Below, piece by piece: positions 1-64,000 of a stretch of DNA of 64,000 nt. The DNA is taken from assembly GCF_019857205.1 (NCBI RefSeq), contig NZ_JAHWXO010000002.1, forward strand, positions 248,001-312,000, given 5' to 3'. The stretch is from Qipengyuania pacifica (lineage in GTDB: Bacteria; Pseudomonadota; Alphaproteobacteria; Sphingomonadales; Sphingomonadaceae). The notes under the pieces were generated by a model, which was not told where the DNA came from, did not search any database, and worked only from the letters and a program-made list of their open reading frames with translations. The position numbers were made by a program, and so were the translations under genes. How positions within the stretch are numbered: the stretch's first letter is position 1; every line of letters starts with the position of its first letter.

Positions 1-1
1 T

Positions 2-373
2 TACGGCAGCGCGCGTGTGAATTCAGGGAATGGACAGGTCGATGTGACGGTGTTCGCCTATCAATTCGCCAATGATCGGGCTTACCATTTCCTCGCCATC
101 ACCCCGGCTGGCGGGACTTCAAGCTTCAACGAAATGTTCGGATCGATGCGGCGTATCGACGCGCAGGCAGCAGCCAATGTGATCCCGCGTGTGATCGACG
201 TGGTAACCGTCGGCAGCGGAGATACGATCAATTCGCTGGCTAGCCGGATGGCCTATAGCGACAATCAGGTAGAACGGTTCCGTGTCCTCAACGGGCTGAC
301 GTCAAACGAGGGAATCAGCGCAGGGCAGAAGGTCAAGCTGGTGGTCCGTGGGCGCGGATTGCCAGTTCCATAG
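2..373 (+). CDS. C-terminal part of a probable M48-family metallopeptidase (5' end outside window)
   Basis: The gene enters the window already open in the phase that starts at base 2 and ends at TAG 371-373, so only about 123 C-terminal residues are visible. They comprise a beta-rich segment (FAYQFANDRAYHFLA) and a LysM-like end (VGSGDTINSLASRM ... NGLTSNEGISAGQKVKLV). From family knowledge, this tail is typical of periplasmic M48 proteases of Sphingomonadales that carry a C-terminal LysM-like module. The HExxH catalytic motif would lie upstream, outside the window, so the assignment is an inference. A bidirectional terminator follows directly. Confidence 0.55.
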   Translation, partial: YGSARVNSGNGQVDVTVFAYQFANDRAYHFLAITPAGGTSSFNEMFGSMRRIDAQAAANVIPRVIDVVTVGSGDTINSLASRMAYSDNQVERFRVLNGLTSNEGISAGQKVKLVVRGRGLPVP

Positions 374-383
374 TCGAGTGAAT

Positions 384-421
384 AAAAGGGGCGACGGACC
401 GAAGTCCGCCGCCCTTCTTTC
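384..421. terminator. Bidirectional intrinsic terminator
   Basis: The arms CGGAC (395-399) and GTCCG (404-408) close a CGAA tetraloop. After one A/C mismatch they extend with GGGCG/CGCCC and A/T pairs. T-rich DNA follows on both strands (TTCTTTCTT on plus, CTTTTATT on minus). It lies between the convergent protease and Flp pilin genes and probably serves both. Confidence 0.8.
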
Positions 422-422
422 T

Positions 423-611
423 TCATGCTCCGGCAGCTGGAGCCGGCGTGCCAGTCATAGAGCTCGAAACCTTGGTGAACGTCGTGCTGAGGTTCGTGCC
501 GAGGCTGCTCATGGCAGTGATTGCAGCAACTGCGATAAGTGCAGCGATCAGGCCGTATTCGATTGCGGTTGCGCCTTCTTCATTGCGGCGCAGCTTGCGG
601 AAAAACTTCAT
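423..611 (-). CDS. Flp-type (type IVb) pilin
   Basis: This is a 62-residue Flp/Fap-family pilin, the structural subunit of tad-type adhesive pili. A short basic leader (MKFFRKLRR) is followed by the prepilin cleavage context G13-ATAIEYGL. Glu and Tyr sit at +5 and +6 of the mature protein, then comes a hydrophobic helix (IAALIAVAAITAM). AGGAG lies just upstream of the ATG. A tad prepilin peptidase and assembly ATPase would be needed and are not in the window. A second Flp-like gene follows upstream on the same strand (733-912). Confidence 0.9.
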   Translation of the reverse strand: MKFFRKLRRNEEGATAIEYGLIAALIAVAAITAMSSLGTNLSTTFTKVSSSMTGTPAPAAGA

Positions 612-732
612 GTGTCGTCTCCTGGTTCAGTCTTCGTACCCGGCTCGTTCCGAAATCATGGTGCGAGCAACTTGCTTCTTGCACGGCAGTGGTTGAAAAA
701 ATCCTAACTGCACGAGCATCTTTTCGCTCTCA

Positions 733-912
733 TCAAACCCCGGTCGAAGCGAGAATGGTGTCACTGATCAAGTTCCACATTCCGATGACTTCTTGCCCGA
801 AAGTCTGCACTGCCCCGACCATGGCGAGGAAGATAAGAGCGAGGATCAGCCCATATTCGACTGCAGTGGCACCTCGCGTGTCGCGTCCCAGATCTTTAAG
901 GAATTCGACCAT
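733..912 (-). CDS. Second Flp-type pilin
   Basis: A 59-residue type IVb pilin starting at ATG 912-910 (MVEFLKDLGR). The leader ends DTRG, then ATAVEYGLILALIFL carries the conserved Glu+5/Tyr+6 pair and a hydrophobic helix. The frame stays open upstream to 1350, but that extension lies opposite the Nudix gene and has no family features, so it is not used. The protein differs clearly from its neighbour at 423-611, so the pair may be major and minor pilins or a pilin and pseudopilin (inference). No clear terminator is seen in the 121-bp gap between the two. Confidence 0.85.
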   Translation of the reverse strand: MVEFLKDLGRDTRGATAVEYGLILALIFLAMVGAVQTFGQEVIGMWNLISDTILASTGV

Positions 913-954
913 TACCAGATGCCCCCATCCGTCACTTGTCCAAGCTGACCGCTC

Positions 955-1419
955 GTGATTACTTTTGGTCAGGTTAAAAAAGGGTTGAAGGCAGCACCGA
1001 CTTTGGAAAAAATCCCGACATGGATCTGCGTGGCCGCATTGGCGCTGCGGGACGATAGAGGGCGCTGGCTCATGCATCGTCGGCCTCTCCATAAACATCA
1101 TGGCGGCCTGTGGGAGTTTCCTGGCGGCAAGGTGGAGCCCGGCGAACGCCCGCGTGAGGCTCTCGTCAGGGAAATACAGGAAGAGCTGGGACTGTCGCTT
1201 GTGCCGCACGCCGCTCAGCCTGTCGCATTCGCCGAAGAGGATGACACGGGCAGCGCGAAGCCGATTGTCATAATGCTTTACAGTTCGGCTTGGGACGGCA
1301 GTCCGGTCGCGGCTCTCGAAGGCGGCGAAATTGCCTGGTTCAGGCCGCACGAGATCGATTTGCTGCCAAAACCCCCACTCGATATCGAACTATCTCGAAG
1401 GTTGTTCGAAAAAGGGTGA
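955..1419 (+). CDS. Nudix hydrolase, MutT/8-oxo-dGTP diphosphatase type
   Basis: The roughly 154-residue product carries a complete Nudix box (GGKVEPGERPREALVREIQEELG split over residues about 59-81), matching Gx5Ex7REUxEExGU. It would hydrolyse nucleoside diphosphate-X substrates. The N-terminal strand (CVAALALRDDRGRWLMHRRP) and the FRPHEIDLLP end resemble MutT, which removes 8-oxo-dGTP from the nucleotide pool. The start is uncertain: GTG 955 gives 20-odd residues before the fold, and TTG 985 or TTG 1003 would give a more usual length. There is no ATG in frame near the fold. tRNA-Arg follows on the same strand. Confidence 0.85.
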   Translation: MITFGQVKKGLKAAPTLEKIPTWICVAALALRDDRGRWLMHRRPLHKHHGGLWEFPGGKVEPGERPREALVREIQEELGLSLVPHAAQPVAFAEEDDTGSAKPIVIMLYSSAWDGSPVAALEGGEIAWFRPHEIDLLPKPPLDIELSRRLFEKG

Positions 1420-1469
1420 TTTAGGGATTGCCAAGACTCTGGAGCCTGCCTATGTGGCGCCCTCCAAGC

Positions 1470-1546
1470 GCGCCCGTAGCTCAGCTGGATAGAGCACCAG
1501 ACTACGAATCTGGGGGTCAGAGGTTCGAATCCTTTCGGGCGCGCCA
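1470..1546 (+). tRNA. tRNA-Arg (anticodon ACG)
   Basis: A 77-nt cloverleaf with acceptor arms GCGCCCG (1470-1476) and CGGGCGC (1536-1542), discriminator G and an encoded CCA (1544-1546). The D-arm is GCTCAGCTGGATAGAGC, the anticodon loop reads CTACGAA (anticodon ACG), and the T-arm contains GGTTCGAATCC. The wobble A is normally deaminated to inosine to read CGU/CGC/CGA codons. A strong terminator follows 7 bp later. No integrase or repeated 3' end is seen here, unlike tRNA-Asn. Confidence 0.97.
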
Positions 1547-1552
1547 ATTTCC

Positions 1553-1584
1553 AAAAGCCCGCCTCCTTATCGAGGCGGGCTTTT
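1553..1584 (+). terminator. Intrinsic terminator after tRNA-Arg
   Basis: Perfect 9-bp stem GCCCGCCTC (1557-1565) / GAGGCGGGC (1572-1580), loop CTTATC, flanked by AAAA and TTTT. It works in either direction and also sits just past the stop of the convergent zincin gene (1595). Confidence 0.9.
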
Positions 1585-1594
1585 CGATTCCCGG

Positions 1595-1990
1595 CTAGTC
1601 GGCCTGGTCTTCGAGCCGGTGCATGTCTTCGTCGCTGAAGCCGAAATGGTGGCCCGCCTCGTGCACGACGACATGGCGAACGAGGTCTTCCATCCTCACC
1701 CCCGTCGCACGCCATTCCGCGATCAACGGTTCGCGAAAGAGCCATATGCGCGGCGGCATCCTCCCGCTTTCCCAGATCGATCGGTCGGGCAGGGGCTCAC
1801 CCTGGTACAGTCCGGACAGTTGCCAGTGATCGTCGAGATCCACGGATTCAAGCTGTTCGGGCGTCGCAAAGTCCTCGACCTCGAGAACGACGTCGCTCAG
1901 CTGACTGCGAAACTCTGCGGGAAGTCCGGCAAAGGCCGCCTCCGCCATGATCTGCATCTGCTCTCTGGAAGGGGCCGGTCGGTCATGCAT
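1595..1990 (-). CDS. Small zincin-like metallopeptidase (PF06262-type)
   Basis: The 131-residue protein carries an extended zinc-protease motif, HEAGHHFGFSD, near residues 110-120 (HExxHxxGxxD), preceded by the helix EDLVRHVVV. This matches the small minimal-metallopeptidase family found widely in alphaproteobacteria, whose physiological substrate is unknown. No signal peptide is seen, so it is probably cytoplasmic. It is transcribed toward tRNA-Arg and away from the hemerythrin gene. Proteolytic activity has not been shown for most members. Confidence 0.85.
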   Translation of the reverse strand: MHDRPAPSREQMQIMAEAAFAGLPAEFRSQLSDVVLEVEDFATPEQLESVDLDDHWQLSGLYQGEPLPDRSIWESGRMPPRIWLFREPLIAEWRATGVRMEDLVRHVVVHEAGHHFGFSDEDMHRLEDQAD

Positions 1991-2032
1991 GGTGATATGG
2001 ATATGATTGCGCCGCAGGATCGGTTCAAGGCA

Positions 2033-2058
2033 GGAACCGCACTGCGTGTGACCTGTTC
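2033..2058 (+). promoter_or_regulatory. Possible EcfG-type (general stress response) promoter
   Basis: GGAAC at 2033-2037, a 16-nt spacer and TGTTC at 2054-2058 resemble the alphaproteobacterial EcfG consensus (GGAAC, 16-17 nt, CGTT) with one mismatch in the -10 element. It is 24 bp upstream of the hemerythrin ATG and would drive hemerythrin-PLD-folE. This is inferred from motif and position only. Confidence 0.35.
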
Positions 2059-2081
2059 AGGTTTCGAAGGAGATTGATTTC

Positions 2082-2573
2082 ATGGCTACCGCCACCGAGA
2101 TTTTCGAACGACTGAAGCAGGATCACGACAAGCATAGGGAACTTCTCGACAAGCTGCTCGAGACGAGCGGCGACAGCGATGATCGTGAAACGCTGTTCGA
2201 GGAGCTGACCAAGGAACTCAAATCCCATGCCGCCGCCGAAGAGCAGGCCTTATATTCGACGATGCTCAGAAAGCCGCCGACAACGGACGAAACCCGTCAT
2301 TCGGTTGCCGAACATCACGAAATCGAGGAAGCGCTGAACGATCTCGCCGCGACCGACATGTCGTCGGGCGGCTGGCTGACGAAATTCAAGACGTTCGATC
2401 ATGACTATCGCCATCACATCGATGAAGAGGAAGAAGATCATTTCCCGGATTTTGCGAAATATCTCGACGATAAGGATATGGAGCACATGGAACGGGTCTT
2501 CGAGCGTCGTAAGAAAGAAGAGAAGGCAGAAGCCGAGGTGACTCCTGAGAAGAAGGAAGACGCCAAGGAATAG
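2082..2573 (+). CDS. Hemerythrin HHE domain protein
   Basis: The 163-residue protein has the ligand spacing of hemerythrin HHE domains: HDKHRELLDKL (about residues 15-25), SHAAAEEQALYSTM (48-61), HSVAEHHEIEEAL (73-85) and HDYRHHIDEEEEDHFP (109-124). Such proteins bind a di-iron centre and are linked to oxygen, NO or redox sensing or to iron handling. The C-terminal tail is highly charged (KKEEKAEAEVTPEKKEDAKE) and probably flexible. AAGGAG precedes the ATG. A phospholipase D-like gene follows after 15 bp, suggesting cotranscription. Confidence 0.88.
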   Translation: MATATEIFERLKQDHDKHRELLDKLLETSGDSDDRETLFEELTKELKSHAAAEEQALYSTMLRKPPTTDETRHSVAEHHEIEEALNDLAATDMSSGGWLTKFKTFDHDYRHHIDEEEEDHFPDFAKYLDDKDMEHMERVFERRKKEEKAEAEVTPEKKEDAKE

Positions 2574-2588
2574 GGGGATAGGGGGGTT

Positions 2589-4130
2589 GTGAGCAAAAAC
2601 GAAGAACCGGATCCGAGCCGTATCTCGCGGCTCGATCCTTCGGTCGAACCGGGCGTCTGGCGCTACGCCAAGGCATCTCGCGCCAGCGTCATCATCGATG
2701 CGGCGGATTATTTCGCTTTCATGCAGGAAGCCATGCTCGGCTCGCGCCGTCGCATCCTTCTCATCGGATGGGATTTCGATACCCGCATTCATCTCGAACG
2801 CGGGCGCCGGTGGTGGCAGCGCACCTGGAAGCGCGGTTATCCTTCAAGGCTCGGCAGTTTCATTGCCTGGCTCGCGCGGCACCGTAAACAGCTCGACATA
2901 CGTCTGCTGAAGTGGAGCGTCGGCGCCTTGTCCACTATCGGTCGGGCCTCGATGTGGTGGGATCTCGCTCGCTGGGTTCGCCACCGGCAAATCAGTTTCA
3001 AGTTCGATACGGCGCACCCGATCGGCTGCACCCATCATCAGAAGATCGCGGTTCTGGACAACAAGGTCGCCGTGTGCGGCGGTATCGACATGACCGACAA
3101 GCGCTGGGACACGCGCGACCACAAGGAACACGATCCGCGGCGCAAGACTCCTCGCGGAACCGATTACGGCCCGTGGCACGATGTCAGCATGATGATGGAG
3201 GGCGATGTTGCCAAGGCTTTGGCCGATCTCGGCGGTGACCGCTGGATATGCGCCGGGGGCAATCAGTTGCCGGACGTCGAGGATGGGCCGGGCAATCCCT
3301 GGCCAAATGCCCTGACCGCGCAGTTCGAAGATGTCGAAATCGGCATCGCCCGAACCCGCGCCGCCTATCGCGACTGGGATAAGGTCGATGAGATCGCGCA
3401 GCTCTATCTCAAGCATATCGCGGGCGCCAAACGGTTCATCTACGCCGAAAGCCAGTATTTCGCTTCACGCGTGATCGCCGAAGCGATCATCGAGCGGCTG
3501 CAGGAAGACGATCCGCCGGAAATCGTGATCGTGCATCCGCGTCATGCCGATGGCTGGCTGGAACAGCAGGCCATGGACCATGCCCGCGCCGAGCTTGTCA
3601 GATCGATCGAGGAGGCCGACATGAAGGGCCGCTTCTCGCTCTGGTCACCCTTTAGCGGCGAAACGCCAATCTATGTTCATGCAAAACTGATGGTCATCGA
3701 CGACCAGATCCTGCGAATCGGATCGGCCAATCTGAACAATCGCTCGATGGGGCTCGATAGCGAATGCGATGTATTCATCGATTCAACCCGTCCCGGCAAC
3801 GAACATGCCGCCGATAATATTGCCGCCCTGCGCTATTCCCTCTTGGCCGAGCACTGCGGCCTGGAAGAAGCCGACATGCCCGAACTGCTCAGCCGGCACG
3901 GATCGATGATCGGGCTGATCGAAGATTCCCAAGGTAGCAAGGGGCGCACTTTGGAGCGTTATCGCCCGCCCGACCTCAACGATGTCGAAGAAACGCTGGC
4001 CCGCAGCGCCTTGCTCGATCCTGAAGACCCGGACCACATGTTCGAGCCATTTGCAAAGGGCGGTCTTTTCCGCAAGGGGAGCAGGCTTTCGCGGTTTCGC
4101 GATAAGATCAGGAGGTACAGGGGAAAGTGA
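2589..4130 (+). CDS. Phospholipase D-like / cardiolipin synthase-type protein
   Basis: A 513-residue protein of the PLD superfamily with two HKD half-sites: HHQKIAVLD (about residues 150-158) followed by GGIDMTD, and HAKLMVIDD (about 361-369) followed by GSANLNNRS. Two intact sites predict an active phosphodiesterase or transphosphatidylase acting on phospholipids through a phosphohistidine intermediate. No N-terminal membrane segments typical of classical cardiolipin synthase are seen, so it resembles soluble PLD-type enzymes. GTG start; its TGA overlaps the GTG of folE, so the two are translationally coupled. The substrate is not determined by sequence. Confidence 0.85.
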   Translation: MSKNEEPDPSRISRLDPSVEPGVWRYAKASRASVIIDAADYFAFMQEAMLGSRRRILLIGWDFDTRIHLERGRRWWQRTWKRGYPSRLGSFIAWLARHRKQLDIRLLKWSVGALSTIGRASMWWDLARWVRHRQISFKFDTAHPIGCTHHQKIAVLDNKVAVCGGIDMTDKRWDTRDHKEHDPRRKTPRGTDYGPWHDVSMMMEGDVAKALADLGGDRWICAGGNQLPDVEDGPGNPWPNALTAQFEDVEIGIARTRAAYRDWDKVDEIAQLYLKHIAGAKRFIYAESQYFASRVIAEAIIERLQEDDPPEIVIVHPRHADGWLEQQAMDHARAELVRSIEEADMKGRFSLWSPFSGETPIYVHAKLMVIDDQILRIGSANLNNRSMGLDSECDVFIDSTRPGNEHAADNIAALRYSLLAEHCGLEEADMPELLSRHGSMIGLIEDSQGSKGRTLERYRPPDLNDVEETLARSALLDPEDPDHMFEPFAKGGLFRKGSRLSRFRDKIRRYRGK

Positions 4131-4738
4131 GTAGCCTAGTTGGACCCGACGAGGACGATCCGCGCGCAAAGCCGCCGGTGCCCCAGCATGTCCAGGATGC
4201 CATCCGCACTCTTATCGAGTGGACCGGAGACGATCCCTCTCGCGAAGGCCTGCTCGATACACCCAAGCGTGTGGCGAGGGCATGGAAAGAATATTGCGTT
4301 GGCTACGAAGAAGACCCGGCGCAGCACCTTGGCCGCGTGTTCGAGGAAGTGGGCGGTTACAACGAAATCGTCCTGCTAAAGGACATTCCGTTCCAATCCC
4401 ACTGCGAACATCACATGGCCCCGATCATCGGCAAGGCCGCCATTGCGTATCTGCCCAATGATCGGGTGGTCGGCATTTCGAAGCTCGCGCGTGTCCTTCA
4501 CGGTTTTGCGCGCCGGCTTCAGGTTCAGGAACGCCTCACGGCCGAAGTCGCGGACTGCATCTGGGATAATCTTCAGCCTCAGGGCGTCGCCGTGGTCATC
4601 GACGCACAGCACAGCTGCATGACCGCACGCGGAGTCCGCACGCCTGGTGTAGGCATGGTCACCAGCCGCATGATGGGCACTTTCCTGGATGACCACCGCA
4701 GCCGCGAAGAAGTGCTCAAGCTCATGGGGTATGGGTAG
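4127..4738 (+). CDS. folE: GTP cyclohydrolase I
   Basis: The 203-residue enzyme converts GTP to 7,8-dihydroneopterin triphosphate, the first step of tetrahydrofolate synthesis. Zinc ligands are visible in SHCEHHMAPIIGKAAIAY and in HSCMTARGVRTPG. Other family blocks are DDPSREGLLDTPKRVARAWKE, SKLARVLHGFARRLQVQE and LTAEVADCIW. Its GTG start overlaps the TGA of the PLD gene by four bases. The length is normal for FolE1. It ends convergent with a methyltransferase gene, with no strong terminator in the 77-bp gap. Confidence 0.96.
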   Translation: MSSLVGPDEDDPRAKPPVPQHVQDAIRTLIEWTGDDPSREGLLDTPKRVARAWKEYCVGYEEDPAQHLGRVFEEVGGYNEIVLLKDIPFQSHCEHHMAPIIGKAAIAYLPNDRVVGISKLARVLHGFARRLQVQERLTAEVADCIWDNLQPQGVAVVIDAQHSCMTARGVRTPGVGMVTSRMMGTFLDDHRSREEVLKLMGYG

Positions 4739-4815
4739 CGATTGGCAGGCGGCCCCTTACCGCTAGGCGTCTTTAAACTTGCCGATCGCATGGATGTCCG
4801 GTCGACGCCGGTGAT

Positions 4816-5598
4816 CTATTCGGCTTCTGCGATGACCAGACGCAAGGGACCCTCATAAAAGGGTCGGCTCCGCCAGTGTCCGTATTGCTTATCCCACTGA
4901 CCATTCGCCAGATCTTGCGACAACCTGTCGACGAACTGCTGGACGAGGGATTGTGGCACGAGGCTCCAACTTGAACATGCGAGCCGGGCACCTTCTTCTA
5001 GGAAAGCTTCCGGTCGGCCGTAATAAGCTTCGTTGAACCCGTCGGCGCATTCCAGCGGGATAGGTACCGGCTCCACCGTAACGGTCCCGCCAAGAGCCGC
5101 CTCGATGCGCTTTAGCGGAGGGAAACGGCGTGCTTCGATCTCGCGGACCTGTGGGATGTAGTCGCTTAGCCAGTAATCCATCATCATTGCAGGATCGCAC
5201 ACCAAAAGGACGACCGGACCCCGAGTGACCCGGCGCATTTCCGCAAGACCTTTTTCCAGATTGGACCACTGATGCACTGTCACGGACGCCATTGACGCAT
5301 CGAAGCTGTCGTCTTCAAACGGGAGGCTCTCTGCCACCGCGTCGATGGCAACTGCCAGATGGGACGGCCTCTGAGCCCTCATGGCTGCCGACGGTTCTAC
5401 TGCCGTTACAAGGCAATCCGTCGGCTCGTAGGAACCGGCGCCTGCGCCGACATTCAATACCGTCTGCGCATCGCCAAGGGCACGGCGTATCTGCAATGCA
5501 ATTGCGGGCTCGGGCCGACGGTAGTGACTGTAAGTCCGCCCGATCCGGCCGTAGTCGACATCGCCCGCACTGCCATCTGATAGTCTTGCCTGGCTCAT
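4816..5598 (-). CDS. Class I SAM-dependent methyltransferase
   Basis: A 260-residue protein with the SAM-binding motif VLNVGAGAGSYEP (about residues 42-54), the acidic post-I region VTAVEPSAAM and the motif-III-like stretch SFDASMASVTVHQW. This is the UbiE/type-11 methyltransferase fold; the substrate cannot be read from sequence. The start at ATG 5598 (MSQARLSD) is chosen because GGGAGAGG lies just upstream, although the frame is open further. It is divergent from the HTH gene at 5734. Confidence 0.8.
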   Translation of the reverse strand: MSQARLSDGSAGDVDYGRIGRTYSHYRRPEPAIALQIRRALGDAQTVLNVGAGAGSYEPTDCLVTAVEPSAAMRAQRPSHLAVAIDAVAESLPFEDDSFDASMASVTVHQWSNLEKGLAEMRRVTRGPVVLLVCDPAMMMDYWLSDYIPQVREIEARRFPPLKRIEAALGGTVTVEPVPIPLECADGFNEAYYGRPEAFLEEGARLACSSWSLVPQSLVQQFVDRLSQDLANGQWDKQYGHWRSRPFYEGPLRLVIAEAE

Positions 5599-5733
5599 GA
5601 CCTCTCCCGTTCTTCCGCTGCGACTTGTAAAAGCTCTCCTGAAATTAATGAAGACAGCAGGTGACAGCGCCGATGATGGTTCCTCGTTTGAAACGACTTT
5701 CCTACAGGATCGATATCTGCTCCAGACTGGCAG

Positions 5734-6234
5734 ATGTCCAAACGACCTGCCCATAAAGCCCGCCGTCGACCGCCATTCTTCCATCCCGCCATGCCAAGGA
5801 CTCGCACCGACGGCTGGAGCGTTTCGCGCCAATGCGAATTCCTGGCGCAGCTATATGTCGCTGGTTCGGTCGGCATTGCGGCACGGCGCGTGCGAATGAC
5901 ACGGGCTTCCGCCTATCGGCTCCGCGATCGGGCTGATGGCGCTGGGTTCGCCTTTGCCTGGGACCATGTGCTCACGCCGCCAGGCACGGGGCACACAGCC
6001 CGCCGGGAACCGGATTGGCGGAAGGTTACAAATGAGGAGCTGATCTGCCGCGCGGAAGAGGGGCTGGTCCAGCCGGTCGTCTATCGCGGAGCAATGGTCG
6101 GTATTCGCTGGAAACCCGACATTTCCGCGGCGTTGCGACTGATGCGGAGGTCGGCGGGGGCGCCAATACGCAAAAGGGCGAGACCACCGGTCCCGCCCTT
6201 CCACGAGTTTTTAAAACAGCCCCGGTCGGTGTAA
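5734..6234 (+). CDS. HTH-containing hypothetical protein
   Basis: A 166-residue basic protein not assignable to a named family. Residues about 30-60 (QCEFLAQLYVAGSV ... RRVRMTRASAYRLR) look like a helix-turn-helix of the kind used to recognise DNA, followed by DGAGFAFAWDHVL. The C-terminus (KRARPPVPPFHEFLKQ) overlaps a strong hairpin that probably ends the convergent peroxiredoxin transcript. Similar small proteins are, to my recollection, scattered through Sphingomonadales. A regulatory role is possible but not shown. Divergent from the methyltransferase, with 135 bp between the starts. Confidence 0.6.
   Translation: MSKRPAHKARRRPPFFHPAMPRTRTDGWSVSRQCEFLAQLYVAGSVGIAARRVRMTRASAYRLRDRADGAGFAFAWDHVLTPPGTGHTARREPDWRKVTNEELICRAEEGLVQPVVYRGAMVGIRWKPDISAALRLMRRSAGAPIRKRARPPVPPFHEFLKQPRSV
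6170..6200 (-). terminator. Intrinsic terminator for peroxiredoxin, inside the 3' end of the convergent gene
   Basis: Arms AAGGGCG-A-GACC (6174-6185) and GGTC-C-CGCCCTT (6189-6200) close on ACC, with a single A/C mismatch. On the minus strand the hairpin is followed by TTTTG. It lies about 55 bp past the peroxiredoxin stop and within the last codons of the HTH gene. Confidence 0.65.
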
Positions 6235-6254
6235 ACCGGATGCCGTCGATGGAC

Positions 6255-6734
6255 CTAGAGTTGGCCGAGCATATGTTCGGCGCTCGAAACCGAGAAGTCG
6301 CCGGGTTGTTCGACATTGAGCTGCGTCACGACGCCGTCGTCGACGACCATCGAATAGCGCTGCCCGCGTTTGCCCAGGCCGAAGCCGGAACCGTCCATGG
6401 TCAGTCCGACCGCTTCGGCGAAATCGCCATTGCCGTCGGCCAGCATGGTGATGTCGTTCGAACCGGAAGCATTGTTCCATGCGCCCATGACGAAGGCATC
6501 GTTGACCGCTGTCGCAACGATTTCATCGACGCCCTTCGACTTCAGCTCGTCGGCCTTTTCGACATAGCCCGGCAGATGGCGCGCCGAGCAAGTTGGCGTG
6601 AATGCTCCGGGGACCGAGAAGAGGGCGACTTTCTTGCCCTTGAAATACTCAGCCGCATTGACCTGTTCAGGGCCGTTCTCGGTCGCTTTGACCAGGGTTA
6701 CATCGGGCAGTTTGTCGCCCACCGAAATCGTCAT
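6255..6734 (-). CDS. Peroxiredoxin (Prx5 / AhpE-like, redoxin family)
   Basis: This 159-residue thiol peroxidase reduces hydroperoxides. The peroxidatic site is VPGAFTPTCS (Cys49), which fits the PxxxTxxC pattern. Family blocks NDAFVMGAWN and GLGKRGQRYSMVVDDG follow. There is no obvious resolving Cys within the visible protein, so a 1-Cys mechanism using glutathione/glutaredoxin or thioredoxin is likely. Start ATG 6734 (MTISVGDKLPDVTL); the open frame upstream has no family similarity. Divergent from ahcY. Confidence 0.92.
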   Translation of the reverse strand: MTISVGDKLPDVTLVKATENGPEQVNAAEYFKGKKVALFSVPGAFTPTCSARHLPGYVEKADELKSKGVDEIVATAVNDAFVMGAWNNASGSNDITMLADGNGDFAEAVGLTMDGSGFGLGKRGQRYSMVVDDGVVTQLNVEQPGDFSVSSAEHMLGQL

Positions 6735-6938
6735 GTTGGAAACTCCGTCTGTCCCATCCTTGGCGCGAGGTAGGACTGTGGCCCGTGCGGCGCAAGTTCT
6801 GCCGTATAGTAAATCGGGCCTGCGCTGCGACGGGGGGCGCAGCATTGCCCTCGCGGCGGCAAGTGGCTAGGGGCGGGGCCAACAGAACGACCGGGATTTT
6901 TCTTTGCGGTCGCCAATTTCAAAGCCGAGGATTTTTTC

Positions 6939-8345
6939 GTGACCGATTTTACCGATTACGTCGTCAAGGACATTGCACTGGCCGAATATGGCCGCGCCGA
7001 AATCGCCATTGCCGAAACCGAAATGCCGGGGCTTATGGCCCTGCGCGAAGAATATGCGCAAAAGCCGCTCAAGGGCGCGCGCATCACCGGCTCGCTGCAC
7101 ATGACCATCCAGACGGCCGTCCTGATCGAAACGCTCGTGGCGCTGGGCGCAGATGTGCGCTGGGCGACCTGCAACATCTATTCGACGCAGGATCACGCTG
7201 CCGCGGCAATTGCCGCACAGGACATTCCGGTTTTCGCGATCAAGGGTGAAAGCCTGGCGGATTACTGGGACTATGTCGGCAAGATCTTCGATTGGTCCAC
7301 CGATGAAGACCAGGATCAGACTGCCAACATCATCCTCGACGATGGCGGCGATGCGACAATGTTCGCGCTGTGGGGTGCCCGCATCGAGGCAGGCGAGGAA
7401 CTTCCCGAGCCGCAGAACGCCGAAGAAATCGAATTCCAGCGCGCGCTCAAAGCCTTCGTTGCTGCCAAGCCTGGCTACCTGACCAATTCGGTTAAGAACA
7501 TCGTCGGCGTGTCGGAAGAAACGACCACGGGCGTTCACCGTCTCTATCACCTTGCCAAGCAGGGCAAGCTGCCGTTCCCGGCCATCAATGTGAACGACAG
7601 CGTGACCAAGTCGAAGTTCGACAATCTCTACGGCTGCCGCGAATCGCTGGTCGATGCGATCCGCCGCGCTACCGACGTGATGTTGTCGGGCAAGGTTGCC
7701 TGCGTTGCTGGCTTCGGCGATGTCGGCAAGGGCTCGGCCCAGTCCCTCCGCAATGGCGGTGCGCGTGTCCTCGTTACCGAAATCGATCCGATCTGCGCAC
7801 TGCAGGCCGCGATGGACGGTTTCGAAGTCGTCACGATGGAAGAAGCGGTGAAGGTCGCCGACATCTTCTGCACGGCGACAGGCAACGAGCATGTGATCAC
7901 TGCCGAACACATGAAGGCGATGAAGAACATGGCAATCGTGTGCAACATCGGCCACTTCGATAGCGAGATCCAGATTTCGGCGCTCGACAATTACGAGTGG
8001 AACGAACTCAAGCCTGGCACCGATCTCGTGAAGTTCCCCGACGGCAAGGAAATCATCGTCCTTGGCAAGGGTCGCCTCGTGAACCTCGCTTGCGCGACTG
8101 GCCACCCGAGCTTCGTGATGAGCTTCAGCTTCACCAATCAGACGCTGGCCCAGATCGAATTGTGGACCAAGGGCGAAGACTACAAGAACGACGTCTATGT
8201 GCTGCCCAAGCACCTCGACGAAAAGGTCGCCGCGCTTCACCTCGACAAGCTCGGTGTGAAGCTCACCCAGCTCAGCCAGAAGCAGGCGGATTACATCGGC
8301 GTCCCGGTCGAAGGGCCGTTCAAGCCGGAACATTACCGCTACTGA
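6939..8345 (+). CDS. ahcY: Adenosylhomocysteinase (SAH hydrolase)
   Basis: The 468-residue enzyme reversibly splits S-adenosylhomocysteine into adenosine and homocysteine, removing the product inhibitor of methyltransferases. Visible blocks are [13 protein letters not shown], the substrate/catalytic region [21 protein letters not shown], the NAD-binding [14 protein letters not shown] and the signature C-terminus KPEHYRY. Length is normal for the bacterial enzyme with the insert. GTG start with GAGG nine bases upstream. A large GC-rich hairpin separates it from the DivL-like gene. No riboswitch could be supported upstream. Confidence 0.98.
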
Positions 8346-8377
8346 TTGTCGCAACTGGCGGAAATACCGTCGCATGA

Positions 8378-8410
8378 ACGCGCGCGGGGGCATTGCACTC
8401 CCGCGCGCGT
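8378..8410 (+). terminator. GC-rich hairpin between ahcY and the DivL-like gene
   Basis: Perfect 11-bp inverted repeat ACGCGCGCGGG (8378-8388) / CCCGCGCGCGT (8400-8410) around an 11-nt loop. It lacks a T-run, so it may attenuate, stabilise the ahcY mRNA end or act as a weak terminator. It ends 19 bp before the next ATG. Confidence 0.5.
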
Positions 8411-8428
8411 CCGCATAGCTGGCGGGTA

Positions 8429-10774
8429 ATGGATACTTCTCCCGCACTGTTGGCCATTATCGGCCTCCTGCTGGCCTTGTGGACCGCTGGCGCCGTGTGG
8501 GTGATGTTGCGCGCGACCGGGCGCGAACAGAAATCCGTTGCCAGCCGCAAGGCGGCGCAGCGCCTTTCCCGCATGATCGAGGAAGGCCCCGCCATCCCGA
8601 TGCTGGTGCGGGCCGATGGACGGATCGAGGCGCCGGACCGGCTGGCTCGCTGGATCGGTCTCGAAAAGGTGCCCGACTACCTCAGCGAACTGGCAGGCGC
8701 CGACGGCCGCGGGTTGAGCGAAGACCAGGTCGAAGAACTCACCCGCTATGTTCGCCGTACCCAGAAAACGGCCCGGCCGTTTCGGATGGCCATCACCGTA
8801 TCGCCGGGGTCGGGCAAGTCGCTCGCAATGCAGGGCACCCTGGCCGATTCGGCAGTGTCGCCCGGGGGCGCGGCCCTGATCTGGGTATTCGATTTCAGCG
8901 AGAGCGAAGCCGAGCTGACCCAGCTGCGCGAGGAGGCGGCGCGTGCCCGCGAAGATTTCGGCGCACTCGTGGGTCTGATCGAAGCCGCGCCCATGCCGAT
9001 GTGGTTCCGCGGTGCGGACATGCATCTACGGCTCGTCAATAAGGCCTATGTCGCTGCAGTCGGTGCCGAAAGCGCCGATCAGGTCGTCGCAGACCAGATC
9101 GATCTCGTTGAAACGGTCAACGGGCGTACCGCAGCGCAAGTCGCGCAGCAGGCAGCCGATCGCCGGCAACCTATCGAACGGATCGTAAGCGCCACGATCG
9201 ACAGGGCGCGTCGCACGATGCGCGTCACCGATCTTCCACTCGTCGGCGAAGGCATTGCCGGCTACGCGGTAGATATCGAAGAAATGGAAGAGCAGGCGCG
9301 CGAATTTCGCGCCTTCCGCGAAGCCCAGCGCTCGATGCTCGACCAGCTTTCCATTGGCGTGGCCCAATTCGATTCGGCGCATCGCATGACATTTGCGAAC
9401 CAGCCATTTCACCGCGTGTTTTCTCTGCCGCCCGGTGTGGTGAACGACCGGACGACATTCCAGCACATGCTGCTGATCGCCCGCGAGAATGGCCGCATCC
9501 CCGAAGTGCGCGATTTTCCGGCTTGGCGAAACGAACTCGCCGAATGGTTCCAGCACGACGAGCCGCACGAGGAAGCCTGGTCGCTATCCGACAGCACTCA
9601 TCTTCGGATCGTCGCCCAGCCGCTGCCGGATGGCGGTCTCGTGATGATTGCCGAAGACCGGACGGAGCAGCTGGCCCTGTCGGCAACGCGCGATACGTTG
9701 CTGCGCACCAGAACCGCCACCTTCGACAGCCTGTTCGAAGCGCTCGCGGTTTTCGCTCCGGACGGACATCTGGAATTGTGGAACCGCGGGTTCCCCGGCG
9801 CCTGGGGTATCGATCCGGAAGCCTTGGATGGCCATCCACAAGCCGAAGACCTTTTGAATGCCGTCGCCAAAAATCTGTCCGACCCATCGGCTATTTCGCG
9901 CATCAACCAGGTGATCCGCGCCGCAACGCTGGATCGCAAGAAAAGCGATGGCCGGGTCGAACTGGCCGATGGGCGAACGCTCGATTTTACCGGTGTACCG
10001 CTTCCCGACGGCAATGGCATGCTCACTGTCCTCGATGTCACCGCCTCGCGTCAGGCCGAAGAGGCCCTGCGTGAACGCAACCGTGCGCTCGAAGAGGCAG
10101 ATGCAGTGATGACCCGCTTCCTCGCCAATATGAGCTATGAATTCCGCACACCGCTGACGTCGATCGGTGGATTTGCCGAATTGCTGACAAGCGGCATCGC
10201 GGGAGATCTGACCCCGACGGCGAAGGAATATGCGCAAGCGATCTCGCTTTCCGTCGGCAAACTCACCGAACAGGTGGAGAATGTCCTCGACCTGTCGCAG
10301 TCAGAAGCGGGCTTGATGCCGCTGCGCAAGACCAAGCTCGAACTGATGCCGTTTGTCACCCAGATCGTGCGCAAGCAGGAAGACCGGATCCTCGAAGGCG
10401 GATTGACGCTCGACCTGCGGGGCGACCCCGGCAAGACGATTACTGCGGATCCGCAACAATTGCGCCGGGCCATCTCCCAGCTTCTCGACAATGCGATCAA
10501 CGGGACACCGCGCGGCGGTCGTATCCTCATCGATATCGGCCGCAAGCGCGGCGAGACCAAGATCGTTATTTCCGACAACGGTCGCGGGATGAGCCAGCAC
10601 GAACTTGCCCGCGCGCTGGAGGGCATCCGGATGTCGGCGGATGGAAAGGGTATCGAGCGCCGGCATGGGCTCGGAATTCCACTCGCGCGCCAGCTTGTCG
10701 AAGCGCACGGCGGCACGCTGGAAATCCACAGCCGGAAGAACGGCGGCACAACCGCCTCGATCACGCTCCCATGA
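8429..10774 (+). CDS. divL: DivL-like PAS sensor kinase with Tyr in place of phospho-His
   Basis: The protein has 781 residues. One N-terminal membrane helix (LLAIIGLLLALWTAGAVWV) is followed by several PAS-like segments, for example SLFEALAVFAPDGHLELWN. Then come a HisKA-type dimerisation helix (LANMSYEFRTPLTSIGGF) and a HATPase domain with QLLDNAINGT, ISDNGRGMS and HGLGIPLARQL. The residue aligned with the phosphorylated His is Tyr570 (TAT at 10136-10138). The same substitution defines Caulobacter DivL, which controls the CckA-CtrA cell-cycle pathway. Start ATG 8429 is preferred because it places the membrane helix at the N-terminus. Its stop overlaps tsaE. Confidence 0.85.
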   Translation: MDTSPALLAIIGLLLALWTAGAVWVMLRATGREQKSVASRKAAQRLSRMIEEGPAIPMLVRADGRIEAPDRLARWIGLEKVPDYLSELAGADGRGLSEDQVEELTRYVRRTQKTARPFRMAITVSPGSGKSLAMQGTLADSAVSPGGAALIWVFDFSESEAELTQLREEAARAREDFGALVGLIEAAPMPMWFRGADMHLRLVNKAYVAAVGAESADQVVADQIDLVETVNGRTAAQVAQQAADRRQPIERIVSATIDRARRTMRVTDLPLVGEGIAGYAVDIEEMEEQAREFRAFREAQRSMLDQLSIGVAQFDSAHRMTFANQPFHRVFSLPPGVVNDRTTFQHMLLIARENGRIPEVRDFPAWRNELAEWFQHDEPHEEAWSLSDSTHLRIVAQPLPDGGLVMIAEDRTEQLALSATRDTLLRTRTATFDSLFEALAVFAPDGHLELWNRGFPGAWGIDPEALDGHPQAEDLLNAVAKNLSDPSAISRINQVIRAATLDRKKSDGRVELADGRTLDFTGVPLPDGNGMLTVLDVTASRQAEEALRERNRALEEADAVMTRFLANMSYEFRTPLTSIGGFAELLTSGIAGDLTPTAKEYAQAISLSVGKLTEQVENVLDLSQSEAGLMPLRKTKLELMPFVTQIVRKQEDRILEGGLTLDLRGDPGKTITADPQQLRRAISQLLDNAINGTPRGGRILIDIGRKRGETKIVISDNGRGMSQHELARALEGIRMSADGKGIERRHGLGIPLARQLVEAHGGTLEIHSRKNGGTTASITLP

Positions 10775-11208
10775 CCGTCCCGCTACCGGATTTGGCGGCA
10801 ATGGAGGCTCTCGGGAGAAAAATTGCCGGGAAGATCGAGCCGGGTGATGTCGTGGCCTTGTCAGGCACGCTTGGCACGGGGAAGACAACGCTTGCCCGCG
10901 CCATCATTGCTGCGCTCGGCTATGAAGGCGAAGTGCCGTCACCCACTTACACCATCATCGAAACCTATGATGGATTGCGCATCCCTCTCGTTCATGCCGA
11001 TTTCTACCGATTGAACCATCCCTCCGAAATCGAAGAACTCGGCCTCGACGACTATCGCGACGGAGCAGTGTTGATTGCCGAATGGCCCGACCACGCCGGA
11101 GGGTTTGCGCATGAGGCGGGATGCCTGTCTATCACGCTTGAAAAAGTGGGTGAGGGGCGCGAAGCCGTTGTATCGTCCGGCGCATCTTGGCAAAGCCGCT
11201 GGCCATGA
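10771..11208 (+). CDS. tsaE: tRNA threonylcarbamoyladenosine biosynthesis ATPase
   Basis: A 145-residue P-loop protein: Walker A in LSGTLGTGKTTLARAI (about residues 29-44), then VPSPTYTIIETY and LVHADFYRL, the hallmark blocks of TsaE. With TsaB and TsaD it makes the t6A modification at A37 of ANN-decoding tRNAs. The ATG overlaps the divL stop (ATGA) and its own TGA overlaps the next gene's ATG, so it sits inside one coupled operon. Confidence 0.95.
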   Translation: MTVPLPDLAAMEALGRKIAGKIEPGDVVALSGTLGTGKTTLARAIIAALGYEGEVPSPTYTIIETYDGLRIPLVHADFYRLNHPSEIEELGLDDYRDGAVLIAEWPDHAGGFAHEAGCLSITLEKVGEGREAVVSSGASWQSRWP

Positions 11209-12194
11209 GTGACGCTCTGCCTGAAGGCATCCATAACTTCCTTGGCAACACCGAGTGGGAAGGGGCAGAGATTGCCCCGCTTGTCGGCGATGCCAGCTTC
11301 CGCCGTTATTTTCGTCTGCGCATGGGCGGCAGGACCGCAATGCTTATGCATGCTCCGCCACCGCACGAAGACCCGAAGCCCTTTCTCCAGGTGGCGCACT
11401 GGCTCGAGGCGAATGGTATGCGCGCGCCGCATATTCTTGCGGAGAGCGCGCCCGAAGGATGGGTGCTGACCGAGGATTTCGGCGATCAGCGAATGCGCGA
11501 GTGGATCGATGAGCATCCAAAGGATGAACGTGACATCTACGCGAAAGCCATCGAAACCCTTGCCCAGTTACATCGCCTGCCTCCCGGACCGTTCCCGCTG
11601 TACGATATGGCGGTGTATCAGCGGGAGGTTGACCTGTTCGTCGAATGGTACTGTCCGGCCATGGGGCTGGTCGTAGATGCGCCGAGCTGGGCGGCAGCGT
11701 GGGAGGAAGCACTCGCGCCCTTGATGAAGGGCCAGAACCCCGGCGTTACGGTTTTGCGCGACTATCATGCGGAAAACATCATGCTGCTCGAGCCAGAGGA
11801 GCTGGCAGGCGCACAGGGGCTGATCGATTTCCAGGATGCGTTGGTCGGGCACCCGGCCTACGATCTCGTCAGCTTGTTGCAGGATGCCCGGCGTGACGTT
11901 TCTCCGGCGCTCGAGGAAGAAATGCTCGGTCGCTATCGCGCAGCAGCCGATCCGGGCGAGCATTTCGAAGCGGATTACGCACGCCTCGGGGCTCAAAGGA
12001 ATGCCAAGATTGTCGGCATTTTCACACGACTGTGGAAGCGTGACGGCAAGGCCCGGTACCTCGCCATGATTCCCCGCGTGTGGGAGGCAATGGAGCGCGA
12101 TCTGGCACATGATGCAATGGCGCCGGTGGCCGAATGGTTCGCCCGCAACGTACCGCAGGAAATCCGTGATACGTTTGGCGGTGAAATCCAGTGA
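11205..12194 (+). CDS. amgK: N-acetylmuramate/N-acetylglucosamine anomeric kinase
   Basis: A 329-residue aminoglycoside-phosphotransferase-fold kinase. Visible parts are the nucleotide-binding GDASFRRYFRL, the catalytic block VLRDYHAENIMLL (Brenner-type HxDxxxxN variant) and LIDFQDALVGHPAYDL (metal site). The adjacent MurU-type uridylyltransferase points to AmgK of the peptidoglycan-recycling shunt, which bypasses the fosfomycin-sensitive MurA step. Start ATG 11205 overlaps the tsaE stop; a TTG at 11187 is a less likely alternative. Confidence 0.88.
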   Translation: MSDALPEGIHNFLGNTEWEGAEIAPLVGDASFRRYFRLRMGGRTAMLMHAPPPHEDPKPFLQVAHWLEANGMRAPHILAESAPEGWVLTEDFGDQRMREWIDEHPKDERDIYAKAIETLAQLHRLPPGPFPLYDMAVYQREVDLFVEWYCPAMGLVVDAPSWAAAWEEALAPLMKGQNPGVTVLRDYHAENIMLLEPEELAGAQGLIDFQDALVGHPAYDLVSLLQDARRDVSPALEEEMLGRYRAAADPGEHFEADYARLGAQRNAKIVGIFTRLWKRDGKARYLAMIPRVWEAMERDLAHDAMAPVAEWFARNVPQEIRDTFGGEIQ

Positions 12195-12913
12195 CGGCAT
12201 TGGTCACCGACACGGCGATGTTGATGGCCGCGGGCCTCGGCAAGCGGATGCGCCCATTGACCGCATCCACACCTAAGCCCTTGGTCCGGGTCGCCGGAAG
12301 ACCGCTGATCGACCGGGCGCTTGACCGGCTGGAAGAAGCAGGCGTTTCGCGCGCTGTGGTCAATGTCCACTACCTTGCCGATGCCATCGAAGCGCATATT
12401 GCGTCGCGCAAAGCGCCGAGCATCACCTTCTCGGATGAACGCGATGCACTGCTCGAAACCGGCGGCGGCATGGTGAAGGCGTGCGATGCGGGAATGCTTC
12501 CCGACCCTTTCTTCGCCTGCAACGCGGACAGCATCTGGCTGGATGGGCCGCGCAATGCCTTCGCCGATCTCTCCACTGCCTGGGATCCGGAGCGCATGGA
12601 TGCGCTTCTGCTCGTCGTCACGCATGCAAGGGCGCATAACTTTGACGGAACGGGCGATTTCTACATGGATGGTGCAGGGCGGCTCAAGCGCAAGCTGCCC
12701 GGCCGCATTGCGCCCTTCATCTATACGGGCATCCAGCTCGTTTCGCATCGCCTGTTGCGCGATGCACCAGACGGCAAGTTCTCGACCAATGTTCTGTGGA
12801 ACAGAGCCATCGAAGAGGGCCGCCTCTATGGCCTGGCATTCACTGGCCACTGGTATGAAGTCGGCACCCCAAACCATATTCGCCCAACGGAAGATGCATT
12901 GACCGGTGGCTGA
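12191..12913 (+). CDS. murU: N-acetylmuramate 1-phosphate uridylyltransferase
   Basis: The 240-residue nucleotidyltransferase has the signature MLMAAGLGKRMRPLT (about residues 8-23), then STPKPLVRVAGRPLID, the acidic metal site ACNADSIW and VGTPNHI near the end. With AmgK it converts recycled MurNAc to UDP-MurNAc. A general sugar-1-phosphate transferase role is the alternative, but the amgK neighbour supports MurU. GTG start overlaps the amgK TGA, and its own end overlaps addB by eight bases. Confidence 0.87.
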   Translation: MTALVTDTAMLMAAGLGKRMRPLTASTPKPLVRVAGRPLIDRALDRLEEAGVSRAVVNVHYLADAIEAHIASRKAPSITFSDERDALLETGGGMVKACDAGMLPDPFFACNADSIWLDGPRNAFADLSTAWDPERMDALLLVVTHARAHNFDGTGDFYMDGAGRLKRKLPGRIAPFIYTGIQLVSHRLLRDAPDGKFSTNVLWNRAIEEGRLYGLAFTGHWYEVGTPNHIRPTEDALTGG

Positions 12914-15911
12914 GCGGGTTCGGCCCAAGGTCTATTCGATTGCCGCCCACCGCGGCTTCGCCGATGCACTTGTTGCAGGACTCGTGCCTCGATACTCTGA
13001 ACCGGAATTCGGCCTCGCACGCCTGACGCTCTTGCTGCCGAGCAGCCGCGCGCGCCGCACCGTTTCCGAAGCCTTCATCCGTCACGCGGGAGAGCAGGGC
13101 AATCCGGGTTTGTTGATGCCGCGCATGGCGGTTGTCGGCGACCTGGATCTCGATGAAGCGTTGGGCCCGCTGCTCGATCCGCTCGGTGCGGACATTCCAG
13201 CGGCCGTTGATCCACAGCGTCGCTTGTTCGCCTTGGCGGACCTGATCGCCGAAACCATGGGGGAAAGCGCCCCCACAGGCGCCACCTTGCTTCGTCTCGC
13301 GAGAGAAACCGGCGCGACGATGGACAGGCTTCTGGTCGAAGGAATTGGCCCGGAAGAGCTCGTCGGCGATGCAGTGCTTGACCTCTTCGGATCTTTGTCC
13401 GGCCATTGGCAGGACAGCCTGCGGGTGTTTGCGACTGTACAGGCGAAATGGCTTGGCCGCCTGCAGGAATGGAACAGGCTGGATGCGGCTGCGCGCCGGA
13501 ATCGACTGTTCGACTTCGCAGCCGAAAGCTGGAAAAGATCGCCTCCCGGCACGCCAATGGTGGCGGCTGGTGTGACGAGCGCGGCACCTTCGCTGGCGCG
13601 GCTGCTGCGCGTTGTGGCCGATCTGGATGAGGGGGCAGTCATTCTGCCCGATTTCGATCTCACGATGCCGGCCGATGTGTGGGACGAGCTGGGCCGCGCA
13701 GGCGCCGCGCCCGAACCGGGAGACACTCCATTCGCGCGCGATGATGCGGTTTCGCACCCACAATACCATTTGAAGCTGTTGCTCAACCGGATGGGCGTGG
13801 CTCGGGAAGAGGTCCAACCTTGGCACCGCAAAGGTCTGGCTGCGTCTCCGCCGGAACGCAGTCATGCCATCGGCTCGCTCTTCCTTCCTCCCGAGGCCAG
13901 CAAGACCTGGATCGAGCTACCCGCGGAAAAGCGCCGTTTGGCTGGCGTGCGGATTATGCAGGCCGCAACGCCCGAAGAAGAGGCGCAGGCTGTCGCATTG
14001 CTAGTGCGCGAAGCGCTGGACCATCCCGGAAAGCGCGTGGCCGTCGTCACGCCAGATCGGCCGCTTGCTCGGCGAGTCGTCCATCACCTCGCCCGCTGGA
14101 ATATTCTTGCAGACGATTCTGCCGGACGCCCGCTTGCGCAAACTGCAGCAGGCCGTGCATTTCTCCTCACTTCCGAGGTCATGGCCGAAAATGCCAAAGC
14201 GGTGCCCTTGATGTCTCTGCTTGGTCACCCACTTGCCGATGGCGGGATGGAACGCGGAACATGGCTTCGGCACCTTCGGACAGTCGAGCGCGAACTGCGC
14301 GGTCCGAGGCTGGAAACCGGTCTTCGGCCAATCCGTGATGTCGTGGAAAAGCTGGTGCCCACCCATAAGCAGTTGGGGGATTGGTGGCAGCTAACCGAGG
14401 CGGCGATCGCTCCCTTGCTGGAATATCAACCTGACCAGACCGCACGATTGAGCGATCTGATCGATACGATTGCCATGGCTGCCGAGAATTTGTGCGGCGA
14501 GAAACTCTGGGCGAAGGAAGATGGCCGGAGTCTAGCGCAGTTCGTCGAGGATTTTCGTCTCCACGCCCGGGAGGCGCAATTCGACATTCTTCCTCGCGAC
14601 GTCGCTCGCGTGCTGGTGGATGCAATGGAGCCGGTGGCCGTTCGCCCGCCCTATGGCGGTCACGCGCGGGTACAGGTGCTCGGATTGCTCGAAGCGCGCA
14701 TGAACCGTGCGGATATCGTAATCTGCGCAGGTCTTAACGAAGGTGTATGGCCGGGGCGTGGCAGCGTCGACGCGCTTCTGGCGCCGCCGGTATTGCGGGC
14801 ACTGGGTGTTCCCGGTGCGGATTTCCGTATCGGCCTTTCGGCGCACGATCTCGCCGGTGCGCTTGGTGCTCCTGAAGTCGTGCTCAGCCGTTCGGCGCGG
14901 GATGAAAGTGGGCCGACGATACCTTCGCGGTTTCTTCTGCGCGTTCAGGCGTTGCTTGGCGATCTGCTGCCAAGACATACGGACACACGCGCCATCGATT
15001 TGGCCCGGGCCATGGTCCGCACGCCCGAAGCGCCAGTCTATCCGCGGCCTCGTCCAATGCCGAATGCGGACCAGCGACTGGTCGATATTTCGGCGACTGC
15101 GCTAGATCGTTTGCGCGGTGATCCTTACCAGTTCTTCGCGGGCAAGATCATGCAGTTGCAAGCGCTCGACGCGCTGGACGCGTCGCCGAGCCCCGCATGG
15201 CAGGGTGAGGTCGCGCATCAGATCCTTGAGGAATGGCACAGGGCCGATCCCAAACCGCCAATCGTCGAGATAATGAAGCGAGTGTTCGAGGAGCGAAACG
15301 TCCACCCGCTTATGCGCGGTCTGTGGCAACCACGCCTAGAACGCGCTCTCAAATGGGTCGAACATGAAGTCGCTGGTTACGGCGATCGCGAGGTTGTCGC
15401 TGTCGAAGCGTGGGGCGAAATGCATGTCGACGGTGTGCGAATTCACGGAAAGATCGACCGGCTTGACCGGTATGCTGATGGGACGCTGGCTATCGTCGAT
15501 TACAAGACCGGCTCGCCGCCTTCGTCGAAGATGGTCGAACAGGGATACGCCCTCCAACTCGGACTGCTCGGAATGATGGCGGAGCGGGATGGCTTCAAGG
15601 CGGCATCGGGCGAAGCGACCAGGTTCGAATACTGGTCGCTGGCCAAGGCCAAGACCGATGGCAACCCGTTCGGCTTCGGATACGTAGAGACACCGCTCAA
15701 GGTCGGAAGCAAAAGGAGCGGCCTGCCACCGGAAGATTTCCTACCGACAACCGCAGCCTATCTGGATGGTGCAATTGCGGCCTGGATCAAGGGCGATGAG
15801 CCCTTCACCGCGCGGCTCAATCCCGATTATCCGGGTTACGATACCTATGACCAGCTTATGCGGCTGGACGAGTGGCTCCCGCATATGGACGTGGAAGGGG
15901 AAGAGGCGTGA
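12906..15911 (+). CDS. addB: Double-strand break repair protein AddB (alphaproteobacterial type)
   Basis: A 1001-residue subunit of the AddAB helicase-nuclease that processes double-strand ends for RecA. The N-terminal helicase-like fold has LLLPSSRARRTVSEAF where an active ATPase would carry GxxGxGKT, as in other alphaproteobacterial AddB. The C-terminal RecB-like nuclease shows VRIHGKIDRLDR followed by LAIVDYKTGSPPSSK (catalytic Asp near 865, then Lys). GTG start inside the end of murU; its TGA overlaps the GTG of addA. Confidence 0.95.
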   Translation: MAERVRPKVYSIAAHRGFADALVAGLVPRYSEPEFGLARLTLLLPSSRARRTVSEAFIRHAGEQGNPGLLMPRMAVVGDLDLDEALGPLLDPLGADIPAAVDPQRRLFALADLIAETMGESAPTGATLLRLARETGATMDRLLVEGIGPEELVGDAVLDLFGSLSGHWQDSLRVFATVQAKWLGRLQEWNRLDAAARRNRLFDFAAESWKRSPPGTPMVAAGVTSAAPSLARLLRVVADLDEGAVILPDFDLTMPADVWDELGRAGAAPEPGDTPFARDDAVSHPQYHLKLLLNRMGVAREEVQPWHRKGLAASPPERSHAIGSLFLPPEASKTWIELPAEKRRLAGVRIMQAATPEEEAQAVALLVREALDHPGKRVAVVTPDRPLARRVVHHLARWNILADDSAGRPLAQTAAGRAFLLTSEVMAENAKAVPLMSLLGHPLADGGMERGTWLRHLRTVERELRGPRLETGLRPIRDVVEKLVPTHKQLGDWWQLTEAAIAPLLEYQPDQTARLSDLIDTIAMAAENLCGEKLWAKEDGRSLAQFVEDFRLHAREAQFDILPRDVARVLVDAMEPVAVRPPYGGHARVQVLGLLEARMNRADIVICAGLNEGVWPGRGSVDALLAPPVLRALGVPGADFRIGLSAHDLAGALGAPEVVLSRSARDESGPTIPSRFLLRVQALLGDLLPRHTDTRAIDLARAMVRTPEAPVYPRPRPMPNADQRLVDISATALDRLRGDPYQFFAGKIMQLQALDALDASPSPAWQGEVAHQILEEWHRADPKPPIVEIMKRVFEERNVHPLMRGLWQPRLERALKWVEHEVAGYGDREVVAVEAWGEMHVDGVRIHGKIDRLDRYADGTLAIVDYKTGSPPSSKMVEQGYALQLGLLGMMAERDGFKAASGEATRFEYWSLAKAKTDGNPFGFGYVETPLKVGSKRSGLPPEDFLPTTAAYLDGAIAAWIKGDEPFTARLNPDYPGYDTYDQLMRLDEWLPHMDVEGEEA

Positions 15912-18900
15912 GCGGCCAGGTTTATCCGCTCGTTGGTCATCAGCGCGACGCGGTCGATCCGCGGGAGAGCGTATGGCTCTCCGCCAGCGCAGGGACCGGC
16001 AAGACGCAGGTACTCTCTGCGCGCGTCCTTCGCCTGTTGCTCGAACCGGGCGCCGATCCTTCACAAATCCTGTGTCTGACCTTCACCAAGGCTGGGGCTG
16101 CCGAAATGGCGGTTCGCGTCAATGAAGTCCTGGCGCGGTGGGTTCGCCTGCCGGACGAAGTGCTGGCTGAGGAACTGGCCAATCTGGGCTCGCCGACCGA
16201 TCCGGAAACCCGTTCCCGGGCGCGGTCGCTGTTTGCAAGGGTTCTCGACTGTCCCGGTGGCGGGCTGAGGATCGATACCATCCATGCCTTCGCCCAGTAT
16301 CTGCTCGCAGCGTTTCCCAATGAAGCGCAAATCCTGCCCGGCAGCCAGCCGATGGAAGATCGCGATCGAGACCTCTTGAGCCTCGATGTTCTCGCTGAAC
16401 TCCTCGAAAGCGGTGAACCGATCGTGCGCGAGGCGGTGGCAGAGATGAGCCGCCGCAAGGGGGCGGATGCCGTACGCGGCTGGCTGATGAAATGCGCCGG
16501 GTATCTCGACACATGGTACCAGCCCGACTGGCAGGGCGATCTCACTGCGCCGGTGCGCCGGATGCTAGACATTCCATTCGATGCTGGAGCAGATTGGGTC
16601 GCTGAAGCCTGCACCGATGGTGAATTTCCTGTCAGCGCTCTTCTGGCTTGCAGTCGCATCAACGCGGAGTGGAATACCGCCACTGGCCTGAAGAGCGCCG
16701 ATTTCGCCGCGGGATGGCTGGCCGCGAGTCCCGCTGCCCGTCTTGCCGAACTTGATGGCTTCTTCGGCACCTTGCTTACGCAGAAAGGCGAGCCGAAGAG
16801 CTTGGCCAATCTCGAAAAGATCGATCCCGCGTATGGCGGATATATAGCCGATGTTGTGGACGGTATTGCCTCAGTCGCGCAGCGTCGTGCGCTGCTTGAC
16901 CTTGCCGATTTTCTCGTACCCCAGCTCACGGCTGGCCGCGCATTTGCTTTCGAGTGGGAGGCGGCCAAGGCGCGCGAAGGACTTGTCGATTTCGACGATC
17001 TTATTGCCCGTGCCGCCAACCTGCTTTCTGACACGGCAATGGCTGACTGGATCCGCTACAAGCTGGATCGCAGTTTCGACCATATCCTCGTCGATGAAGC
17101 GCAAGATACCAATCGGGCGCAGTGGCAGATCATAGAGGCTTTGACCGACGATTTCTTCAGCGGCGAGGGCGCGCGTGGGAATGCGGTGCGCACGATTTTC
17201 ACCGTTGGCGATTTCAAGCAGGCAATCTTCGGTTTCCAGGGCACCAGCCCGAAGAATTTCAGGGACGCCCGGGATCGTTTCGCCGAAAGCATGCGGAAAA
17301 CAGCGGACGCGGCTGCCGACCTGCAAGGCGGGCCGTATCCGCGCTATCTGCGGGAATACGGGCTCGGTCAAAGCTTCCGTACCGCGGACAATGTTCTCGA
17401 TTTTGTCGACAGTGCCATTGCCGCGATCGGCAGCGAAGGCTTGGGTCTCGATAGAGACGCTGAAGAGCACGAAGGTCAATCCCGTCCTGGCATGGTGACC
17501 CTCTGGAACCTGATCCACGCCGATAGCGGCATGGAAGAAGGCGAGGTAGACGAAGGCTGGCTGGGACGTCACGATCGTAAATTGGCCGACCGTATAGCGC
17601 AGCAGGTTCGGCACTGGATGGATTTGGGCTTTCCCTTGGTGAAAGATCGACACAAGGGTGGTGCACCTCGGCGGGCTGGTCCCGGGGATGTCATGGTGCT
17701 CGTGCGCAAACGGCGCGATCTGGCGTCGCTCATAGTAGCGCGCCTTCACCGCCGGGGCGTACCCGTCGCAGGGGTGGACAGATTGCGATTGGGCAACCCG
17801 CTCGTCGTCAAGGATCTGATGGCAGCCATCCGGTTTGCGGCACAGCCCTTGGACGACCTGACCCTCGCATGTGTGCTCGTATCACCGCTGATCGGCTGGT
17901 CTCAGGAAGAACTGCTCGAGTACGGCTATCGCGCCAAGAATGTCCGCCTGTGGGAACACCTGCGTAAAAGCGAAGCGCCTCGCGTCGGGGAAACCATGGC
18001 AATCCTACGCGAGATTCTACGCCGGGCGGATTTCGACACTCCGCAGCAATTGCTTCACTGGATATTGATCGGCCCGATGGATGGGCGTCGGAAGCTTGTC
18101 GCGCGGCTGGGGCGTGAAGCGAACGATCCGATCGATGAATTGCTCAATGCGGCCAACGCCTACGCTGCAAGCCATATCGCGAGCCTGCAGGGCTTCATCC
18201 AATGGTTCGACGCTGGCGAGGGCGAAATCAAGCGAGACGCAGGCGAGGGCGGCGATCAGGTTCGCGTCATGACGGTGCATGGTTCGAAAGGGCTCCAAGC
18301 CCCCATCGTTGTACTCGCCGATGCGGCAATAGGCCCGGACGGCGCGCGCGATCTCGAACTGGAGGAAACGCCGCTGGGGCACGTCGAGCCGCGGCGCATT
18401 CCCTTGCCCGGGCTGACCAAGGAACAGAAAGTCGGCCGGTTGCAAGTAGCGGAAGAGCGCGCTGCTGCCGCCGAAATGGAAGAACACTGGCGTCTGCTTT
18501 ACGTGGCAATGACGAGGGCGGAGGAAGCGCTATTCATCGGAGGTTCGCTCGGTCCCCGCGACGTGAAACGTGGCCAGGCGCACGAAGATAGCTGGTACGC
18601 ACGGCTGAAGCCTCTCTTCGGCAATGAGCCGCTAGCCGATGATCTGTGGGGTTCGCGTTGGGAATGGGGCGAACTGACCAAGGAAGCCCCGATCGAAAGC
18701 GTATCGGCAGCAGAGCCCGTCACCGCACTTCCTGCATGGGCAGTAAGTCCGGTCGGGCCGGAACCGCGTCCGCCCCGGCCACTTGCCCCGTCGGGTCTTG
18801 GTGAGGTGGAGGGAAGCGATCCGCCCCTGCCGCCAACACATACAGCCGACGCCGCCCGCAGGGGCACGCTGATCCACACGCTTCTCGAACGATTGCCGCT

Positions 18901-19387
18901 TGTGGACGAAGACGATCGCGAGGCGCGCGGATTATCTTGGCTCGCGCGGCAAACGCCCGATCTCGATGAGCATGAACGTGCAGACATTCTCGAGCGGGCA
19001 CTGACGGTATTGGGAGATCCGCAGTTTGCACCGGTCTTCGGGCCGCAGGCTCTTGCCGAAATCCCGCTTGCTGCGGAAGTGAATGGGCAGGTGGTGATGG
19101 GGACCGCCGACCGGCTCCTCGTCACCCCCGAAAAGGTCACGGTCGTCGACTTCAAAACGGCGAGGCGTCCGCCCCTATCGGTCGATGCCATTCCCGACAG
19201 CACGATGAAGCAGATGGCAGCATATGCGGCGGCGCTGGAGGTGATCTACCCTGGCCGCCAGATCGAGGCCGCCGTTCTCTATACCCAGACACCGCAGCTC
19301 TTCGCCTTGCCCGGCGAAAGACTTGCCGCTTACAAGAGCGCGTTTGCGGCTCCGCAGGAAAGTTTTGTGCTGCCGCCAGTTGAGTAA
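15908..19387 (+). CDS. addA: Double-strand break repair helicase AddA
   Basis: A 1159-residue UvrD-type helicase and nuclease. It has Walker A WLSASAGTGKTQVL (Lys32), motif Ia ILCLTFTKAGAAEM, motif II ILVDEAQDTNRAQW, motif III TVGDFKQAIFGFQG, motif V VMTVHGSKGLQAPIV and motif VI LLYVAMTRAEEAL. A C-terminal RecB nuclease motif (VVDFKTARRP, near 1080) completes it. The GTG at 15908 overlaps the addB stop and is preferred over an upstream in-frame GTG at 15872. trxA follows after a 49-bp gap. Confidence 0.97.
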   Translation: MSGQVYPLVGHQRDAVDPRESVWLSASAGTGKTQVLSARVLRLLLEPGADPSQILCLTFTKAGAAEMAVRVNEVLARWVRLPDEVLAEELANLGSPTDPETRSRARSLFARVLDCPGGGLRIDTIHAFAQYLLAAFPNEAQILPGSQPMEDRDRDLLSLDVLAELLESGEPIVREAVAEMSRRKGADAVRGWLMKCAGYLDTWYQPDWQGDLTAPVRRMLDIPFDAGADWVAEACTDGEFPVSALLACSRINAEWNTATGLKSADFAAGWLAASPAARLAELDGFFGTLLTQKGEPKSLANLEKIDPAYGGYIADVVDGIASVAQRRALLDLADFLVPQLTAGRAFAFEWEAAKAREGLVDFDDLIARAANLLSDTAMADWIRYKLDRSFDHILVDEAQDTNRAQWQIIEALTDDFFSGEGARGNAVRTIFTVGDFKQAIFGFQGTSPKNFRDARDRFAESMRKTADAAADLQGGPYPRYLREYGLGQSFRTADNVLDFVDSAIAAIGSEGLGLDRDAEEHEGQSRPGMVTLWNLIHADSGMEEGEVDEGWLGRHDRKLADRIAQQVRHWMDLGFPLVKDRHKGGAPRRAGPGDVMVLVRKRRDLASLIVARLHRRGVPVAGVDRLRLGNPLVVKDLMAAIRFAAQPLDDLTLACVLVSPLIGWSQEELLEYGYRAKNVRLWEHLRKSEAPRVGETMAILREILRRADFDTPQQLLHWILIGPMDGRRKLVARLGREANDPIDELLNAANAYAASHIASLQGFIQWFDAGEGEIKRDAGEGGDQVRVMTVHGSKGLQAPIVVLADAAIGPDGARDLELEETPLGHVEPRRIPLPGLTKEQKVGRLQVAEERAAAAEMEEHWRLLYVAMTRAEEALFIGGSLGPRDVKRGQAHEDSWYARLKPLFGNEPLADDLWGSRWEWGELTKEAPIESVSAAEPVTALPAWAVSPVGPEPRPPRPLAPSGLGEVEGSDPPLPPTHTADAARRGTLIHTLLERLPLVDEDDREARGLSWLARQTPDLDEHERADILERALTVLGDPQFAPVFGPQALAEIPLAAEVNGQVVMGTADRLLVTPEKVTVVDFKTARRPPLSVDAIPDSTMKQMAAYAAALEVIYPGRQIEAAVLYTQTPQLFALPGERLAAYKSAFAAPQESFVLPPVE

Positions 19388-19436
19388 ATACATGCGCAGC
19401 CCACATTGGGTGCCGACGAAATGTAGGAGATTTCCA

Positions 19437-19757
19437 ATGGCCACCACCGCCGTTACCGACGCCAGTTTCAAGTCGGACGTCCTCGAAAGCGAGAAGCCCG
19501 TGCTCGTGGACTTCTGGGCCGACTGGTGCGGACCGTGCAAGATGATCGCACCAGCCCTTGAAGAACTGAGCGAAGAACTGGGCGACAAGGTGACGATCGC
19601 GAAGATGGACATCATGGAAAATCCCGATGTTCCGGGTTCCATGGGCGTGCAGTCGATCCCTTATCTTGTTTTGTTCAAGAATGGCGAGCCGGCTGCGCAG
19701 ATGCGCGGTGCCGCCCCGAAAGGCCAGCTAAAGCAATGGCTTGAGGGCGAACTTTAG
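19437..19757 (+). CDS. trxA: Thioredoxin 1
   Basis: A 106-residue thioredoxin with the redox motif WCGPCKM (about residues 30-36) in VDFWADWCGPCK and the cis-Pro loop SIPYLVLFKNG. It reduces cytosolic disulfides, ribonucleotide reductase and peroxiredoxins. TAGGAG lies upstream of ATG 19437. Its last four bases overlap the stop of the convergent phosphatase gene. Confidence 0.98.
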   Translation: MATTAVTDASFKSDVLESEKPVLVDFWADWCGPCKMIAPALEELSEELGDKVTIAKMDIMENPDVPGSMGVQSIPYLVLFKNGEPAAQMRGAAPKGQLKQWLEGEL

Positions 19758-20578
19758 TCCAATCTAGAATATAGTTCGGCCAGCTCGTCCCACAGGGTCG
19801 GGCTTGCTGCACCCAGCAGGCCCGTTCGGCCCACCTCATCCACGCGATAGGGTGAGCCGTCGGGCCTTGCCGCTTTTCCGCCAGCTTCGTTCAGCCACAG
19901 AACGCCGGCAGCGTGATCCCAGGCAAGCGTGCGCTCGAAGATCGATACGTCGTTCACGCCGAGCGCGAGACGAGGATACTGCTCCGCCGCGCAATAGGGA
20001 ATGTCGACCAGATCGTACATCGGGGCGATGTGCCGCCTGGTCGCATCCCGCCGCGCATCGTCCATGAAAACAAGCGAAATGGCAGCTATCGGCGGGGTCT
20101 GGCCCGTCGGACGAGCAACGACCGTTTCCCCATTCACGCTCGCACCTTTACCCGCGCGCGCAACGCAGAAACGGCCCGTGAGGCAGTCAAAAATCCAGCC
20201 CGACCGGGCCACGCCCCCGTCTGCGTGGGCAATGATGATACCGAAGGGCGGTTTGCCCGCGGCGAAATTGCGTGTGCCGTCAATCGGATCGACGATCCAG
20301 CATGGCCGATCGAGCCGATCGAGTATCGACGGGTCCGCATGCGCCGTCTCTTCGCCCACGAATGCGAGAGTTCCGTCGATAGCGGATAGCCCTTCGCGAA
20401 GCAGCGCCTCGCTATCCTTGTCCGCGATCGTAACGGGGTCGTTACCGCCTTTGTCTTCCACATCGCCGGTCGCAAGGTTCTGATAACGCGGCAGGATCGC
20501 CTGCTCCGTCACGCGCTGCATCAAGGCGAGGATCGCCTCGTCCAGCGCCCGATCTTCGGAGGTGAGCGGAACAGTCAT
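19754..20578 (-). CDS. Inositol monophosphatase-family phosphatase (HisN/CysQ-like)
   Basis: A 274-residue FIG-superfamily phosphatase. It has the metal-binding VGEETAHAD (Glu pair), WIVDPIDGTRNFAAGKP and the C-terminal LAWDHAAGVLWLNEAGG. Such proteins act on inositol phosphate, 3'-phosphoadenosine 5'-phosphate or histidinol phosphate. The adjacent argJ and the HisN-like overall pattern make a histidinol-phosphate role possible, but sequence alone does not decide. ATG overlaps the argJ stop (ATGA), so the two are cotranscribed. Confidence 0.85.
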   Translation of the reverse strand: MTVPLTSEDRALDEAILALMQRVTEQAILPRYQNLATGDVEDKGGNDPVTIADKDSEALLREGLSAIDGTLAFVGEETAHADPSILDRLDRPCWIVDPIDGTRNFAAGKPPFGIIIAHADGGVARSGWIFDCLTGRFCVARAGKGASVNGETVVARPTGQTPPIAAISLVFMDDARRDATRRHIAPMYDLVDIPYCAAEQYPRLALGVNDVSIFERTLAWDHAAGVLWLNEAGGKAARPDGSPYRVDEVGRTGLLGAASPTLWDELAELYSRLD

Positions 20579-21801
20579 GAACGATAATCCGCGTTTATTG
20601 AAATATATCCGTGCGTCAGGTCGCAGGTCCAGACGGTCGCGCGGCCATCGCCCACACCGAGATCCACATCGATGCGAATATCCTGACCCTCGAGATGCCT
20701 GGCAACCGGTGCTTCGTCATAATCTGCGAGCGGCTGGCCGTCTTTTGCTGCCCAAGTGCCGCCAAAGCCGATCGAAAGCCGGTCGCGATCGGCAGGCTCA
20801 CCAGCCTTGCCGACGGCCATAACGACCCGGCCCCAGTTCGCGTCACCCCCCGCAACGGCCGTCTTCACCAGCGGCGAGTTCGCTATGGCGAGGCCGACAT
20901 GGCGAGCGCTGGCGGCGTCGGCAGCGCCGGTCACCGCTATCTCGATGAACTTTTGTGCACCTTCTCCGTCGCGCACGACCAGATGCGCCAAATCGCGGCA
21001 GATACCTAGAAGGGCGGCGTAAAACGCATCCGCCCCATCGTCATCCCAGGACGAGAGTGCCGGATTGCCAGCCTTTCCGGTGGCAAACAGGAGAACCGTG
21101 TCGCTGGTGGAGGTATCACCATCGACGGTGATGCAGGAGAACGTTGCCTCATTTGCCTTGGACAACATTTCCTGAAGAAAAGCCGGATCGACAGCGGCGT
21201 CCGTGAAGACATAGCCAAGCATCGTCGCCATGTCCGGCGCGATCATGCCGCTGCCCTTGATGAAGCCGGCGAGCTCCACGCGGGTTTGGGCGAGCATGGC
21301 GGAAGCGGAGGCACCCTTGGTGAACGTATCGGTCGTGCCGATGGCGCTGGCCGCATCTTCCCAGCCGCATGGCGCTGCAACCAGTGCCGCTTCGATCCCT
21401 GCCTGGGCCTTGTCCTTGGGCAGGGGCACACCGATCACGCCGGTGGACGACACGAACACCTCGCTCGGATCGCAATCGAGTGCAGAGGCGACCTGCGCCA
21501 TGATCTGTTCCACCGCCTCGCGTCCGCGATAGCCGGTGAAGGCGTTGGAATTGCCGGCGTTAACGATGAGCGCCCGGGCCCGGCCCAACCTAGCCTGTTC
21601 CCGGCCGAGTTCGACCTCGCTAGAAGCGCAGGCGCTCCGCGTGAAGACCCCCGCCACGGCAGTGCCGGGGCAAAGCTCGACATAGGTCAGGTCGCACCTG
21701 TCCCACGCCTTGTATCGCGCGCGGGCGATACGCAGCGTTACACCGTCGATCTGCGGCATGTCGGGGAAAGGGCGGGCGAGGGGAGAGCGTTCGAGATCCA
21801 T
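20575..21801 (-). CDS. argJ: Bifunctional ornithine acetyltransferase / N-acetylglutamate synthase
   Basis: The 408-residue ArgJ transfers acetyl between N-acetylornithine and glutamate in arginine synthesis. The self-cleavage site is visible in KGSGMIAPDMATMLGYVFTD, with the nucleophilic Thr in ATML. Other blocks are VNAGNSNAFTG, FVSSTGVIGVPLP, TFSCITVDGDTSTSD and the C-terminal HGYISINADYRS. Both chains are encoded in one frame as usual. It overlaps the phosphatase gene by four bases. Confidence 0.97.
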   Translation of the reverse strand: MDLERSPLARPFPDMPQIDGVTLRIARARYKAWDRCDLTYVELCPGTAVAGVFTRSACASSEVELGREQARLGRARALIVNAGNSNAFTGYRGREAVEQIMAQVASALDCDPSEVFVSSTGVIGVPLPKDKAQAGIEAALVAAPCGWEDAASAIGTTDTFTKGASASAMLAQTRVELAGFIKGSGMIAPDMATMLGYVFTDAAVDPAFLQEMLSKANEATFSCITVDGDTSTSDTVLLFATGKAGNPALSSWDDDGADAFYAALLGICRDLAHLVVRDGEGAQKFIEIAVTGAADAASARHVGLAIANSPLVKTAVAGGDANWGRVVMAVGKAGEPADRDRLSIGFGGTWAAKDGQPLADYDEAPVARHLEGQDIRIDVDLGVGDGRATVWTCDLTHGYISINADYRS

Positions 21802-21839
21802 GTCTCAGCCGCTACCCCCGCGTCCGTTGTTTGCCAAGT

Positions 21840-23915
21840 TCAGGCGGCGCGGCCAGCACTGCGCGGAACCAGCCAGAAAGCAAGACCGTACAGTAGCAGG
21901 GTCGCGATCAGCAGATTATTATACCCGGTGAACAGCGAAAGATATTCCAAGCAACCGCCAACAATAGTTCCAATGAGATTCAGCGCGAACGCACTTTGCG
22001 AATTTGAGGATTCCCGGAATCGCTTGGCGAAAGCAATATTCGCTAGATAGATAGGTAGGAAAGCCAGCACCGTGCCCGCGAACAGGCGCGGCCAGAACGG
22101 GAGGGGCAATAACCATTCGGGTTTAATGATCCACGCTGTGGCCAGTGAAACCGCAATCGCGGCAAATACGACCTTCAACGGTGGGGTTTTGAACTTGCGT
22201 TCCGTTTCCACTGCCGCGAGAACGACCACGAGCACGCCTGCAAAGACCAGCGCGTTAACGAACCACGTCGTGCCGAATAGCAAAGCGAAAGTCGCGATAT
22301 TCTTCGTTTCCAAAAGCAGGAAAGCGGCACCCATGAAGAAAAGGTCAGCGTAGGGGCGCATTTCCTTAAGCGGACCACCCAAAATGCGCACCGTTATCAC
22401 CGTGACAAGCAAAATACCCACTAGGGTGATGGCGTAGAGCGGTGGGAAGCCCTTGCCGTTGAAGTATAGGAATGGCGCATCGTCGGTGACTGTCTCGATG
22501 TTCGTAAATGAGGAAGCGCTGGACCAAGCGTTCCCACAAGATTGCGAGGCGGGTTGCTTGGCGATCGAGATGACGGCCTGTTGACCAGCGAAGGTGTCGA
22601 CACACGGGGCATGTCCAAACGCCTTTGCGGCGGTCGCTGCGAGGCGGTTGATAAGCCAATCCTCGCGGTAGTAATTATACATTGCAAATGCGCCGTCTTC
22701 ACTGAGCACGCGCGCAACCGACTCCAATGCTTCATCCGTGAAAAGGAAACTTTCAAGGCGGATCTGCGATGCACCACTGACAAGCGTGAGTGAATCCGGC
22801 AAAGCGAAAAGTACGAGATCGTATTTCTTATCGGTATTCTGGAGAAAGGCACGACCATCATCCACGTGGCGAGTGACGCGCGGGTCATCGTAGGGTCGAT
22901 CGATGTTGTAGGTCGCGCCCAATTCCATAATGACTGGATCGATGTCGACCGCATCAATTGATTTAGCGCCTTTGGCAAGCGCAATCGCGACGTCCGAACC
23001 CGAACCTGCACCAATGATCAGGACGTTGTCGAGATCACCCGATGCAACACGGTTGTAAGGAGTTTCATAAATTCGTTCGCCTTGTGTGATCTTCCATTCT
23101 GCTGGAGCCATCAACTGGTGAGGAACCCGGTTGGCGCGGATTTCAAGAAAGCCAGGAAATTCATCTGAGCCCGACGTCTCTATTTTGTAATATGGCGACC
23201 AATAAACGTCTTCACGCAGGCTCTCTTGCCCGAGCGGAATGAGAAGCGCCGCGCACCACGCTAAGCTAACTAAGCGACGCTTATGGTCAGTCAGGACGAG
23301 GTACGGTACAACGGCCATAAGGCCCCAGACGATCGACGGCGCACGCAGAAAGCTCAGGGCGGTAAATGTAAGAATGCCTACGAGCGATCCAATGAGGTCC
23401 CAGCGATAGGCAGTAAGCGGCGCTAGTCTTGCAAAGCAGCGGCCAACAAGTTCGGCAGGTCCGGCAAGAATGGCGGCTACGATCACGAATACCAAAGGCA
23501 ACGCCACCCATGCGGGGGGGCCAACGATATTCAGAGACGTGAAATAGATCAGGTCAGATCCCGTGCTTTCGACCGAAACGGGAAACTTGATCACAGCAAT
23601 CACAAGGATTGTCAGCAGTGGTAGGGAAAGCGGCCAGATCGACCACGATTTACGGCTGATAAGAAAACCTGCCCCAATACCTAAGAAAGATCCCAAAAGA
23701 ACGAAGTTCGAGAAATACGACAGATGAACAACGTTCGCTCCGAGCCAGCGAATCAGCGCAAGTTCAACGAACAGCATTGTAAACGCCGCTAAAACGAGCC
23801 GTCTCACCACGACGGTACTCTCCGTAGCCTCGTCTGCTGTGGACGCATGCCCTTTGTCGGTCCAATTACTACCAATGGGATCGAGTGCCCCATTTGCCGT
23901 CGACGCATCCGTCAT
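21840..23915 (-). CDS. Multi-pass membrane protein with spermidine synthase/methyltransferase-like domain
   Basis: A 691-residue protein. About six or more N-terminal hydrophobic helices (for example LVLAAFTMLFVELALIRWLG and FVLLGSFLGIGAGFL) are followed by a soluble domain with VLIIGAGSGSDVAIALAKG, DAVDIDPVIMELG and DDGRAFLQNTDKKYDLVLF. Further membrane helices follow (ALLFGTTWFVNALVFAGVLVVV and others). The soluble part is the spermidine synthase / class I methyltransferase fold. This layout matches membrane-bound spermidine synthase-like proteins of unknown substrate. ATG 23915 has AGGGGG upstream. Base use is visibly more AT-rich than argJ or secA, hinting at transfer. Confidence 0.75.
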   Translation of the reverse strand: MTDASTANGALDPIGSNWTDKGHASTADEATESTVVVRRLVLAAFTMLFVELALIRWLGANVVHLSYFSNFVLLGSFLGIGAGFLISRKSWSIWPLSLPLLTILVIAVIKFPVSVESTGSDLIYFTSLNIVGPPAWVALPLVFVIVAAILAGPAELVGRCFARLAPLTAYRWDLIGSLVGILTFTALSFLRAPSIVWGLMAVVPYLVLTDHKRRLVSLAWCAALLIPLGQESLREDVYWSPYYKIETSGSDEFPGFLEIRANRVPHQLMAPAEWKITQGERIYETPYNRVASGDLDNVLIIGAGSGSDVAIALAKGAKSIDAVDIDPVIMELGATYNIDRPYDDPRVTRHVDDGRAFLQNTDKKYDLVLFALPDSLTLVSGASQIRLESFLFTDEALESVARVLSEDGAFAMYNYYREDWLINRLAATAAKAFGHAPCVDTFAGQQAVISIAKQPASQSCGNAWSSASSFTNIETVTDDAPFLYFNGKGFPPLYAITLVGILLVTVITVRILGGPLKEMRPYADLFFMGAAFLLLETKNIATFALLFGTTWFVNALVFAGVLVVVLAAVETERKFKTPPLKVVFAAIAVSLATAWIIKPEWLLPLPFWPRLFAGTVLAFLPIYLANIAFAKRFRESSNSQSAFALNLIGTIVGGCLEYLSLFTGYNNLLIATLLLYGLAFWLVPRSAGRAA

Positions 23916-24093
23916 GGTTATCCCCCTAAAAGATGGCATCCCCATTATGCAGGGACGCGTGTCCAATGGACGGAGTGACTATGGCGCTATGGTTAATTCA
24001 GGGTAAACAGGACCAACGCGATCGTAGATAATCCCGGCATTTACGCAGTCAGCGCGGTGGACAAACGCGGAATGCGCACTACTTTGCAGCTTC

Positions 24094-24363
24094 ATGCTTC
24101 GTCGCCTGATTACCCTGCTTGCGATCCTGTCCGGCCTTACTGCTGCCGGCGCGCCCGCGCATGCGGTTGTTTACGATGCGGCATCCGGGGTCGAACTGGC
24201 GGCCAAGGCGGAAAAAACCTGCAAAGGCGATGCCTGCAGGTGCACCGATGCCGATCGCCAGACCTTCGATCTGCCCCGGGAAAAGAAGCCCAGCAAGCCG
24301 GCGACCGTCATCACGGTTTTCATTCCGACTGTGCAAATGGGTATCGACCGCGCCCGCGAATAG
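24094..24363 (+). CDS. Small exported protein of unknown function
   Basis: An 89-residue protein with a clear signal peptide (MLRRLITLLAILSGLTAAGAPAHA, cleavage likely after AHA). The mature region is short and Cys-containing (TCKGDACRCTDADR) and ends with IPTVQMGIDRARE. I do not recognise a family. It lies just upstream of secA on the same strand with 94 bp between them, and cotranscription is possible. Confidence 0.6.
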   Translation: MLRRLITLLAILSGLTAAGAPAHAVVYDAASGVELAAKAEKTCKGDACRCTDADRQTFDLPREKKPSKPATVITVFIPTVQMGIDRARE

Positions 24364-24457
24364 GCTGCCGGTTCAGTTCCAGATTTCCGTTCGGCACGAG
24401 CAGCGTGCGCGGACGTTCACCCCATAGAATTCATCCGGAAGGCTCAGGGCCCCTCAC

Positions 24458-27223
24458 ATGTTCAATACGCTCATGAAATCGATGTTCGGTTCGTCGAACG
24501 AACGTTACGTCAAATCACTTGGTAAAATCGTCGCACAGATCAACGCGCTCGAACCGCAATTGCAGGCGCTTTCCGACGAGGAACTCGCCGCCCAGACCGA
24601 CAAGTTCCGCGGCCAGTTGGCCGATGGCAAGACGCTGGACGATATTCTTCCCGAAGCCTTCGCCACCGTACGCGAGGCATCGGTCCGGGTGCTGGGCATG
24701 CGGCACTTCGACGTGCAGATGGTGGGCGGTATCGTCCTCCATCGCGGCGAAATTTCGGAAATGCGCACCGGTGAAGGCAAGACGCTGGTCGCGACACTGG
24801 CGACCTATCTGAACGCGATCGAGGGCAAGGGCGTTCACGTCGTGACCGTGAACGATTACCTCGCCGCACGCGACGCGGAATGGATGGGCCGCCTGCACCG
24901 CTTCCTCGGCCTGACAGTGGGCGTGATCGTGCCCAACCTTGCCGAACCGCAGCGCCGCGATGCGTATAATTCCGACATTACCTATTCGACGAATAACGAA
25001 CTGGGTTTCGATTACCTGCGCGACAATATGAAACACGAGCGCGGCCAGATGGTGCAGCGTCCGTTCAATTACGCGATCATCGACGAGGTGGATTCCATCC
25101 TCATCGACGAGGCGCGTACGCCGCTGATCATTTCCGGGCCGACCGAGGACAAATCCGACCTCTACATCTCGATCGACGAGGTGGTGAAGACCTTCCCCGA
25201 AGACTGGTACGAGAAGGACGAGAAGCAGCGCAGCATCCAGCTGACCGAAGAAGGCACCGAAGAGGTCGAAAAGCTGCTGATCGAAAAGGGCCTGCTGGAG
25301 TCGGAAAATCTCTACGACGTGGAGAACACGCAGGTCGTGCACCATCTCGACCAGGCCCTGCGCGCCGTGCACATGTTCAAGAAGGACATCGACTACATCG
25401 TCAAAGACGACAAGGTCGTCATCATCGACGAGTTTACCGGCCGCATGATGGACGGTCGCCGCTGGTCGAACGGCCTGCACCAAGCGGTGGAGGCCAAGGA
25501 GGGCGTCAAGATCGAGCCCGAGAACCAGACGCTCGCTTCTATCACCTTCCAGAACTACTTCCGCATGTATCCCAAGCTGTCGGGTATGACCGGTACCGCA
25601 GCCACCGAAGCCGCTGAATTCTGGGACATCTACAAGATGAACGTGGTCGAGATACCGACCAATGTTCCCGTCGCCCGCATCGATGAGGACGACGAATTCT
25701 ACAAGAATACGCAGGACAAGTTCAAAGCCATCGCCAAGGCGATCGCCGAGAAGAATGCCATCGGACAGCCGGTGCTGGTCGGCACGGTGTCGATCGAAAA
25801 GTCGGAAATGCTCAGCGAATTCCTGCGGCAGGAAGGCGTCGACCACGAAGTTCTCAACGCGCGCCAGCACGAGCGCGAAGCGCATATCGTGGCGCAGGCA
25901 GGCCGCATCGGTGCCGTGACCATTGCGACCAACATGGCCGGTCGCGGGACGGACATCCAGCTGGGCGGCAACGTCGATTTCCGGATCGACGACGAGCTGG
26001 GCGACATGGAAGATGGCGCCAAGAAGGATCTGGAAAAGGATCGGATCAAGGCGGAAGTTGCAGCCGAGCGCCAGAAGGTGCTCGATGCAGGCGGCCTGTT
26101 CGTGCTGGGCACGGAGCGCCACGAAAGCCGCCGCATCGATAACCAGTTGCGCGGCCGTTCGGGACGCCAGGGCGACCCGGGTCTGAGCCGGTTCTATCTG
26201 TGCCTGGAGGACGATCTGCTACGCATTTTCGGTCCGGACACGCTGTTTGCCAAGATGATGAACTCGAACCTGGAAGACGGCGAAGCAATCGGGTCCAAAT
26301 GGCTTTCCAAGGCCATCGAAACCGCCCAGAAAAAGGTCGAGGCGCGGAACTATGAGATCCGCAAACAGGTCGTCCAGTACGACGACGTGATGAACGATCA
26401 GCGCAAGGTAATCTATGAACAGCGCGCCGAAATCATGGACAGCGAAGCGGTCGATGATGTGGTGGTCGACATGCGTCACGATGCGATCAATTCGCTGGTT
26501 GGCGAAGCCTGCCCTCCGGGCTCCTATCCCGAGCAGTGGGATATCGCCGGCCTGAAGGAGCGCGTCGGCGAAGTTCTCGGCATCGACGTCCCCATCGAAC
26601 AATGGGTCGACGAAGATCAGGTCGAACCCGAGATTATCGAGGAACGACTGGCGGCAGAAGCCGACACGATCATGGACAACAAGATCGCGGCGGCGGACCC
26701 GGGCCTGTGGCGCCGTATCGAGAAAAGCGTGCTGCTGCAGGAACTTGACGGGCAGTGGAAAGATCACCTCGCAACCCTCGACGCCTTGCGTCAGGTGGTG
26801 GGGCTGCGTGCTCATGCGCAGAAGCAACCGCTGAACGAATACAAGCAGGAAGCCTTCAGCCTGTTCGAAAACATGCTCGACAATCTGCGCGAGACGGTGA
26901 CCAACAAGCTGATCAGGCTGGAACTGGTGGAGCCGGCACCGCTGCCCCAGATAGACCTGCCTGACCTTCCCGATTTCCTGACCGGCCATATCGATCCGCT
27001 GTCGGGTCTCGACGATTCGAACGATGGCGATGGTTCGGCCAGCCGCGCGGCGCTGTTCGGCGCCCTGGCGGGCAGCCCTCGTGCCGCCGTAGGGCCGGGC
27101 GGCTCTGCCAGCGACAACCCCTATGCGGGAATGGAAATCAGCCGAAATTCGCCGTGCCCGTGTGGATCGGGCAACAAGTACAAGCATTGTCACGGGGCCA
27201 TCAGCGCCGGGTCGACGGTCTGA
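24458..27223 (+). CDS. secA: Preprotein translocase ATPase SecA
   Basis: The 921-residue motor drives unfolded preproteins through SecYEG. It shows Walker [14 protein letters not shown], the DEAD-like [45 protein letters not shown] and the wing/scaffold region. The C-terminal zinc-binding SecB-interaction motif [17 protein letters not shown] is intact. Length is normal. A strong terminator follows about 46 bp past the stop. Confidence 0.99.
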
Positions 27224-27269
27224 TCGAACCGTCGCGCCGCGTGTGGCGAAATATCAGCTAGTATGTTGG

Positions 27270-27305
27270 ACGGGGGCCGTGGACGATCACGGTCCCCGTT
27301 CATTC
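27270..27305 (+). terminator. Intrinsic terminator after secA
   Basis: A 12-bp stem, ACGGGGGCCGTG (27270-27281) pairing with CACGGTCCCCGT (27288-27299) with one G-T pair, loop GACGAT, followed by TCATTCATTT. Confidence 0.85.
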
Positions 27306-27346
27306 ATTTCCAGGCATAGGCCTCGGTTCGGATTGGGATTGCACCT

Positions 27347-28087
27347 ATGGCCGCATTGATTGCGGGTTTTTTCGTCACGGCGCTGCTCTATGCGAGCGTC
27401 GGGTTTGGCGGCGGGTCGACCTATACGGCTTTGCTTGCCCTATCGGCGGTCGACTATCGTGTGCTTCCGCTTCTTTCGCTGGCCTGCAACATCGTGGTCG
27501 TCGCAGGCAGCACGGTGCGATTTGCGCGCGCGGAGATAACGCCCTGGCGCGGCGCGATAATCCTGACAGCGATCGCTGCGCCGGCAGCATTCCTGGGTGG
27601 TCTGACACCTATCGGCCAATCCGCATTCCTTGCCATACTGGGTGCGAGTCTGCTGCTGACCGCGCTGACGCTGGTGCTTCCGTCGCGGGCAAGCGGAGAT
27701 TCCGACCCGACGCGCTTGGCGCGGTTCATGCCGTTGCTGGCCGTTCCCCTTGGCTATCTGGCTGGCCTGGTCGGCATCGGCGGCGGCATCTTCCTGGCGC
27801 CGTTTCTTCACCTGACGAAGTGGAACAGCGCGCGAGCCATAGCGGCGACGGCAAGCCTGTTCATTCTGGTCAATTCCCTGTTCGGGCTGGCCGGACAATT
27901 GCTGAAAGGCGGTGCAGAGCGATTGGGAGCCGCGGTGGACCTTGGCCTGCCCCTGCTGATCGCCGTCGCCATCGGAGGCCAGATCGGCAGCTTCCTGGCG
28001 CTGAAATATCTGCCCCAGCGCTGGATCCGCCTCGGCACCGCAGCGCTCACCGGCTGGGTAGGCGCGCGTCTGCTGCTGAATTTGTGA
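27347..28087 (+). CDS. TauE/SafE-family membrane permease (anion export type)
   Basis: A 246-residue polytopic protein with about eight hydrophobic helices and the family repeats GGGSTYTALLAL near the N-terminus and LVGIGGGIFLAPFLHL near the middle. TauE/SafE proteins move sulfite, sulfonates or related organic anions; the actual substrate here is unknown. The start at ATG 27347 puts the first helix at the N-terminus. It is convergent with the signalling operon that ends at 28118. Confidence 0.85.
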   Translation: MAALIAGFFVTALLYASVGFGGGSTYTALLALSAVDYRVLPLLSLACNIVVVAGSTVRFARAEITPWRGAIILTAIAAPAAFLGGLTPIGQSAFLAILGASLLLTALTLVLPSRASGDSDPTRLARFMPLLAVPLGYLAGLVGIGGGIFLAPFLHLTKWNSARAIAATASLFILVNSLFGLAGQLLKGGAERLGAAVDLGLPLLIAVAIGGQIGSFLALKYLPQRWIRLGTAALTGWVGARLLLNL

Positions 28088-28117
28088 GAAAAGTGGTCAT
28101 CTGAATTAGCCGTCGCG

Positions 28118-29248
28118 TCAATTGGCGAGCGGCAATCGCACTTCAAACGTGCTGCCTTCGCCGGGCAGGCTCTTCTGAAGCACGATCTCGCCGCCATGCA
28201 ACTCGACGAGTTGCTTCACCAGTGCGAGACCGATGCCCAGTCCTTCGCCCACGACGCCCAGCCCATTGTCCGACTGTTCGAACATGTTGAATATCTGGGC
28301 CTGCTGACCGGGCGGTATGCCGATGCCGTTGTCGGAAATTTCGATGATCGCGAAGCCATCGGCTTTCGAAACCTTGACTCCGATGTCACCGCCTTCGGGC
28401 GTATAGCGCGCCGCATTACCGACTATGTTACTGATGATCTGAATAAAACGCGCCGGATCCACCTCGAGAGCGATCGCATCGTCCGGTGTCTCGACGGTCA
28501 GGCTATGATTGGCAGCGACGATGGCTGGCTCTGCAAGCTCCAAGGCGGCCGGCAGCACTTCGTCGAGGCCGACCTTTTGTTTTCTCAGCAATATCTTGCC
28601 GCGTTCGATCCGGTTTATGTCGAGCAGATCGTCCACGAGGCGGGTGACATGGTTGAGGTTCTGCCGCATCGAGAGGCGCACCTGGCTGAGGTCTCGCCCG
28701 CTATTCCCGCGATCCATTATGTTGAGGCCGGATGAAAATACCGCCAGCGGATTACGCAGTTCGTGGGCAAGCACTGCCAGAAACCGGTTCTTCTGCTGAT
28801 TGGCGGCTTGCAACGCGGCGGTGAGTTTCGCCAGTTCGTCACGCTGGGCGGTGATCTGGCGGCGCTGGTTGTACAGATCGAGAAATACATTCGCCTTGGA
28901 ACGCAGGACGTCTGCTTCGATCGGCTTCTGGATGAAATCGACAGCGCCGGCTTCATATCCGCGAAACCGGCGCGCTTCATCGCCCGATCCCGCTGTTACG
29001 AAGATAATGGGGATGTGCCGCGAACGCTCGTTGGCGCGCATGAATTCGGCCAGTTCGAAGCCATCCATGCCCGGCATCTGGACGTCGAGCAGCGCAAGCG
29101 CGTATTCGTTGGCGAGCATCAGCTCGAGCGCTTCTTCGCCGCTTTGCGCCTTGTGCAGATCCAGGCCTTCGCTTGCGAGGAGCGCCTCGAGCGCCAGCAG
29201 GTTCTCTTCGAGATCGTCGACGAGCAGGAATTTGACGGGATCGGTCAT
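28118..29248 (-). CDS. Receiver domain-histidine kinase fusion
   Basis: The protein has 376 residues. An N-terminal receiver (FLLVDDLEENL, phospho-Asp in ALLDVQMPGMDGFE, Lys in IQKPIEADVL) is joined by a coiled-coil (RRQITAQRDELAKLTAALQA) to a HisKA domain. The HisKA motif is VLAHELRNPLAVFSSG. A complete HATPase follows (SNIVGNAARYTP, ISDNGIGIP, VGEGLGIGLALVKQLVELHGG). This is a soluble output or relay kinase, likely controlled by phosphotransfer from the hybrid kinase of the same operon. ATG 29248 overlaps the CheB-like stop; the long open frame upstream to 29938 is not used. Confidence 0.9.
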   Translation of the reverse strand: MTDPVKFLLVDDLEENLLALEALLASEGLDLHKAQSGEEALELMLANEYALALLDVQMPGMDGFELAEFMRANERSRHIPIIFVTAGSGDEARRFRGYEAGAVDFIQKPIEADVLRSKANVFLDLYNQRRQITAQRDELAKLTAALQAANQQKNRFLAVLAHELRNPLAVFSSGLNIMDRGNSGRDLSQVRLSMRQNLNHVTRLVDDLLDINRIERGKILLRKQKVGLDEVLPAALELAEPAIVAANHSLTVETPDDAIALEVDPARFIQIISNIVGNAARYTPEGGDIGVKVSKADGFAIIEISDNGIGIPPGQQAQIFNMFEQSDNGLGVVGEGLGIGLALVKQLVELHGGEIVLQKSLPGEGSTFEVRLPLAN

Positions 29249-29811
29249 TCTTCGAGCATCGCTTGCAGAGCGTTGGGGATGTCGTCCAGCCTTATCGTAC
29301 GTGCTGTGGGGCATGCGGCGAGGGCTGCTTCGGGCATGGTGGCGACTTCCGCGGTCGCCGGGTCCTGTACGAACCCGCGGCCGCCGGCCTCGCACACAGT
29401 CTTCAACCCTTGGGCGCCATCCTGGTTCGCGCCGGTGAGGACAACCGCCGCGAGCGCCGATCCAAACGCATCGGCCGCAGTCTCGAACAGGACGTCGATG
29501 GCGGGGCGCGAGTGATTGACGGCTTCGTCGGACGACAGCGCGAGTGTTTCCGCAGTTTCCACCAGAAGGTGATAATCGGGCGGGGCGAAATAGATCATGC
29601 CGGGTGCAAGCGGCTCCTTGTCCTCTGCTTCCTTGACCTTGAGGCGGCATTTGCGCGCGAAGAGATCGACAAGGGCATTGTCCTTGCGCGGCGGAATGTG
29701 AACGACCACCAGGACCGGCGCTGGGAAATCCGCAGGCAGGTCCGGCAGCACATGCGACAGCGCCTGAACGCCTCCGGCGGAAGCCCCGATGACTACTGCT
29801 CGCAGACTCAT
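29245..29811 (-). CDS. CheB-type methylesterase domain protein (no receiver)
   Basis: A 188-residue stand-alone CheB catalytic domain with IGASAGGVQAL (catalytic Ser), VVVHIPPRKDNALVDLF (catalytic His) and VVLTGANQDGAQGLKTV (catalytic Asp). Classical CheB removes methyl groups from chemoreceptors after activation of its receiver, which is absent here. It overlaps cheR upstream and the receiver-kinase downstream by four bases each. No chemoreceptor is seen nearby, so the substrate may be non-chemotactic. Confidence 0.88.
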   Translation of the reverse strand: MSLRAVVIGASAGGVQALSHVLPDLPADFPAPVLVVVHIPPRKDNALVDLFARKCRLKVKEAEDKEPLAPGMIYFAPPDYHLLVETAETLALSSDEAVNHSRPAIDVLFETAADAFGSALAAVVLTGANQDGAQGLKTVCEAGGRGFVQDPATAEVATMPEAALAACPTARTIRLDDIPNALQAMLEE

Positions 29812-30632
29812 CGCGACGCCTTCCGGTAAATCTTCTCTTCGCGAACGAATTCGGAAAAGAGATGTGCATGTGCCGAAAAGCGCAGGTTTTCCTTCGAGCC
29901 GACGCCAAGGAACCCGCCCCGGACCAGCGCGTCGCCAAACAGTCCGACGACGCGATCCTGCAGTTCGCGATCGAAATAGATCAGCACGTTGCGGCACGAG
30001 ATCAGATGCATCTCGCCGAATGCGGCGTCGGTCACGAGGCTATGGTCGGAAAAGACGGTGCGCTCGCGCAGGGACTTGTCGAACACGGCCCGGTCGTAAT
30101 TCGCGGTATAGTAATCGGACAAAGACGTGTGTCCGCCCGACAGCCGGTGGTTTTCCGTGAAGAGCCTGATGCTTTCGAGGGGATATACGCCCGCTTGCGC
30201 CGCCTTGAGTGCGGTAGGGTTGATGTCGGTCGCGTAAAATATCGTCCGTTCGGCCAGACCTTCCTCGGCGAAGAGGATCGCAAGCGAATAAAGTTCTTCA
30301 CCGTGGCTGCACCCGGCGACCCACACCTTGAGCGAGGGATAGGTGCGCAGGTGCGGCACCACCTTTTCTCGAAGGGCCCGGAAGTAGGACGGGTCGCGAA
30401 ACATTTCGCTGACTTGGACAGTCAGAAAATTCAGCAATCGGGGCAGGATCGTCTCGTCATGAAGAACGGCGGACTGCATCTCCGATATGCTGTCATAGCC
30501 CCATTGCGTGCGCGCTTGCAGCAGGCGCCGCTTGATCGATGCGCGGGCGTAATGCCTGAAATCGTAGTGATAATGGCGATATACAGCATCCAGCAAAAGC
30601 TGGATCTCGATATCTTCGATACTGTCCGCCAT
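29808..30632 (-). CDS. CheR-type protein-glutamate methyltransferase
   Basis: A 274-residue CheR. The N-terminal helical domain contains FLTVQVSEMFRDPSYFRAL. The SAM-binding site is VWVAGCSHGEELYSLAI, followed by FYATDINPTAL and the conserved MHLISCRNVLIYFD. The ATG at 30632 forms a TGATG junction with the stop of the hybrid kinase; an in-frame ATG five codons earlier (30647) is the alternative. In this operon it probably methylates a signalling partner rather than a classical chemoreceptor (inference). Confidence 0.9.
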   Translation of the reverse strand: MADSIEDIEIQLLLDAVYRHYHYDFRHYARASIKRRLLQARTQWGYDSISEMQSAVLHDETILPRLLNFLTVQVSEMFRDPSYFRALREKVVPHLRTYPSLKVWVAGCSHGEELYSLAILFAEEGLAERTIFYATDINPTALKAAQAGVYPLESIRLFTENHRLSGGHTSLSDYYTANYDRAVFDKSLRERTVFSDHSLVTDAAFGEMHLISCRNVLIYFDRELQDRVVGLFGDALVRGGFLGVGSKENLRFSAHAHLFSEFVREEKIYRKASR

Positions 30633-33600
30633 CAGCGAGGCATCCATACGCGCACCAGCGAGAGCAGTTTGTCGACGTCGATCGGCTTGGCCATGTAGTC
30701 GTTTGCGCCGGCATCGATGCATTTCTGCTGGTCGTCCGGCATGGCCTTGGCCGTGAGCATCACGATCGGCAGTTTGGTCCATTGCGAATTGTCCCGGATC
30801 GCACGAGCGGCAGTCAGCCCGTCCATGACCGGCATCATCACGTCCATCAGGACAAGGTCGATCTGCTTGTCGGGATCGCCTTCAGCCTCGGCAAGGGCGT
30901 CGAGAGCTTCCTGACCGTTGCGCGCGATCCGCGTGAGGGCCCCGCGAGGTTCCAGAACACTTGTCAGCGAATACACATTACGCACATCGTCTTCGACGAT
31001 CAGAATTCGCTTTCCTTCCAGTGCGGCGTCGCGGTGACGGGCCTTCTCGATCATCTGGCGCTGTTCGGGCGGAAGTTCGGAGACGACCCGGTGGAGAAAC
31101 AGCGAGACTTCATCGAGGAGACGTTCGGGAGATTTCGCTCCCTTGATGATGATCGAGCTCGAATAGCGGCGAAGGCGTTGCTCTTCCTCTGCCGACAGGT
31201 CGCGTCCGGTGTAGACGATCACGGGCGGTAGCGGCGCTTCGCCTTCTTCGCTCAGGGTTTCCAGCAAGGTAAAGCCCGAGGCGTCAGGCAGCGAGAGATC
31301 GAGGACCATGCAGTCGTACTGACCATCCCGCAGTTCCTCCAGGCACTCGGCCGCCGTGCCGACCCCGACTGTCTCCACGTCCTGGGATCCTAGTAGCTCA
31401 CCGACCGCGTCACGCTGAACCTCGTCGTCCTCCACGATCAGCACGCGCCGCATCCGGGACGCGAGCTTTTCCTGAAGACCGGCGAGCACTTCGGCGAGCT
31501 GTTCGCGCGGCGCAGGTTTTTCGAGAAAGCCGATCGCGCCCAATGCCAGCGCCGTCTGGCTCTGGTCCGAACCGGAAATCACGTGAATCGGAATATGCCG
31601 GGTTTCTTCCTGATGCTTCAGGCGATCGAGCACGGTAAGACCGGACTGATCGGGCAGGCCGATATCCAACACGATCGCGCTTGGACGGTAATCCCGGGCG
31701 AGGTCGATCGCTTCCTGTGCCGTCCCGGCGACAATGCACTGGAACCCCAGTTCGCGCGACAGTTCGCAAACGATGCCGGCGAAGGTCGTGTCGTCCTCAA
31801 TGACGAGCAGCAGCCGCTTGCCTTCTGCGAGGGCATCGCGATCGTCGTCGAGCATGGCGGGCTTGGCTGGCGCGGTTCGCGGCTTCGCTGGAGGTAATGC
31901 GGCCGGGGTGGGCGCGTCGTCACGGGTGACCGGCATCGGCTGACGCGAGGCGACCTTGGCAGGATCATAGGTTACCGGCACACGCACAACGAAAGTGCTG
32001 CCTTTGCCTTCTTCGCTTTCGAGCCTGATGGTGCCGCCAAGAAGGCGCACGAGTTCGCGCGAGATCGACAGGCCGAGTCCAGTGCCGCCGAATTTGCGGC
32101 TGATCGTACCGTCGGCCTGCTGGAATGCTTCGAAGATCGCCTCGCGCTGACCTTCGGCGATGCCGATGCCGGTGTCGGTGACGGCAAGCTCGACCATGTC
32201 GTCCGATCCGGCGGAAATCAACAGTCGGACGCTTCCCTTCTCGGTGAATTTGAGCGCGTTCGACAACAGGTTCTTGAGCACCTGCTCGAGCCGTAACCGG
32301 TCGGTTTCGATCGATCTTGAGGCGTCGGGCGCCACGGTAATATCGAGTTCCAGCCCGCGCTGCTGTGCAACCGGCTCGAACACCTTGCGCAGGTCCCCGG
32401 CAAGCCGTTCGGTTGCAACCGGCGCTGCTTCGATCTCCACGTGGCCAGCCTCGATCTTGGAAAGGTCCAGGATGTCATTGATCAGCGTCAGGAGATCGTT
32501 GCCCGAAGATTCAATCGTGCGGGCGAATTTCACTTGTTCTTCCGACAGACTGCCGTTCGAATTGTCGGCCAGAAGCTTGGACAGGATCAGCAGCGAGTTG
32601 AGCGGGGTGCGCAATTCGTGGCTCATATTGGCCAGAAAATCGGATTTGTACTGGCTCGCCTGTTCCAGTTCACGCGCCTTTAGCTCAAGCGAGGCGGCAG
32701 CGCGACCCAATTCGTCGCGCTGGCCCTCAAGCGTCTGGGCCTGTTCTTCGAGCTGGCTGTTGGTCTGCTCAAGCTCGACCTGCTGCAGTTCGAGGCGCGC
32801 CTGCGATTCCTTGAGCGCATTGCCCTGTTCCTCGAGCTCCTCGTTGGAGACCCGCAGCTCCTCGCTCTGGGCCTGAAGCTCGCCCGCCTGCCGCTGCGTT
32901 TCCTCCAATGCGTCCTGCAAACGCTCACGGAACCGCGCCGATCGCAAGGCGATGCCCACCGCGCCCGACACCGCTTCGAGCAGTTCGAGCACGCGCTCGT
33001 CGACCTCTTCGAAGAAGCCGAGCTCCATGACGGCATTCACGCGCCCGTCGGAAAAGGCAGGCGCTACGACCAGATGCCGCGGTGTTTCGCTGCCGAGCGC
33101 CGATCCGATCTTCAGGTACCCTTCGGGCAGGTTGGTCAGCGTCGTCGCTCGTGCATCCGCCGCGACCTTTCCAAGCAGCCCTTCGCCAGGCCCGAACGCT
33201 TCGGGCACTCCGGCCTCATCCGGCACGCCAAGCATGGCAACTCTATTGAAGGCGCCGCCTTCGCTCTTGAAGAGCGCACCGGCGACCGCGTCCGTGCGAT
33301 CGGCGAGGAATGTCAGAATGGCCGCCGCTAGCTGCGGGACGGTCTTCTCACCCCGCATGGCTTCGCCAAGTTCGACCTGTGCGGTCTGCATCCAGCGCTG
33401 ACGCTCGCGGTTACGGTTGGTGCGGACCATCAGTACGAAGATCGCAATTGTCAGGGCGATGCCGATCAAGCTGGTGACAATGGCGCTGACGACAGCGGTG
33501 CGCGACGCTGCGGCAAGTTCCTCGACCCGTTGCTGGCGCTCGCGCACTTCCTCGCGCTTCATCTGCGCCAGCTGGTCGCGGATTGCGTCCATGGCGATCT

Positions 33601-34066
33601 TGCCGCGCTCGCTAACGGTCAGATCGATGGCTTGCGCGATACCTTCATTGCGCCGCGTCTGGATGGCGCGTGCGGAAAAGCGGAACTTGTTCTCGATCGC
33701 AGAACGGAGCCGTTCGACATTGGCACTCTGAACACTGCTTGCCCGGGTCAACGATTCAAGCGCCGTCAGATTGTCGCGGGCGGTGCTGACCCCGTCGTAA
33801 TATGGCTCGAGAAAATTGCCCTCGCCGGTAAGGAGATAGCCGCGCTGCCCAGTCTCGGCGTCCAGACTTGCCGCCAGCAGTCCGTCGAGAGTGCTCAACA
33901 CTTCGTGCGTATTGCGGATTCGCGCTTCGTTGGCGCGCATGTCGTTCACGTTGGAATAGGCGGCGAAAGCGCTGATCAGGAAAAACCCGACACCGATCAG
34001 CAGCCCGCCGATCGTCCATCCATTCGCAGAATTACGAAACAACCGCGCATATGCTGTATTTTTCAA
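30632..34066 (-). CDS. CHASE3-GAF hybrid histidine kinase with three receiver domains
   Basis: The 1144-residue protein has a membrane helix (about 18-37), a periplasmic CHASE3 domain (contains LDAETGQRGYLLTGE) and a second helix (about 190-212). A GAF-like domain and a long Gln/Glu-rich coiled coil (about 375-470) come next. HisKA with NMSHELRTPLNSLL (His483) and a HATPase (LSNALKFTEKG, VTDTGIGIAE, FGGTGLGLSISREL) follow. Three receivers start near 749, 871 and 1018; their phospho-Asp motifs are VLDIGLPDQSG, VLDLSLPDASG and LMDVMMPVMDG. It heads the four-gene overlapping operon with CheR, CheB and a receiver-kinase. Confidence 0.93.
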   Translation of the reverse strand: MKNTAYARLFRNSANGWTIGGLLIGVGFFLISAFAAYSNVNDMRANEARIRNTHEVLSTLDGLLAASLDAETGQRGYLLTGEGNFLEPYYDGVSTARDNLTALESLTRASSVQSANVERLRSAIENKFRFSARAIQTRRNEGIAQAIDLTVSERGKIAMDAIRDQLAQMKREEVRERQQRVEELAAASRTAVVSAIVTSLIGIALTIAIFVLMVRTNRNRERQRWMQTAQVELGEAMRGEKTVPQLAAAILTFLADRTDAVAGALFKSEGGAFNRVAMLGVPDEAGVPEAFGPGEGLLGKVAADARATTLTNLPEGYLKIGSALGSETPRHLVVAPAFSDGRVNAVMELGFFEEVDERVLELLEAVSGAVGIALRSARFRERLQDALEETQRQAGELQAQSEELRVSNEELEEQGNALKESQARLELQQVELEQTNSQLEEQAQTLEGQRDELGRAAASLELKARELEQASQYKSDFLANMSHELRTPLNSLLILSKLLADNSNGSLSEEQVKFARTIESSGNDLLTLINDILDLSKIEAGHVEIEAAPVATERLAGDLRKVFEPVAQQRGLELDITVAPDASRSIETDRLRLEQVLKNLLSNALKFTEKGSVRLLISAGSDDMVELAVTDTGIGIAEGQREAIFEAFQQADGTISRKFGGTGLGLSISRELVRLLGGTIRLESEEGKGSTFVVRVPVTYDPAKVASRQPMPVTRDDAPTPAALPPAKPRTAPAKPAMLDDDRDALAEGKRLLLVIEDDTTFAGIVCELSRELGFQCIVAGTAQEAIDLARDYRPSAIVLDIGLPDQSGLTVLDRLKHQEETRHIPIHVISGSDQSQTALALGAIGFLEKPAPREQLAEVLAGLQEKLASRMRRVLIVEDDEVQRDAVGELLGSQDVETVGVGTAAECLEELRDGQYDCMVLDLSLPDASGFTLLETLSEEGEAPLPPVIVYTGRDLSAEEEQRLRRYSSSIIIKGAKSPERLLDEVSLFLHRVVSELPPEQRQMIEKARHRDAALEGKRILIVEDDVRNVYSLTSVLEPRGALTRIARNGQEALDALAEAEGDPDKQIDLVLMDVMMPVMDGLTAARAIRDNSQWTKLPIVMLTAKAMPDDQQKCIDAGANDYMAKPIDVDKLLSLVRVWMPR

Positions 34067-34357
34067 AGAAACGGCGCCTTAAGGAAATTCGCGCCCGCCT
34101 TAGCGAGGCCCGTTGACGGTTATCAAACAAATTTCGCGATTTATCTGATGGCGACCCGGAGAAAAGGTGGCGCGGATCCCGTGTGTATTTCGAATTTTGT
34201 TCAGCAAGCAATGATCGGGAAAGTGTCGGCGAAGCAAGCGCGCTGTGGCTTGGAAACGCCGACCATCCAGGAAGACAAATACGGAATCTTTGCGGTGGGC
34301 GATCGTTACCTCAGAGAATGAGCACCTTCGCAAGGAATCCGCTTCATCGCTGCAGCT

Positions 34358-36532
34358 CTATTTTTCTTTTTCAGACGATTGAGCGGCGCCTCGTGTCCAA
34401 CCGGTCTTGTAGCGATCGAACCAGGCGAGGATCGCCGAGGCTTTTGCTGCGGATTGCGAGGGGCGGGCGGCGATGCCACCATGGCTGGCTCCGGGGACTT
34501 TGACCAGTGCCGTCGGAACGCCACGCAGGCTTAGCGCAGTGTAATACTGTTCGGATTCGCTGACGGGGGTGCGATAGTCCTCGCTTCCGACGACCACCAA
34601 TGTGGGTGTCTCGACATCGCCAACGAGCGACAGCGGCGACAGGCGCCAGTAGGTTTGCGGATCTTCCCACGGCTGTGCGCCGATCCAGTATTTGCCAAAG
34701 AAGGAAGGGCCATCGGCAGTAAGCGCCTGGGTGGTCCAGTTGATGACCGGCTTTTGCGTTGCCGCTGCCTTGAATCGCCGCGTTTTTCCGACGATCCAGC
34801 TTGTCAGAACGCCCCCACCCGAACCGCCGGTGACGAACAGTTGGTCGGGATCGGCGATCCCGAGCGAGATTGCGCGATCGACGATAGACATGAGGTCGAA
34901 ATAATCGTTGCCCGGATAGGCCTTGTCGATCTGATTGGCGAAATCTTCGCCATAACTGGTAGAGCCCCGCGGATTGGCGGACAGCACAGCGTAACCTGCT
35001 GCCGCGTAGAGCTGATTGTCGGTCGAGAAATGCGGGCCGTAGGCCGCGAACGGACCGCCATGTATTTCGAGGATGAGTGGGACGCGCTGGCCTTCGACGT
35101 AATTCGGCGGCAAGGTCAACCAGCCTTCGATCTCGAGCCCGTCATGGCTTGATTGTGTCGCTATACGTCGAACTTCACCGAGAGATTTGACTGCTCTCAA
35201 CGACCGGTTGAGATCCGTCAGAATGCGCGCTTCGCCGCCGGTACGAGCAAGCTGAACTTCGGCGGGGCGAATTGCGGTGCCCCCTGTGAAAGCGATCATA
35301 TCATCGTCGGAAACCGAGAAGCTGCCGCCAGTATAGGGGCGGTCGAGGCCGCCGCCGGAAAGACCATCGACTACATCGCGCACCGAACCATCCAAGGCGA
35401 TGCGAGCGACCCTCGTCTCACCGGAAATATCGTATTGCGCATAGATCCCGCGTCCATCGGCATCCCAGACGATACCCGCCGGGCTGAAATTCCAATCGGC
35501 TGTGAGGTTGCGGACATTCGATCCGTCGCGGTTCATGACATAGAGGTCGTTGTCCTCGTAGGCTCGCAATGCATCATCGAATCCGAGATAGGCAATCAGC
35601 TGCCCGGAAGGCGATACGACAGGATTGCCGTCCGGACCATCGCGATCGGTCAGCTGGCGAATTCCGCCGGACGCCACATCGAGCGCATAGACCTCACCTT
35701 CGACTGAATCGATTTCCCAATCGGCACGGCGGTTGGCACCGAAATATATCGTGGAGCCATCTGGCGACCAGCTAAGTGGGCCGCCATCATGGAAGCGGCC
35801 GAAGGTAAGCTGGCGCGGCGCGCCTCCCGTGCTCGGCACAACGAAGATCTTGTCGAAACCAGGTTCGAGATAGCCTTGGCCGTCAGCCCGATACGTCAGC
35901 AGATCGCGAATTTCGAGTGGCTCGGCCCAGTCTGCACCTTCCGGTTTGTCTGATGGCGCAGAGCCCAGCTTTGGGCCGTCATCCTTGACCAGCATCGTAT
36001 AAGCAATCGACCGACCATCGGGCGACCAGGCCATACTCGAAGGGCTGGTAGGTAGTCCCGTCAACCGAACGGCATTGCCGCCCTCGATCCAGTGCACCCA
36101 AAGTTGCGGCCCGCCGCCTTCCGTGGACACATAGGCGATTCGGTCGCCGCTGGGCGACCACCGAGGGTTGAAAGCATCGCCATTGCGTCCGGCGAGCGGA
36201 GTTTCGCGACCGGTGCGCGTGTCGATCAACCAGATCGATCCAATCGCGCGATCGGACATGATGTCGTTCGACTGGCGCACATACGCAATGTAGCGCCCGT
36301 CGGGGCTGATTTGCGGATCGCTGGCGATGGCAAGATCGAACAGGTCGGCGCCGGTGAAGCGGCGCTCGGGCCCGCTGCGGGTGCTCCCCGTGGCAGCACC
36401 GGACATGGCGGTGGCCTGCTGGGACTGTGCATCGGGAGCAGCCGTTTGCTCAGGTTCGGGTTGCTGTGCGACGGCCATCTGCATCGGGAATGCAAGCAAT
36501 GCCATGCTCATCACCAACTTGCCTGTGGCCAT
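34358..36532 (-). CDS. S9-family serine peptidase (acylaminoacyl/dipeptidyl peptidase type)
   Basis: A 724-residue secreted peptidase. Signal sequence MATGKLVMSMALLAFPMQMAVAQ leads into a WD40-like beta-propeller with repeats such as SPDGRSIAYTM and SPDGSTIYFG. The alpha/beta hydrolase domain has the nucleophile in VTGGSGGGVLTSW (Ser near 570), Asp in GSEDYRTPVSES and His in PGASHGGIAARP, so the triad is complete. It probably cleaves short peptides in the periplasm. Divergent from the broken serine hydrolase at 36785, with 252 bp between the starts. Confidence 0.93.
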   Translation of the reverse strand: MATGKLVMSMALLAFPMQMAVAQQPEPEQTAAPDAQSQQATAMSGAATGSTRSGPERRFTGADLFDLAIASDPQISPDGRYIAYVRQSNDIMSDRAIGSIWLIDTRTGRETPLAGRNGDAFNPRWSPSGDRIAYVSTEGGGPQLWVHWIEGGNAVRLTGLPTSPSSMAWSPDGRSIAYTMLVKDDGPKLGSAPSDKPEGADWAEPLEIRDLLTYRADGQGYLEPGFDKIFVVPSTGGAPRQLTFGRFHDGGPLSWSPDGSTIYFGANRRADWEIDSVEGEVYALDVASGGIRQLTDRDGPDGNPVVSPSGQLIAYLGFDDALRAYEDNDLYVMNRDGSNVRNLTADWNFSPAGIVWDADGRGIYAQYDISGETRVARIALDGSVRDVVDGLSGGGLDRPYTGGSFSVSDDDMIAFTGGTAIRPAEVQLARTGGEARILTDLNRSLRAVKSLGEVRRIATQSSHDGLEIEGWLTLPPNYVEGQRVPLILEIHGGPFAAYGPHFSTDNQLYAAAGYAVLSANPRGSTSYGEDFANQIDKAYPGNDYFDLMSIVDRAISLGIADPDQLFVTGGSGGGVLTSWIVGKTRRFKAAATQKPVINWTTQALTADGPSFFGKYWIGAQPWEDPQTYWRLSPLSLVGDVETPTLVVVGSEDYRTPVSESEQYYTALSLRGVPTALVKVPGASHGGIAARPSQSAAKASAILAWFDRYKTGWTRGAAQSSEKEK

Positions 36533-36784
36533 GCAGTATTCCTTTCCTTTGTTCGCCGATCTCGGGCGCTGGGTGTTTTGGAGCTTAGGCGAGTTTTCTT
36601 ATCTGGTGCAATGATCAGCTTGCCCAACTTAGTATCGCGATGCGGAGCCGTTTCGCTCCTCCGGTATGAGAGCTCGTCGGAACATTCGATGGGCCAGAGG
36701 TTAGAATTGGAGTCTTGTCCAAAACCAAGGCTATTCATCTGGGCGAAAATGCTTCGCCTCACTGTTTGAAGCAGTAGCTCACAA

Positions 36785-37870
36785 ATGAGGTGGAAATTGA
36801 TACGCTCAGTCTATGGTGCTTTAGCGGCTCTTACTTTGACATCCACGGGTTGCGGTGCGGCCCAGGATGCTAACAACACGTCATCGCATGACATGGGTGA
36901 GACGGCACCCGCAACGAGGGGCCTGGACGCTGCCGCCATGGAGCAGGTCTTCAACCGAGCCGAGAACCTTCCCAACATCCGCTCGCTTATCGTGATGCGG
37001 GGCGGTGAGGAACTTGTTGCGCGTCGGTTCCATGGCGGAGCCGCGCTAGACGATACTGTTAACATCAAGTCTGCCTCGAAGTCGGTCATTGCGGCACTGG
37101 TAGGGATTGCGATCTACCGGGGCATTTTTGATGGCGTCGATCAGCCAATCCTAACCGAATTGTCGAGCCATGCCCCGCGAGAGGCCGATCCACGTCTCAG
37201 CCGTCTGACCATAGGCAATCTGCTTTCAATGCAGGCCGGATTGGAACGCACGTCGGGAGATAATTATGGCCGTTGGGTGTCGAGTCCGAACTGGGTTCGA
37301 TATGCGCTCTCGCGGCCTTTCGTTGAAGAACCAGGCGGTGCGATGCTCTATTCGACCGGCAGCACCCATCTACTGTCCGCCATGCTGACGGAGGCATCGG
37401 GTCGATCGACCTAGGCGCTGGCGCAGGCATGGCTGGCCGATCCGCTGAATGTCGCCATCCCGCAGTGGGAACGCGATCCACAGGGAATTTACCTTGGCGG
37501 CAATCAAATGGCCATGAGCCCGCGCGGCATGGCGAAGTTCGGAGAACTCTACCGGCTCGGTGGGGCGATCGATGGGAAGCGCCTGCTGCCAGAGGAATGG
37601 GTCGAACTGAGTTGGAAGCCCCAGACGACTTCCCCCTGGAGCGGAGAGCAATATGGTTACGGATGGTTCATATCCGACGTCGGCGGACATGAGTTGTATT
37701 ATGCGTGGGGATATGGAGGCCAAATGATCTATGTCGTGCCTGACCTCGAATTGACGGTGGTCATGACGTCCACAACGGATGTCGAGCGCGGAGGGCAACA
37801 TATTGCCGCTCTGAGAAGCCTGCTTGCGGAGGGCATCGTCCCGGCCGCGAAAACCGGCGGAAGCTTTTAG
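36785..37870 (+). pseudogene. Serine hydrolase (beta-lactamase/class C fold) interrupted by an in-frame TAG
   Basis: The reading frame from ATG 36785 continues to TAG 37868-37870 but is interrupted once, by TAG at 37412-37414, without a frame change. The upstream part has a lipoprotein-like leader (LAALTLTSTGCGAA), the catalytic tetrad SASK in VNIKSASKSVIAAL, and YSTGSTHLL in the place of YxN. The downstream part (LADPLNVAIPQWE, GMAKFGELYRLGG, WGYGGQMIYVVP) completes the fold. Codon position and flanking similarity suggest one base change. It was probably a periplasmic penicillin-binding-protein-like esterase or amidase. A sequencing error or readthrough cannot be excluded. Confidence 0.85.
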
Positions 37871-37877
37871 TCCGTTA

Positions 37878-38615
37878 CTATGTGCAGATGGCTTTAAAGC
37901 CCGCAGCCATGAAATCGGCCATGCGTTGCTTCACCGCTTCGAAATCTTCGGATTGGCAAAGGCTATCGGACAGTTTGTCGATCCGCCCCGTTCGCGCGAG
38001 TGTGAGTAGCAAGGCGCCGGATACGAAATGATAGCCCCAGAAAATATCGACCTTGTTAGCATCGGGCAAGGCGCGGTTGATGATATCGACCAGCTTCAGG
38101 ACGACCGGGTCGAAATTCTTGTCCATAAGTTTTGCGCCCCATTCGGGCGTGTTGGCCACTTGCGATGCGAGCGCCCCATAATTGCGCCAGCCTTCGCCTC
38201 CTGCGCCATACAGGTTGAGGTCCGTGTCGAGAAAGGTGTGTAGCGCCCCTTCGACGGTAAGGTTGTCTTCGTTTGCCTTCTCGTATTCTTCCAGCGCTTT
38301 CATCCGCAATTCACGAGTCACCTCGGCGCGGCGCTCGAAAACGGCTTCGAAAAGGGTATCCTTGTCGTCAAAATAGTAATTCACCAGCGTATGGTGAACG
38401 CCTGCACGTTGGGCGACATCCTTCAGCGTCACCCCGTAAAGTCCATGTTTCGAGAAGAGATATTCGGCTTCGTCCAGGATCTGCTCGGTCGTCTCGGCAC
38501 GCCGTTCCGCTTTGCTCAGCGGCTTTTTTCCGGGCTTCCTGGCTGCTGGCACGCTGTTACTCTTCCGCATGGACGCCGCATCTGCGGCCGCAAGGGTGAT
38601 GGAACGCTCATGCAT
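37878..38615 (-). CDS. TetR/AcrR-family transcriptional regulator
   Basis: About 245 residues. The N-terminal DNA-binding region (TEQILDEAEYLFSKHGLYGV ... LKDVAQRAGVHHTLVNYYFDDKDTLF) is a typical TetR HTH, followed by an all-helical ligand domain. ATG 38615 overlaps the end of the acyl-CoA ligase gene; ATG 38570 (MRKSNSVPAARK) is an alternative start. As last gene of the TonB receptor-esterase-ligase operon it probably represses that operon and the divergent MFS gene, with an acyl-CoA or free acid as inducer (inference). Confidence 0.9.
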   Translation of the reverse strand: MHERSITLAAADAASMRKSNSVPAARKPGKKPLSKAERRAETTEQILDEAEYLFSKHGLYGVTLKDVAQRAGVHHTLVNYYFDDKDTLFEAVFERRAEVTRELRMKALEEYEKANEDNLTVEGALHTFLDTDLNLYGAGGEGWRNYGALASQVANTPEWGAKLMDKNFDPVVLKLVDIINRALPDANKVDIFWGYHFVSGALLLTLARTGRIDKLSDSLCQSEDFEAVKQRMADFMAAGFKAICT

Positions 38616-40170
38616 TGCAATATTCGTTCCGTAAGCGCAACTTGTCGATCTTCCCGGTTGGCGCCAAAGGCATCTGCGGCAATCGCACGACGTGATCGGG
38701 GATCCACCAACTAGCCACCCGACCGTCCAGCTCTGCCAGGAGTTCAGCGTCGGTGGGGGAATACCCATCGCGCAGTTCGACGAGCAAAAGCGGACGCTCT
38801 CCCCACTTGGGGTCGCTGCGTCCGATGACCGCAGATTGCGATACGCAGGGAAGGGCGGAGATGACCGTTTCGATCTCGGTCGGATTGATCCATTCGCCAC
38901 CTGACTTGATCAGATCCTTGGAACGGCCGGTGATGAGCACGGTACCGTCCCGCTCGATCCTTGCGAGATCCCCGGTGTTAAACCAGCCTTCTGCAGTGGC
39001 CTGCTGCTCCTGCCCGAAATAACGATCGACCACCGCGGCGCCTCGGACCCAGAGGTGCCCTTCGACCTCCCGCTGCACGTCCAAAGGGTTGCCTTCGCCA
39101 TCGGTAAGCCGCAAGTCGACACCGACGGCCGGGCGGCCGGAGGTGCGCGGATCGCGCGCCTCGGCACCCGGGGGCGTAGCTGTCCCTAGCGGCGATAATT
39201 CGGTCATGCCCCAAGTCGTCTGGACCTCGATCCCGCGCTGCTCGATCCGGTCCATCAACGCCTGCGACATGGGCGCACCGCCGACCATGATGCGTTTAAG
39301 GCTCGGCAACTCAATTCCATTCGCATCGAGATGATCCATAAGCCCGAGCCAGACCGTGGGCACGCCAACCGCTATGGTGACGCTTTCGTTCGCGATGAAG
39401 CGCGCCAAGCTGGCACCATCCGCGTAGCGCCCTGGCAAAACCAGCTTTGCGCCGACGGCTGGGCAGGCAAAGGGCAACCCCCAGGCATTGGCGTGGAACA
39501 TCGGCACGACCGGCATGACCACTTCGCGCGCGGTGATCGAAGTTACATCGGCTTGGAGCAGCTTCAGTGTATGGAGGTAATTGCCGCGGTGGGTGTAGGT
39601 GACGCCCTTCGGCGCGCCCGTCGTGCCGGAGGTGAAGCAGAGGCCGCTGGGCAAAGTTTCGTCGAAGCCGCCCCAGGCGATCTCTTGAGAGGGTTGTCCT
39701 AAAAGGTCATCCAGGCTGTCGTTGTCATCCTTCACTGGACCCAGCGCAATGAGGCGGCAGGCGCCGTTGGTTGAAGAACCAATCACCTCGCGCGCAAGAT
39801 CGAGCAGATCGGAGCTGGCCAACAGGATGGACGCTTCCGATTGCCCGATCATCCAACCCAGCTGTTCTGCGGTCAGGCGTGGGTTAAGCGTGTGGCAGAC
39901 CGCGCCCATGCCCATGATGCCGTACCACGCTTCGACATGTTCCAGTGTGTTCCACGCGAGCGTGGCCACTCGGTCGCCAGTCTCAATGTTAAGCGTGTCC
40001 AGCGCGGCCGAGACGAGGCGAGCCCGGCGATGCAGTTCCGCGTAATTGATCCGTCCGACTGTTCCGTCATCCCGGGCGCTCACCACTTCGGCGTCGGGAT
40101 GCCATTTTGCAGCGTGGTCCAGAAACCGATCCAGCGTTAGCGGGAAATCCTGCATCGCCCCATCGATCAT
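38608..40170 (-). CDS. AMP-forming acyl-CoA ligase (AlkK/FadD-like)
   Basis: A 520-residue adenylate-forming enzyme. It shows the P-loop LCFTSGTTGAPKGVTYTH, VVPMFHANAWGLPF, TTWGMTELSPLGT, the core GWFNTGDLARIERDG and GRSKDLIKSGGEWINP, and the C-terminal catalytic Lys in APTGKIDKLRLR. It would activate a carboxylic acid to its CoA thioester; overall pattern is nearest medium-chain acyl-CoA synthetases. ATG 40170 overlaps the esterase stop by four bases. A plausible role is to activate the acid released by that esterase. Confidence 0.92.
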   Translation of the reverse strand: MIDGAMQDFPLTLDRFLDHAAKWHPDAEVVSARDDGTVGRINYAELHRRARLVSAALDTLNIETGDRVATLAWNTLEHVEAWYGIMGMGAVCHTLNPRLTAEQLGWMIGQSEASILLASSDLLDLAREVIGSSTNGACRLIALGPVKDDNDSLDDLLGQPSQEIAWGGFDETLPSGLCFTSGTTGAPKGVTYTHRGNYLHTLKLLQADVTSITAREVVMPVVPMFHANAWGLPFACPAVGAKLVLPGRYADGASLARFIANESVTIAVGVPTVWLGLMDHLDANGIELPSLKRIMVGGAPMSQALMDRIEQRGIEVQTTWGMTELSPLGTATPPGAEARDPRTSGRPAVGVDLRLTDGEGNPLDVQREVEGHLWVRGAAVVDRYFGQEQQATAEGWFNTGDLARIERDGTVLITGRSKDLIKSGGEWINPTEIETVISALPCVSQSAVIGRSDPKWGERPLLLVELRDGYSPTDAELLAELDGRVASWWIPDHVVRLPQMPLAPTGKIDKLRLRNEYCNA

Positions 40171-41825
40171 CGGCACTGGTCCACGGGGGGCGGAAGCACA
40201 GGTGAAGCGAGGCCCGCATTCCAGTTCCATTGCTGATCACCTGCGGCGCGGCGGCGGCAGACGACATGCTCGACCAGATCATAGCGATAGCTCATGACGT
40301 CCTCGATGACGTGTGGCCTCTCGTCGAACACCATCCAGTTTTCGCTTTGTCCGAACGCCGGCCATTCTGGATTGCCATCGGCCGACGGCTCGCCCGAGCG
40401 GGTAAACGATGCCCAGTAATCGACCATTGCATCGGACAGCGCCCGTTCCTTGCGGTCGCGTGGAATGCGTGGCCAATTGGCGGCGGTCCGTTCGATGGTT
40501 CCGAACATGTAGGGCAGCTCGGCACCGTGAAATGCATGAAGGCCTGCCTTGTCGGCGGCAGGATATCCATGATCGAAGAGATAGACGAAAGCCGGGGAAC
40601 CAACCGCTTCCTGCTTTTCTGCAATACGCTGGGTAGTCCACCCATAGAGCGCATCACGCGTTGTCTCGAGCATGCTCTGCTCTATCCTCTCGGAGGGGTA
40701 TACCCGCAGAAAGATATCGGCCACATCGCCATAGGCATTGCGGATTTTCGCTTCGTATTCTTCTTTGCCGGATGGGGCGGGGGGCAGCAGCATCCGCAGC
40801 GAGCGAATTTCCCCGCTATTGAAGCCGGCGAGGACCGGCACGCGAGCTTGCGCTCCCTGGTCGAACACATCGGTGATTTGCGCAGGGACGATCTTGCCGT
40901 CCACCGTGAAATAGGTCTGGAATCCTGCGGCGGTCGACTTTCTCGTGATCTCGCCAGCGCTCATCTCGCGCAGTCTGGCGAGATTTCCTGCGCCAATAGC
41001 TTCGGCAATGCGCACTCCCTCGCTTTCGGCGGAAGGGTGGCCATTGAGCACTTGTCGAAGGCTCGGCTCGGAAACCATATACGCGCTCTGCATAACGGCG
41101 CGGTCGAAGAGGCCCGTGGCAAGCGGGGATGCGAGGAGGTGCATGACGCTAAGGCCGCCCGCCGATTCCCCCGCTACAGTCACATTGCCGGAATCACCGC
41201 CGAATGCCGCGATGTTGCGTTCGACCCAGCGCAGCGCCTCTATCTGGTCGAGGAGGCCGTAATTACCGGACACATTGTCCGGCGATTCGGCAGACAGTTC
41301 GGGATGGGCCATGAAACCGAGCGCCCCAAGCCTGTAGTTGATCGAGACAACCACGACCCCACGCTTTGCCAGTTCAGCCCCGTCATAAAGCGAGAAACGG
41401 CCTGCGCCCGTCAAGAGCGACCCGCCATGAATCCAAACGAAGACCGGCGCATTATCCGCATTCTCGGGCTGCCAGACATTGAGCGAGAGGCAGTCCTCGC
41501 TCATCGGTGGGAGATCCTCGTAATAAATGTTTGCAGGTACGTTCGGGAATTCGGGCTGGTTGCAGATTGGGCCGAACTCGCTCGCATCGACTGGTGCGCT
41601 CGCACGTGCTTTCGGTACGGGCGGGCGCCAGCGACGCTCGCCGGTTGGCGCTTCTGCATAGCTTATCCCGCGAAAGACATTCGCCGAGCCCTCGGTGACA
41701 CCCTCGAATGTACCGGCGGGCGCGGTGACGGACGGTCTCTCGGCAGACCATGCGGCTGCAGAAAGGCCGAGGGCCGTCATGCCAAATGCGATGTGGCGAA
41801 GCGCCCGATAGTGCGACCGGATCAT
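40167..41825 (-). CDS. Type B carboxylesterase, exported
   Basis: A 552-residue esterase with signal peptide (FGMTALGLSAAAWSA), the oxyanion block PVFVWIHGGSLLTGAG, nucleophile elbow VAGESAGGLSVMHLL (Ser near 217), acid residue in GFNSGEIRSL and His in FHGAELPYMFG. EDCLSLNVWQP is a family signature. It would hydrolyse an ester substrate in the periplasm after import by the TonB receptor. It starts 2 bp after the receptor stop and overlaps the ligase. Confidence 0.92.
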   Translation of the reverse strand: MIRSHYRALRHIAFGMTALGLSAAAWSAERPSVTAPAGTFEGVTEGSANVFRGISYAEAPTGERRWRPPVPKARASAPVDASEFGPICNQPEFPNVPANIYYEDLPPMSEDCLSLNVWQPENADNAPVFVWIHGGSLLTGAGRFSLYDGAELAKRGVVVVSINYRLGALGFMAHPELSAESPDNVSGNYGLLDQIEALRWVERNIAAFGGDSGNVTVAGESAGGLSVMHLLASPLATGLFDRAVMQSAYMVSEPSLRQVLNGHPSAESEGVRIAEAIGAGNLARLREMSAGEITRKSTAAGFQTYFTVDGKIVPAQITDVFDQGAQARVPVLAGFNSGEIRSLRMLLPPAPSGKEEYEAKIRNAYGDVADIFLRVYPSERIEQSMLETTRDALYGWTTQRIAEKQEAVGSPAFVYLFDHGYPAADKAGLHAFHGAELPYMFGTIERTAANWPRIPRDRKERALSDAMVDYWASFTRSGEPSADGNPEWPAFGQSENWMVFDERPHVIEDVMSYRYDLVEHVVCRRRAAGDQQWNWNAGLASPVLPPPVDQCR

Positions 41826-41827
41826 GG

Positions 41828-44206
41828 TCAGATCCCGTAACTGAGGCGGATGCCAAACGTCCGCGGACGCAGGGTGCCGAAACGGCTTATCAGGAAGGCT
41901 TCTGGATGGATGTAGGTGCTGGAATGATCGTCGAAGATGTTCTCAACATAAAGCTGCGCGCCAAGCTTGCCCTTGGTCACCCCAAAGCTAGCATTGACGT
42001 TGGTATAGGCGTCGGTCTGCCCAAAGGTCGCCAGGCGCACGTTCGGGTTGCCCGGCTGGTTGGGGAAACTGCTGTTATATTCGCCGATATACTGAGCGTT
42101 CGTGGCTAGGGTCGCCTCCATATCGTCCGCAAGATTGAAGGTGTAACTGATGAAGGCAGCCCCCTGAATACGTGGGGCGGAAAGCCGGTGACCAATTTCT
42201 GCACCCGAGATCGCCGCTTCGGCGGCTGTCAGTTCTGTGATCTTTGCATCATTATAGGCGCCATTGGCGCCGAGGAACCAACCAGTCGCCGGAACTACGC
42301 CAAGCTCGAATTCGATACCCTTGCTGGTCGCTGCGCCAATGTTGGTGGCAAACTGAACGGAATCGCTGACCCGGTTGGCCTGGACCTGAATGTTGCTCCA
42401 ATCGATGTAATAGGCTGCCAGATTTGCAGTTACTCGCCCGTCAAGCCAGACTGCCTTGGCGCCGATCTCATAGCTTTTCAGATCGTCAGACGTGGCGCCG
42501 AACGGAATGATAATGTCGTTCTCGCCGCCAGGAGCCACGCTGGGCCGACCTGCGGCAGCATTGACGATCGGTGCGCGAAAGCCAGTGGCGAATGTGGCGT
42601 AGGTGGTAATATTCTGCGTGGGCTTGAACGAAGCAGCAAGCTTGTAGGATGGCTTGGATCCTTTCGCCTTGACACCTTCCACCGCTTCATAGGGTGTAAA
42701 CGTATCGAAGTTCAGCGGGATGCCAAACAGGGCGGCGGTATAATAATTGGTCTGAGCGCCGGGAATAAAAGGCGTGGTGCCTGTAGCGAGGAAGCCCCCC
42801 GCTTCGGTGAAGCCCTGAGCACTGATCTCCCCGTACCGGAGGCCGCCTGTCAGCCAGAAGCGGTCGGAGAAGCGATAGGTAAGCTCGCCGAACGCCGCGA
42901 TTTCTTCGCTTATGGAGTAGGTATACTGTTCCTGGAAATACTTGTCAGGAAGACCGGTAAGTCCACGTGCCTCGAGAAAAGCGGGGTTGGAGCGATAGAG
43001 AAAGTCAACGTCCCGGCGACGGTTGAGGTAGAAGCCGCCTACGACGAATTCGAACGCACCACCCAGCGAGGAGGCGAGCCTGGTTTCCTGTACGAAAACG
43101 TTATCGAACGCATCGGCGTCGAGGCCGAAGGCGATCGGGGCGCCAGGAAAGGATCCGGGGGCGAAGGTTCCAGCCAGATCGACATAGAAACGCTGCTTGA
43201 AGTCCGAATAGGTTGAGGAACTGGTGAGTGTCGCCCAGTCGAAATCGTATTCCAATGTCGCATTGGCGATAAGCTGCTTGCCGGTGAAGCGATCAGGTTC
43301 ATCGGAAATGCGTTTCTCCTCGCCAAGCGAGGGTCTGGTTAGCGAGCTGTCTTTCGGGTCGCTGTTCTCGTAGCTTCCGAGCAGCTTGATCGACAGACGG
43401 TCCGTCGGCTGGAACAGCAGGACGAGCCGACCGCCGTAGTCGATCAGCGTGTTGGAATTGTTCACTCCGGTGCCGAGGTTGTCGAGATAACCTTCCTCGT
43501 CACGGTAGAAGCCGACCGCGCGAACGGCGACCTTGTCGCCAATCGGGACGTTGACCATCGCATTGTAACGCTGGCGGAAGGAATCATCGTTTGTCAGGCC
43601 GAAATCCACCAAGGCGGCCGTGTCGAAATAGCCGAGTTCGGGGCTCTTGGTGATGATCCGCATGGCGCCCGACAACGAGCCCGATCCGAACAAGGTACCC
43701 TGCGGCCCTCGTAGAAATTCCACCCGCTCGACATCGAACAGGTTTGGATCAACGACTGTGGTATTACCGATCGTCGAGACGGGCAGTTCGTCGATATAGA
43801 CCGACACTGTACTCGATAGGTTGGCATTGTAGCCGTTGGTCGCGATGCCGCGCGCCGTGAAATTGTTGAAATTCTGGGTCGGGCGGTTGAGGATTACGCC
43901 CGGTGTTTCGCGGCCGATGCCTTCGAAACCGACGATCCCTTTCTTGGTCAGTTCTTCCTGACCGAAGGCGGTGATGGAGAGGGGAACATCCTGGATGCTT
44001 TCCTCGCGGCGGGTTGCGGTGACGATGATCGTGTTGCTGGAGCGCGCGGCCTCGGCGCTGGGCGAAACATCCTCGATGACCTCTTCGCCGGCGACGTCAG
44101 GTCCGGTGGACGGTTGCGCGATGTCGTTCGCATCCTGCGCGTAAGTCGGTATGGCATGAGCCGTGAAGGCGAGCGCCGAAGCTGTGGCAAAGTAACGTGC
44201 CGTCAT
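41828..44206 (-). CDS. TonB-dependent outer-membrane receptor
   Basis: A 792-residue receptor. Signal peptide MTARYFATASALAFTAHAIPTYA, TonB-box-like NTIIVTATRREESIQDVPLS, plug domain (GVILNRPTQNFNNFTARGIA, VEFLRGPQGTLFGSGS) and a long beta-barrel ending in the typical GIRLSYGI. It belongs to the large sphingomonad TonB-receptor group, not obviously a siderophore receptor. Start ATG 44206; the frame is open further up but without signal features. It heads the receptor-esterase-ligase-TetR operon and is divergent from the MFS gene. Confidence 0.93.
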   Translation of the reverse strand: MTARYFATASALAFTAHAIPTYAQDANDIAQPSTGPDVAGEEVIEDVSPSAEAARSSNTIIVTATRREESIQDVPLSITAFGQEELTKKGIVGFEGIGRETPGVILNRPTQNFNNFTARGIATNGYNANLSSTVSVYIDELPVSTIGNTTVVDPNLFDVERVEFLRGPQGTLFGSGSLSGAMRIITKSPELGYFDTAALVDFGLTNDDSFRQRYNAMVNVPIGDKVAVRAVGFYRDEEGYLDNLGTGVNNSNTLIDYGGRLVLLFQPTDRLSIKLLGSYENSDPKDSSLTRPSLGEEKRISDEPDRFTGKQLIANATLEYDFDWATLTSSSTYSDFKQRFYVDLAGTFAPGSFPGAPIAFGLDADAFDNVFVQETRLASSLGGAFEFVVGGFYLNRRRDVDFLYRSNPAFLEARGLTGLPDKYFQEQYTYSISEEIAAFGELTYRFSDRFWLTGGLRYGEISAQGFTEAGGFLATGTTPFIPGAQTNYYTAALFGIPLNFDTFTPYEAVEGVKAKGSKPSYKLAASFKPTQNITTYATFATGFRAPIVNAAAGRPSVAPGGENDIIIPFGATSDDLKSYEIGAKAVWLDGRVTANLAAYYIDWSNIQVQANRVSDSVQFATNIGAATSKGIEFELGVVPATGWFLGANGAYNDAKITELTAAEAAISGAEIGHRLSAPRIQGAAFISYTFNLADDMEATLATNAQYIGEYNSSFPNQPGNPNVRLATFGQTDAYTNVNASFGVTKGKLGAQLYVENIFDDHSSTYIHPEAFLISRFGTLRPRTFGIRLSYGI

Positions 44207-44258
44207 CTGTTTTCTCCCAATCCCTACGACGAGTCGCGCCCGCCGCTTGCCGTACAAC

Positions 44259-44274
44259 TCGTTCACACGAACGA
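44259..44274. promoter_or_regulatory. Palindrome upstream of the TonB receptor
   Basis: Perfect 6-bp arms TCGTTC (44259-44264) and GAACGA (44269-44274) around ACAC, 53 bp before the receptor ATG in the shared divergent promoter region. Candidate operator, perhaps for the operon's own TetR. Confidence 0.4.
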
Positions 44275-44363
44275 TAATGTCAACATTCACTATCGCGCGC
44301 GTTAATAAAAGATGGCGAGGGTATGTCGAGGTTTCCACATTGACCAACGGGCTGACAGATCCT

Positions 44364-44385
44364 ACTCACTCACAAACTAGTGAAT
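44364..44385. promoter_or_regulatory. Imperfect palindrome between the TonB receptor and the MFS gene
   Basis: ACTCACT (44364-44370) and AGTGAAT (44379-44385) are inverted copies with one mismatch and an 8-nt spacer. A further ATTCACTA occurs at about 44285-44292, near the receptor side. Candidate operator for a TetR-type dimer. Confidence 0.4.
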
Positions 44386-44421
44386 GAAATCGCGCAGCAC
44401 GACGCGAAGGGGAGAGTAGGG

Positions 44422-44472
44422 ATGAACAACGGTAAACGGGCGGATTCCATCAAGCCTTGGGGCAACTCGTGA
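44422..44472 (+). CDS. Short upstream ORF coupled to the MFS gene
   Basis: ATG 44422 with a strong GGAGAGTAGGG ribosome site encodes 16 residues (MNNGKRADSIKPWGNS) and stops at TGA 44470-44472. This stop overlaps the GTG (44469) of the MFS gene. The MFS GTG has no ribosome site of its own, so the small ORF probably delivers ribosomes to it. It could alternatively mark a frameshift near the true MFS N-terminus. Confidence 0.45.
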   Translation: MNNGKRADSIKPWGNS

Positions 44473-45767
44473 TCGCGGTTACCGCGGCGCCGGAGCGAGC
44501 CGTCCGCAAGCCGGACCGCAAAGCTTGGACGATGCTTTCCCTGCTGAGCTTCGTCTATGTGCTCAATTTCCTCGACCGCCAATTACTCGCAATTCTGGCG
44601 CTTCCGATCCAGGAATCGCTTGATATCACCGATGGTCAGCTCGGCCTGATCGGTGGGCTCTATTTCGCGATGTTCTATACTTTCATCGCGATTCCGGTCG
44701 GTTGGCTTGCCGACCGCACCAACCGGGTAACCATTCTGGCGGTGGCCTGCGGTATTTGGAGCGCAGCCACTGTCGCCTGCGGGCTCGCGCGTACTTACCC
44801 CGAACTGGTGGTGGCCCGCATGGCAGTCGGTTTCGGCGAGGCGGGCGGGGTGCCGCCATCCTACGCTCTTATCACAGATACTTTCTCGCCCGGTTACCGG
44901 GCAACCGCGCTTGGCATCTTCAACCTTGGTCCGCCCATTGGAGCGGCAGTTGGTATTGCTTTTGGTGCCTCGATCGCCGCCGCTTTCGATTGGCGCGACG
45001 CCTTCATTGTTGTCGGCATCGTTGGAATCGTGACCGCAATCCTGCTCAAATTGGTCATGCGTGATCCCGAACGTGGAGCGACCGACACCACGCTGGATGA
45101 AACCGCGTCCATGCCGGCCCCATTCGTGGGCACGGTGAAGGATTTTTTCCGTAACCCGTTGCTCGTGCGCGCCTCGCTCGGGAGTGGAGCGACGCAGTTC
45201 GTAACCTACGGCCTCGGCAATTTTGCGGTGCTCTTCCTCATGCGTGAAAAGGGTATGACGTTGGAGGAGGTTGCGCTCTGGTACGCCTTGGTGGTCGGCC
45301 TGGGTATGGGATCGGGCATGCTGGTTTCGGGGCGTCTGCTCGACCGGTTTACACGGGGTACGCGGACGGCGTTCGCTCTCGCTCCTGCGGTGTCGCTGAC
45401 GCTCGCTCTACCATTCTATCTCGGTTTCGTATGGGCGCCAACTTGGGAGTTAGCGCTCATTCTGCTGACGCCCGTGATGTTCTTGAACTACTTCTACCTC
45501 TCAGCTTCGATAGCGCTGGTGCAGGACGAGGTGCGTCCGAACCAGCGCGTGCTTGCAGGCGCTCTGCTACTGCTCGTGATGAATTTCATCGGGCTGGGTC
45601 TGGGACCGACCTATGTCGGCATCGCCAGCGACTATTTCGCCGCGCAAGGTATGACAAATTCGCTCCAGGTCGCGCTCTATACGCTTACACCCTTCTTCGT
45701 CATCGCCATCCTAATCTTTCTGTCGCTGGCTAAGCGATTACGGAACGAAGTACGCAGCCTGGGTTGA
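44469..45767 (+). CDS. MFS transporter (spinster-like)
   Basis: About 432 residues with 12 predicted helices. Blocks are SFVYVLNFLDRQLLAILALP (helix 1), the loop motif GWLADRTNR (G-x-L-a-D-R-x-x-R type), ARMAVGFGEAGGVPPSYALI and SPGYRATALGIFNLGPPIG. This pattern is common in sphingomonad transporters beside TonB receptors. It probably moves the receptor's substrate or its breakdown product across the inner membrane (inference). GTG 44469 is chosen because of coupling with the short ORF; TTG 44457 is also in frame. Confidence 0.85.
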   Translation: MIAVTAAPERAVRKPDRKAWTMLSLLSFVYVLNFLDRQLLAILALPIQESLDITDGQLGLIGGLYFAMFYTFIAIPVGWLADRTNRVTILAVACGIWSAATVACGLARTYPELVVARMAVGFGEAGGVPPSYALITDTFSPGYRATALGIFNLGPPIGAAVGIAFGASIAAAFDWRDAFIVVGIVGIVTAILLKLVMRDPERGATDTTLDETASMPAPFVGTVKDFFRNPLLVRASLGSGATQFVTYGLGNFAVLFLMREKGMTLEEVALWYALVVGLGMGSGMLVSGRLLDRFTRGTRTAFALAPAVSLTLALPFYLGFVWAPTWELALILLTPVMFLNYFYLSASIALVQDEVRPNQRVLAGALLLLVMNFIGLGLGPTYVGIASDYFAAQGMTNSLQVALYTLTPFFVIAILIFLSLAKRLRNEVRSLG

Positions 45768-45795
45768 TGGCCAGCCAACGATCAGCACAGTCCCA

Positions 45796-47046
45796 CTACG
45801 TCACGTCGTCAATCACTTCGCGGATCGTATCGTATATACAGTCTAGTTGCTCACTGCTGATGCAATAAGGTGGCATTACGTAGATCGTGTTGCCTAGCGG
45901 CCGAAGCAGGACGTTTCGTTCTCGAAAAAGTGCCAGCATTCGCGGGGCGAGGTCGGAGAGATACCCGCTCCCTTCGCCCACCTCGAACGCAGTAATGGTG
46001 CCAGTTTGCCGAGGATTTTGAACCGCCGGGTGCGTTGCCAGCGCGTTCAATTGCACTGCCTGCCCTTCGCCCAAACTCGCGATCCGCGGCATGACTGGCT
46101 CGTCCCGCCAGATTGCAAGGTTGGCATTGGCGGCTGCGCAAGCGATCGGATTGGCGGTATAGCTTGATGAATGGAAAAACATATGGGCGCGATCTTCGCT
46201 GCGATGTGCGTCGAAGACAGGCTCGCTCGCCATCGTGACTGCCAACGGAACTGCACCGCCGGTCAGCCCTTTGGATAAGCACAGTATGTCTGGCTCGATC
46301 TCGGCCTGTTCGCAGGCAAGCAACGTGCCGGTCCTGCCCCAACCGGTCATGACCTCATCGGCGATGAAAAGGGTACCATATCGCGCGCAAATCCGGCGCA
46401 TGTCCGCGAGCGTTTGCGAAGAATACATCAGCATCCCGCCTGCGCCGAGAATAAGCGGCTCCACAATGAACGCTGCTGCGCCTTTGCGACAGGCTACCTC
46501 CAAGGCATCAAGCGCATGCTGTTCCGCACCCAGCGAAGGAAAGGGGATCGACGTAACGTCGAACAACAGGGGCTCGTAAGCCCGGTTGAATGCGCCGCGG
46601 GCGCCGACCGACATGGCCCCGATGGTGTCGCCATGATAGCCGTTGTCCATCACGACCACGCTATGTCGCGCTTCGCCACGATGAAGCCAGTAACCCAAGG
46701 CCATTTTCAGGGCGACTTCAACGCTTGTCGATCCGGAATCGGAAAAGAACACGCGCGTCAGGCTTTCCGGCATCAGGGCGCGGAGACCATTCGCCAGCTC
46801 TTCGGCCGGACCATGGGTCCAGCCCGCGAAGATGATCTGGTCTAGCACCGCAGCTTGCTCGGCAATGGCTGCGGCTATTCGGGGGTGAGCATGACCATGC
46901 GTCGTCACCCACCAGGATGAAATCGCATCGATTATCTGTTGTCCATCACTGGTATGAAGGATTGCGCCTTCGGCCCGCGCCAACGTCGGAATGGGTTCGC
47001 CCAGGCCGTGCTGGGTGAATGGATGCCAGATGGGCGATTCCTTCAT
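45796..47046 (-). CDS. bioA: Adenosylmethionine-8-amino-7-oxononanoate aminotransferase
   Basis: A 416-residue PLP enzyme of biotin synthesis that uses SAM to aminate KAPA to DAPA. Visible: WHPFTQ near the N-terminus, SSWWVTTHGHAHP, FFSDSGSTSVEVALKMA, NGYHGDTIGAMSVG, FIADEVMTGWGRTG and the PLP lysine in CLSKGLTGGAVPLAV. It is the last gene of bioF-bioD-bioA, overlapping bioD by four bases. It converges with the MFS gene over a 28-bp gap. Confidence 0.97.
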   Translation of the reverse strand: MKESPIWHPFTQHGLGEPIPTLARAEGAILHTSDGQQIIDAISSWWVTTHGHAHPRIAAAIAEQAAVLDQIIFAGWTHGPAEELANGLRALMPESLTRVFFSDSGSTSVEVALKMALGYWLHRGEARHSVVVMDNGYHGDTIGAMSVGARGAFNRAYEPLLFDVTSIPFPSLGAEQHALDALEVACRKGAAAFIVEPLILGAGGMLMYSSQTLADMRRICARYGTLFIADEVMTGWGRTGTLLACEQAEIEPDILCLSKGLTGGAVPLAVTMASEPVFDAHRSEDRAHMFFHSSSYTANPIACAAANANLAIWRDEPVMPRIASLGEGQAVQLNALATHPAVQNPRQTGTITAFEVGEGSGYLSDLAPRMLALFRERNVLLRPLGNTIYVMPPYCISSEQLDCIYDTIREVIDDVT

Positions 47047-47666
47047 TGAAAGTCGTCCATTGCGAAACAGCGCGCAAATGTGGTGGCAAGACTTTCACTA
47101 TCAAGCGGATCGAGATGAGGCAGGCGCCCCAGACGCCTGACCTTACCGATCGCGCAAATGGTCTCTTCGGTGTCCTCTTGCGGATTGCCGATAAAGGCGA
47201 TCCCGAGAATTGGGACGTCACGAGTGCGCAATGCCTCAACAGTCAGCAGCGAATGGTTGATGGTACCAAGCGCGGTGCTTGCCACGATTACAACCGGCGC
47301 CGCCCAGCGCGCGAACAGGTCCGCATAGAGTAATTCGCGGGTGACCGGAACGAGCGCGCCGCCAGCGCCCTCTACCACCAACGGTCCTGTCACCTGCGGC
47401 AACGCTAAAGAAGCGGGATCGATGATGACATTGTCCAATTCGGCCGAGCGATGCGGTGAGCACGGCGTCTTCAAGCGGTAGGCTTCTTGGACCAGCGACG
47501 ATGCAGGGACGCCTAACTGTGTGACACGTGTGCTATCAGTGCCATCGTCGAGACCAGCTTGCACCGGCTTCCAGTAAGAAGCGCCGAGCGCCTTTGTGAG
47601 CCCGGCAGCAAAGACCGTCTTCCCGATGTCCGTGTCCGTGCCAGTGACGACGATCGTCTTTCTCAT
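47043..47666 (-). CDS. bioD: Dethiobiotin synthetase
   Basis: A 207-residue ATPase with P-loop VTGTDTDIGKTVFAAGL, YWKPVQAGLDDGTDS, VVEGAGGALVPVTRE and GTINHSLLTVEAL. It closes the ureido ring of dethiobiotin from DAPA and CO2. Overlaps bioF and bioA by four bases each. Confidence 0.97.
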   Translation of the reverse strand: MRKTIVVTGTDTDIGKTVFAAGLTKALGASYWKPVQAGLDDGTDSTRVTQLGVPASSLVQEAYRLKTPCSPHRSAELDNVIIDPASLALPQVTGPLVVEGAGGALVPVTRELLYADLFARWAAPVVIVASTALGTINHSLLTVEALRTRDVPILGIAFIGNPQEDTEETICAIGKVRRLGRLPHLDPLDSESLATTFARCFAMDDFQ

Positions 47667-48784
47667 AACAGGTCTTCCAATGCGGTGGCGAGTTCGGAAA
47701 CTGCCGCCTCGTCGATGTTAAGCGTGAGAGATATCCGCAGCCGTGCGGTGCCTGCTGGCACAGTCGGCGGGCGAATGCCGCGAATGTCGAAACCGCGGGC
47801 CTGAAGTGCCTCAGCGATGCGCATTGTGCGTGAATCTTCGCCAATCGGCACGGGCTGGATATGCATCCCGCTCGGAGTGATGCCTAGTGGCGCCAGGCGC
47901 TCGCCGGCATGTTCGATGATGAGGCGCAAACGTTGGCGTCGTTCATCTGCATTCGCGACGATCGAAAGGCTTTCGCGAACAATCGCGGCAATCAGCGGCG
48001 AAGGTGCCGTCGAGAAGATGAAGCTGCGCCCCCTGTTCACGAGAAAATCGCGAAGGACTGATGGCGCCAGGATGAGCGCTCCTTCGCATCCCAGGGCTTT
48101 CCCGCACGTTACGAGAGTGACGACATTTTCGCATCCATGCAGATGTGCAGCGAGCCCGCGCCCCTCTGGTCCGCATACCCCGACCGCATGCGCATCGTCG
48201 ATGAGCAGCATGGCCCCGGCACGCTCCGCCAAGGCGGCAAAATCGTCCACGGGCGCTACATTGCCGTCCATGCTGTAAAGCGTTTCGAAGGCGATCCACG
48301 GTGTGCCGCATCCGCCCTTCGCCCGCCATCGTGCGATCGCGTCGGCTGCTGCGTCCACGTCGTTATGCGCAAATTTCTGGCAAGGCGCCCGTGCCATCCG
48401 CATGCCCTCGTGCACGCTGGCATGGATCAGTTCATCGTGCAGAATGAGGTCCCCCCTTTGTGGCAAGGTGGAGACAACCAAGCTATTTGCGGCGAAACCC
48501 GAGCCGACGAACAACGCACTTTCGCTGCCGAAGAAACGGGCAGCATCGGTTTCCAGACCCAAATGTTCAGCACAATTGCCGCGCAGCAAACGCGACCCAC
48601 CGGACCCCGGAGAGACGCCTCTTGCCAACGCGTCCATGGCTGCGGAGCGTAAGGCAGCTGACCCCGCAAGCGCGAGATAGTCGTTGGAAGAAAAATCGCA
48701 GCCGGAAGCCAGGGTCATCGCGCGTCGACGACCCCCTTTCTCCAGTCGCATCAAATCGTCGTTATAGAAGCTCGTTACCGTCAC
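47663..48784 (-). CDS. bioF: 8-amino-7-oxononanoate synthase
   Basis: A 373-residue alpha-oxoamine synthase that condenses pimeloyl thioester with alanine. Visible: FSSNDYLALAGS, GSGGSRLLRGNCAEHLGLE, LILHDELIHASVHEGMRMA, LLIDDAHAVGVCGPEGRG and the PLP lysine in LVTCGKALGCEGALI. First gene of the bioFDA operon; the 129-bp leader shows no recognisable BioR-type operator. bioB is not in the window. Confidence 0.96.
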   Translation of the reverse strand: MTVTSFYNDDLMRLEKGGRRRAMTLASGCDFSSNDYLALAGSAALRSAAMDALARGVSPGSGGSRLLRGNCAEHLGLETDAARFFGSESALFVGSGFAANSLVVSTLPQRGDLILHDELIHASVHEGMRMARAPCQKFAHNDVDAAADAIARWRAKGGCGTPWIAFETLYSMDGNVAPVDDFAALAERAGAMLLIDDAHAVGVCGPEGRGLAAHLHGCENVVTLVTCGKALGCEGALILAPSVLRDFLVNRGRSFIFSTAPSPLIAAIVRESLSIVANADERRQRLRLIIEHAGERLAPLGITPSGMHIQPVPIGEDSRTMRIAEALQARGFDIRGIRPPTVPAGTARLRISLTLNIDEAAVSELATALEDLL

Positions 48785-48913
48785 GCGCGGCGGCGCATAG
48801 GCGAGGCCTGCCGCGTTGAAAAGACATCACCTATTTCCTGACGGACTGAGTGCCAAAAGCTGGTGATTTGGGCACCAGTCAAAAGCTCAAGCCTAGCAAG
48901 GCCTTCCCAAACG

Positions 48914-49534
48914 TCAGCCGTCGGGTCGTTTCATCTTGAAGAGGCGGTCCTGCGTAATCTCGAAATAATCTGCCGGGCCTCCGCCACGCGTAATGGGGCG
49001 GGGACGAGCAGTGATGTATATGCCGTTTTCAAGCATTGAAGTGTCAATATGAATGCCGATGGCCTCGCCAATTACGAGCCATCGATCCAGCTCGCCACCC
49101 TCCTTGTTTTCGAGTTGTATCAACTGCGTGAGGCGGCACTCGAACTGGACGGGGCTGCCCGCAACTCGGTCGGGCTTGACGCGTAGTGAAGGCAGCGCAT
49201 CAAGCCCCGCAAGGTCGAACTCGTCGATATCGGCCGCCACACTTGCTGAGCTCATGTTCATCTGTTCGGCCTGAGCCATGGTGGCGAGGTTCCAGACAAA
49301 CTCGCCCGTCGCCTTCACATTAGCGACGGAATCCTTCCACCCGGAAGATGAGAAAGCAATGAGCGGCGGACGATAATTGATGAGATTGAAGAAGCTGTAA
49401 GGCGCCAGATTGCGCGCGCCATTGGGGGCTATGGTCGAAATCCAGCCTATTGGCCGTGGTGCAATGATCGCGTTCAGCGGGTCGTGCGGCAGGCGATGCC
49501 CGTCTGCCGGCTCGTAAAAGTGATACTCTGTCAT
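48914..49534 (-). CDS. Flavin reductase-like FMN-binding split-barrel protein
   Basis: A 206-residue protein of the DIM6/NTAB flavin-reductase family. It has HDPLNAIIAPRPIGWIST, NLAPYSFFNLINYRPPLIAFSS, GEFVWNLATM and LVIGEAIGIHID. Members reduce FMN for partner monooxygenases or act on small electrophiles; no partner lies next to it. It is the last chromosomal gene before the island boundary at 49764. Confidence 0.88.
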   Translation of the reverse strand: MTEYHFYEPADGHRLPHDPLNAIIAPRPIGWISTIAPNGARNLAPYSFFNLINYRPPLIAFSSSGWKDSVANVKATGEFVWNLATMAQAEQMNMSSASVAADIDEFDLAGLDALPSLRVKPDRVAGSPVQFECRLTQLIQLENKEGGELDRWLVIGEAIGIHIDTSMLENGIYITARPRPITRGGGPADYFEITQDRLFKMKRPDG

Positions 49535-49744
49535 GTTACACTTAATGAACTAAGGGCGATCTGGTTCATATACGCACTTGGTCAGAGGCGGGCATGGCAA
49601 AAGCATCGGTGGCGGATCGCTAGATCGGACATGGGCCCGATCAGGCGCAGTCTAAACGTTCGCCTGAATTCAACAATTGCGCACCTTTAAGCCTCGATCC
49701 GGCCGGACAGAGCATAAATTTCGCGATTTGAAAGGCTGATGCTC

Positions 49745-49793
49745 TCACTTCCTAAGAAGTGAATGGCTCCCCGAGTTGGAAAAAGGGAGCCAT
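49745..49793. repeat. Two adjacent hairpins at the integrase-side att
   Basis: TCACTTC (49745-49751)/GAAGTGA (49756-49762) forms a perfect stem with loop CTAA. Next to it, ATGGCTCCC (49763-49771) pairs with GGGAGCCAT (49785-49793), so the second inverted repeat is built around the att repeat itself. These may be arm or structural sites for recombination, or a terminator for chromosomal transcripts. Confidence 0.55.
49764..49780 (-). repeat. att repeat, integrase-side copy
   Basis: Seventeen bases identical to the 3' end of tRNA-Asn (59529-59545), beginning with the complement of CCA. The identity stops abruptly on both sides. It is a displaced tRNA 3' end as left by tRNA-targeting integrases and marks the left island boundary. 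Confidence 0.85.
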
Positions 49794-49934
49794 CCCTGTG
49801 TTTCCAACGCCATCCAACGTTCTCCTAAAATGCTGTAATGTAGAGCTTTCGTTGTCCATGCCATTCCATGTGCAGCCATTGCAAGCCAGCATTTAATGTG
49901 GGAAACCGTGTGGGAACGAGAAGGATGGCTCCAC

Positions 49935-51116
49935 ATGGGAAAGCTCACTGCGCTCAAAGTCAAACACGCCGCGCCAGGAATTCATGGCGACGGCAAAGGT
50001 CTGTATCTCAGGGTCAAGGACACAGGCGCAAAAAGCTGGGTGCTGCGCGTCCAGTTCAACGGTAGGCGGCAAGATATCGGGCTTGGCTCGATAGATGATC
50101 TGACGCTGAGCGAGGCGCGCGATAAATCAGCCTTCCTGCGAAAGATTGCGCGAGCGGGTGGAGATGCAATTGCGGTACGCGACAAGAACAAAGTGAAGAT
50201 CCCGACCTTCGCAGAAGCGGTGGACTTGGCGCATGCTGAATTGGGAAAGGGCTGGGCTGAAAAGACTGCCGAGCAATTCAAGGCATCATTGGATACTCAC
50301 GCGGTGCCGCGCATGGGCAAAAGGCGGGTCGACGAGATTCAGGTTGAGCATATTATTGCAGCACTTTCCCCAATATGGACTGAGAAACCTCAAATAGCTC
50401 GCAAGGTGCGCCACCGCATCATTCAAACCTTGGCCTTCGCGAAGTCACATGGCTGGCGATCAGAGCAGGTTCCGCTGGCCAAGGAAATCACCGGCGGACT
50501 AGCGAAGCAACCTGAGAGCAAGGGATTTCGTGCCATGCCCTTCAAGGAATTGCCTGATTTCATCGCGGGAGAACTTTCAAAGGCAGAGTCACCTGCGCGA
50601 CTGGCATTGCTTTTTACCATTCTCACCGCAGCCCGATCAGGCGAGGTCCGCCGGTCCACATGGGCAGAAATCAACTTCGGCGACGCATTGTGGAATCGGC
50701 CAGCTGAACACATGAAGTCTGGAAGAGCACACACCGTTACACTCTCGGATGCCGCTCTGACCGTGTTAAAGCGTGCCAAAGCGCTTTATGGTGAAGAGGG
50801 TTTGATATTCCCCAACGCGCGTCGCAAGCCCCTTTCTGACGCGGCTCTAGGCAAAATGTTGCGGGACGGTGGGAGAGAAGAAACCGTTCACGGTTTTCGG
50901 TCGACTTTCCGAGATTGGGCTGCTGAAAAGATGCCGTCAATTCCATTTACCGTGGCCGAACTTGCGCTCGCTCATGCGGTCGGCAACGCAACTGAACGGG
51001 CATACTTGCGGAGCGATCTGCGAGATATGAGGTCTTCACTTATGAGTTCATGGGGTGCATTCGCGGCTCCATCTCTTTCTCGGAAACAGGCGAATGTTGT
51101 GTCGATCCATGCCTGA
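49935..51116 (+). CDS. Site-specific tyrosine integrase (P4-like, DUF4102 N-terminus)
   Basis: A 393-residue recombinase. N-terminal arm-binding domain (KLTALKVKHAAPGIHGDGKG, QDIGLGSIDDLTLSEARDK), core-binding domain, then catalytic residues. These are Arg in TAARSGEVRRSTW, His-x-x-Arg in VHGFRSTFRDW, His in LALAHAVGN and the nucleophile Tyr in ATERAYLRSD. P4-type integrases commonly use tRNA 3' ends, matching the att repeats found here. Start ATG 49935 (MGKLTALK); the ORF is open 13 codons further up but those lack family similarity. It is read away from the left att, 154 bp distant. Confidence 0.95.
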   Translation: MGKLTALKVKHAAPGIHGDGKGLYLRVKDTGAKSWVLRVQFNGRRQDIGLGSIDDLTLSEARDKSAFLRKIARAGGDAIAVRDKNKVKIPTFAEAVDLAHAELGKGWAEKTAEQFKASLDTHAVPRMGKRRVDEIQVEHIIAALSPIWTEKPQIARKVRHRIIQTLAFAKSHGWRSEQVPLAKEITGGLAKQPESKGFRAMPFKELPDFIAGELSKAESPARLALLFTILTAARSGEVRRSTWAEINFGDALWNRPAEHMKSGRAHTVTLSDAALTVLKRAKALYGEEGLIFPNARRKPLSDAALGKMLRDGGREETVHGFRSTFRDWAAEKMPSIPFTVAELALAHAVGNATERAYLRSDLRDMRSSLMSSWGAFAAPSLSRKQANVVSIHA

Positions 51117-51438
51117 GTTTGGACCGGCACCAAATAGTCCCAAAAGTTGAGTAGCAAAGTCAGGTTCGCGCTCGACCGGTCTGTGTCCATGAGTGTCCGA
51201 ATGTGACGTTGATTTTAGGCGGCACGCCTGAACTCAAGAGAAGTAAAGATATCCAATCGCTGGGTGGCTTATTGTGCGGCCAGTGACCGAAAGGGGGCCG
51301 GTTGCGGACCGTCCACTTCTAGCCACAAAACCCGGCGAAGCGGACGTTCGACTTCCGACGCGAGAGCGGTTGTTTAAGGTTTGCAAAACCGACCGTCATA
51401 GCGGACATTCATCGAGCGGAATGGAGGCCCATTCGAAA
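51117..51438. other. Non-coding stretch between integrase and CPBP protease genes
   Basis: Of its 322 bp no segment makes a convincing protein. It holds one copy of an imperfect repeat (51289-51318) also found at 56923-56952, and a TGTGACGTT half-site (51202-51210) resembling half of the palindromes at 52256 and 55797. No clear terminator for the integrase. Confidence 0.5.
51289..51318 (+). repeat. Imperfect intergenic repeat, copy 1
   Basis: Thirty bases beginning GAAAGGGGGCCGGTTGCGGA match 23 of 30 bases at 56923-56952 in the same orientation; both are followed by an AGCGGACG box. Such degenerate GC-rich intergenic repeats are, to my recollection, frequent in sphingomonads. Confidence 0.45.
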
Positions 51439-52218
51439 ATGAATAGTCAATCGAAGCTGCTTGCGAAATTCTCGATGGCCGAAGCTTGGAAGGCTTTCGT
51501 CTCAGTGTCGCGAGCATGTTTCTTGTTCATACTGAAACCGCAGCCTGCCATCAGGGAAAAAGACTTGTTGCCATTTTCGCCTTTGGCGGTTGGAGTAAGT
51601 CTACTGGCCCTATCGCTGGTTGTCACAGCGATGCTTGCCCTCGCGGCATTGCCGCTCTTTCTGATGGCTGACGCAGCCCCTGGGAGTCAGCTTCATCAGG
51701 TTATGTCTCGCTCGATTGCATCCGTCGTCCTGGCGGTGGTCGTTATCGGGCCCTTGATCGAGGAGGTTATGTTTCGAGGCTGGTTGTCGGGCACGTGGCG
51801 GTCTGTCGTCGGCAGCACGGTGTTCGTCGCGCTTGTGTTTGGCGTTATTCACGTCGTCGACGGGCTGTTCTCGGTTTCGGCAGCAATCATCCAGTTGGGG
51901 CTAGCCGCCATTGGGATGATTGGATTCCAGCTGTTGTCACCGATCGATACTGGCAGGCGATTGCCGTATTTCGAGCGCGCTTTTCCATTCATTTTCTGGG
52001 CGCAAGGTATCGTGTTCGGCGTTTTGCATTTTCAGAATATAGCCACGATTTCTCCGGTCGTCGCGGTCCTATATACGCTTCCCCTTGTGATTTGCGCGTG
52101 GCTTTGGGGTTTTGCGAGGATCTATCTCGGTCTTGCGAGTGCCGTCCTTCTACATGCTGTCTACAATGTGCCTGCCGTTGCAGGCATGCTCACCATCGTG
52201 ATGCTGCAAGGCACATGA
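51439..52218 (+). CDS. CPBP-family intramembrane metalloprotease
   Basis: About 259 residues with several hydrophobic helices. The CPBP/Abi signature is present: EEVMFRGW (EExxxR, first glutamate pair), FGVIHVVD (FxxxH) and a late helix HAVYNVPAVAG (HxxxN/D). An additional FGVLHF sits before it. CPBP proteins include eukaryotic CAAX prenyl endopeptidases and bacterial proteins used for bacteriocin maturation or self-immunity. ATG 51439 has GGAGG 11 nt upstream; ATG 51421 is an alternative. It precedes the ABC operon by 129 bp and may act with it. Confidence 0.85.
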   Translation: MNSQSKLLAKFSMAEAWKAFVSVSRACFLFILKPQPAIREKDLLPFSPLAVGVSLLALSLVVTAMLALAALPLFLMADAAPGSQLHQVMSRSIASVVLAVVVIGPLIEEVMFRGWLSGTWRSVVGSTVFVALVFGVIHVVDGLFSVSAAIIQLGLAAIGMIGFQLLSPIDTGRRLPYFERAFPFIFWAQGIVFGVLHFQNIATISPVVAVLYTLPLVICAWLWGFARIYLGLASAVLLHAVYNVPAVAGMLTIVMLQGT

Positions 52219-52255
52219 CTGCGGCATCGTTCTGATCTGAATCTAAAAGTCCGAT

Positions 52256-52296
52256 CGTGACATCTGTCATGCTGCGCGGCTTACACCTCGCACTGC
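52256..52296 (+). promoter_or_regulatory. Conserved regulatory block upstream of the ABC operon
   Basis: Palindrome CGTGACATCTGTCATG (52256-52271; arms TGACA/TGTCA) with CGCACTGC beginning 33 bp after its first base. It matches the block at 55797-55837 at 28 of 41 positions without gaps. Likely binding site and promoter elements for the operon's own response regulator. ATG of the ABC gene is 51 bp further on. Confidence 0.65.
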
Positions 52297-52347
52297 TTTC
52301 CCCGCTTTATTGGTCCTAGTCCGAGGGCCGATGACGAGGAGAACCAG

Positions 52348-53262
52348 ATGCAGACAGACCCGAGCCTCAATGTCGCCAAGTTGGAATGCGTTTCCAAATC
52401 TTATGGTGGCCTGCGCGTGTTGGAGGATTTCAGCTTTGAACTCGAACCCGGATGCGTAACGGCGCTGCTTGGTCCCAATGGGGCAGGTAAATCCACCGTT
52501 GCCGGGCTTTTGACCGGACGCCTTTCAGCAGATGTCGGCCAGATCAGCCTGTTTGGGCTGGACCCGCGCGATCGCCGGGCGCGGGCCCGAATGGGCATCA
52601 TGCTTCAATCCGCTGGCTTGCCTGAGACGCTGACAGTGATGGAGCTGATTGACCTGCACGCGAGCCATTATGCCCGCCGCATGGCAACCGAAAGGGTGAT
52701 CGAGCAGGCCGGGCTGGTCGATCTCGCGGACCGTCGATGTAGCAAGCTTTCCGGAGGAGAGCAGCGCCGGGTTCAGTTCGCTCTCGCCATTTCCGGTGCG
52801 CCTGACCTCCTCGTTCTGGATGAGCCGACGACCGGTTTTGATTCCGAGGCTCGTCGGGCCATGTGGCAGCTTGTCCGCGCCAAAGCCGAAGCGGGAACAG
52901 CCGTGTTACTGGCAACGCACCATATGGATGAGGCAGACGCACTGGCAGATCGCATCGTCGTCATTGCGAACGGCGGTATTGTCGAAGACGGCCCGCCCTC
53001 CCAGATCAAGTCGCAAGTGGCAGGCTCGGTTCTCAGATTGCGGACCCGGCTGCCTGCTGCACGGTTCCGCAACCTGCCCGACATTGTGAAAGTCGAAGAG
53101 CGCGGAGCAGATCTCGCAATTCTTACATCGAGCCCCCGGCTCACGCTGGAATCGATATTCCAAATCGACCCCGACCTTCAGCACTTCGAGGTTGTTGGAG
53201 CATCACTCGAAGACGCAATTGAGAACCTCATCATGAGTCAGAGCAAAAAGGAAGCCGCGTAA
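52348..53262 (+). CDS. ABC transporter ATP-binding protein (drug/lipid export type)
   Basis: A 304-residue ATPase with Walker A LGPNGAGKSTVAGLL, signature KLSGGEQRRVQFALA, Walker B LLVLDEPTTGFD and H-loop LLATHHMDEADALADR. The extended C-terminal domain is typical of CcmA/DrrA-type exporters. AGGAG lies before the ATG. The permease ATG overlaps its stop (TAATG). It works with the following ABC-2 permease. Confidence 0.95.
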   Translation: MQTDPSLNVAKLECVSKSYGGLRVLEDFSFELEPGCVTALLGPNGAGKSTVAGLLTGRLSADVGQISLFGLDPRDRRARARMGIMLQSAGLPETLTVMELIDLHASHYARRMATERVIEQAGLVDLADRRCSKLSGGEQRRVQFALAISGAPDLLVLDEPTTGFDSEARRAMWQLVRAKAEAGTAVLLATHHMDEADALADRIVVIANGGIVEDGPPSQIKSQVAGSVLRLRTRLPAARFRNLPDIVKVEERGADLAILTSSPRLTLESIFQIDPDLQHFEVVGASLEDAIENLIMSQSKKEAA

Positions 53263-54014
53263 TGTCTGATCTTCTCCCTGCAGCACCGCGCATCTATTGG
53301 CTCGAAAGCAAGGCTGAGATCATCAAGTCGGCGCGCATGCCGCAATTCATCATTCCTACCATCGCGCTGCCTCCTGCATTCTATGCGCTCTTCGCGCTCG
53401 CTCTCGGGCAAGGCAGCGAAGCAGCTGCAACGCAAACGCTGGCCACCTTCGGAGTGTTTGCGGTGATGGGGCCGGCGCTGTTCGGTTTCGGCGTCAATAT
53501 CGCTGCCGAACGTGAAACCGGCCAGCTTGAATTGAAACGGTTGTCTCCGATGCCAGCAGGCGCGCAGATCACTGCCAAGATCGCCGCCACCACAGTATAT
53601 TGCGCCGTTTCATTGGTGATGCTGTATTCGCTCGGTATCGTTGCAGGTGTTGCGCTTGATGCGGCACAATGGACCGCGATGATCCTTGTCCACTTCCTTT
53701 CCATCATTCCGTTCTCGCTGATTGGAATTGGAATAGGTTACCGGTTCGGACAGGGCGCTGCCGTTGCCCTCGCCAACATCGTATTTCTTTCTCTCGCCGT
53801 CATGGGAGGCCTGTGGTTTCCGATTATGGCTATGCCTCAAGTGATGCAGAGCGCCGCTTGGGTTTTGCCCTCCTATCATCTGGGCGAAATAGCGTTGATG
53901 GCGGCAGGTCAAAGGAATGACGGCTTCCTTCTATTGCATGTGGGGCCCTTGCTGCTCATCACGCTTGCAACAGCTATCTTCGCTTGGACTGGGGAAAGGC
54001 AGCAATCACGGTGA
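53262..54014 (+). CDS. ABC-2 type permease
   Basis: A 250-residue membrane protein with about six helices. The N-terminus (IKSARMPQFIIPTIALPPAFYALFALALG) and the conserved loop of ABC-2 permeases (FGVNIAAERETGQLELKRLSPM) are visible. The late helix contains LSLAVMGGLWFPIMAMPQVMQ. Transport substrate unknown; a membrane-active peptide or lipid is typical for such two-gene exporters with DesK-like kinases. Its TGA overlaps the kinase GTG. Confidence 0.9.
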   Translation: MSDLLPAAPRIYWLESKAEIIKSARMPQFIIPTIALPPAFYALFALALGQGSEAAATQTLATFGVFAVMGPALFGFGVNIAAERETGQLELKRLSPMPAGAQITAKIAATTVYCAVSLVMLYSLGIVAGVALDAAQWTAMILVHFLSIIPFSLIGIGIGYRFGQGAAVALANIVFLSLAVMGGLWFPIMAMPQVMQSAAWVLPSYHLGEIALMAAGQRNDGFLLLHVGPLLLITLATAIFAWTGERQQSR

Positions 54015-55180
54015 AGCAAGACGAAACAATGGAGACTAGCGGGACGCCGGCGCACCCTCAGCCATCGGTAAACGCGATCGGCGAGCTTGGTGCTGGAAAG
54101 GGGCGACCGGTCAAGCCTATCCCTTGGTCCAAGCTCGACCACCCGGCCATCTGGCTCGCTTATCTTCCCTTGTTCTTCATCCCATGGTTCATCGAGCGAC
54201 CAAGCCTTACCCAGATGATCGCCGCGACGGCAGGGCTCGTCCTCTTTCTCGCTCTCTATTTCGCCGCATTCAAGGCAACCGGCAGACGCCTCACAATGCT
54301 GGCGGTGGCCACTCTGCTGATTTCTTTTGCACTGGCCTTCACAGGCAGCAACTGGACGGTGATCACAATCTATGCCGCCGCGATGGTTGGCAACCTGCGA
54401 CCGCCGCGCCACGCCGCCATTCTGGTAGGGAGCTTCGCAGTCGCCACCTGCGTTCTCGCTTTCGTAACCAGACAACCTGTGATCTTCTGGGTATTCGGTG
54501 TGTTCCTCGCTATCATGGTCGGTGCTGCCAATATCTCGCGTGCGGCGCTCGAGGACAAGAACCAAGCCCTAGCAGAATCTCGCGACGAGGTGCGCCAGCT
54601 CGCCGCTGCAGCCGAGCGCGAGCGTATCGGGCGCGATCTTCATGACCTCTTGGGTCGAACACTGACGCTGATCGCCATCAAGGCTGATCTCGCGGCCAAA
54701 CTGTCCGACAGGGACAGCGATGAGGCGAGGAAAGAGATGCGCGAAATTGCTGCGGCTGCGCGGCAAGGGCTCGCCGATGTTCGCTCGGCAGTCAATGGCA
54801 TGACCGGGGCAACGCTTAGTCGTGAGCTTGCGACTTCGCAAGCGGCGCTCTCTGTCGCGGGGATCCGATGCAAAATCGAAGGCGATGCAGACCGAATAGA
54901 CCCCGGCAGCAGTGCGGTGCTCGCCATGGCACTGCGGGAAGCGATCACGAATGTCATTCGACATTCGGGAGCATCGTTGTGCGAAATCATTCTCAAGCAA
55001 CAGCCGGGAGGACTTGAGATGACCGTTAGCGACAACGGCCATGGTGAGGCCGTGCGGGCGGGAGGGGGAATATCGGGCCTTCGATCCCGTCTCGGAGCGG
55101 CTGGAGGAGATCTCGCCGTTCGTGGGACATCTGAGGGAACGCGACTGGTTGCGCGTCTGCCGCAAGGAGCAGCGGCATGA
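54011..55180 (+). CDS. DesK/NarX-like sensor histidine kinase
   Basis: A 389-residue kinase. A Pro-rich cytoplasmic head is followed by about five closely packed helices (about 47-175) with almost no periplasmic loop, as in intramembrane sensors. A HisKA_3 helix (ERERIGRDLHDLLGRTLTLIAIKADLA, split view, His211) comes next, then a compact HATPase (ALREAITNVIRHSGAS, VSDNGHGE, GGGISGLRSRLGAAGG). It probably senses membrane state or an exporter-associated signal and phosphorylates the next gene's product. GTG start overlaps the permease stop; ATG of the regulator overlaps its TGA. Confidence 0.92.
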   Translation: MKQDETMETSGTPAHPQPSVNAIGELGAGKGRPVKPIPWSKLDHPAIWLAYLPLFFIPWFIERPSLTQMIAATAGLVLFLALYFAAFKATGRRLTMLAVATLLISFALAFTGSNWTVITIYAAAMVGNLRPPRHAAILVGSFAVATCVLAFVTRQPVIFWVFGVFLAIMVGAANISRAALEDKNQALAESRDEVRQLAAAAERERIGRDLHDLLGRTLTLIAIKADLAAKLSDRDSDEARKEMREIAAAARQGLADVRSAVNGMTGATLSRELATSQAALSVAGIRCKIEGDADRIDPGSSAVLAMALREAITNVIRHSGASLCEIILKQQPGGLEMTVSDNGHGEAVRAGGGISGLRSRLGAAGGDLAVRGTSEGTRLVARLPQGAAA

Positions 55181-55782
55181 TCAGGCTCGTCATTGCGGAG
55201 GATCAGGCAATGGTTCTCGGTGCGCTTGCGACCGTGCTGTCGCTCGAAGACGATATCCAGGTTGTCGCTCGCGCGGAGGATGGCACAACTGCGCTTGAAT
55301 ATGTGAGGCAGCACAAACCCGATATTCTCCTGTCCGATATCGAGATGCCCGGTCTTTCTGGTCTTGATGTAGCCGAGGCTGTCACGCGAGAGAAGCTGGA
55401 AACGAGCGTCTTCATTGTAACGACATTCGGGCGCGCGGGCTATCTGCGTAGGGCTATGGATGCAGGGGTGCGTGGCTATCTGCTCAAGGATACACCGTCT
55501 GACGCTCTTGCCGCCGCAGTGCGAAAGATCGCCGCCGGAGGAAGGGCAATCGCGCCGGAACTCGCGGAGCTCGCGTGGGACGCGCCCGCCAATCCGCTTA
55601 CCGAGCGCGAACGGGACGTGCTGCGACTGGCCGACGAAGGACGCTCGAACAAGGAAATTGCCCGGCAGCTTGATCTCTCGCCCGGGACAGTCCGCAACTA
55701 CCTGTCAGAAGCCTCAAGCAAGCTGCATGCGTCGAGCCGCATCGAAGCCGGTCGCATCGCCCGTGATCAGGGATGGCTCTGA
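55177..55782 (+). CDS. NarL/DesR-family response regulator
   Basis: A 201-residue regulator. Receiver with MIRLVIAEDQAMVLG, phospho-Asp54 in LLSDIEMPGLSGLDV, and LLKDTPSDAL around the conserved Lys. The LuxR-type HTH is LTERERDVLRLADEGRSNKEIA and LSPGTVRNYLSEASSKL. Dimeric NarL-type regulators bind short inverted repeats, which fits the paired palindromes upstream of the ABC operon and of the hydrolase gene. Confidence 0.94.
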   Translation: MIRLVIAEDQAMVLGALATVLSLEDDIQVVARAEDGTTALEYVRQHKPDILLSDIEMPGLSGLDVAEAVTREKLETSVFIVTTFGRAGYLRRAMDAGVRGYLLKDTPSDALAAAVRKIAAGGRAIAPELAELAWDAPANPLTERERDVLRLADEGRSNKEIARQLDLSPGTVRNYLSEASSKLHASSRIEAGRIARDQGWL

Positions 55783-55796
55783 AGCGTTTCCATCTT

Positions 55797-55837
55797 CGTG
55801 ACGTTTGTCAGGTCTGCGGTCTGACAGCCCGCACTGC
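55797..55837 (+). promoter_or_regulatory. Conserved regulatory block upstream of the BAAT-type hydrolase
   Basis: Palindrome CGTGACGTTTGTCAGG (55797-55812) with CGCACTGC starting 33 bp after its first base, the same layout as at 52256-52296. It starts 15 bp after the response-regulator stop and 89 bp before the hydrolase ATG, so the hydrolase probably has its own regulated promoter. Confidence 0.65.
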
Positions 55838-55885
55838 CTAGGCCGACCTAGAAGGCATAATGCTCTGCCGATCAAGGAGAGCGAA

Positions 55886-56896
55886 ATGCGTTCAGTCAGA
55901 ACAGTCTTACCGGTCATCGGGATTGCTATCCTGCTGGCGGGAGCTGCCCTGTTTCAGCAGGCAGCGCCGGACCGCTACGGGCTGCCTGAGATCGAGGTGC
56001 TCGATCCCGGGCCGACCGGCCAGCGCATCGACCAAGATGAGTTATTCGGCAACTTTTACCCCGCAGCCGGAAATGCAGGCATCAGTCAGGACGTACCTCG
56101 TCCCGCCGTGCTTCTCCTTGGCGGCTCTGAAGGCGGGCTCGGCGGCGGTGCCAAGCAAATGGCGCTCTCGCTGCAGGAAGAGGGGTTTACGGTCCTTCAT
56201 CTGGCTTATTTCGGCGCGCCGGAGCAGCCTGATGCGCTTGAACGCATACCGCTTGAATTGTTCGATCAGGCTCTCGAATGGTTGAAAGAGCAGCCGGGGG
56301 TCGATCCAGGAAGGCTGGCCGTCGTTGGTGCATCCAAGGGTGCAGAGGCTGCCTTGCTAGTTGCAACTCGAAGGTCCGATCTTTCGGCGGTGGTCGCCGG
56401 AATGCCGACAAATGTCGCGTGGAACGGGATTGATTGGGCTAGGAACGGGCAAAGCCTTTATTCTTCCTGGACGGCTTCAGGCGAAGAGGTGCCGACGATG
56501 CCGTTCTCTGACTGGAACGCATCGGATGGTATCATTAGCGTCTATCGCACTATCGAGGATCCCACGCATCGCGCCAATGCAGATCGGGCAGCGATTCCGA
56601 TTGAACGAGCCAGCGCAAAGATCATGCTCGTATGCGGAGAGGCCGAAACGATGTGGCCCGCATGCCCTATGTCCCGAATGATTGCAGAGCGCAGTGCCGA
56701 GCGCTCAGGTCCCTCCATTACCGTTTTGGCCTATCAGCACGCCGGACATTTCGTTTTCGGGCCTCCAGTGGCTTCGGACAACCCGTTTTACCGCAGGCTC
56801 GACGCGTTCGGCGGAAGCGTCGAGGGCAACGCTACCGCGCGCGCCGACAGTTGGCCGAAAGTCGTGGCATTCATTAAGGCTCGGGCAGCCGATTAG
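55886..56896 (+). CDS. Membrane-anchored BAAT/acyl-CoA thioesterase-type alpha/beta hydrolase
   Basis: A 336-residue protein. The N-terminal hydrophobic segment (VLPVIGIAILLAGAALF) is an anchor or signal. The hydrolase core has AVLLLGGSEGGLGGG, nucleophile elbow LAVVGASKGAEAALLVATR (Ser150), LVCGEAETMWP (acid) and AYQHAGHFVFG (His). This is the C-terminal domain of bile-acid-CoA:amino acid N-acyltransferase/thioesterase proteins without their N-terminal domain. It probably hydrolyses or transfers acyl groups on the outer face of the inner membrane. AAGGAGA precedes the ATG. Confidence 0.82.
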   Translation: MRSVRTVLPVIGIAILLAGAALFQQAAPDRYGLPEIEVLDPGPTGQRIDQDELFGNFYPAAGNAGISQDVPRPAVLLLGGSEGGLGGGAKQMALSLQEEGFTVLHLAYFGAPEQPDALERIPLELFDQALEWLKEQPGVDPGRLAVVGASKGAEAALLVATRRSDLSAVVAGMPTNVAWNGIDWARNGQSLYSSWTASGEEVPTMPFSDWNASDGIISVYRTIEDPTHRANADRAAIPIERASAKIMLVCGEAETMWPACPMSRMIAERSAERSGPSITVLAYQHAGHFVFGPPVASDNPFYRRLDAFGGSVEGNATARADSWPKVVAFIKARAAD

Positions 56897-56922
56897 GAGG
56901 CTCTCTTTTGGAAGCGAAGGCG

Positions 56923-56952
56923 GAAACTGGGCCGCTTGCGGAATGTCAGCTT
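56923..56952 (+). repeat. Imperfect intergenic repeat, copy 2
   Basis: Begins GAAACTGGGCCGCTTGCGGA and matches 51289-51318 at 23 of 30 bases. It lies just past the hydrolase stop, so the two copies bracket the CPBP-ABC-kinase-regulator-hydrolase module in direct orientation. Confidence 0.45.
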
Positions 56953-57037
56953 TCGGGTCACGCCACCTCCTCGATGAACGGCTGGGATTGGGGCGCAAAG
57001 CGGACGCCTCCTAGTCACGAATTCTGAAAAACTACTG

Positions 57038-57283
57038 TTAAGAATCAATCTGATCGACCGACTTGCGCCTACGCTCAACGAGGCTCCTCAAACTCTCAGT
57101 GAGCACCAATGTCGAACTGCCCAGCTTGATGTACTCAATTTCTCCTTCGCCAATGAGCACATAGAGCGTGCTTCGACCGATCCCGAGATAGCGGCAGGCT
57201 TCCGGAACCCGCATGGCAATCGGTTCGATGTCGGTCTGGATTTTCTGCCTGGCTCGCTGCTCATTCGCGCCTGATGTCGGCAT
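57038..57283 (-). CDS. Excisionase/AlpA-like HTH protein
   Basis: An 81-residue protein of the helix-turn-helix type used by excisionases: AMRVPEACRYLGIGRSTLYVLI followed by the wing EGEIEYIKLGSSTLVLTESL. Such proteins bend DNA at att sites or activate the integrase gene. Start ATG 57283 has AAGGA at nine bases; further upstream starts lack a ribosome site. Its presence supports an excisable island. Confidence 0.85.
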   Translation of the reverse strand: MPTSGANEQRARQKIQTDIEPIAMRVPEACRYLGIGRSTLYVLIGEGEIEYIKLGSSTLVLTESLRSLVERRRKSVDQIDS

Positions 57284-57806
57284 GCCGGTCGGTCCTTTCA
57301 TCAATCGGGTGATGACGGACTGACCTGGGGGACATGGAGCGGAGCAGGTCAGGCCCGCCATCGAGATCGATTATCCCTCAATGCGGTCTGGTTGCGCCAC
57401 ATGACGTTTCTACGCTGGGGCTGCCGTTCTCACGCCATTGTGCCGATGGATCACCGAATTCGAGCAAAACGCACACTCATGCATCCGAGCGGACGAGCAC
57501 AGACCTGCACTTTGAGGCATGTCGAGGCCGATTTGAGCAAATCTCGACAAAGCGCCGTCGCCAGTTTGCTTGAAAAGAAACAGCTTTTGGAGGGAAGCGC
57601 CGCAGAGGTGTTTCGAGCGCCGTCGCACATTACCCCACAAAACCAACCACCTGCAGCCCGACCGACGGCGCTGCTTCTATCTTGCCATCCAATCCAACTT
57701 CAAAATCAGACGCCCACGGACCGTTGTCTTTTGGGCGCGCACGGCTTGCTCAAAACCTGCGAACGCCGCGCATTCGATCTACAGCGAGTCTGCACACGGC
57801 GCGCGC
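57284..57806. other. Non-coding or unassigned island DNA
   Basis: About 520 bp without a convincing gene. Open frames on both strands exist but have low-complexity, Arg/Ser/Cys-rich translations and no motifs. Not recognisable as a decayed known gene. Confidence 0.5.
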
Positions 57807-58145
57807 TTAGCGAGTGTTCCTGACCCCGCCTTCGAAGGTTGGCTTGAAGCTCTTCGGGCGCATTGCAAGCCGAGCTGTGACGAACTGAAGCCAGATCAGA
57901 TCGCACCCGGTTGGCGCACGATCAGCGCGTTGCTGGTTGCATCGCTGGTGCTTTAGGAGACCATTGCGGAGCGTTCTGCCGCCGCCAGAACTGCGCGTCG
58001 TGACGTGATCGAAGGTGGGGTAGGAAGGATCGAACCTCTTCAGCCGAGAAGCGCTAGGCACGTGGTCACCGCATCCTGCACAAAGCGATCCCTGTGCCCA
58101 GCGAAGGGCCCGGAGCTGTGCTGCACGTTGCCTGGAAGCGACCAT
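57807..58145 (-). CDS. HNH endonuclease-like protein
   Basis: A 112-residue protein. An N-terminal zinc-knuckle-like CAGCGDHV is followed by the HNH-type core YPTFDHVTTRSSGGG, RNGLLKHQRCNQQRADR. The Cys pair plus the HxxRCN segment may bind zinc, and DH-N-H-like residues fit a nuclease. Small HNH proteins are common in mobile elements. No ribosome site of note; gene density suggests it belongs to the island's own set. Confidence 0.65.
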   Translation of the reverse strand: MVASRQRAAQLRALRWAQGSLCAGCGDHVPSASRLKRFDPSYPTFDHVTTRSSGGGRTLRNGLLKHQRCNQQRADRAPTGCDLIWLQFVTARLAMRPKSFKPTFEGGVRNTR

Positions 58146-58181
58146 GGCAGGTGCATCTAGACTGTCGGAGTGGAAACGTGG

Positions 58182-59120
58182 TTAAGCCTTGTCTGGTCGC
58201 GCCCTTGCGTCAGCCTTGAGCTTTTCGAGACGTTCGGTGCACACCTCGTGGACGACGCGGCCCAGTTCATCGACCTGTCGCCCAAGCCATTCGAGTTCTT
58301 CTTCGGTGATGCGGTAGTGTTTCGAGTAGCGCGCTTTGACGTAAGCTTCCTTGAGCTTCTCGAACCGCGCGCGATCACGCTTGGTCTCGCGGGGCCAGAC
58401 ATAAGTGAGGCGGCGATCAATGCGCTCGGCTTGGGTGCGCAGAAAACCGAGATTATGCACGTGGGGAGTGTAGAATGTGCAGACCAGAAGCACACAATGG
58501 TACAAACGCTCCGCTGCTTGATGTAGCTGGAAAGCCGCGTTGTTGTTTCGGCCTTGATCTCGGTTGAACTTATAATTGTCGAAGAACTCAGCGCCGGTTC
58601 GGTACCATTCGTCGAAGTACTCTTGCGCCATCGCTAGCGCCTGCGTCGGCGTCTTGGGCTTGGGCGTGTGCAGCTCGGTACCGTCGAACTGGTAGAGAGC
58701 TACGCCGTCGTCCTTCACATCCATGAAGAAGTAGCGACCGTGGGCGAGCCCGTCGTTCACCTCTTGCAACGTGTGGACGATGAAGTTGACTGGGGTCTTG
58801 AGTGCCTTGGTAACCCCGTATTCGCGCATCAGCCGGTCGTCGAGCTTCGCCCAGTACTTTACCCGGTCGACCAGTCGCTTGTCATTGACGATGATCAGCA
58901 GGTCATAGTCCGACTGGTAGCCCTTGGCCGTATGCGGCTCGTCGACCCAGGTGCCGCGCGCATAGCTGCCGTAGAGGATCACCTTGAGGATGCGTCCGGC
59001 CTTCTTCCATTGATGCTTGGCCAATGCGAAGGCATCGTCGAACTCTTCAAAGATCAACTGCACCACGCGTTCCAGCTCGCGCTGCTTTTGCGGTGGCAGA
59101 TGATCGAGATCGGTCTTCAT
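58182..59120 (-). CDS. Nucleotidyltransferase-HEPN fusion protein
   Basis: The protein has 312 residues. The N-terminal minimal nucleotidyltransferase domain has the active-site pattern YGSYARGTW (Gly51-Ser52) followed by the acidic pair SDYDLLIIV (Asp71, Asp73), so it looks catalytically able. The C-terminal part (NAAFQLHQAAERLYHCVLLV, YVKARYSKHYRITEEEL) is a HEPN-type helical domain. I do not see a clean R-x4-6-H ribonuclease motif. Separate MNT and HEPN genes form toxin-antitoxin pairs in which MNT AMPylates HEPN; here both are on one chain. It sits in an island near the tRNA end, as defence or addiction genes often do. Confidence 0.82.
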   Translation of the reverse strand: MKTDLDHLPPQKQRELERVVQLIFEEFDDAFALAKHQWKKAGRILKVILYGSYARGTWVDEPHTAKGYQSDYDLLIIVNDKRLVDRVKYWAKLDDRLMREYGVTKALKTPVNFIVHTLQEVNDGLAHGRYFFMDVKDDGVALYQFDGTELHTPKPKTPTQALAMAQEYFDEWYRTGAEFFDNYKFNRDQGRNNNAAFQLHQAAERLYHCVLLVCTFYTPHVHNLGFLRTQAERIDRRLTYVWPRETKRDRARFEKLKEAYVKARYSKHYRITEEELEWLGRQVDELGRVVHEVCTERLEKLKADARARPDKA

Positions 59121-59233
59121 CGCTCAGTTCCTAGCAAGCGCTTGAGAAGCTTGCACCTGCCGAGTGCAGCAGCGCGCTGCGACGGCGCACCCCAAAGCGC
59201 TGAGGAGCCGCGCGCTGGCATGCCCGCGTTAGC

Positions 59234-59254
59234 AACAATCCGATCAGGATTGTT
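59234..59254. repeat. Palindrome near the tRNA end of the island
   Basis: Arms AACAATCC (59234-59241) and GGATTGTT (59247-59254) around GATCA, flanked on both sides by GTTAGC. Candidate operator or partition-like site, 114 bp upstream of the nucleotidyltransferase-HEPN start. Confidence 0.5.
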
Positions 59255-59313
59255 CGTTAGCATTGTTAAGGGACGCTGGAGGCCAGCATTTCTGCGGGTT
59301 TGAAGCCTGTTTG

Positions 59314-59399
59314 GGTTCCTGATAGACCGACCTTTCGGTTCCCGATAGTACGAGTCTCCCGGTTCCTGATAGACCGAACACATACCCGCCTTATCCACA
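59314..59399 (+). other. Iteron array with DnaA box (origin-like segment)
   Basis: Three direct repeats of GGTTCCTGATAGACCGA begin at 59314, 59337 and 59361 (23- and 24-bp periods). Copies 1 and 3 are identical over 17 bp and copy 2 differs at three positions. Thirteen bases later comes a perfect DnaA box TTATCCACA (59391-59399), followed by about 80 bp of A/T-rich DNA up to the att. This is the layout of an iteron plasmid origin, but no replication initiator gene is seen in the island. Confidence 0.6.
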
Positions 59400-59528
59400 G
59401 AGTTGAGACCGAACCCAATCTGAGGCATCGTTTGGCCAAAGCCGACACCAAAATGGTGATCTTTTGTGGGAACTAGGAATGGATTTTTGGAGAATTCCGC
59501 AAGAAAACAAAGGCTTGAAAAGAAATAT

Positions 59529-59545
59529 TGGCTCCCCGAGTTGGA
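59529..59545 (-). repeat. att repeat, tRNA-side copy
   Basis: The 17 bp comprise the complement of CCA, the discriminator base, the 3' acceptor strand and the start of the T-arm of tRNA-Asn. Identical to 49764-49780. Right boundary of the island. Confidence 0.85.
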
Positions 59546-59603
59546 TTCGAACCAACGACCAAGTGATTAACAGTCACCTACTCTACCGCTGAGCTATCGG
59601 GGA
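59529..59603 (-). tRNA. tRNA-Asn (anticodon GTT)
   Basis: A 75-nt cloverleaf read on the minus strand. Acceptor TCCCCGA/TCGGGGA, D-arm GCTCAGCGGTAGAGT, anticodon loop CTGTTAA with GTT, T-arm GGTTCGAATCC, discriminator G and encoded CCA. Complete and probably functional; its 3' end is the island attachment site. Confidence 0.97.
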
Positions 59604-59700
59604 GCAGCCCGCTGGGCAGGGGTGCGCCTATATGGGGGGCTTTGCTGTTTGGCAAGCGGGCAAATCGCAAAAATTCACACTGCTTACCTACTTTTGCAAC

Positions 59701-60483
59701 TTAGACGACGAACTGCTCGGCGACGATGCGTTCGTCGAGCGCATGGCCGGGATCGAACAGCAGCGTCAGCTGGCTGTCGCGCGCGATTTCAAGGTCAACT
59801 AGGGCGACATCGCGAAGCTCCCGCTGGTCTGCGACGACCGAAACGGGACGCTTGTGCTCTTCGAGCACGCGCAGCGAGACTCTGCTTCGATCCGGCAGGA
59901 TTGCCCCATGCCAGCGGCGCGGACGGAAAGGACTGATCGGCGTGAGTGCGAGCAGGTTTGAATCGAGCGGCAAGATCGGTCCATCGGCGGAAAGGTTGTA
60001 GGCAGTCGAACCCGCCGGCGTTGCGAGCAGGACACCGTCGCAAACCAACTCCGGGATTCGCACCTTGTCGTCGACCGTCACTTCGAGCTTCGCGGTCTGC
60101 CGCGTTTCGCGCAGCAGGCTGACCTCGTTGATCGCGCAGAAGGTGTGAGTTTCACCGTCCTGGGTCCGCGCCCGCATGCGCAGCGGTGCGATATGATGGA
60201 GTTTGGCCTTTCCGATGCGCTTGATCAGCGTCTCGGGGTTCCGGTTGCGATTCATCAGGAAGCCAACCGTGCCGAGATTAAGTCCGTAGGCCGGGATTAT
60301 CCGTTCGCTATCCAGCATCGCATGAAGCGTCTGCAGCATGAAACCATCGCCGCCGAGAACGACGACCGCCTCGGCTTCGGATAGTGGCACCCAATCGGCT
60401 ATTTCGCGGAAACCCTTGTCGGCAGCTTCCTGCGCAAGCGGAGCATCGGAAACAAGCAGAGCCAAGCGGCTGAAATCGGGCAT
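59701..60483 (-). CDS. nadK: NAD kinase
   Basis: A 260-residue kinase that makes NADP from NAD. Signature AVVVLGGDGFMLQTLH (GGDG, about residues 43-46), YGLNLGTVGFLMN, AINEVSLLRETRQTAKLEV, VCDGVLLATPAGSTAYNLSADGP with a Ser/Thr-rich catalytic loop. Start ATG 60483; the longer open frame is not used. It is divergent from the EAL gene at 60615 and lies downstream of tRNA-Asn's promoter side. Confidence 0.96.
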   Translation of the reverse strand: MPDFSRLALLVSDAPLAQEAADKGFREIADWVPLSEAEAVVVLGGDGFMLQTLHAMLDSERIIPAYGLNLGTVGFLMNRNRNPETLIKRIGKAKLHHIAPLRMRARTQDGETHTFCAINEVSLLRETRQTAKLEVTVDDKVRIPELVCDGVLLATPAGSTAYNLSADGPILPLDSNLLALTPISPFRPRRWHGAILPDRSRVSLRVLEEHKRPVSVVADQRELRDVALVDLEIARDSQLTLLFDPGHALDERIVAEQFVV

Positions 60484-60614
60484 TGCCCCAGCATCCTCCT
60501 GTCCGGGATAACCATTGCCCGGGATTGCAGCGTACCTATGGATGCACGTCCCATTTGGCAACATGGGTGAAAAAGTGGCATACCCTTCTGCGGGGCGCGC
60601 TAAGGACGGCCGAT

Positions 60615-61937
60615 ATGGCAAGCATGCCCCACGAAATTAACGGCGAAACGCGCGACACGCTAACTGGCCTCGCTGATCAGGCGCAGGCCCGCGGCACGAT
60701 TACGCGCTGGCAGCGGGATTGGCCCGACAAGACCATTTCCTGTCCCATGCATGCGATGCTCATCACGCTGGGGCGCATCGATACGCTAAATGTCGCTTTC
60801 GGTGAGAGTGCAGGCGACGGCGCGCTGGTCGAAGTGGCGCAGCGTATCAAGCATTTCGCTTCGGACGAGCTGGAAAGTAGCAGTGCCTGGATCGCCGCGC
60901 GCATGGGCGGCGGCAGCTTCCTTCTCATCGCGCGTCAGGAATGTAGCCGCGAGAGGTGGCAATGGCTGGCCGAAGCGCTTGCCGACGCCATTGCTATGCC
61001 CATCGCCAATCCCGAAGGCGGGGCAAGCCTCAGGTTGTGGCCTCGACTCGCCCTCATGCGGGTCACCGACAATGACAATGCCGATAGCGTGCTTGATCGG
61101 CTGTCCGAAGTTGCAGCTCGTATGCGTGACAGCAATCGCCGCCGTATCGACTGGTCGGCGGGCGCAGTGGCGCGTTCAGGGCGTTCGAACCAGCAGCTCG
61201 AAGCGGATTTACTCGCCGCAATTGACCGTGACGAAATCGAGATCCTGTTCCAGCCGCAATTCGCGCTGGACGACGACACGCTGATCGGTGCCGAGGCCCT
61301 GGCTCGCTGGGAGCACCCACTGATAGGGCGAATTGGCGCCGGAACGCTGTTCCAGATAGCCGAGCGTGCAGACCATGTTGCCCACCTTTCCCGGCACATC
61401 GCGAAACGTGCTCTCGAACGGGCGCTCGAATGGCCGGATCACTTGCGGCTGTCATTGAACATTACGCCTGTTGATCTCGCTGCCGATAATTTCGCCATCG
61501 ACTTTGCACGCATGGCGGAAAGGGTCGGCTTTTCGTTGGGGCGGATCACGCTCGAGATTATCGAGCAGGTGCTGCTCGCCGATCTCGACAGGGTCAGCCG
61601 GGTACTCGATCAGTTGAAGCTGTTCGGAATACGCATCGCGCTGGACGATTTCGGCGCGGGCTTCTGCAATTTCCGATATCTGAAGGTCTTGCCGATCGAC
61701 TGCCTGAAACTCGATCGCACGATGCTGGACGGGGTCCTCGACGACGAGCGGGACCTGGCGGTGTTCAGGGCTATCCTCGCCATGGCCGAGGCGCTCGACC
61801 TGAAGGTGCTGGTCGAAGGTGTCGAAAACGCGGATCAGCGGGATCTGGCCCGCAAGGAAGGGTGCCAGTCCTACCAGGGCTTCCTTCGTGCAGAACCGAT
61901 GAGCGCGCCCGATTTCCTCAAACTGGCAGGATCCTAG
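60615..61937 (+). CDS. EAL-domain c-di-GMP phosphodiesterase with degenerate GGDEF domain
   Basis: A 440-residue soluble protein. The N-terminal half is GGDEF-like but reads MGGGSFLLIAR where GGDEF is expected, so diguanylate cyclase activity is unlikely. The EAL half keeps GAEALARWEHP, LSLNITPVDL, ITLEIIEQVLL, IALDDFGAGFCNF, DCLKLDR, LVEGVENADQ and YQGFLRAEP. These are the metal and catalytic residues needed to hydrolyse c-di-GMP. ATG 60615 is chosen; ATG 60624 is near. Its last four bases overlap the stop of mfd. Confidence 0.9.
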   Translation: MASMPHEINGETRDTLTGLADQAQARGTITRWQRDWPDKTISCPMHAMLITLGRIDTLNVAFGESAGDGALVEVAQRIKHFASDELESSSAWIAARMGGGSFLLIARQECSRERWQWLAEALADAIAMPIANPEGGASLRLWPRLALMRVTDNDNADSVLDRLSEVAARMRDSNRRRIDWSAGAVARSGRSNQQLEADLLAAIDRDEIEILFQPQFALDDDTLIGAEALARWEHPLIGRIGAGTLFQIAERADHVAHLSRHIAKRALERALEWPDHLRLSLNITPVDLAADNFAIDFARMAERVGFSLGRITLEIIEQVLLADLDRVSRVLDQLKLFGIRIALDDFGAGFCNFRYLKVLPIDCLKLDRTMLDGVLDDERDLAVFRAILAMAEALDLKVLVEGVENADQRDLARKEGCQSYQGFLRAEPMSAPDFLKLAGS

Positions 61938-64000
61938 GCGGCAACCTTCTCGCTTTTTCGCGATTTACGGGCGATGCCCGACAACCCCTTGGTGAGCTGG
62001 AAGAGACCGTTGAGCCTGCTTTCCGGTGAATTCCAGGCTCTGCTGATAACAAGCTTCATATCGGGCCGCAGCTTCGCTGTGCCCTTGAGGCGATCGACAT
62101 AGCCGAGCAGGCCCATCGGATCGGGGAAGTCGTCATTGTGGAAAGTGACCAGCGTTCCCTGAGCGCCCACATCGACCTTGGCAATGTTCGCTTCGATGGC
62201 CTGATGCTTGATTTCGATGAGTCGGACGAGATTGGCCGTGGCGGATGGCAACTCGCCGAACCGGTCGATCATTTCTGCGGCCAGTGCCTCTATCTCGGCC
62301 TTGTCGGCGGCATCGTTAAGGCGGCGGTAAAGCGCCATGCGCACAGCAAGGTCGGGCACGTAATCTTCCGGGATCATGATCGGTGCATCGACCGTGATCT
62401 GCGGACTGACACGTTCAGGCTTCGCCTCGAGCCCCAGTTCTCCCGCCTTGGCCGCGAGTATCGCATCCTCCAACATCGACTGGTACAGTTCGAACCCGAC
62501 TTCGCGGATATGGCCGGACTGTTCGTCACCCAGCAGATTGCCCGCTCCGCGAATGTCGAGATCGTGACTGGCAAGCTGAAAGCCTGCGCCCAGGCTGTCG
62601 AGATCGCCGAGAACCTTCAGGCGCTTTTCCGCGACTTCCGAAAGCTGAGTGTCCTGCGCATAAGTCAGATAGGCGTAAGCGCGCAGCTTCGACCGGCCGA
62701 CACGCCCTCGCAGCTGATAAAGCTGCGCCAGTCCGAAGATGTCGGCCCGGTGGATGATGATGGTGTTGGCACTAGGGAGATCCAGCCCGCTTTCGACGAT
62801 CGTTGTCGCAAGCAGGACTTCGTATTGGCCTTCGTAGAACGCGCTCATCCGCTCCTCGATTTCGCCGGCCGACATCTGGCCGTGAGCGGAGACAAATTTT
62901 ATCTCTGGAACGTTTTCGTGAAGCCAGTCGGAAATCTGCTCCATGTCGGAAATACGCGGTACGACGATGAAGCTCTGCCCGCCGCGATGATGTTCGCGAA
63001 GCAAGGCTTCGCGCATCACCATGTCGTCCCACTCCATCACATAGGTGCGCACGGCAAGCCGATCGACAGGTGGGGTCTGGATGGTCGAAAGCTCTCGCAA
63101 GCCCGTCATGGCCATCTGCAGGGTGCGGGGAATGGGAGTGGCCGTCAGCGTGAGCATATGCACATCCGCACGGAGCTGCTTGAGCTTCTCCTTGTGCGTG
63201 ACGCCGAAGCGCTGCTCCTCATCCACGATGACAAGGCCAAGGTTTTTGAAATTCGTCTGTTTCGACAGGATCGCATGCGTTCCGACGACGATATCGACCT
63301 GTCCGTTCTCCAGCCCTTCGCGCGTTTCCTTCAATTCGCGAGCTGGCACCAATCGGGACAGTCGACCTACCTTGAGCGGGAAACCGTTGAAGCGCGCCGC
63401 GAAATTTTCGAAGTGCTGGCGGGCGAGGAGCGTAGTGGGAGCCACCACAGCGACCTGCTGACCATTCATCGCCGCCACGAAAGCCGCTCGCAAGGCGACC
63501 TCGGTCTTGCCGAAGCCGACATCGCCGCAGACAAGCCGGTCCATCGGCTTGCCGCTTTCCAAATCGCCCAGAACGTCCTCGATGGCGCGTTCCTGATCAT
63601 CCGTTTCGTCATATTGGAAACGGTCAAGGAACTGATTGAAGGGACCTTCGTCGATTTCGAAGACTGGGGCTTTCCTGAGCGCGCGTTGCGCCGCGACCTG
63701 CATCAGCTCGCCCGCGATCTCGTTGATGCGTTCTTTCAGGCGTGCACGGCGCTTCTGCCAAGCTTCGCCTCCGAGCCGGTCGAGCATGACCGCTTCCTCG
63801 CTGCTGCCATAGCGGCTCAGCACATCGATATTTTCGACCGGGATAAAGAGCTTGTCGCCGCCCTTGTATTCGAGCTGCACGCAATCGTGTTTGGATTTGC
63901 CGACAGCAATCGGTTCAAGGCCGAGATACTTGCCGATGCCGTGTTCGGTATGAACGATCAGATCGCCCACGCTGAGCGCTTGCAACTCGGCGAGGAACGC
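61934..64000 (-). CDS. mfd: Transcription-repair coupling factor Mfd (N-terminal part outside window)
   Basis: About 688 C-terminal residues are visible; the gene continues past the window edge. It removes stalled RNA polymerase and recruits UvrA. Visible: RNA polymerase-interacting domain (VHTEHGIGKYLGLEPI, DKLFIPVENIDVLSRY), helicase Walker A VCGDVGFGKTEVALRA, DEEQRFGVTHKEKLK, TATPIPRTLQMAMTG, TTIVESGLDLPSANTIII, QLRGRVGRSKLRAYAY. The C-terminal D7 region ends with KSRKSEKVAA. Its stop overlaps the EAL gene end. Confidence 0.97.
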   Translation of the reverse strand, partial: AFLAELQALSVGDLIVHTEHGIGKYLGLEPIAVGKSKHDCVQLEYKGGDKLFIPVENIDVLSRYGSSEEAVMLDRLGGEAWQKRRARLKERINEIAGELMQVAAQRALRKAPVFEIDEGPFNQFLDRFQYDETDDQERAIEDVLGDLESGKPMDRLVCGDVGFGKTEVALRAAFVAAMNGQQVAVVAPTTLLARQHFENFAARFNGFPLKVGRLSRLVPARELKETREGLENGQVDIVVGTHAILSKQTNFKNLGLVIVDEEQRFGVTHKEKLKQLRADVHMLTLTATPIPRTLQMAMTGLRELSTIQTPPVDRLAVRTYVMEWDDMVMREALLREHHRGGQSFIVVPRISDMEQISDWLHENVPEIKFVSAHGQMSAGEIEERMSAFYEGQYEVLLATTIVESGLDLPSANTIIIHRADIFGLAQLYQLRGRVGRSKLRAYAYLTYAQDTQLSEVAEKRLKVLGDLDSLGAGFQLASHDLDIRGAGNLLGDEQSGHIREVGFELYQSMLEDAILAAKAGELGLEAKPERVSPQITVDAPIMIPEDYVPDLAVRMALYRRLNDAADKAEIEALAAEMIDRFGELPSATANLVRLIEIKHQAIEANIAKVDVGAQGTLVTFHNDDFPDPMGLLGYVDRLKGTAKLRPDMKLVISRAWNSPESRLNGLFQLTKGLSGIARKSRKSEKVAA

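Follow-up and report, generated by a model that had tools for sequence, protein, structure and literature searches.

A candidate inducible export-and-cut module on a tRNA-integrated element of Qipengyuania pacifica

Introduction

ABC exporters under DesK/DesR-like control are already known, as is a complex of an ABC transporter with a periplasmic hydrolase, YbbAP-TesA (2025). The locus described here lies in a 64,000-nucleotide stretch of Qipengyuania pacifica DNA (contig NZ_JAHWXO010000002.1), the whole of which is referred to as the window. Exporters of the LnrLMN type have an ATPase with two permease genes, whereas a single permease gene was found in the window. DrrAB-type ABC-2 exporters have ATPase and permease families in common with the window operon; they differ in that the window proteins scored well below the curated cut-offs for drrA (TIGR01188, 179.4 versus 312.45) and drrB (TIGR01247, 17.5 versus 223.05), and no producer cluster was noticed.

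In the available part of its description, YbbAP-TesA of Escherichia coli consists of a Type VII ABC transporter and the periplasmic hydrolase TesA, and is proposed to act on lysophospholipids (PMC12646458). The window module differs in its permease, which matched the ABC2_membrane families (Pfam) and not the Type VII kind, in its enzyme, which is of the BAAT type or an amidohydrolase, and, as far as that text goes, in having a kinase-regulator pair with a common palindrome. LnrJK-LnrLMN of Bacillus subtilis likewise has a two-component pair that induces an ABC transporter, one linked to resistance to membrane-active polyenes; it is Gram-positive, and the lnrJKLMN set named in the available text is without a hydrolase (PMC7472640). 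EdsRS, reported with EdsAB and ClsT, is also a two-component pair, one concerned with envelope damage. In the text available, it regulates its own ABC genes together with a further ABC-2 operon in which an enzyme is encoded, there a cardiolipin synthase and not a hydrolase (PMC7157781). Among the literature matches listed, no earlier report of the present module or its palindrome was found.

Gene content and layout

Six genes, all on the forward strand, were confirmed with the positions and overlaps read in the preliminary description (Table 1), and each was assigned by Pfam above the curated cut-offs (Rce1-like, ABC_tran, ABC2_membrane, HisKA_3, Response_reg with GerE, and BAAT_C). The permease-kinase junction is GTGA if the kinase starts at GTG 54011. 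The N-terminal half of the kinase was judged hydrophobic by reading the sequence, and its HATPase_c domain scored just below the Pfam cut-off (25.8 versus 26.4 bits); with its HisKA_3 domain and the Response_reg/GerE regulator, it makes up a DesK/DesR-type pair.

Table 1. Features of the locus, in window coordinates
Feature	Position	Strand	Basis or remark
Left copy of 17-bp direct repeat (att-like)	49764..49780	+	exact match to tRNA-Asn 3' end
Tyrosine integrase	49896..51116	+	Pfam Phage_integrase, Arm-DNA-bind_3, Phage_int_M
CPBP/Rce1-like intramembrane protease	51439..52218	+	Pfam Rce1-like, 46 bits
Candidate operator 1, TGACATCTGTCA	52258..52269	+	90 bp before ABC gene
ABC ATPase	52348..53262	+	Pfam ABC_tran; best NCBIfam match drrA, below cut-off
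ABC-2 type permease	53262..54014	+	Pfam ABC2_membrane, ABC2_membrane_3; TAATG junction with ATPase
DesK-like membrane histidine kinase	54011..55180	+	Pfam HisKA_3; start GTG 54011 or ATG 54029
NarL/DesR-type response regulator	55177..55782	+	Pfam Response_reg, GerE; ATGA junction with kinase
Candidate operator 2, TGACGTTTGTCA	55799..55810	+	87 bp before hydrolase start
Membrane-anchored BAAT-type alpha/beta hydrolase	55886..56896	+	Pfam BAAT_C; alignments; AF2; fold search
Excisionase/AlpA-like HTH protein of element	57038..57361	-	NCBIfam excise above cut-off; Pfam HTH_17
Right copy of direct repeat, within tRNA-Asn 3' end	59529..59545	+	
tRNA-Asn, integration target	59529..59603	-	ARAGORN

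Mobile element

The proposal that the genes are mobile cargo held for the ABC, permease, kinase, regulator and hydrolase genes, which are carried on a tRNA-integrated element. A 9.8-kb stretch with the integrase and an excisionase-type HTH gene is bounded by a 17-bp exact repeat of the tRNA 3' end, present in only two copies across the window even when up to 3 mismatches were allowed. When DNA was searched from the tRNA side, the tRNA-Asn of relatives abutted different chromosomal DNA, i.e., an unoccupied site. There the tRNA is joined to DNA matching window position 28096, which implies an outer insertion exceeding the 9.8-kb element in size. A precise empty site for just the 9.8-kb element was not seen in the relatives compared, and an empty-site search starting from the left flank found no tRNA at the left-flank gene in two loci (L215 and L216). 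Plasmid NZ_CP155750 is a second case of mobile carriage of the module. A reading as a defence system was considered and rejected: PADLOC returned ATPase-type matches for the ABC protein and none for the kinase, CPBP protein or hydrolase, and its single weak match was a nucleotidyltransferase-HEPN protein.

The CPBP gene as neighbour

The CPBP gene had been placed in the system as well; it is probably neighbouring cargo. No CPBP relative was found at any of the 80 loci with a related permease that formed the comparison set, either by tblastn (E 1e-4) or with a 30-sequence profile of limited reach, which failed to pick up its second control, the CPBP protein at the Maricaulis locus L252, so that distant CPBP proteins could escape it. 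No operator stands directly before the CPBP gene in the window; an operator-like site lies 83 bp upstream of the Maricaulis gene. Against Myxosortase/MrtJ/MrtS and other named CPBP systems (NCBIfam), the window protein scored 18.7-30.6 bits, where 75-220 bits are required. Membership of the CPBP protease is thus unsupported.

These results bear on a different account of the locus, by which a self-made secreted product would be exported and trimmed by the hydrolase, with the CPBP protein as a further maturation protease. The CPBP gene just upstream would fit, as would the ATPase, whose highest-scoring match, though under the cut-off, is to self-protection exporters of the drrA type. When the ORFs of the element were inspected, neither a biosynthetic gene nor a precursor was noticed, and with no CPBP relative found at the 80 loci, we consider this account decidedly improbable.

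The hydrolase

The BAAT_C domain (PF08840) of the window hydrolase scored 91.9 bits against a curated cut-off of 20.9. The serine elbow reported earlier is intact, Ser150 in GASKGAE being invariant in all 17 aligned operon hydrolases. The proposed triad of Ser150, Glu254 and His288 aligns with the positions in ACOT4 that we take to be catalytic; the acid is Asp in five related loci (L114, L122, L123, L127 and L139). The AF2 model (pLDDT 86, pTM 0.85) had ACOT4 and ACOT2 as its nearest folds. Animal BAAT/ACOT enzymes have an N-terminal Bile_Hydr_Trans domain. The window hydrolase resembles them in BAAT_C domain, triad positions and fold, but neither it nor four relatives matched Bile_Hydr_Trans (Pfam), and it has an N-terminal hydrophobic helix read as a membrane anchor. 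Judged by reading the N-terminal segments, the catalytic domain would face the periplasm; BAAT and ACOT relatives are known for action on CoA thioesters, which are not expected there.

Enzymes beside the operon

A BAAT-type hydrolase adjoins the operon in 16 of the 80 loci, in three positions, and an unrelated, exported-looking amidohydrolase in 23; the two never occurred at one operon. Many of these loci are related to each other, and the counts overstate independent events. Neither enzyme was seen in the sequence available for the remaining 41 operons, some of which are cut off by contig ends, and export alone may therefore suffice. Esterase-like or peptidase-like enzymes flanking some of these, named from sequence beginnings only and without a Pfam scan, were left uncounted because none had an exact site before it among the sites listed. 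The operon closest to that of the window is carried by Erythrobacter longus DSM 6997 (L093).

In the hydrolase tree, the operon hydrolases fell into three distinct groups, each supported, set among 28 stand-alone hydrolases, and in the operon tree, L125 (amidohydrolase) and L127 (BAAT type) were sister operons (support 100/97); long-branch warnings apply to both trees. The enzymes of these sisters have a common N-terminal anchor, LATFERAAMPRPxRT, and do not align over the remainder. The comparison shows lineages using either a BAAT-type hydrolase or an amidohydrolase, in what reads as an exchange of enzymes.

The palindrome

The exact palindrome TGACNNNNGTCA, seen in the window, precedes the first gene in 83/83 evaluable loci (window included), compared with 7/597 upstream windows of other genes (control promoters) and 46/12,107 random windows. 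Upstream of each of the 16 enzymes located after the regulator is a site that ranks within the top 1.4% of the null; 11 of these sites are exact and 5 have one mismatch. No exact site was found at the 41 regulator ends without an enzyme. In the 4 loci with the hydrolase as first gene of the operon, it is the hydrolase that the site precedes. In Oceanicaulis HTCC2633, which has no adjacent enzyme, a site lies 69 bp before an unlinked amidohydrolase; in the other Oceanicaulis genome covered by the scan (L131), no exact site was seen upstream of an amidohydrolase.

The kinase-regulator pair is unlinked in four genomes. In three (those of L125, L127 and L139) it has its own site ~130 bp upstream; in the fourth (L165, L212), neither a site nor a kinase match was found beside the regulator. 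The palindrome might instead be a promoter element or the site of another widespread regulator, the local one not being its binder. The link between regulator and palindrome rests on sequence comparison, and of 65 sites examined in 50 genomes, 28 lay away from the module, compared with 9 matches of a reversed-pattern control. Nevertheless, the other 37 stand at the module, TGACANNTGTCA occurs only 0-4 times per genome, three of the four unlinked regulators are accompanied by it, and each residue of a GTVRNYL segment is conserved in at least 95% of 77 aligned operon regulators, the segment being different in the 8 paralogous regulators examined. On this evidence such an alternative appears improbable, and the local regulator would bind the palindrome.

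Two findings had been named in advance as speaking against a single system. One, ABC-kinase operons without the CPBP and hydrolase genes, was found in number; the other, a lack of shared control, was not, as the same palindrome precedes the ABC and hydrolase genes. A chance association, with the hydrolase simply carried along by the element, could be argued from a 249-genome family sample, in which the window's own genome was the only one to have both permease and hydrolase (the permease alone was present in 4 others, the hydrolase alone in 23); this distribution also weighs against the reading favoured below. Three separate pairings, three positions, a common palindrome and replacement by another enzyme make a chance association scarcely credible, and it was rejected. 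We infer, with good support, that the ABC, permease, kinase, regulator and hydrolase genes behave as one regulon, as had been claimed for them.

Discussion

The reading we favour, to which we give about an even chance, has a DesK/DesR-like pair turning on both an exporter, which would remove a hydrophobic, membrane-active compound, and a hydrolase facing the periplasm, which would cut it, much as has been proposed for YbbAP-TesA. The membrane kinase would sense the compound or the disturbance it causes and phosphorylate the regulator, which would bind TGACANNTGTCA-like operators and turn on the ABC-2 exporter, its own genes and the membrane-anchored hydrolase. The exporter would remove the compound from the inner membrane, and the hydrolase, its catalytic domain towards the periplasm, would cut an acyl bond so that the compound could not return. 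Depending on lineage, this second step would be done by the BAAT-type serine hydrolase or by the amidohydrolase. A conserved gene set, a common palindrome, its presence at unlinked kinase-regulator pairs and the exchange of enzymes emerge from comparing the loci; binding of the palindrome by the regulator, the topology, and the coupling of export and hydrolysis are steps that we add. That the pump keeps its site while the hydrolase is replaceable in relatives suggests a cell that exports, then cuts, a membrane-active molecule. The envelope self-protection or acyl remodelling proposed in the preliminary description is plausible.

Endogenous lipid housekeeping would involve no foreign compound: the membrane state would be sensed, and surplus or damaged lipid extracted by the transporter and deacylated by the hydrolase. 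DesK/DesR, the name-giving pair, controls a desaturase, and in Gluconacetobacter the palindrome stands before a fatty-acid desaturase gene (start codon chosen by hand). In the portions of the reports available, YbbAP-TesA is proposed to act in this manner on lysophospholipids (PMC12646458), and an ABC-2 operon that includes a cardiolipin synthase is under EdsRS control (PMC7157781). Patchy distribution, mobile carriage and exchange of enzyme folds are nevertheless more readily explained by an external target that varies than by a fixed lipid, and an amidohydrolase would be an odd enzyme for ester lipids; we regard housekeeping as rather unlikely.

Beyond the export-and-cut reading of this locus, we tentatively propose, with somewhat less than even confidence, a widespread class of inducible modules for export and cutting, as yet without a name, in alpha- and gammaproteobacteria. 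Such modules would be recognizable by TGACANNTGTCA and would pair an ABC-2 transporter with a membrane-anchored hydrolase whose catalytic domain may be of one or another unrelated fold; an HlyD-type pump, a desaturase and a CPBP protease would be optional further members. In the present locus, DesK/DesR-like control of an exporter and its pairing with a hydrolase seem to come together in a single regulon that also offers an exact palindrome and a naturally occurring exchange of enzymes. Whether efflux pumps enlist cutting enzymes so that export becomes irreversible can thereby be tested directly, and the palindrome provides a motif for finding more members and, through them, the substrate.

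Window genes and carrier element

All six genes named in the preliminary description were found, with intact frames and the junctions it had claimed. The cargo matched the Pfam families Rce1-like (CPBP), ABC_tran, ABC2_membrane, HisKA_3, Response_reg/GerE and BAAT_C above curated cut-offs, and HATPase_c of the kinase fell slightly under its cut-off. For the hydrolase (BAAT enzyme), both sequence and fold comparisons placed human ACOT4 and ACOT2 nearest (TM 0.70 on query), and its Ser150, Glu254 and His288 aligned with the ACOT4 triad. Its N-terminus starts with a basic end, and the single hydrophobic helix that follows (4-25 in the AF2 model, low confidence) was read as part of a predicted signal anchor. 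In other settings, acyl-CoA is the substrate of BAAT relatives; the window enzyme, if periplasmic, would need a different substrate.

The cargo is flanked by a 17-bp exact direct repeat, which has no further copies in the window at ≤3 mismatches. The repeats also enclose the integrase gene and genes for an excisionase-like HTH protein, an HNH protein and a nucleotidyltransferase-HEPN protein. Eleven loci of the same genus were compared with the window; in six of them (L220, L221, L222, L224, L225 and L228), the tRNA-Asn 3' end was joined directly to DNA matching the window to ~28096, and the whole insertion is therefore ~31 kb (28097-59528). Judged from these junctions, the 9.8-kb element is the tRNA-side part of this composite insertion. 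The tRNA-Asn looks like a reused integration site, because a related integrase (43% identity) adjoins it in L227, a comparison locus. The nucleotidyltransferase-HEPN protein, encoded beside the HNH gene at the tRNA end, gave one weak PADLOC match (PDC-S09) and is similar to the fused MNT-HEPN components of toxin-antitoxin or defence systems.

Features of the module and its carrier element (window positions)
Feature	Position	Details
17-bp exact direct repeat, left copy	49764-49780	identical to tRNA-Asn 3' end
Palindrome before ATPase gene	52258-52269	TGACATCTGTCA, 90 bp upstream
Module	52348-56896	ATPase, permease, kinase, regulator, hydrolase
Kinase start	54011 or 54029	GTG or ATG, respectively
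Palindrome before hydrolase gene	55799-55810	TGACGTTTGTCA, 87 bp upstream
Hydrolase	55886-56896	ATG start
Nucleotidyltransferase-HEPN gene	58182-59120 (-)	single protein, nucleotidyltransferase N-terminal, HEPN C-terminal
17-bp repeat, three copies	59314-59377	spacing 23-24 bp, iteron-like, beside tRNA-Asn end of element
17-bp exact direct repeat, right copy	59529-59545	tRNA-Asn 3' end

Distribution of the module and its enzymes

The family sample comprised 249 genomes and was searched with E limits of 1e-10 (kinase, 1e-20). Relatives of the hydrolase were found in 24 genomes, of the permease in 5, of the kinase in 6 and of CPBP in 50. The genome of the window was the only one with both permease and hydrolase (permease alone in 4, hydrolase alone in 23), which, taken alone, argues against a fixed pairing. 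For the wider sample, genome contigs were scanned with a profile of the five-permease alignment, and 80 of 83 relatives were kept. By tblastn with the window proteins (E 1e-4), these 80 loci had the ATPase in 78, the kinase in 75, the regulator in 72 and the hydrolase in 16, and the comparison thereby shows a recurrent gene set. An unrelated amidohydrolase was present at 23 loci. The two enzymes were never found at the same locus (0/80; chance if independent 0.002, relatedness ignored), and neither was seen at 41, some of which (e.g. L095, L098) end short of the possible enzyme position. The amidohydrolase of L138 was nearest to imidazolonepropionase-like amidohydrolases and peptidases; it was the one of three scanned with a CIA30-like end, below cut-off.

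Gene arrangement was compared in 87 loci, made up of the 80 above plus four family regions, two plasmids and the window; L077, without permease, was dropped. The hydrolase stood 3' of the regulator at 12 loci (in L102 after a 2.3-kb gap), 5' of the ATPase at four (one on plasmid NZ_CP155750) and directly 3' of the permease, without kinase or regulator, at two. The amidohydrolase lay between permease and kinase at 17 loci, 3' of the regulator at four and directly 3' of the permease at two, one truncated by the contig end.

Enzyme exchange

The ATPase+permease tree held 79 of the 87 rows; L100, L118, L073, L074 and L173 (gene call failed) and three loci lacking a usable ATPase match were left out. 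In it, the amidohydrolase-bearing L125 grouped as sister to L127 (100/97), which carries a BAAT enzyme, and the next branch was L139, likewise with a BAAT enzyme. The enzyme N-termini were alike (L125 LATFERAAMPRPPRT, L127 LATFERAAMPRPGRT, L139 LATFERADRPAPGR), and past the anchor the L125 enzyme was unalignable with that of L127 (score 8, vs 1027 for L127-L139). On this comparison, the catalytic part was swapped behind one common anchor, whichever of the two enzymes came first. The 18 operon copies fell into three supported groups of the hydrolase tree (12, 4 and 2 rows), with stand-alone copies between them. L114, recorded as Arthrobacter sp., clustered with Sphingomonas in both trees and is probably a mislabelled genome.

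A common upstream site

Exact TGACNNNNGTCA occurred three times in the window (shuffles: mean 0.67, 3/100 reaching 3). The palindrome pattern was taken from the window and afterwards tested on other loci. Four loci without ≥300 bp upstream or a usable ATPase match were removed, and an exact site was present ≤260 bp from the first gene in all 83 evaluable loci, a number that overstates independence because some are near-copies (L076/L124; L128/L174). Control frequencies were 7/597 for upstream windows of other called genes at the same loci and 46/12,107 for random windows. In hydrolase-first operons, the site stands before the hydrolase.

A weight matrix was trained solely on sites 5' of ATPase genes. 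Where an enzyme gene lay 3' of the regulator, a matrix site was found in 16/16 cases (empirical p 0.003-0.013 each), 11 exact and five with one mismatch (L099, L100, L102, L103, L104); the 41 regulator ends without enzyme had no exact site and no matrix score above the 99% point. Comparison thus shows a site common to operon and enzyme, and the proposal that the hydrolase belongs to one regulon with the island-borne ABC and DesK/DesR set stands firmer than it could on the window's evidence alone.

In the genomes of L125, L127 and L139, a closely related regulator lies with a kinase away from the operon, and a site stands ~130 bp before each such kinase; in the fourth examined (L165), the unlinked regulator (L212) had neither a kinase match nor an exact site. 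Every residue of the regulator segment GTVRNYL was kept in ≥95% of 77 operon regulators, and the segment was present in the four unlinked regulators and absent from eight paralogues. In L166, L169, L171 and L172 (Stenotrophomonas, Xanthomonas), a divergent gene, HlyD-type adaptor-like by reading and itself followed by an ABC ATPase match, lies upstream of the exporter's ABC gene; it shares the palindrome with the exporter operon because the intergenic region is common to both.

Sites across genomes and the CPBP gene

In 50 genomes, TGACANNTGTCA occurred 70 times (17 in 10, 53 in 40), vs 9 for the reversed pattern, and four genomes had none. Of these sites, 65 were examined, with 37 at the module and 28 away from it. 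Candidate further regulon members, proposed from operator-like sites (L232 1501-2985, L241 1501-2509, L242, L284, L252, L282, L240, L294), include an amidohydrolase of Oceanicaulis HTCC2633 that has a signal-like N-terminus (site 69 bp before it; no amidohydrolase in the operon of this strain; the corresponding site was not seen in the second Oceanicaulis genome, that of L131), HlyD-type genes in both of these Oceanicaulis, DUF6622 genes in two Stenotrophomonas, a fatty-acid desaturase gene in Gluconacetobacter (start codon chosen by us) and a DUF418 gene in Oceanicaulis BBD. Many remaining off-module sites share bases with called frames and probably matched by chance. The looser TGACNNNYGTCA gave 26 forward matches vs 13 for the control in the genome that the window comes from.

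The CPBP protease had also been proposed as a member of the system. No CPBP relative was detected at the 80 permease loci by tblastn with the window protein (E 1e-4) or by a profile of 30 CPBP sequences against six frames. The profile also missed the L252 CPBP protein (second control), and therefore distant CPBP proteins could escape detection. The CPBP gene should be set aside, pending an operator-like site 83 bp before a CPBP gene in Maricaulis.

Proposed function

The membrane kinase would sense a hydrophobic compound or its effect, and the regulator, we infer, would bind the palindrome, so that exporter, kinase, regulator and enzyme would be induced together. The exporter would lift the compound out of the inner membrane, and the enzyme, with its presumed topology and coupling to export, would cut it outside. 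For the export-and-cut principle, the closest characterized precedent is YbbAP-TesA (PMC12646458), with protein families that differ from those of the module; for its type of control, the closest are LnrJK-LnrLMN (PMC7472640) and EdsRS (PMC7157781). Inducible ABC exporter modules are a known kind, and the exchangeable cutting enzyme is what is new here.
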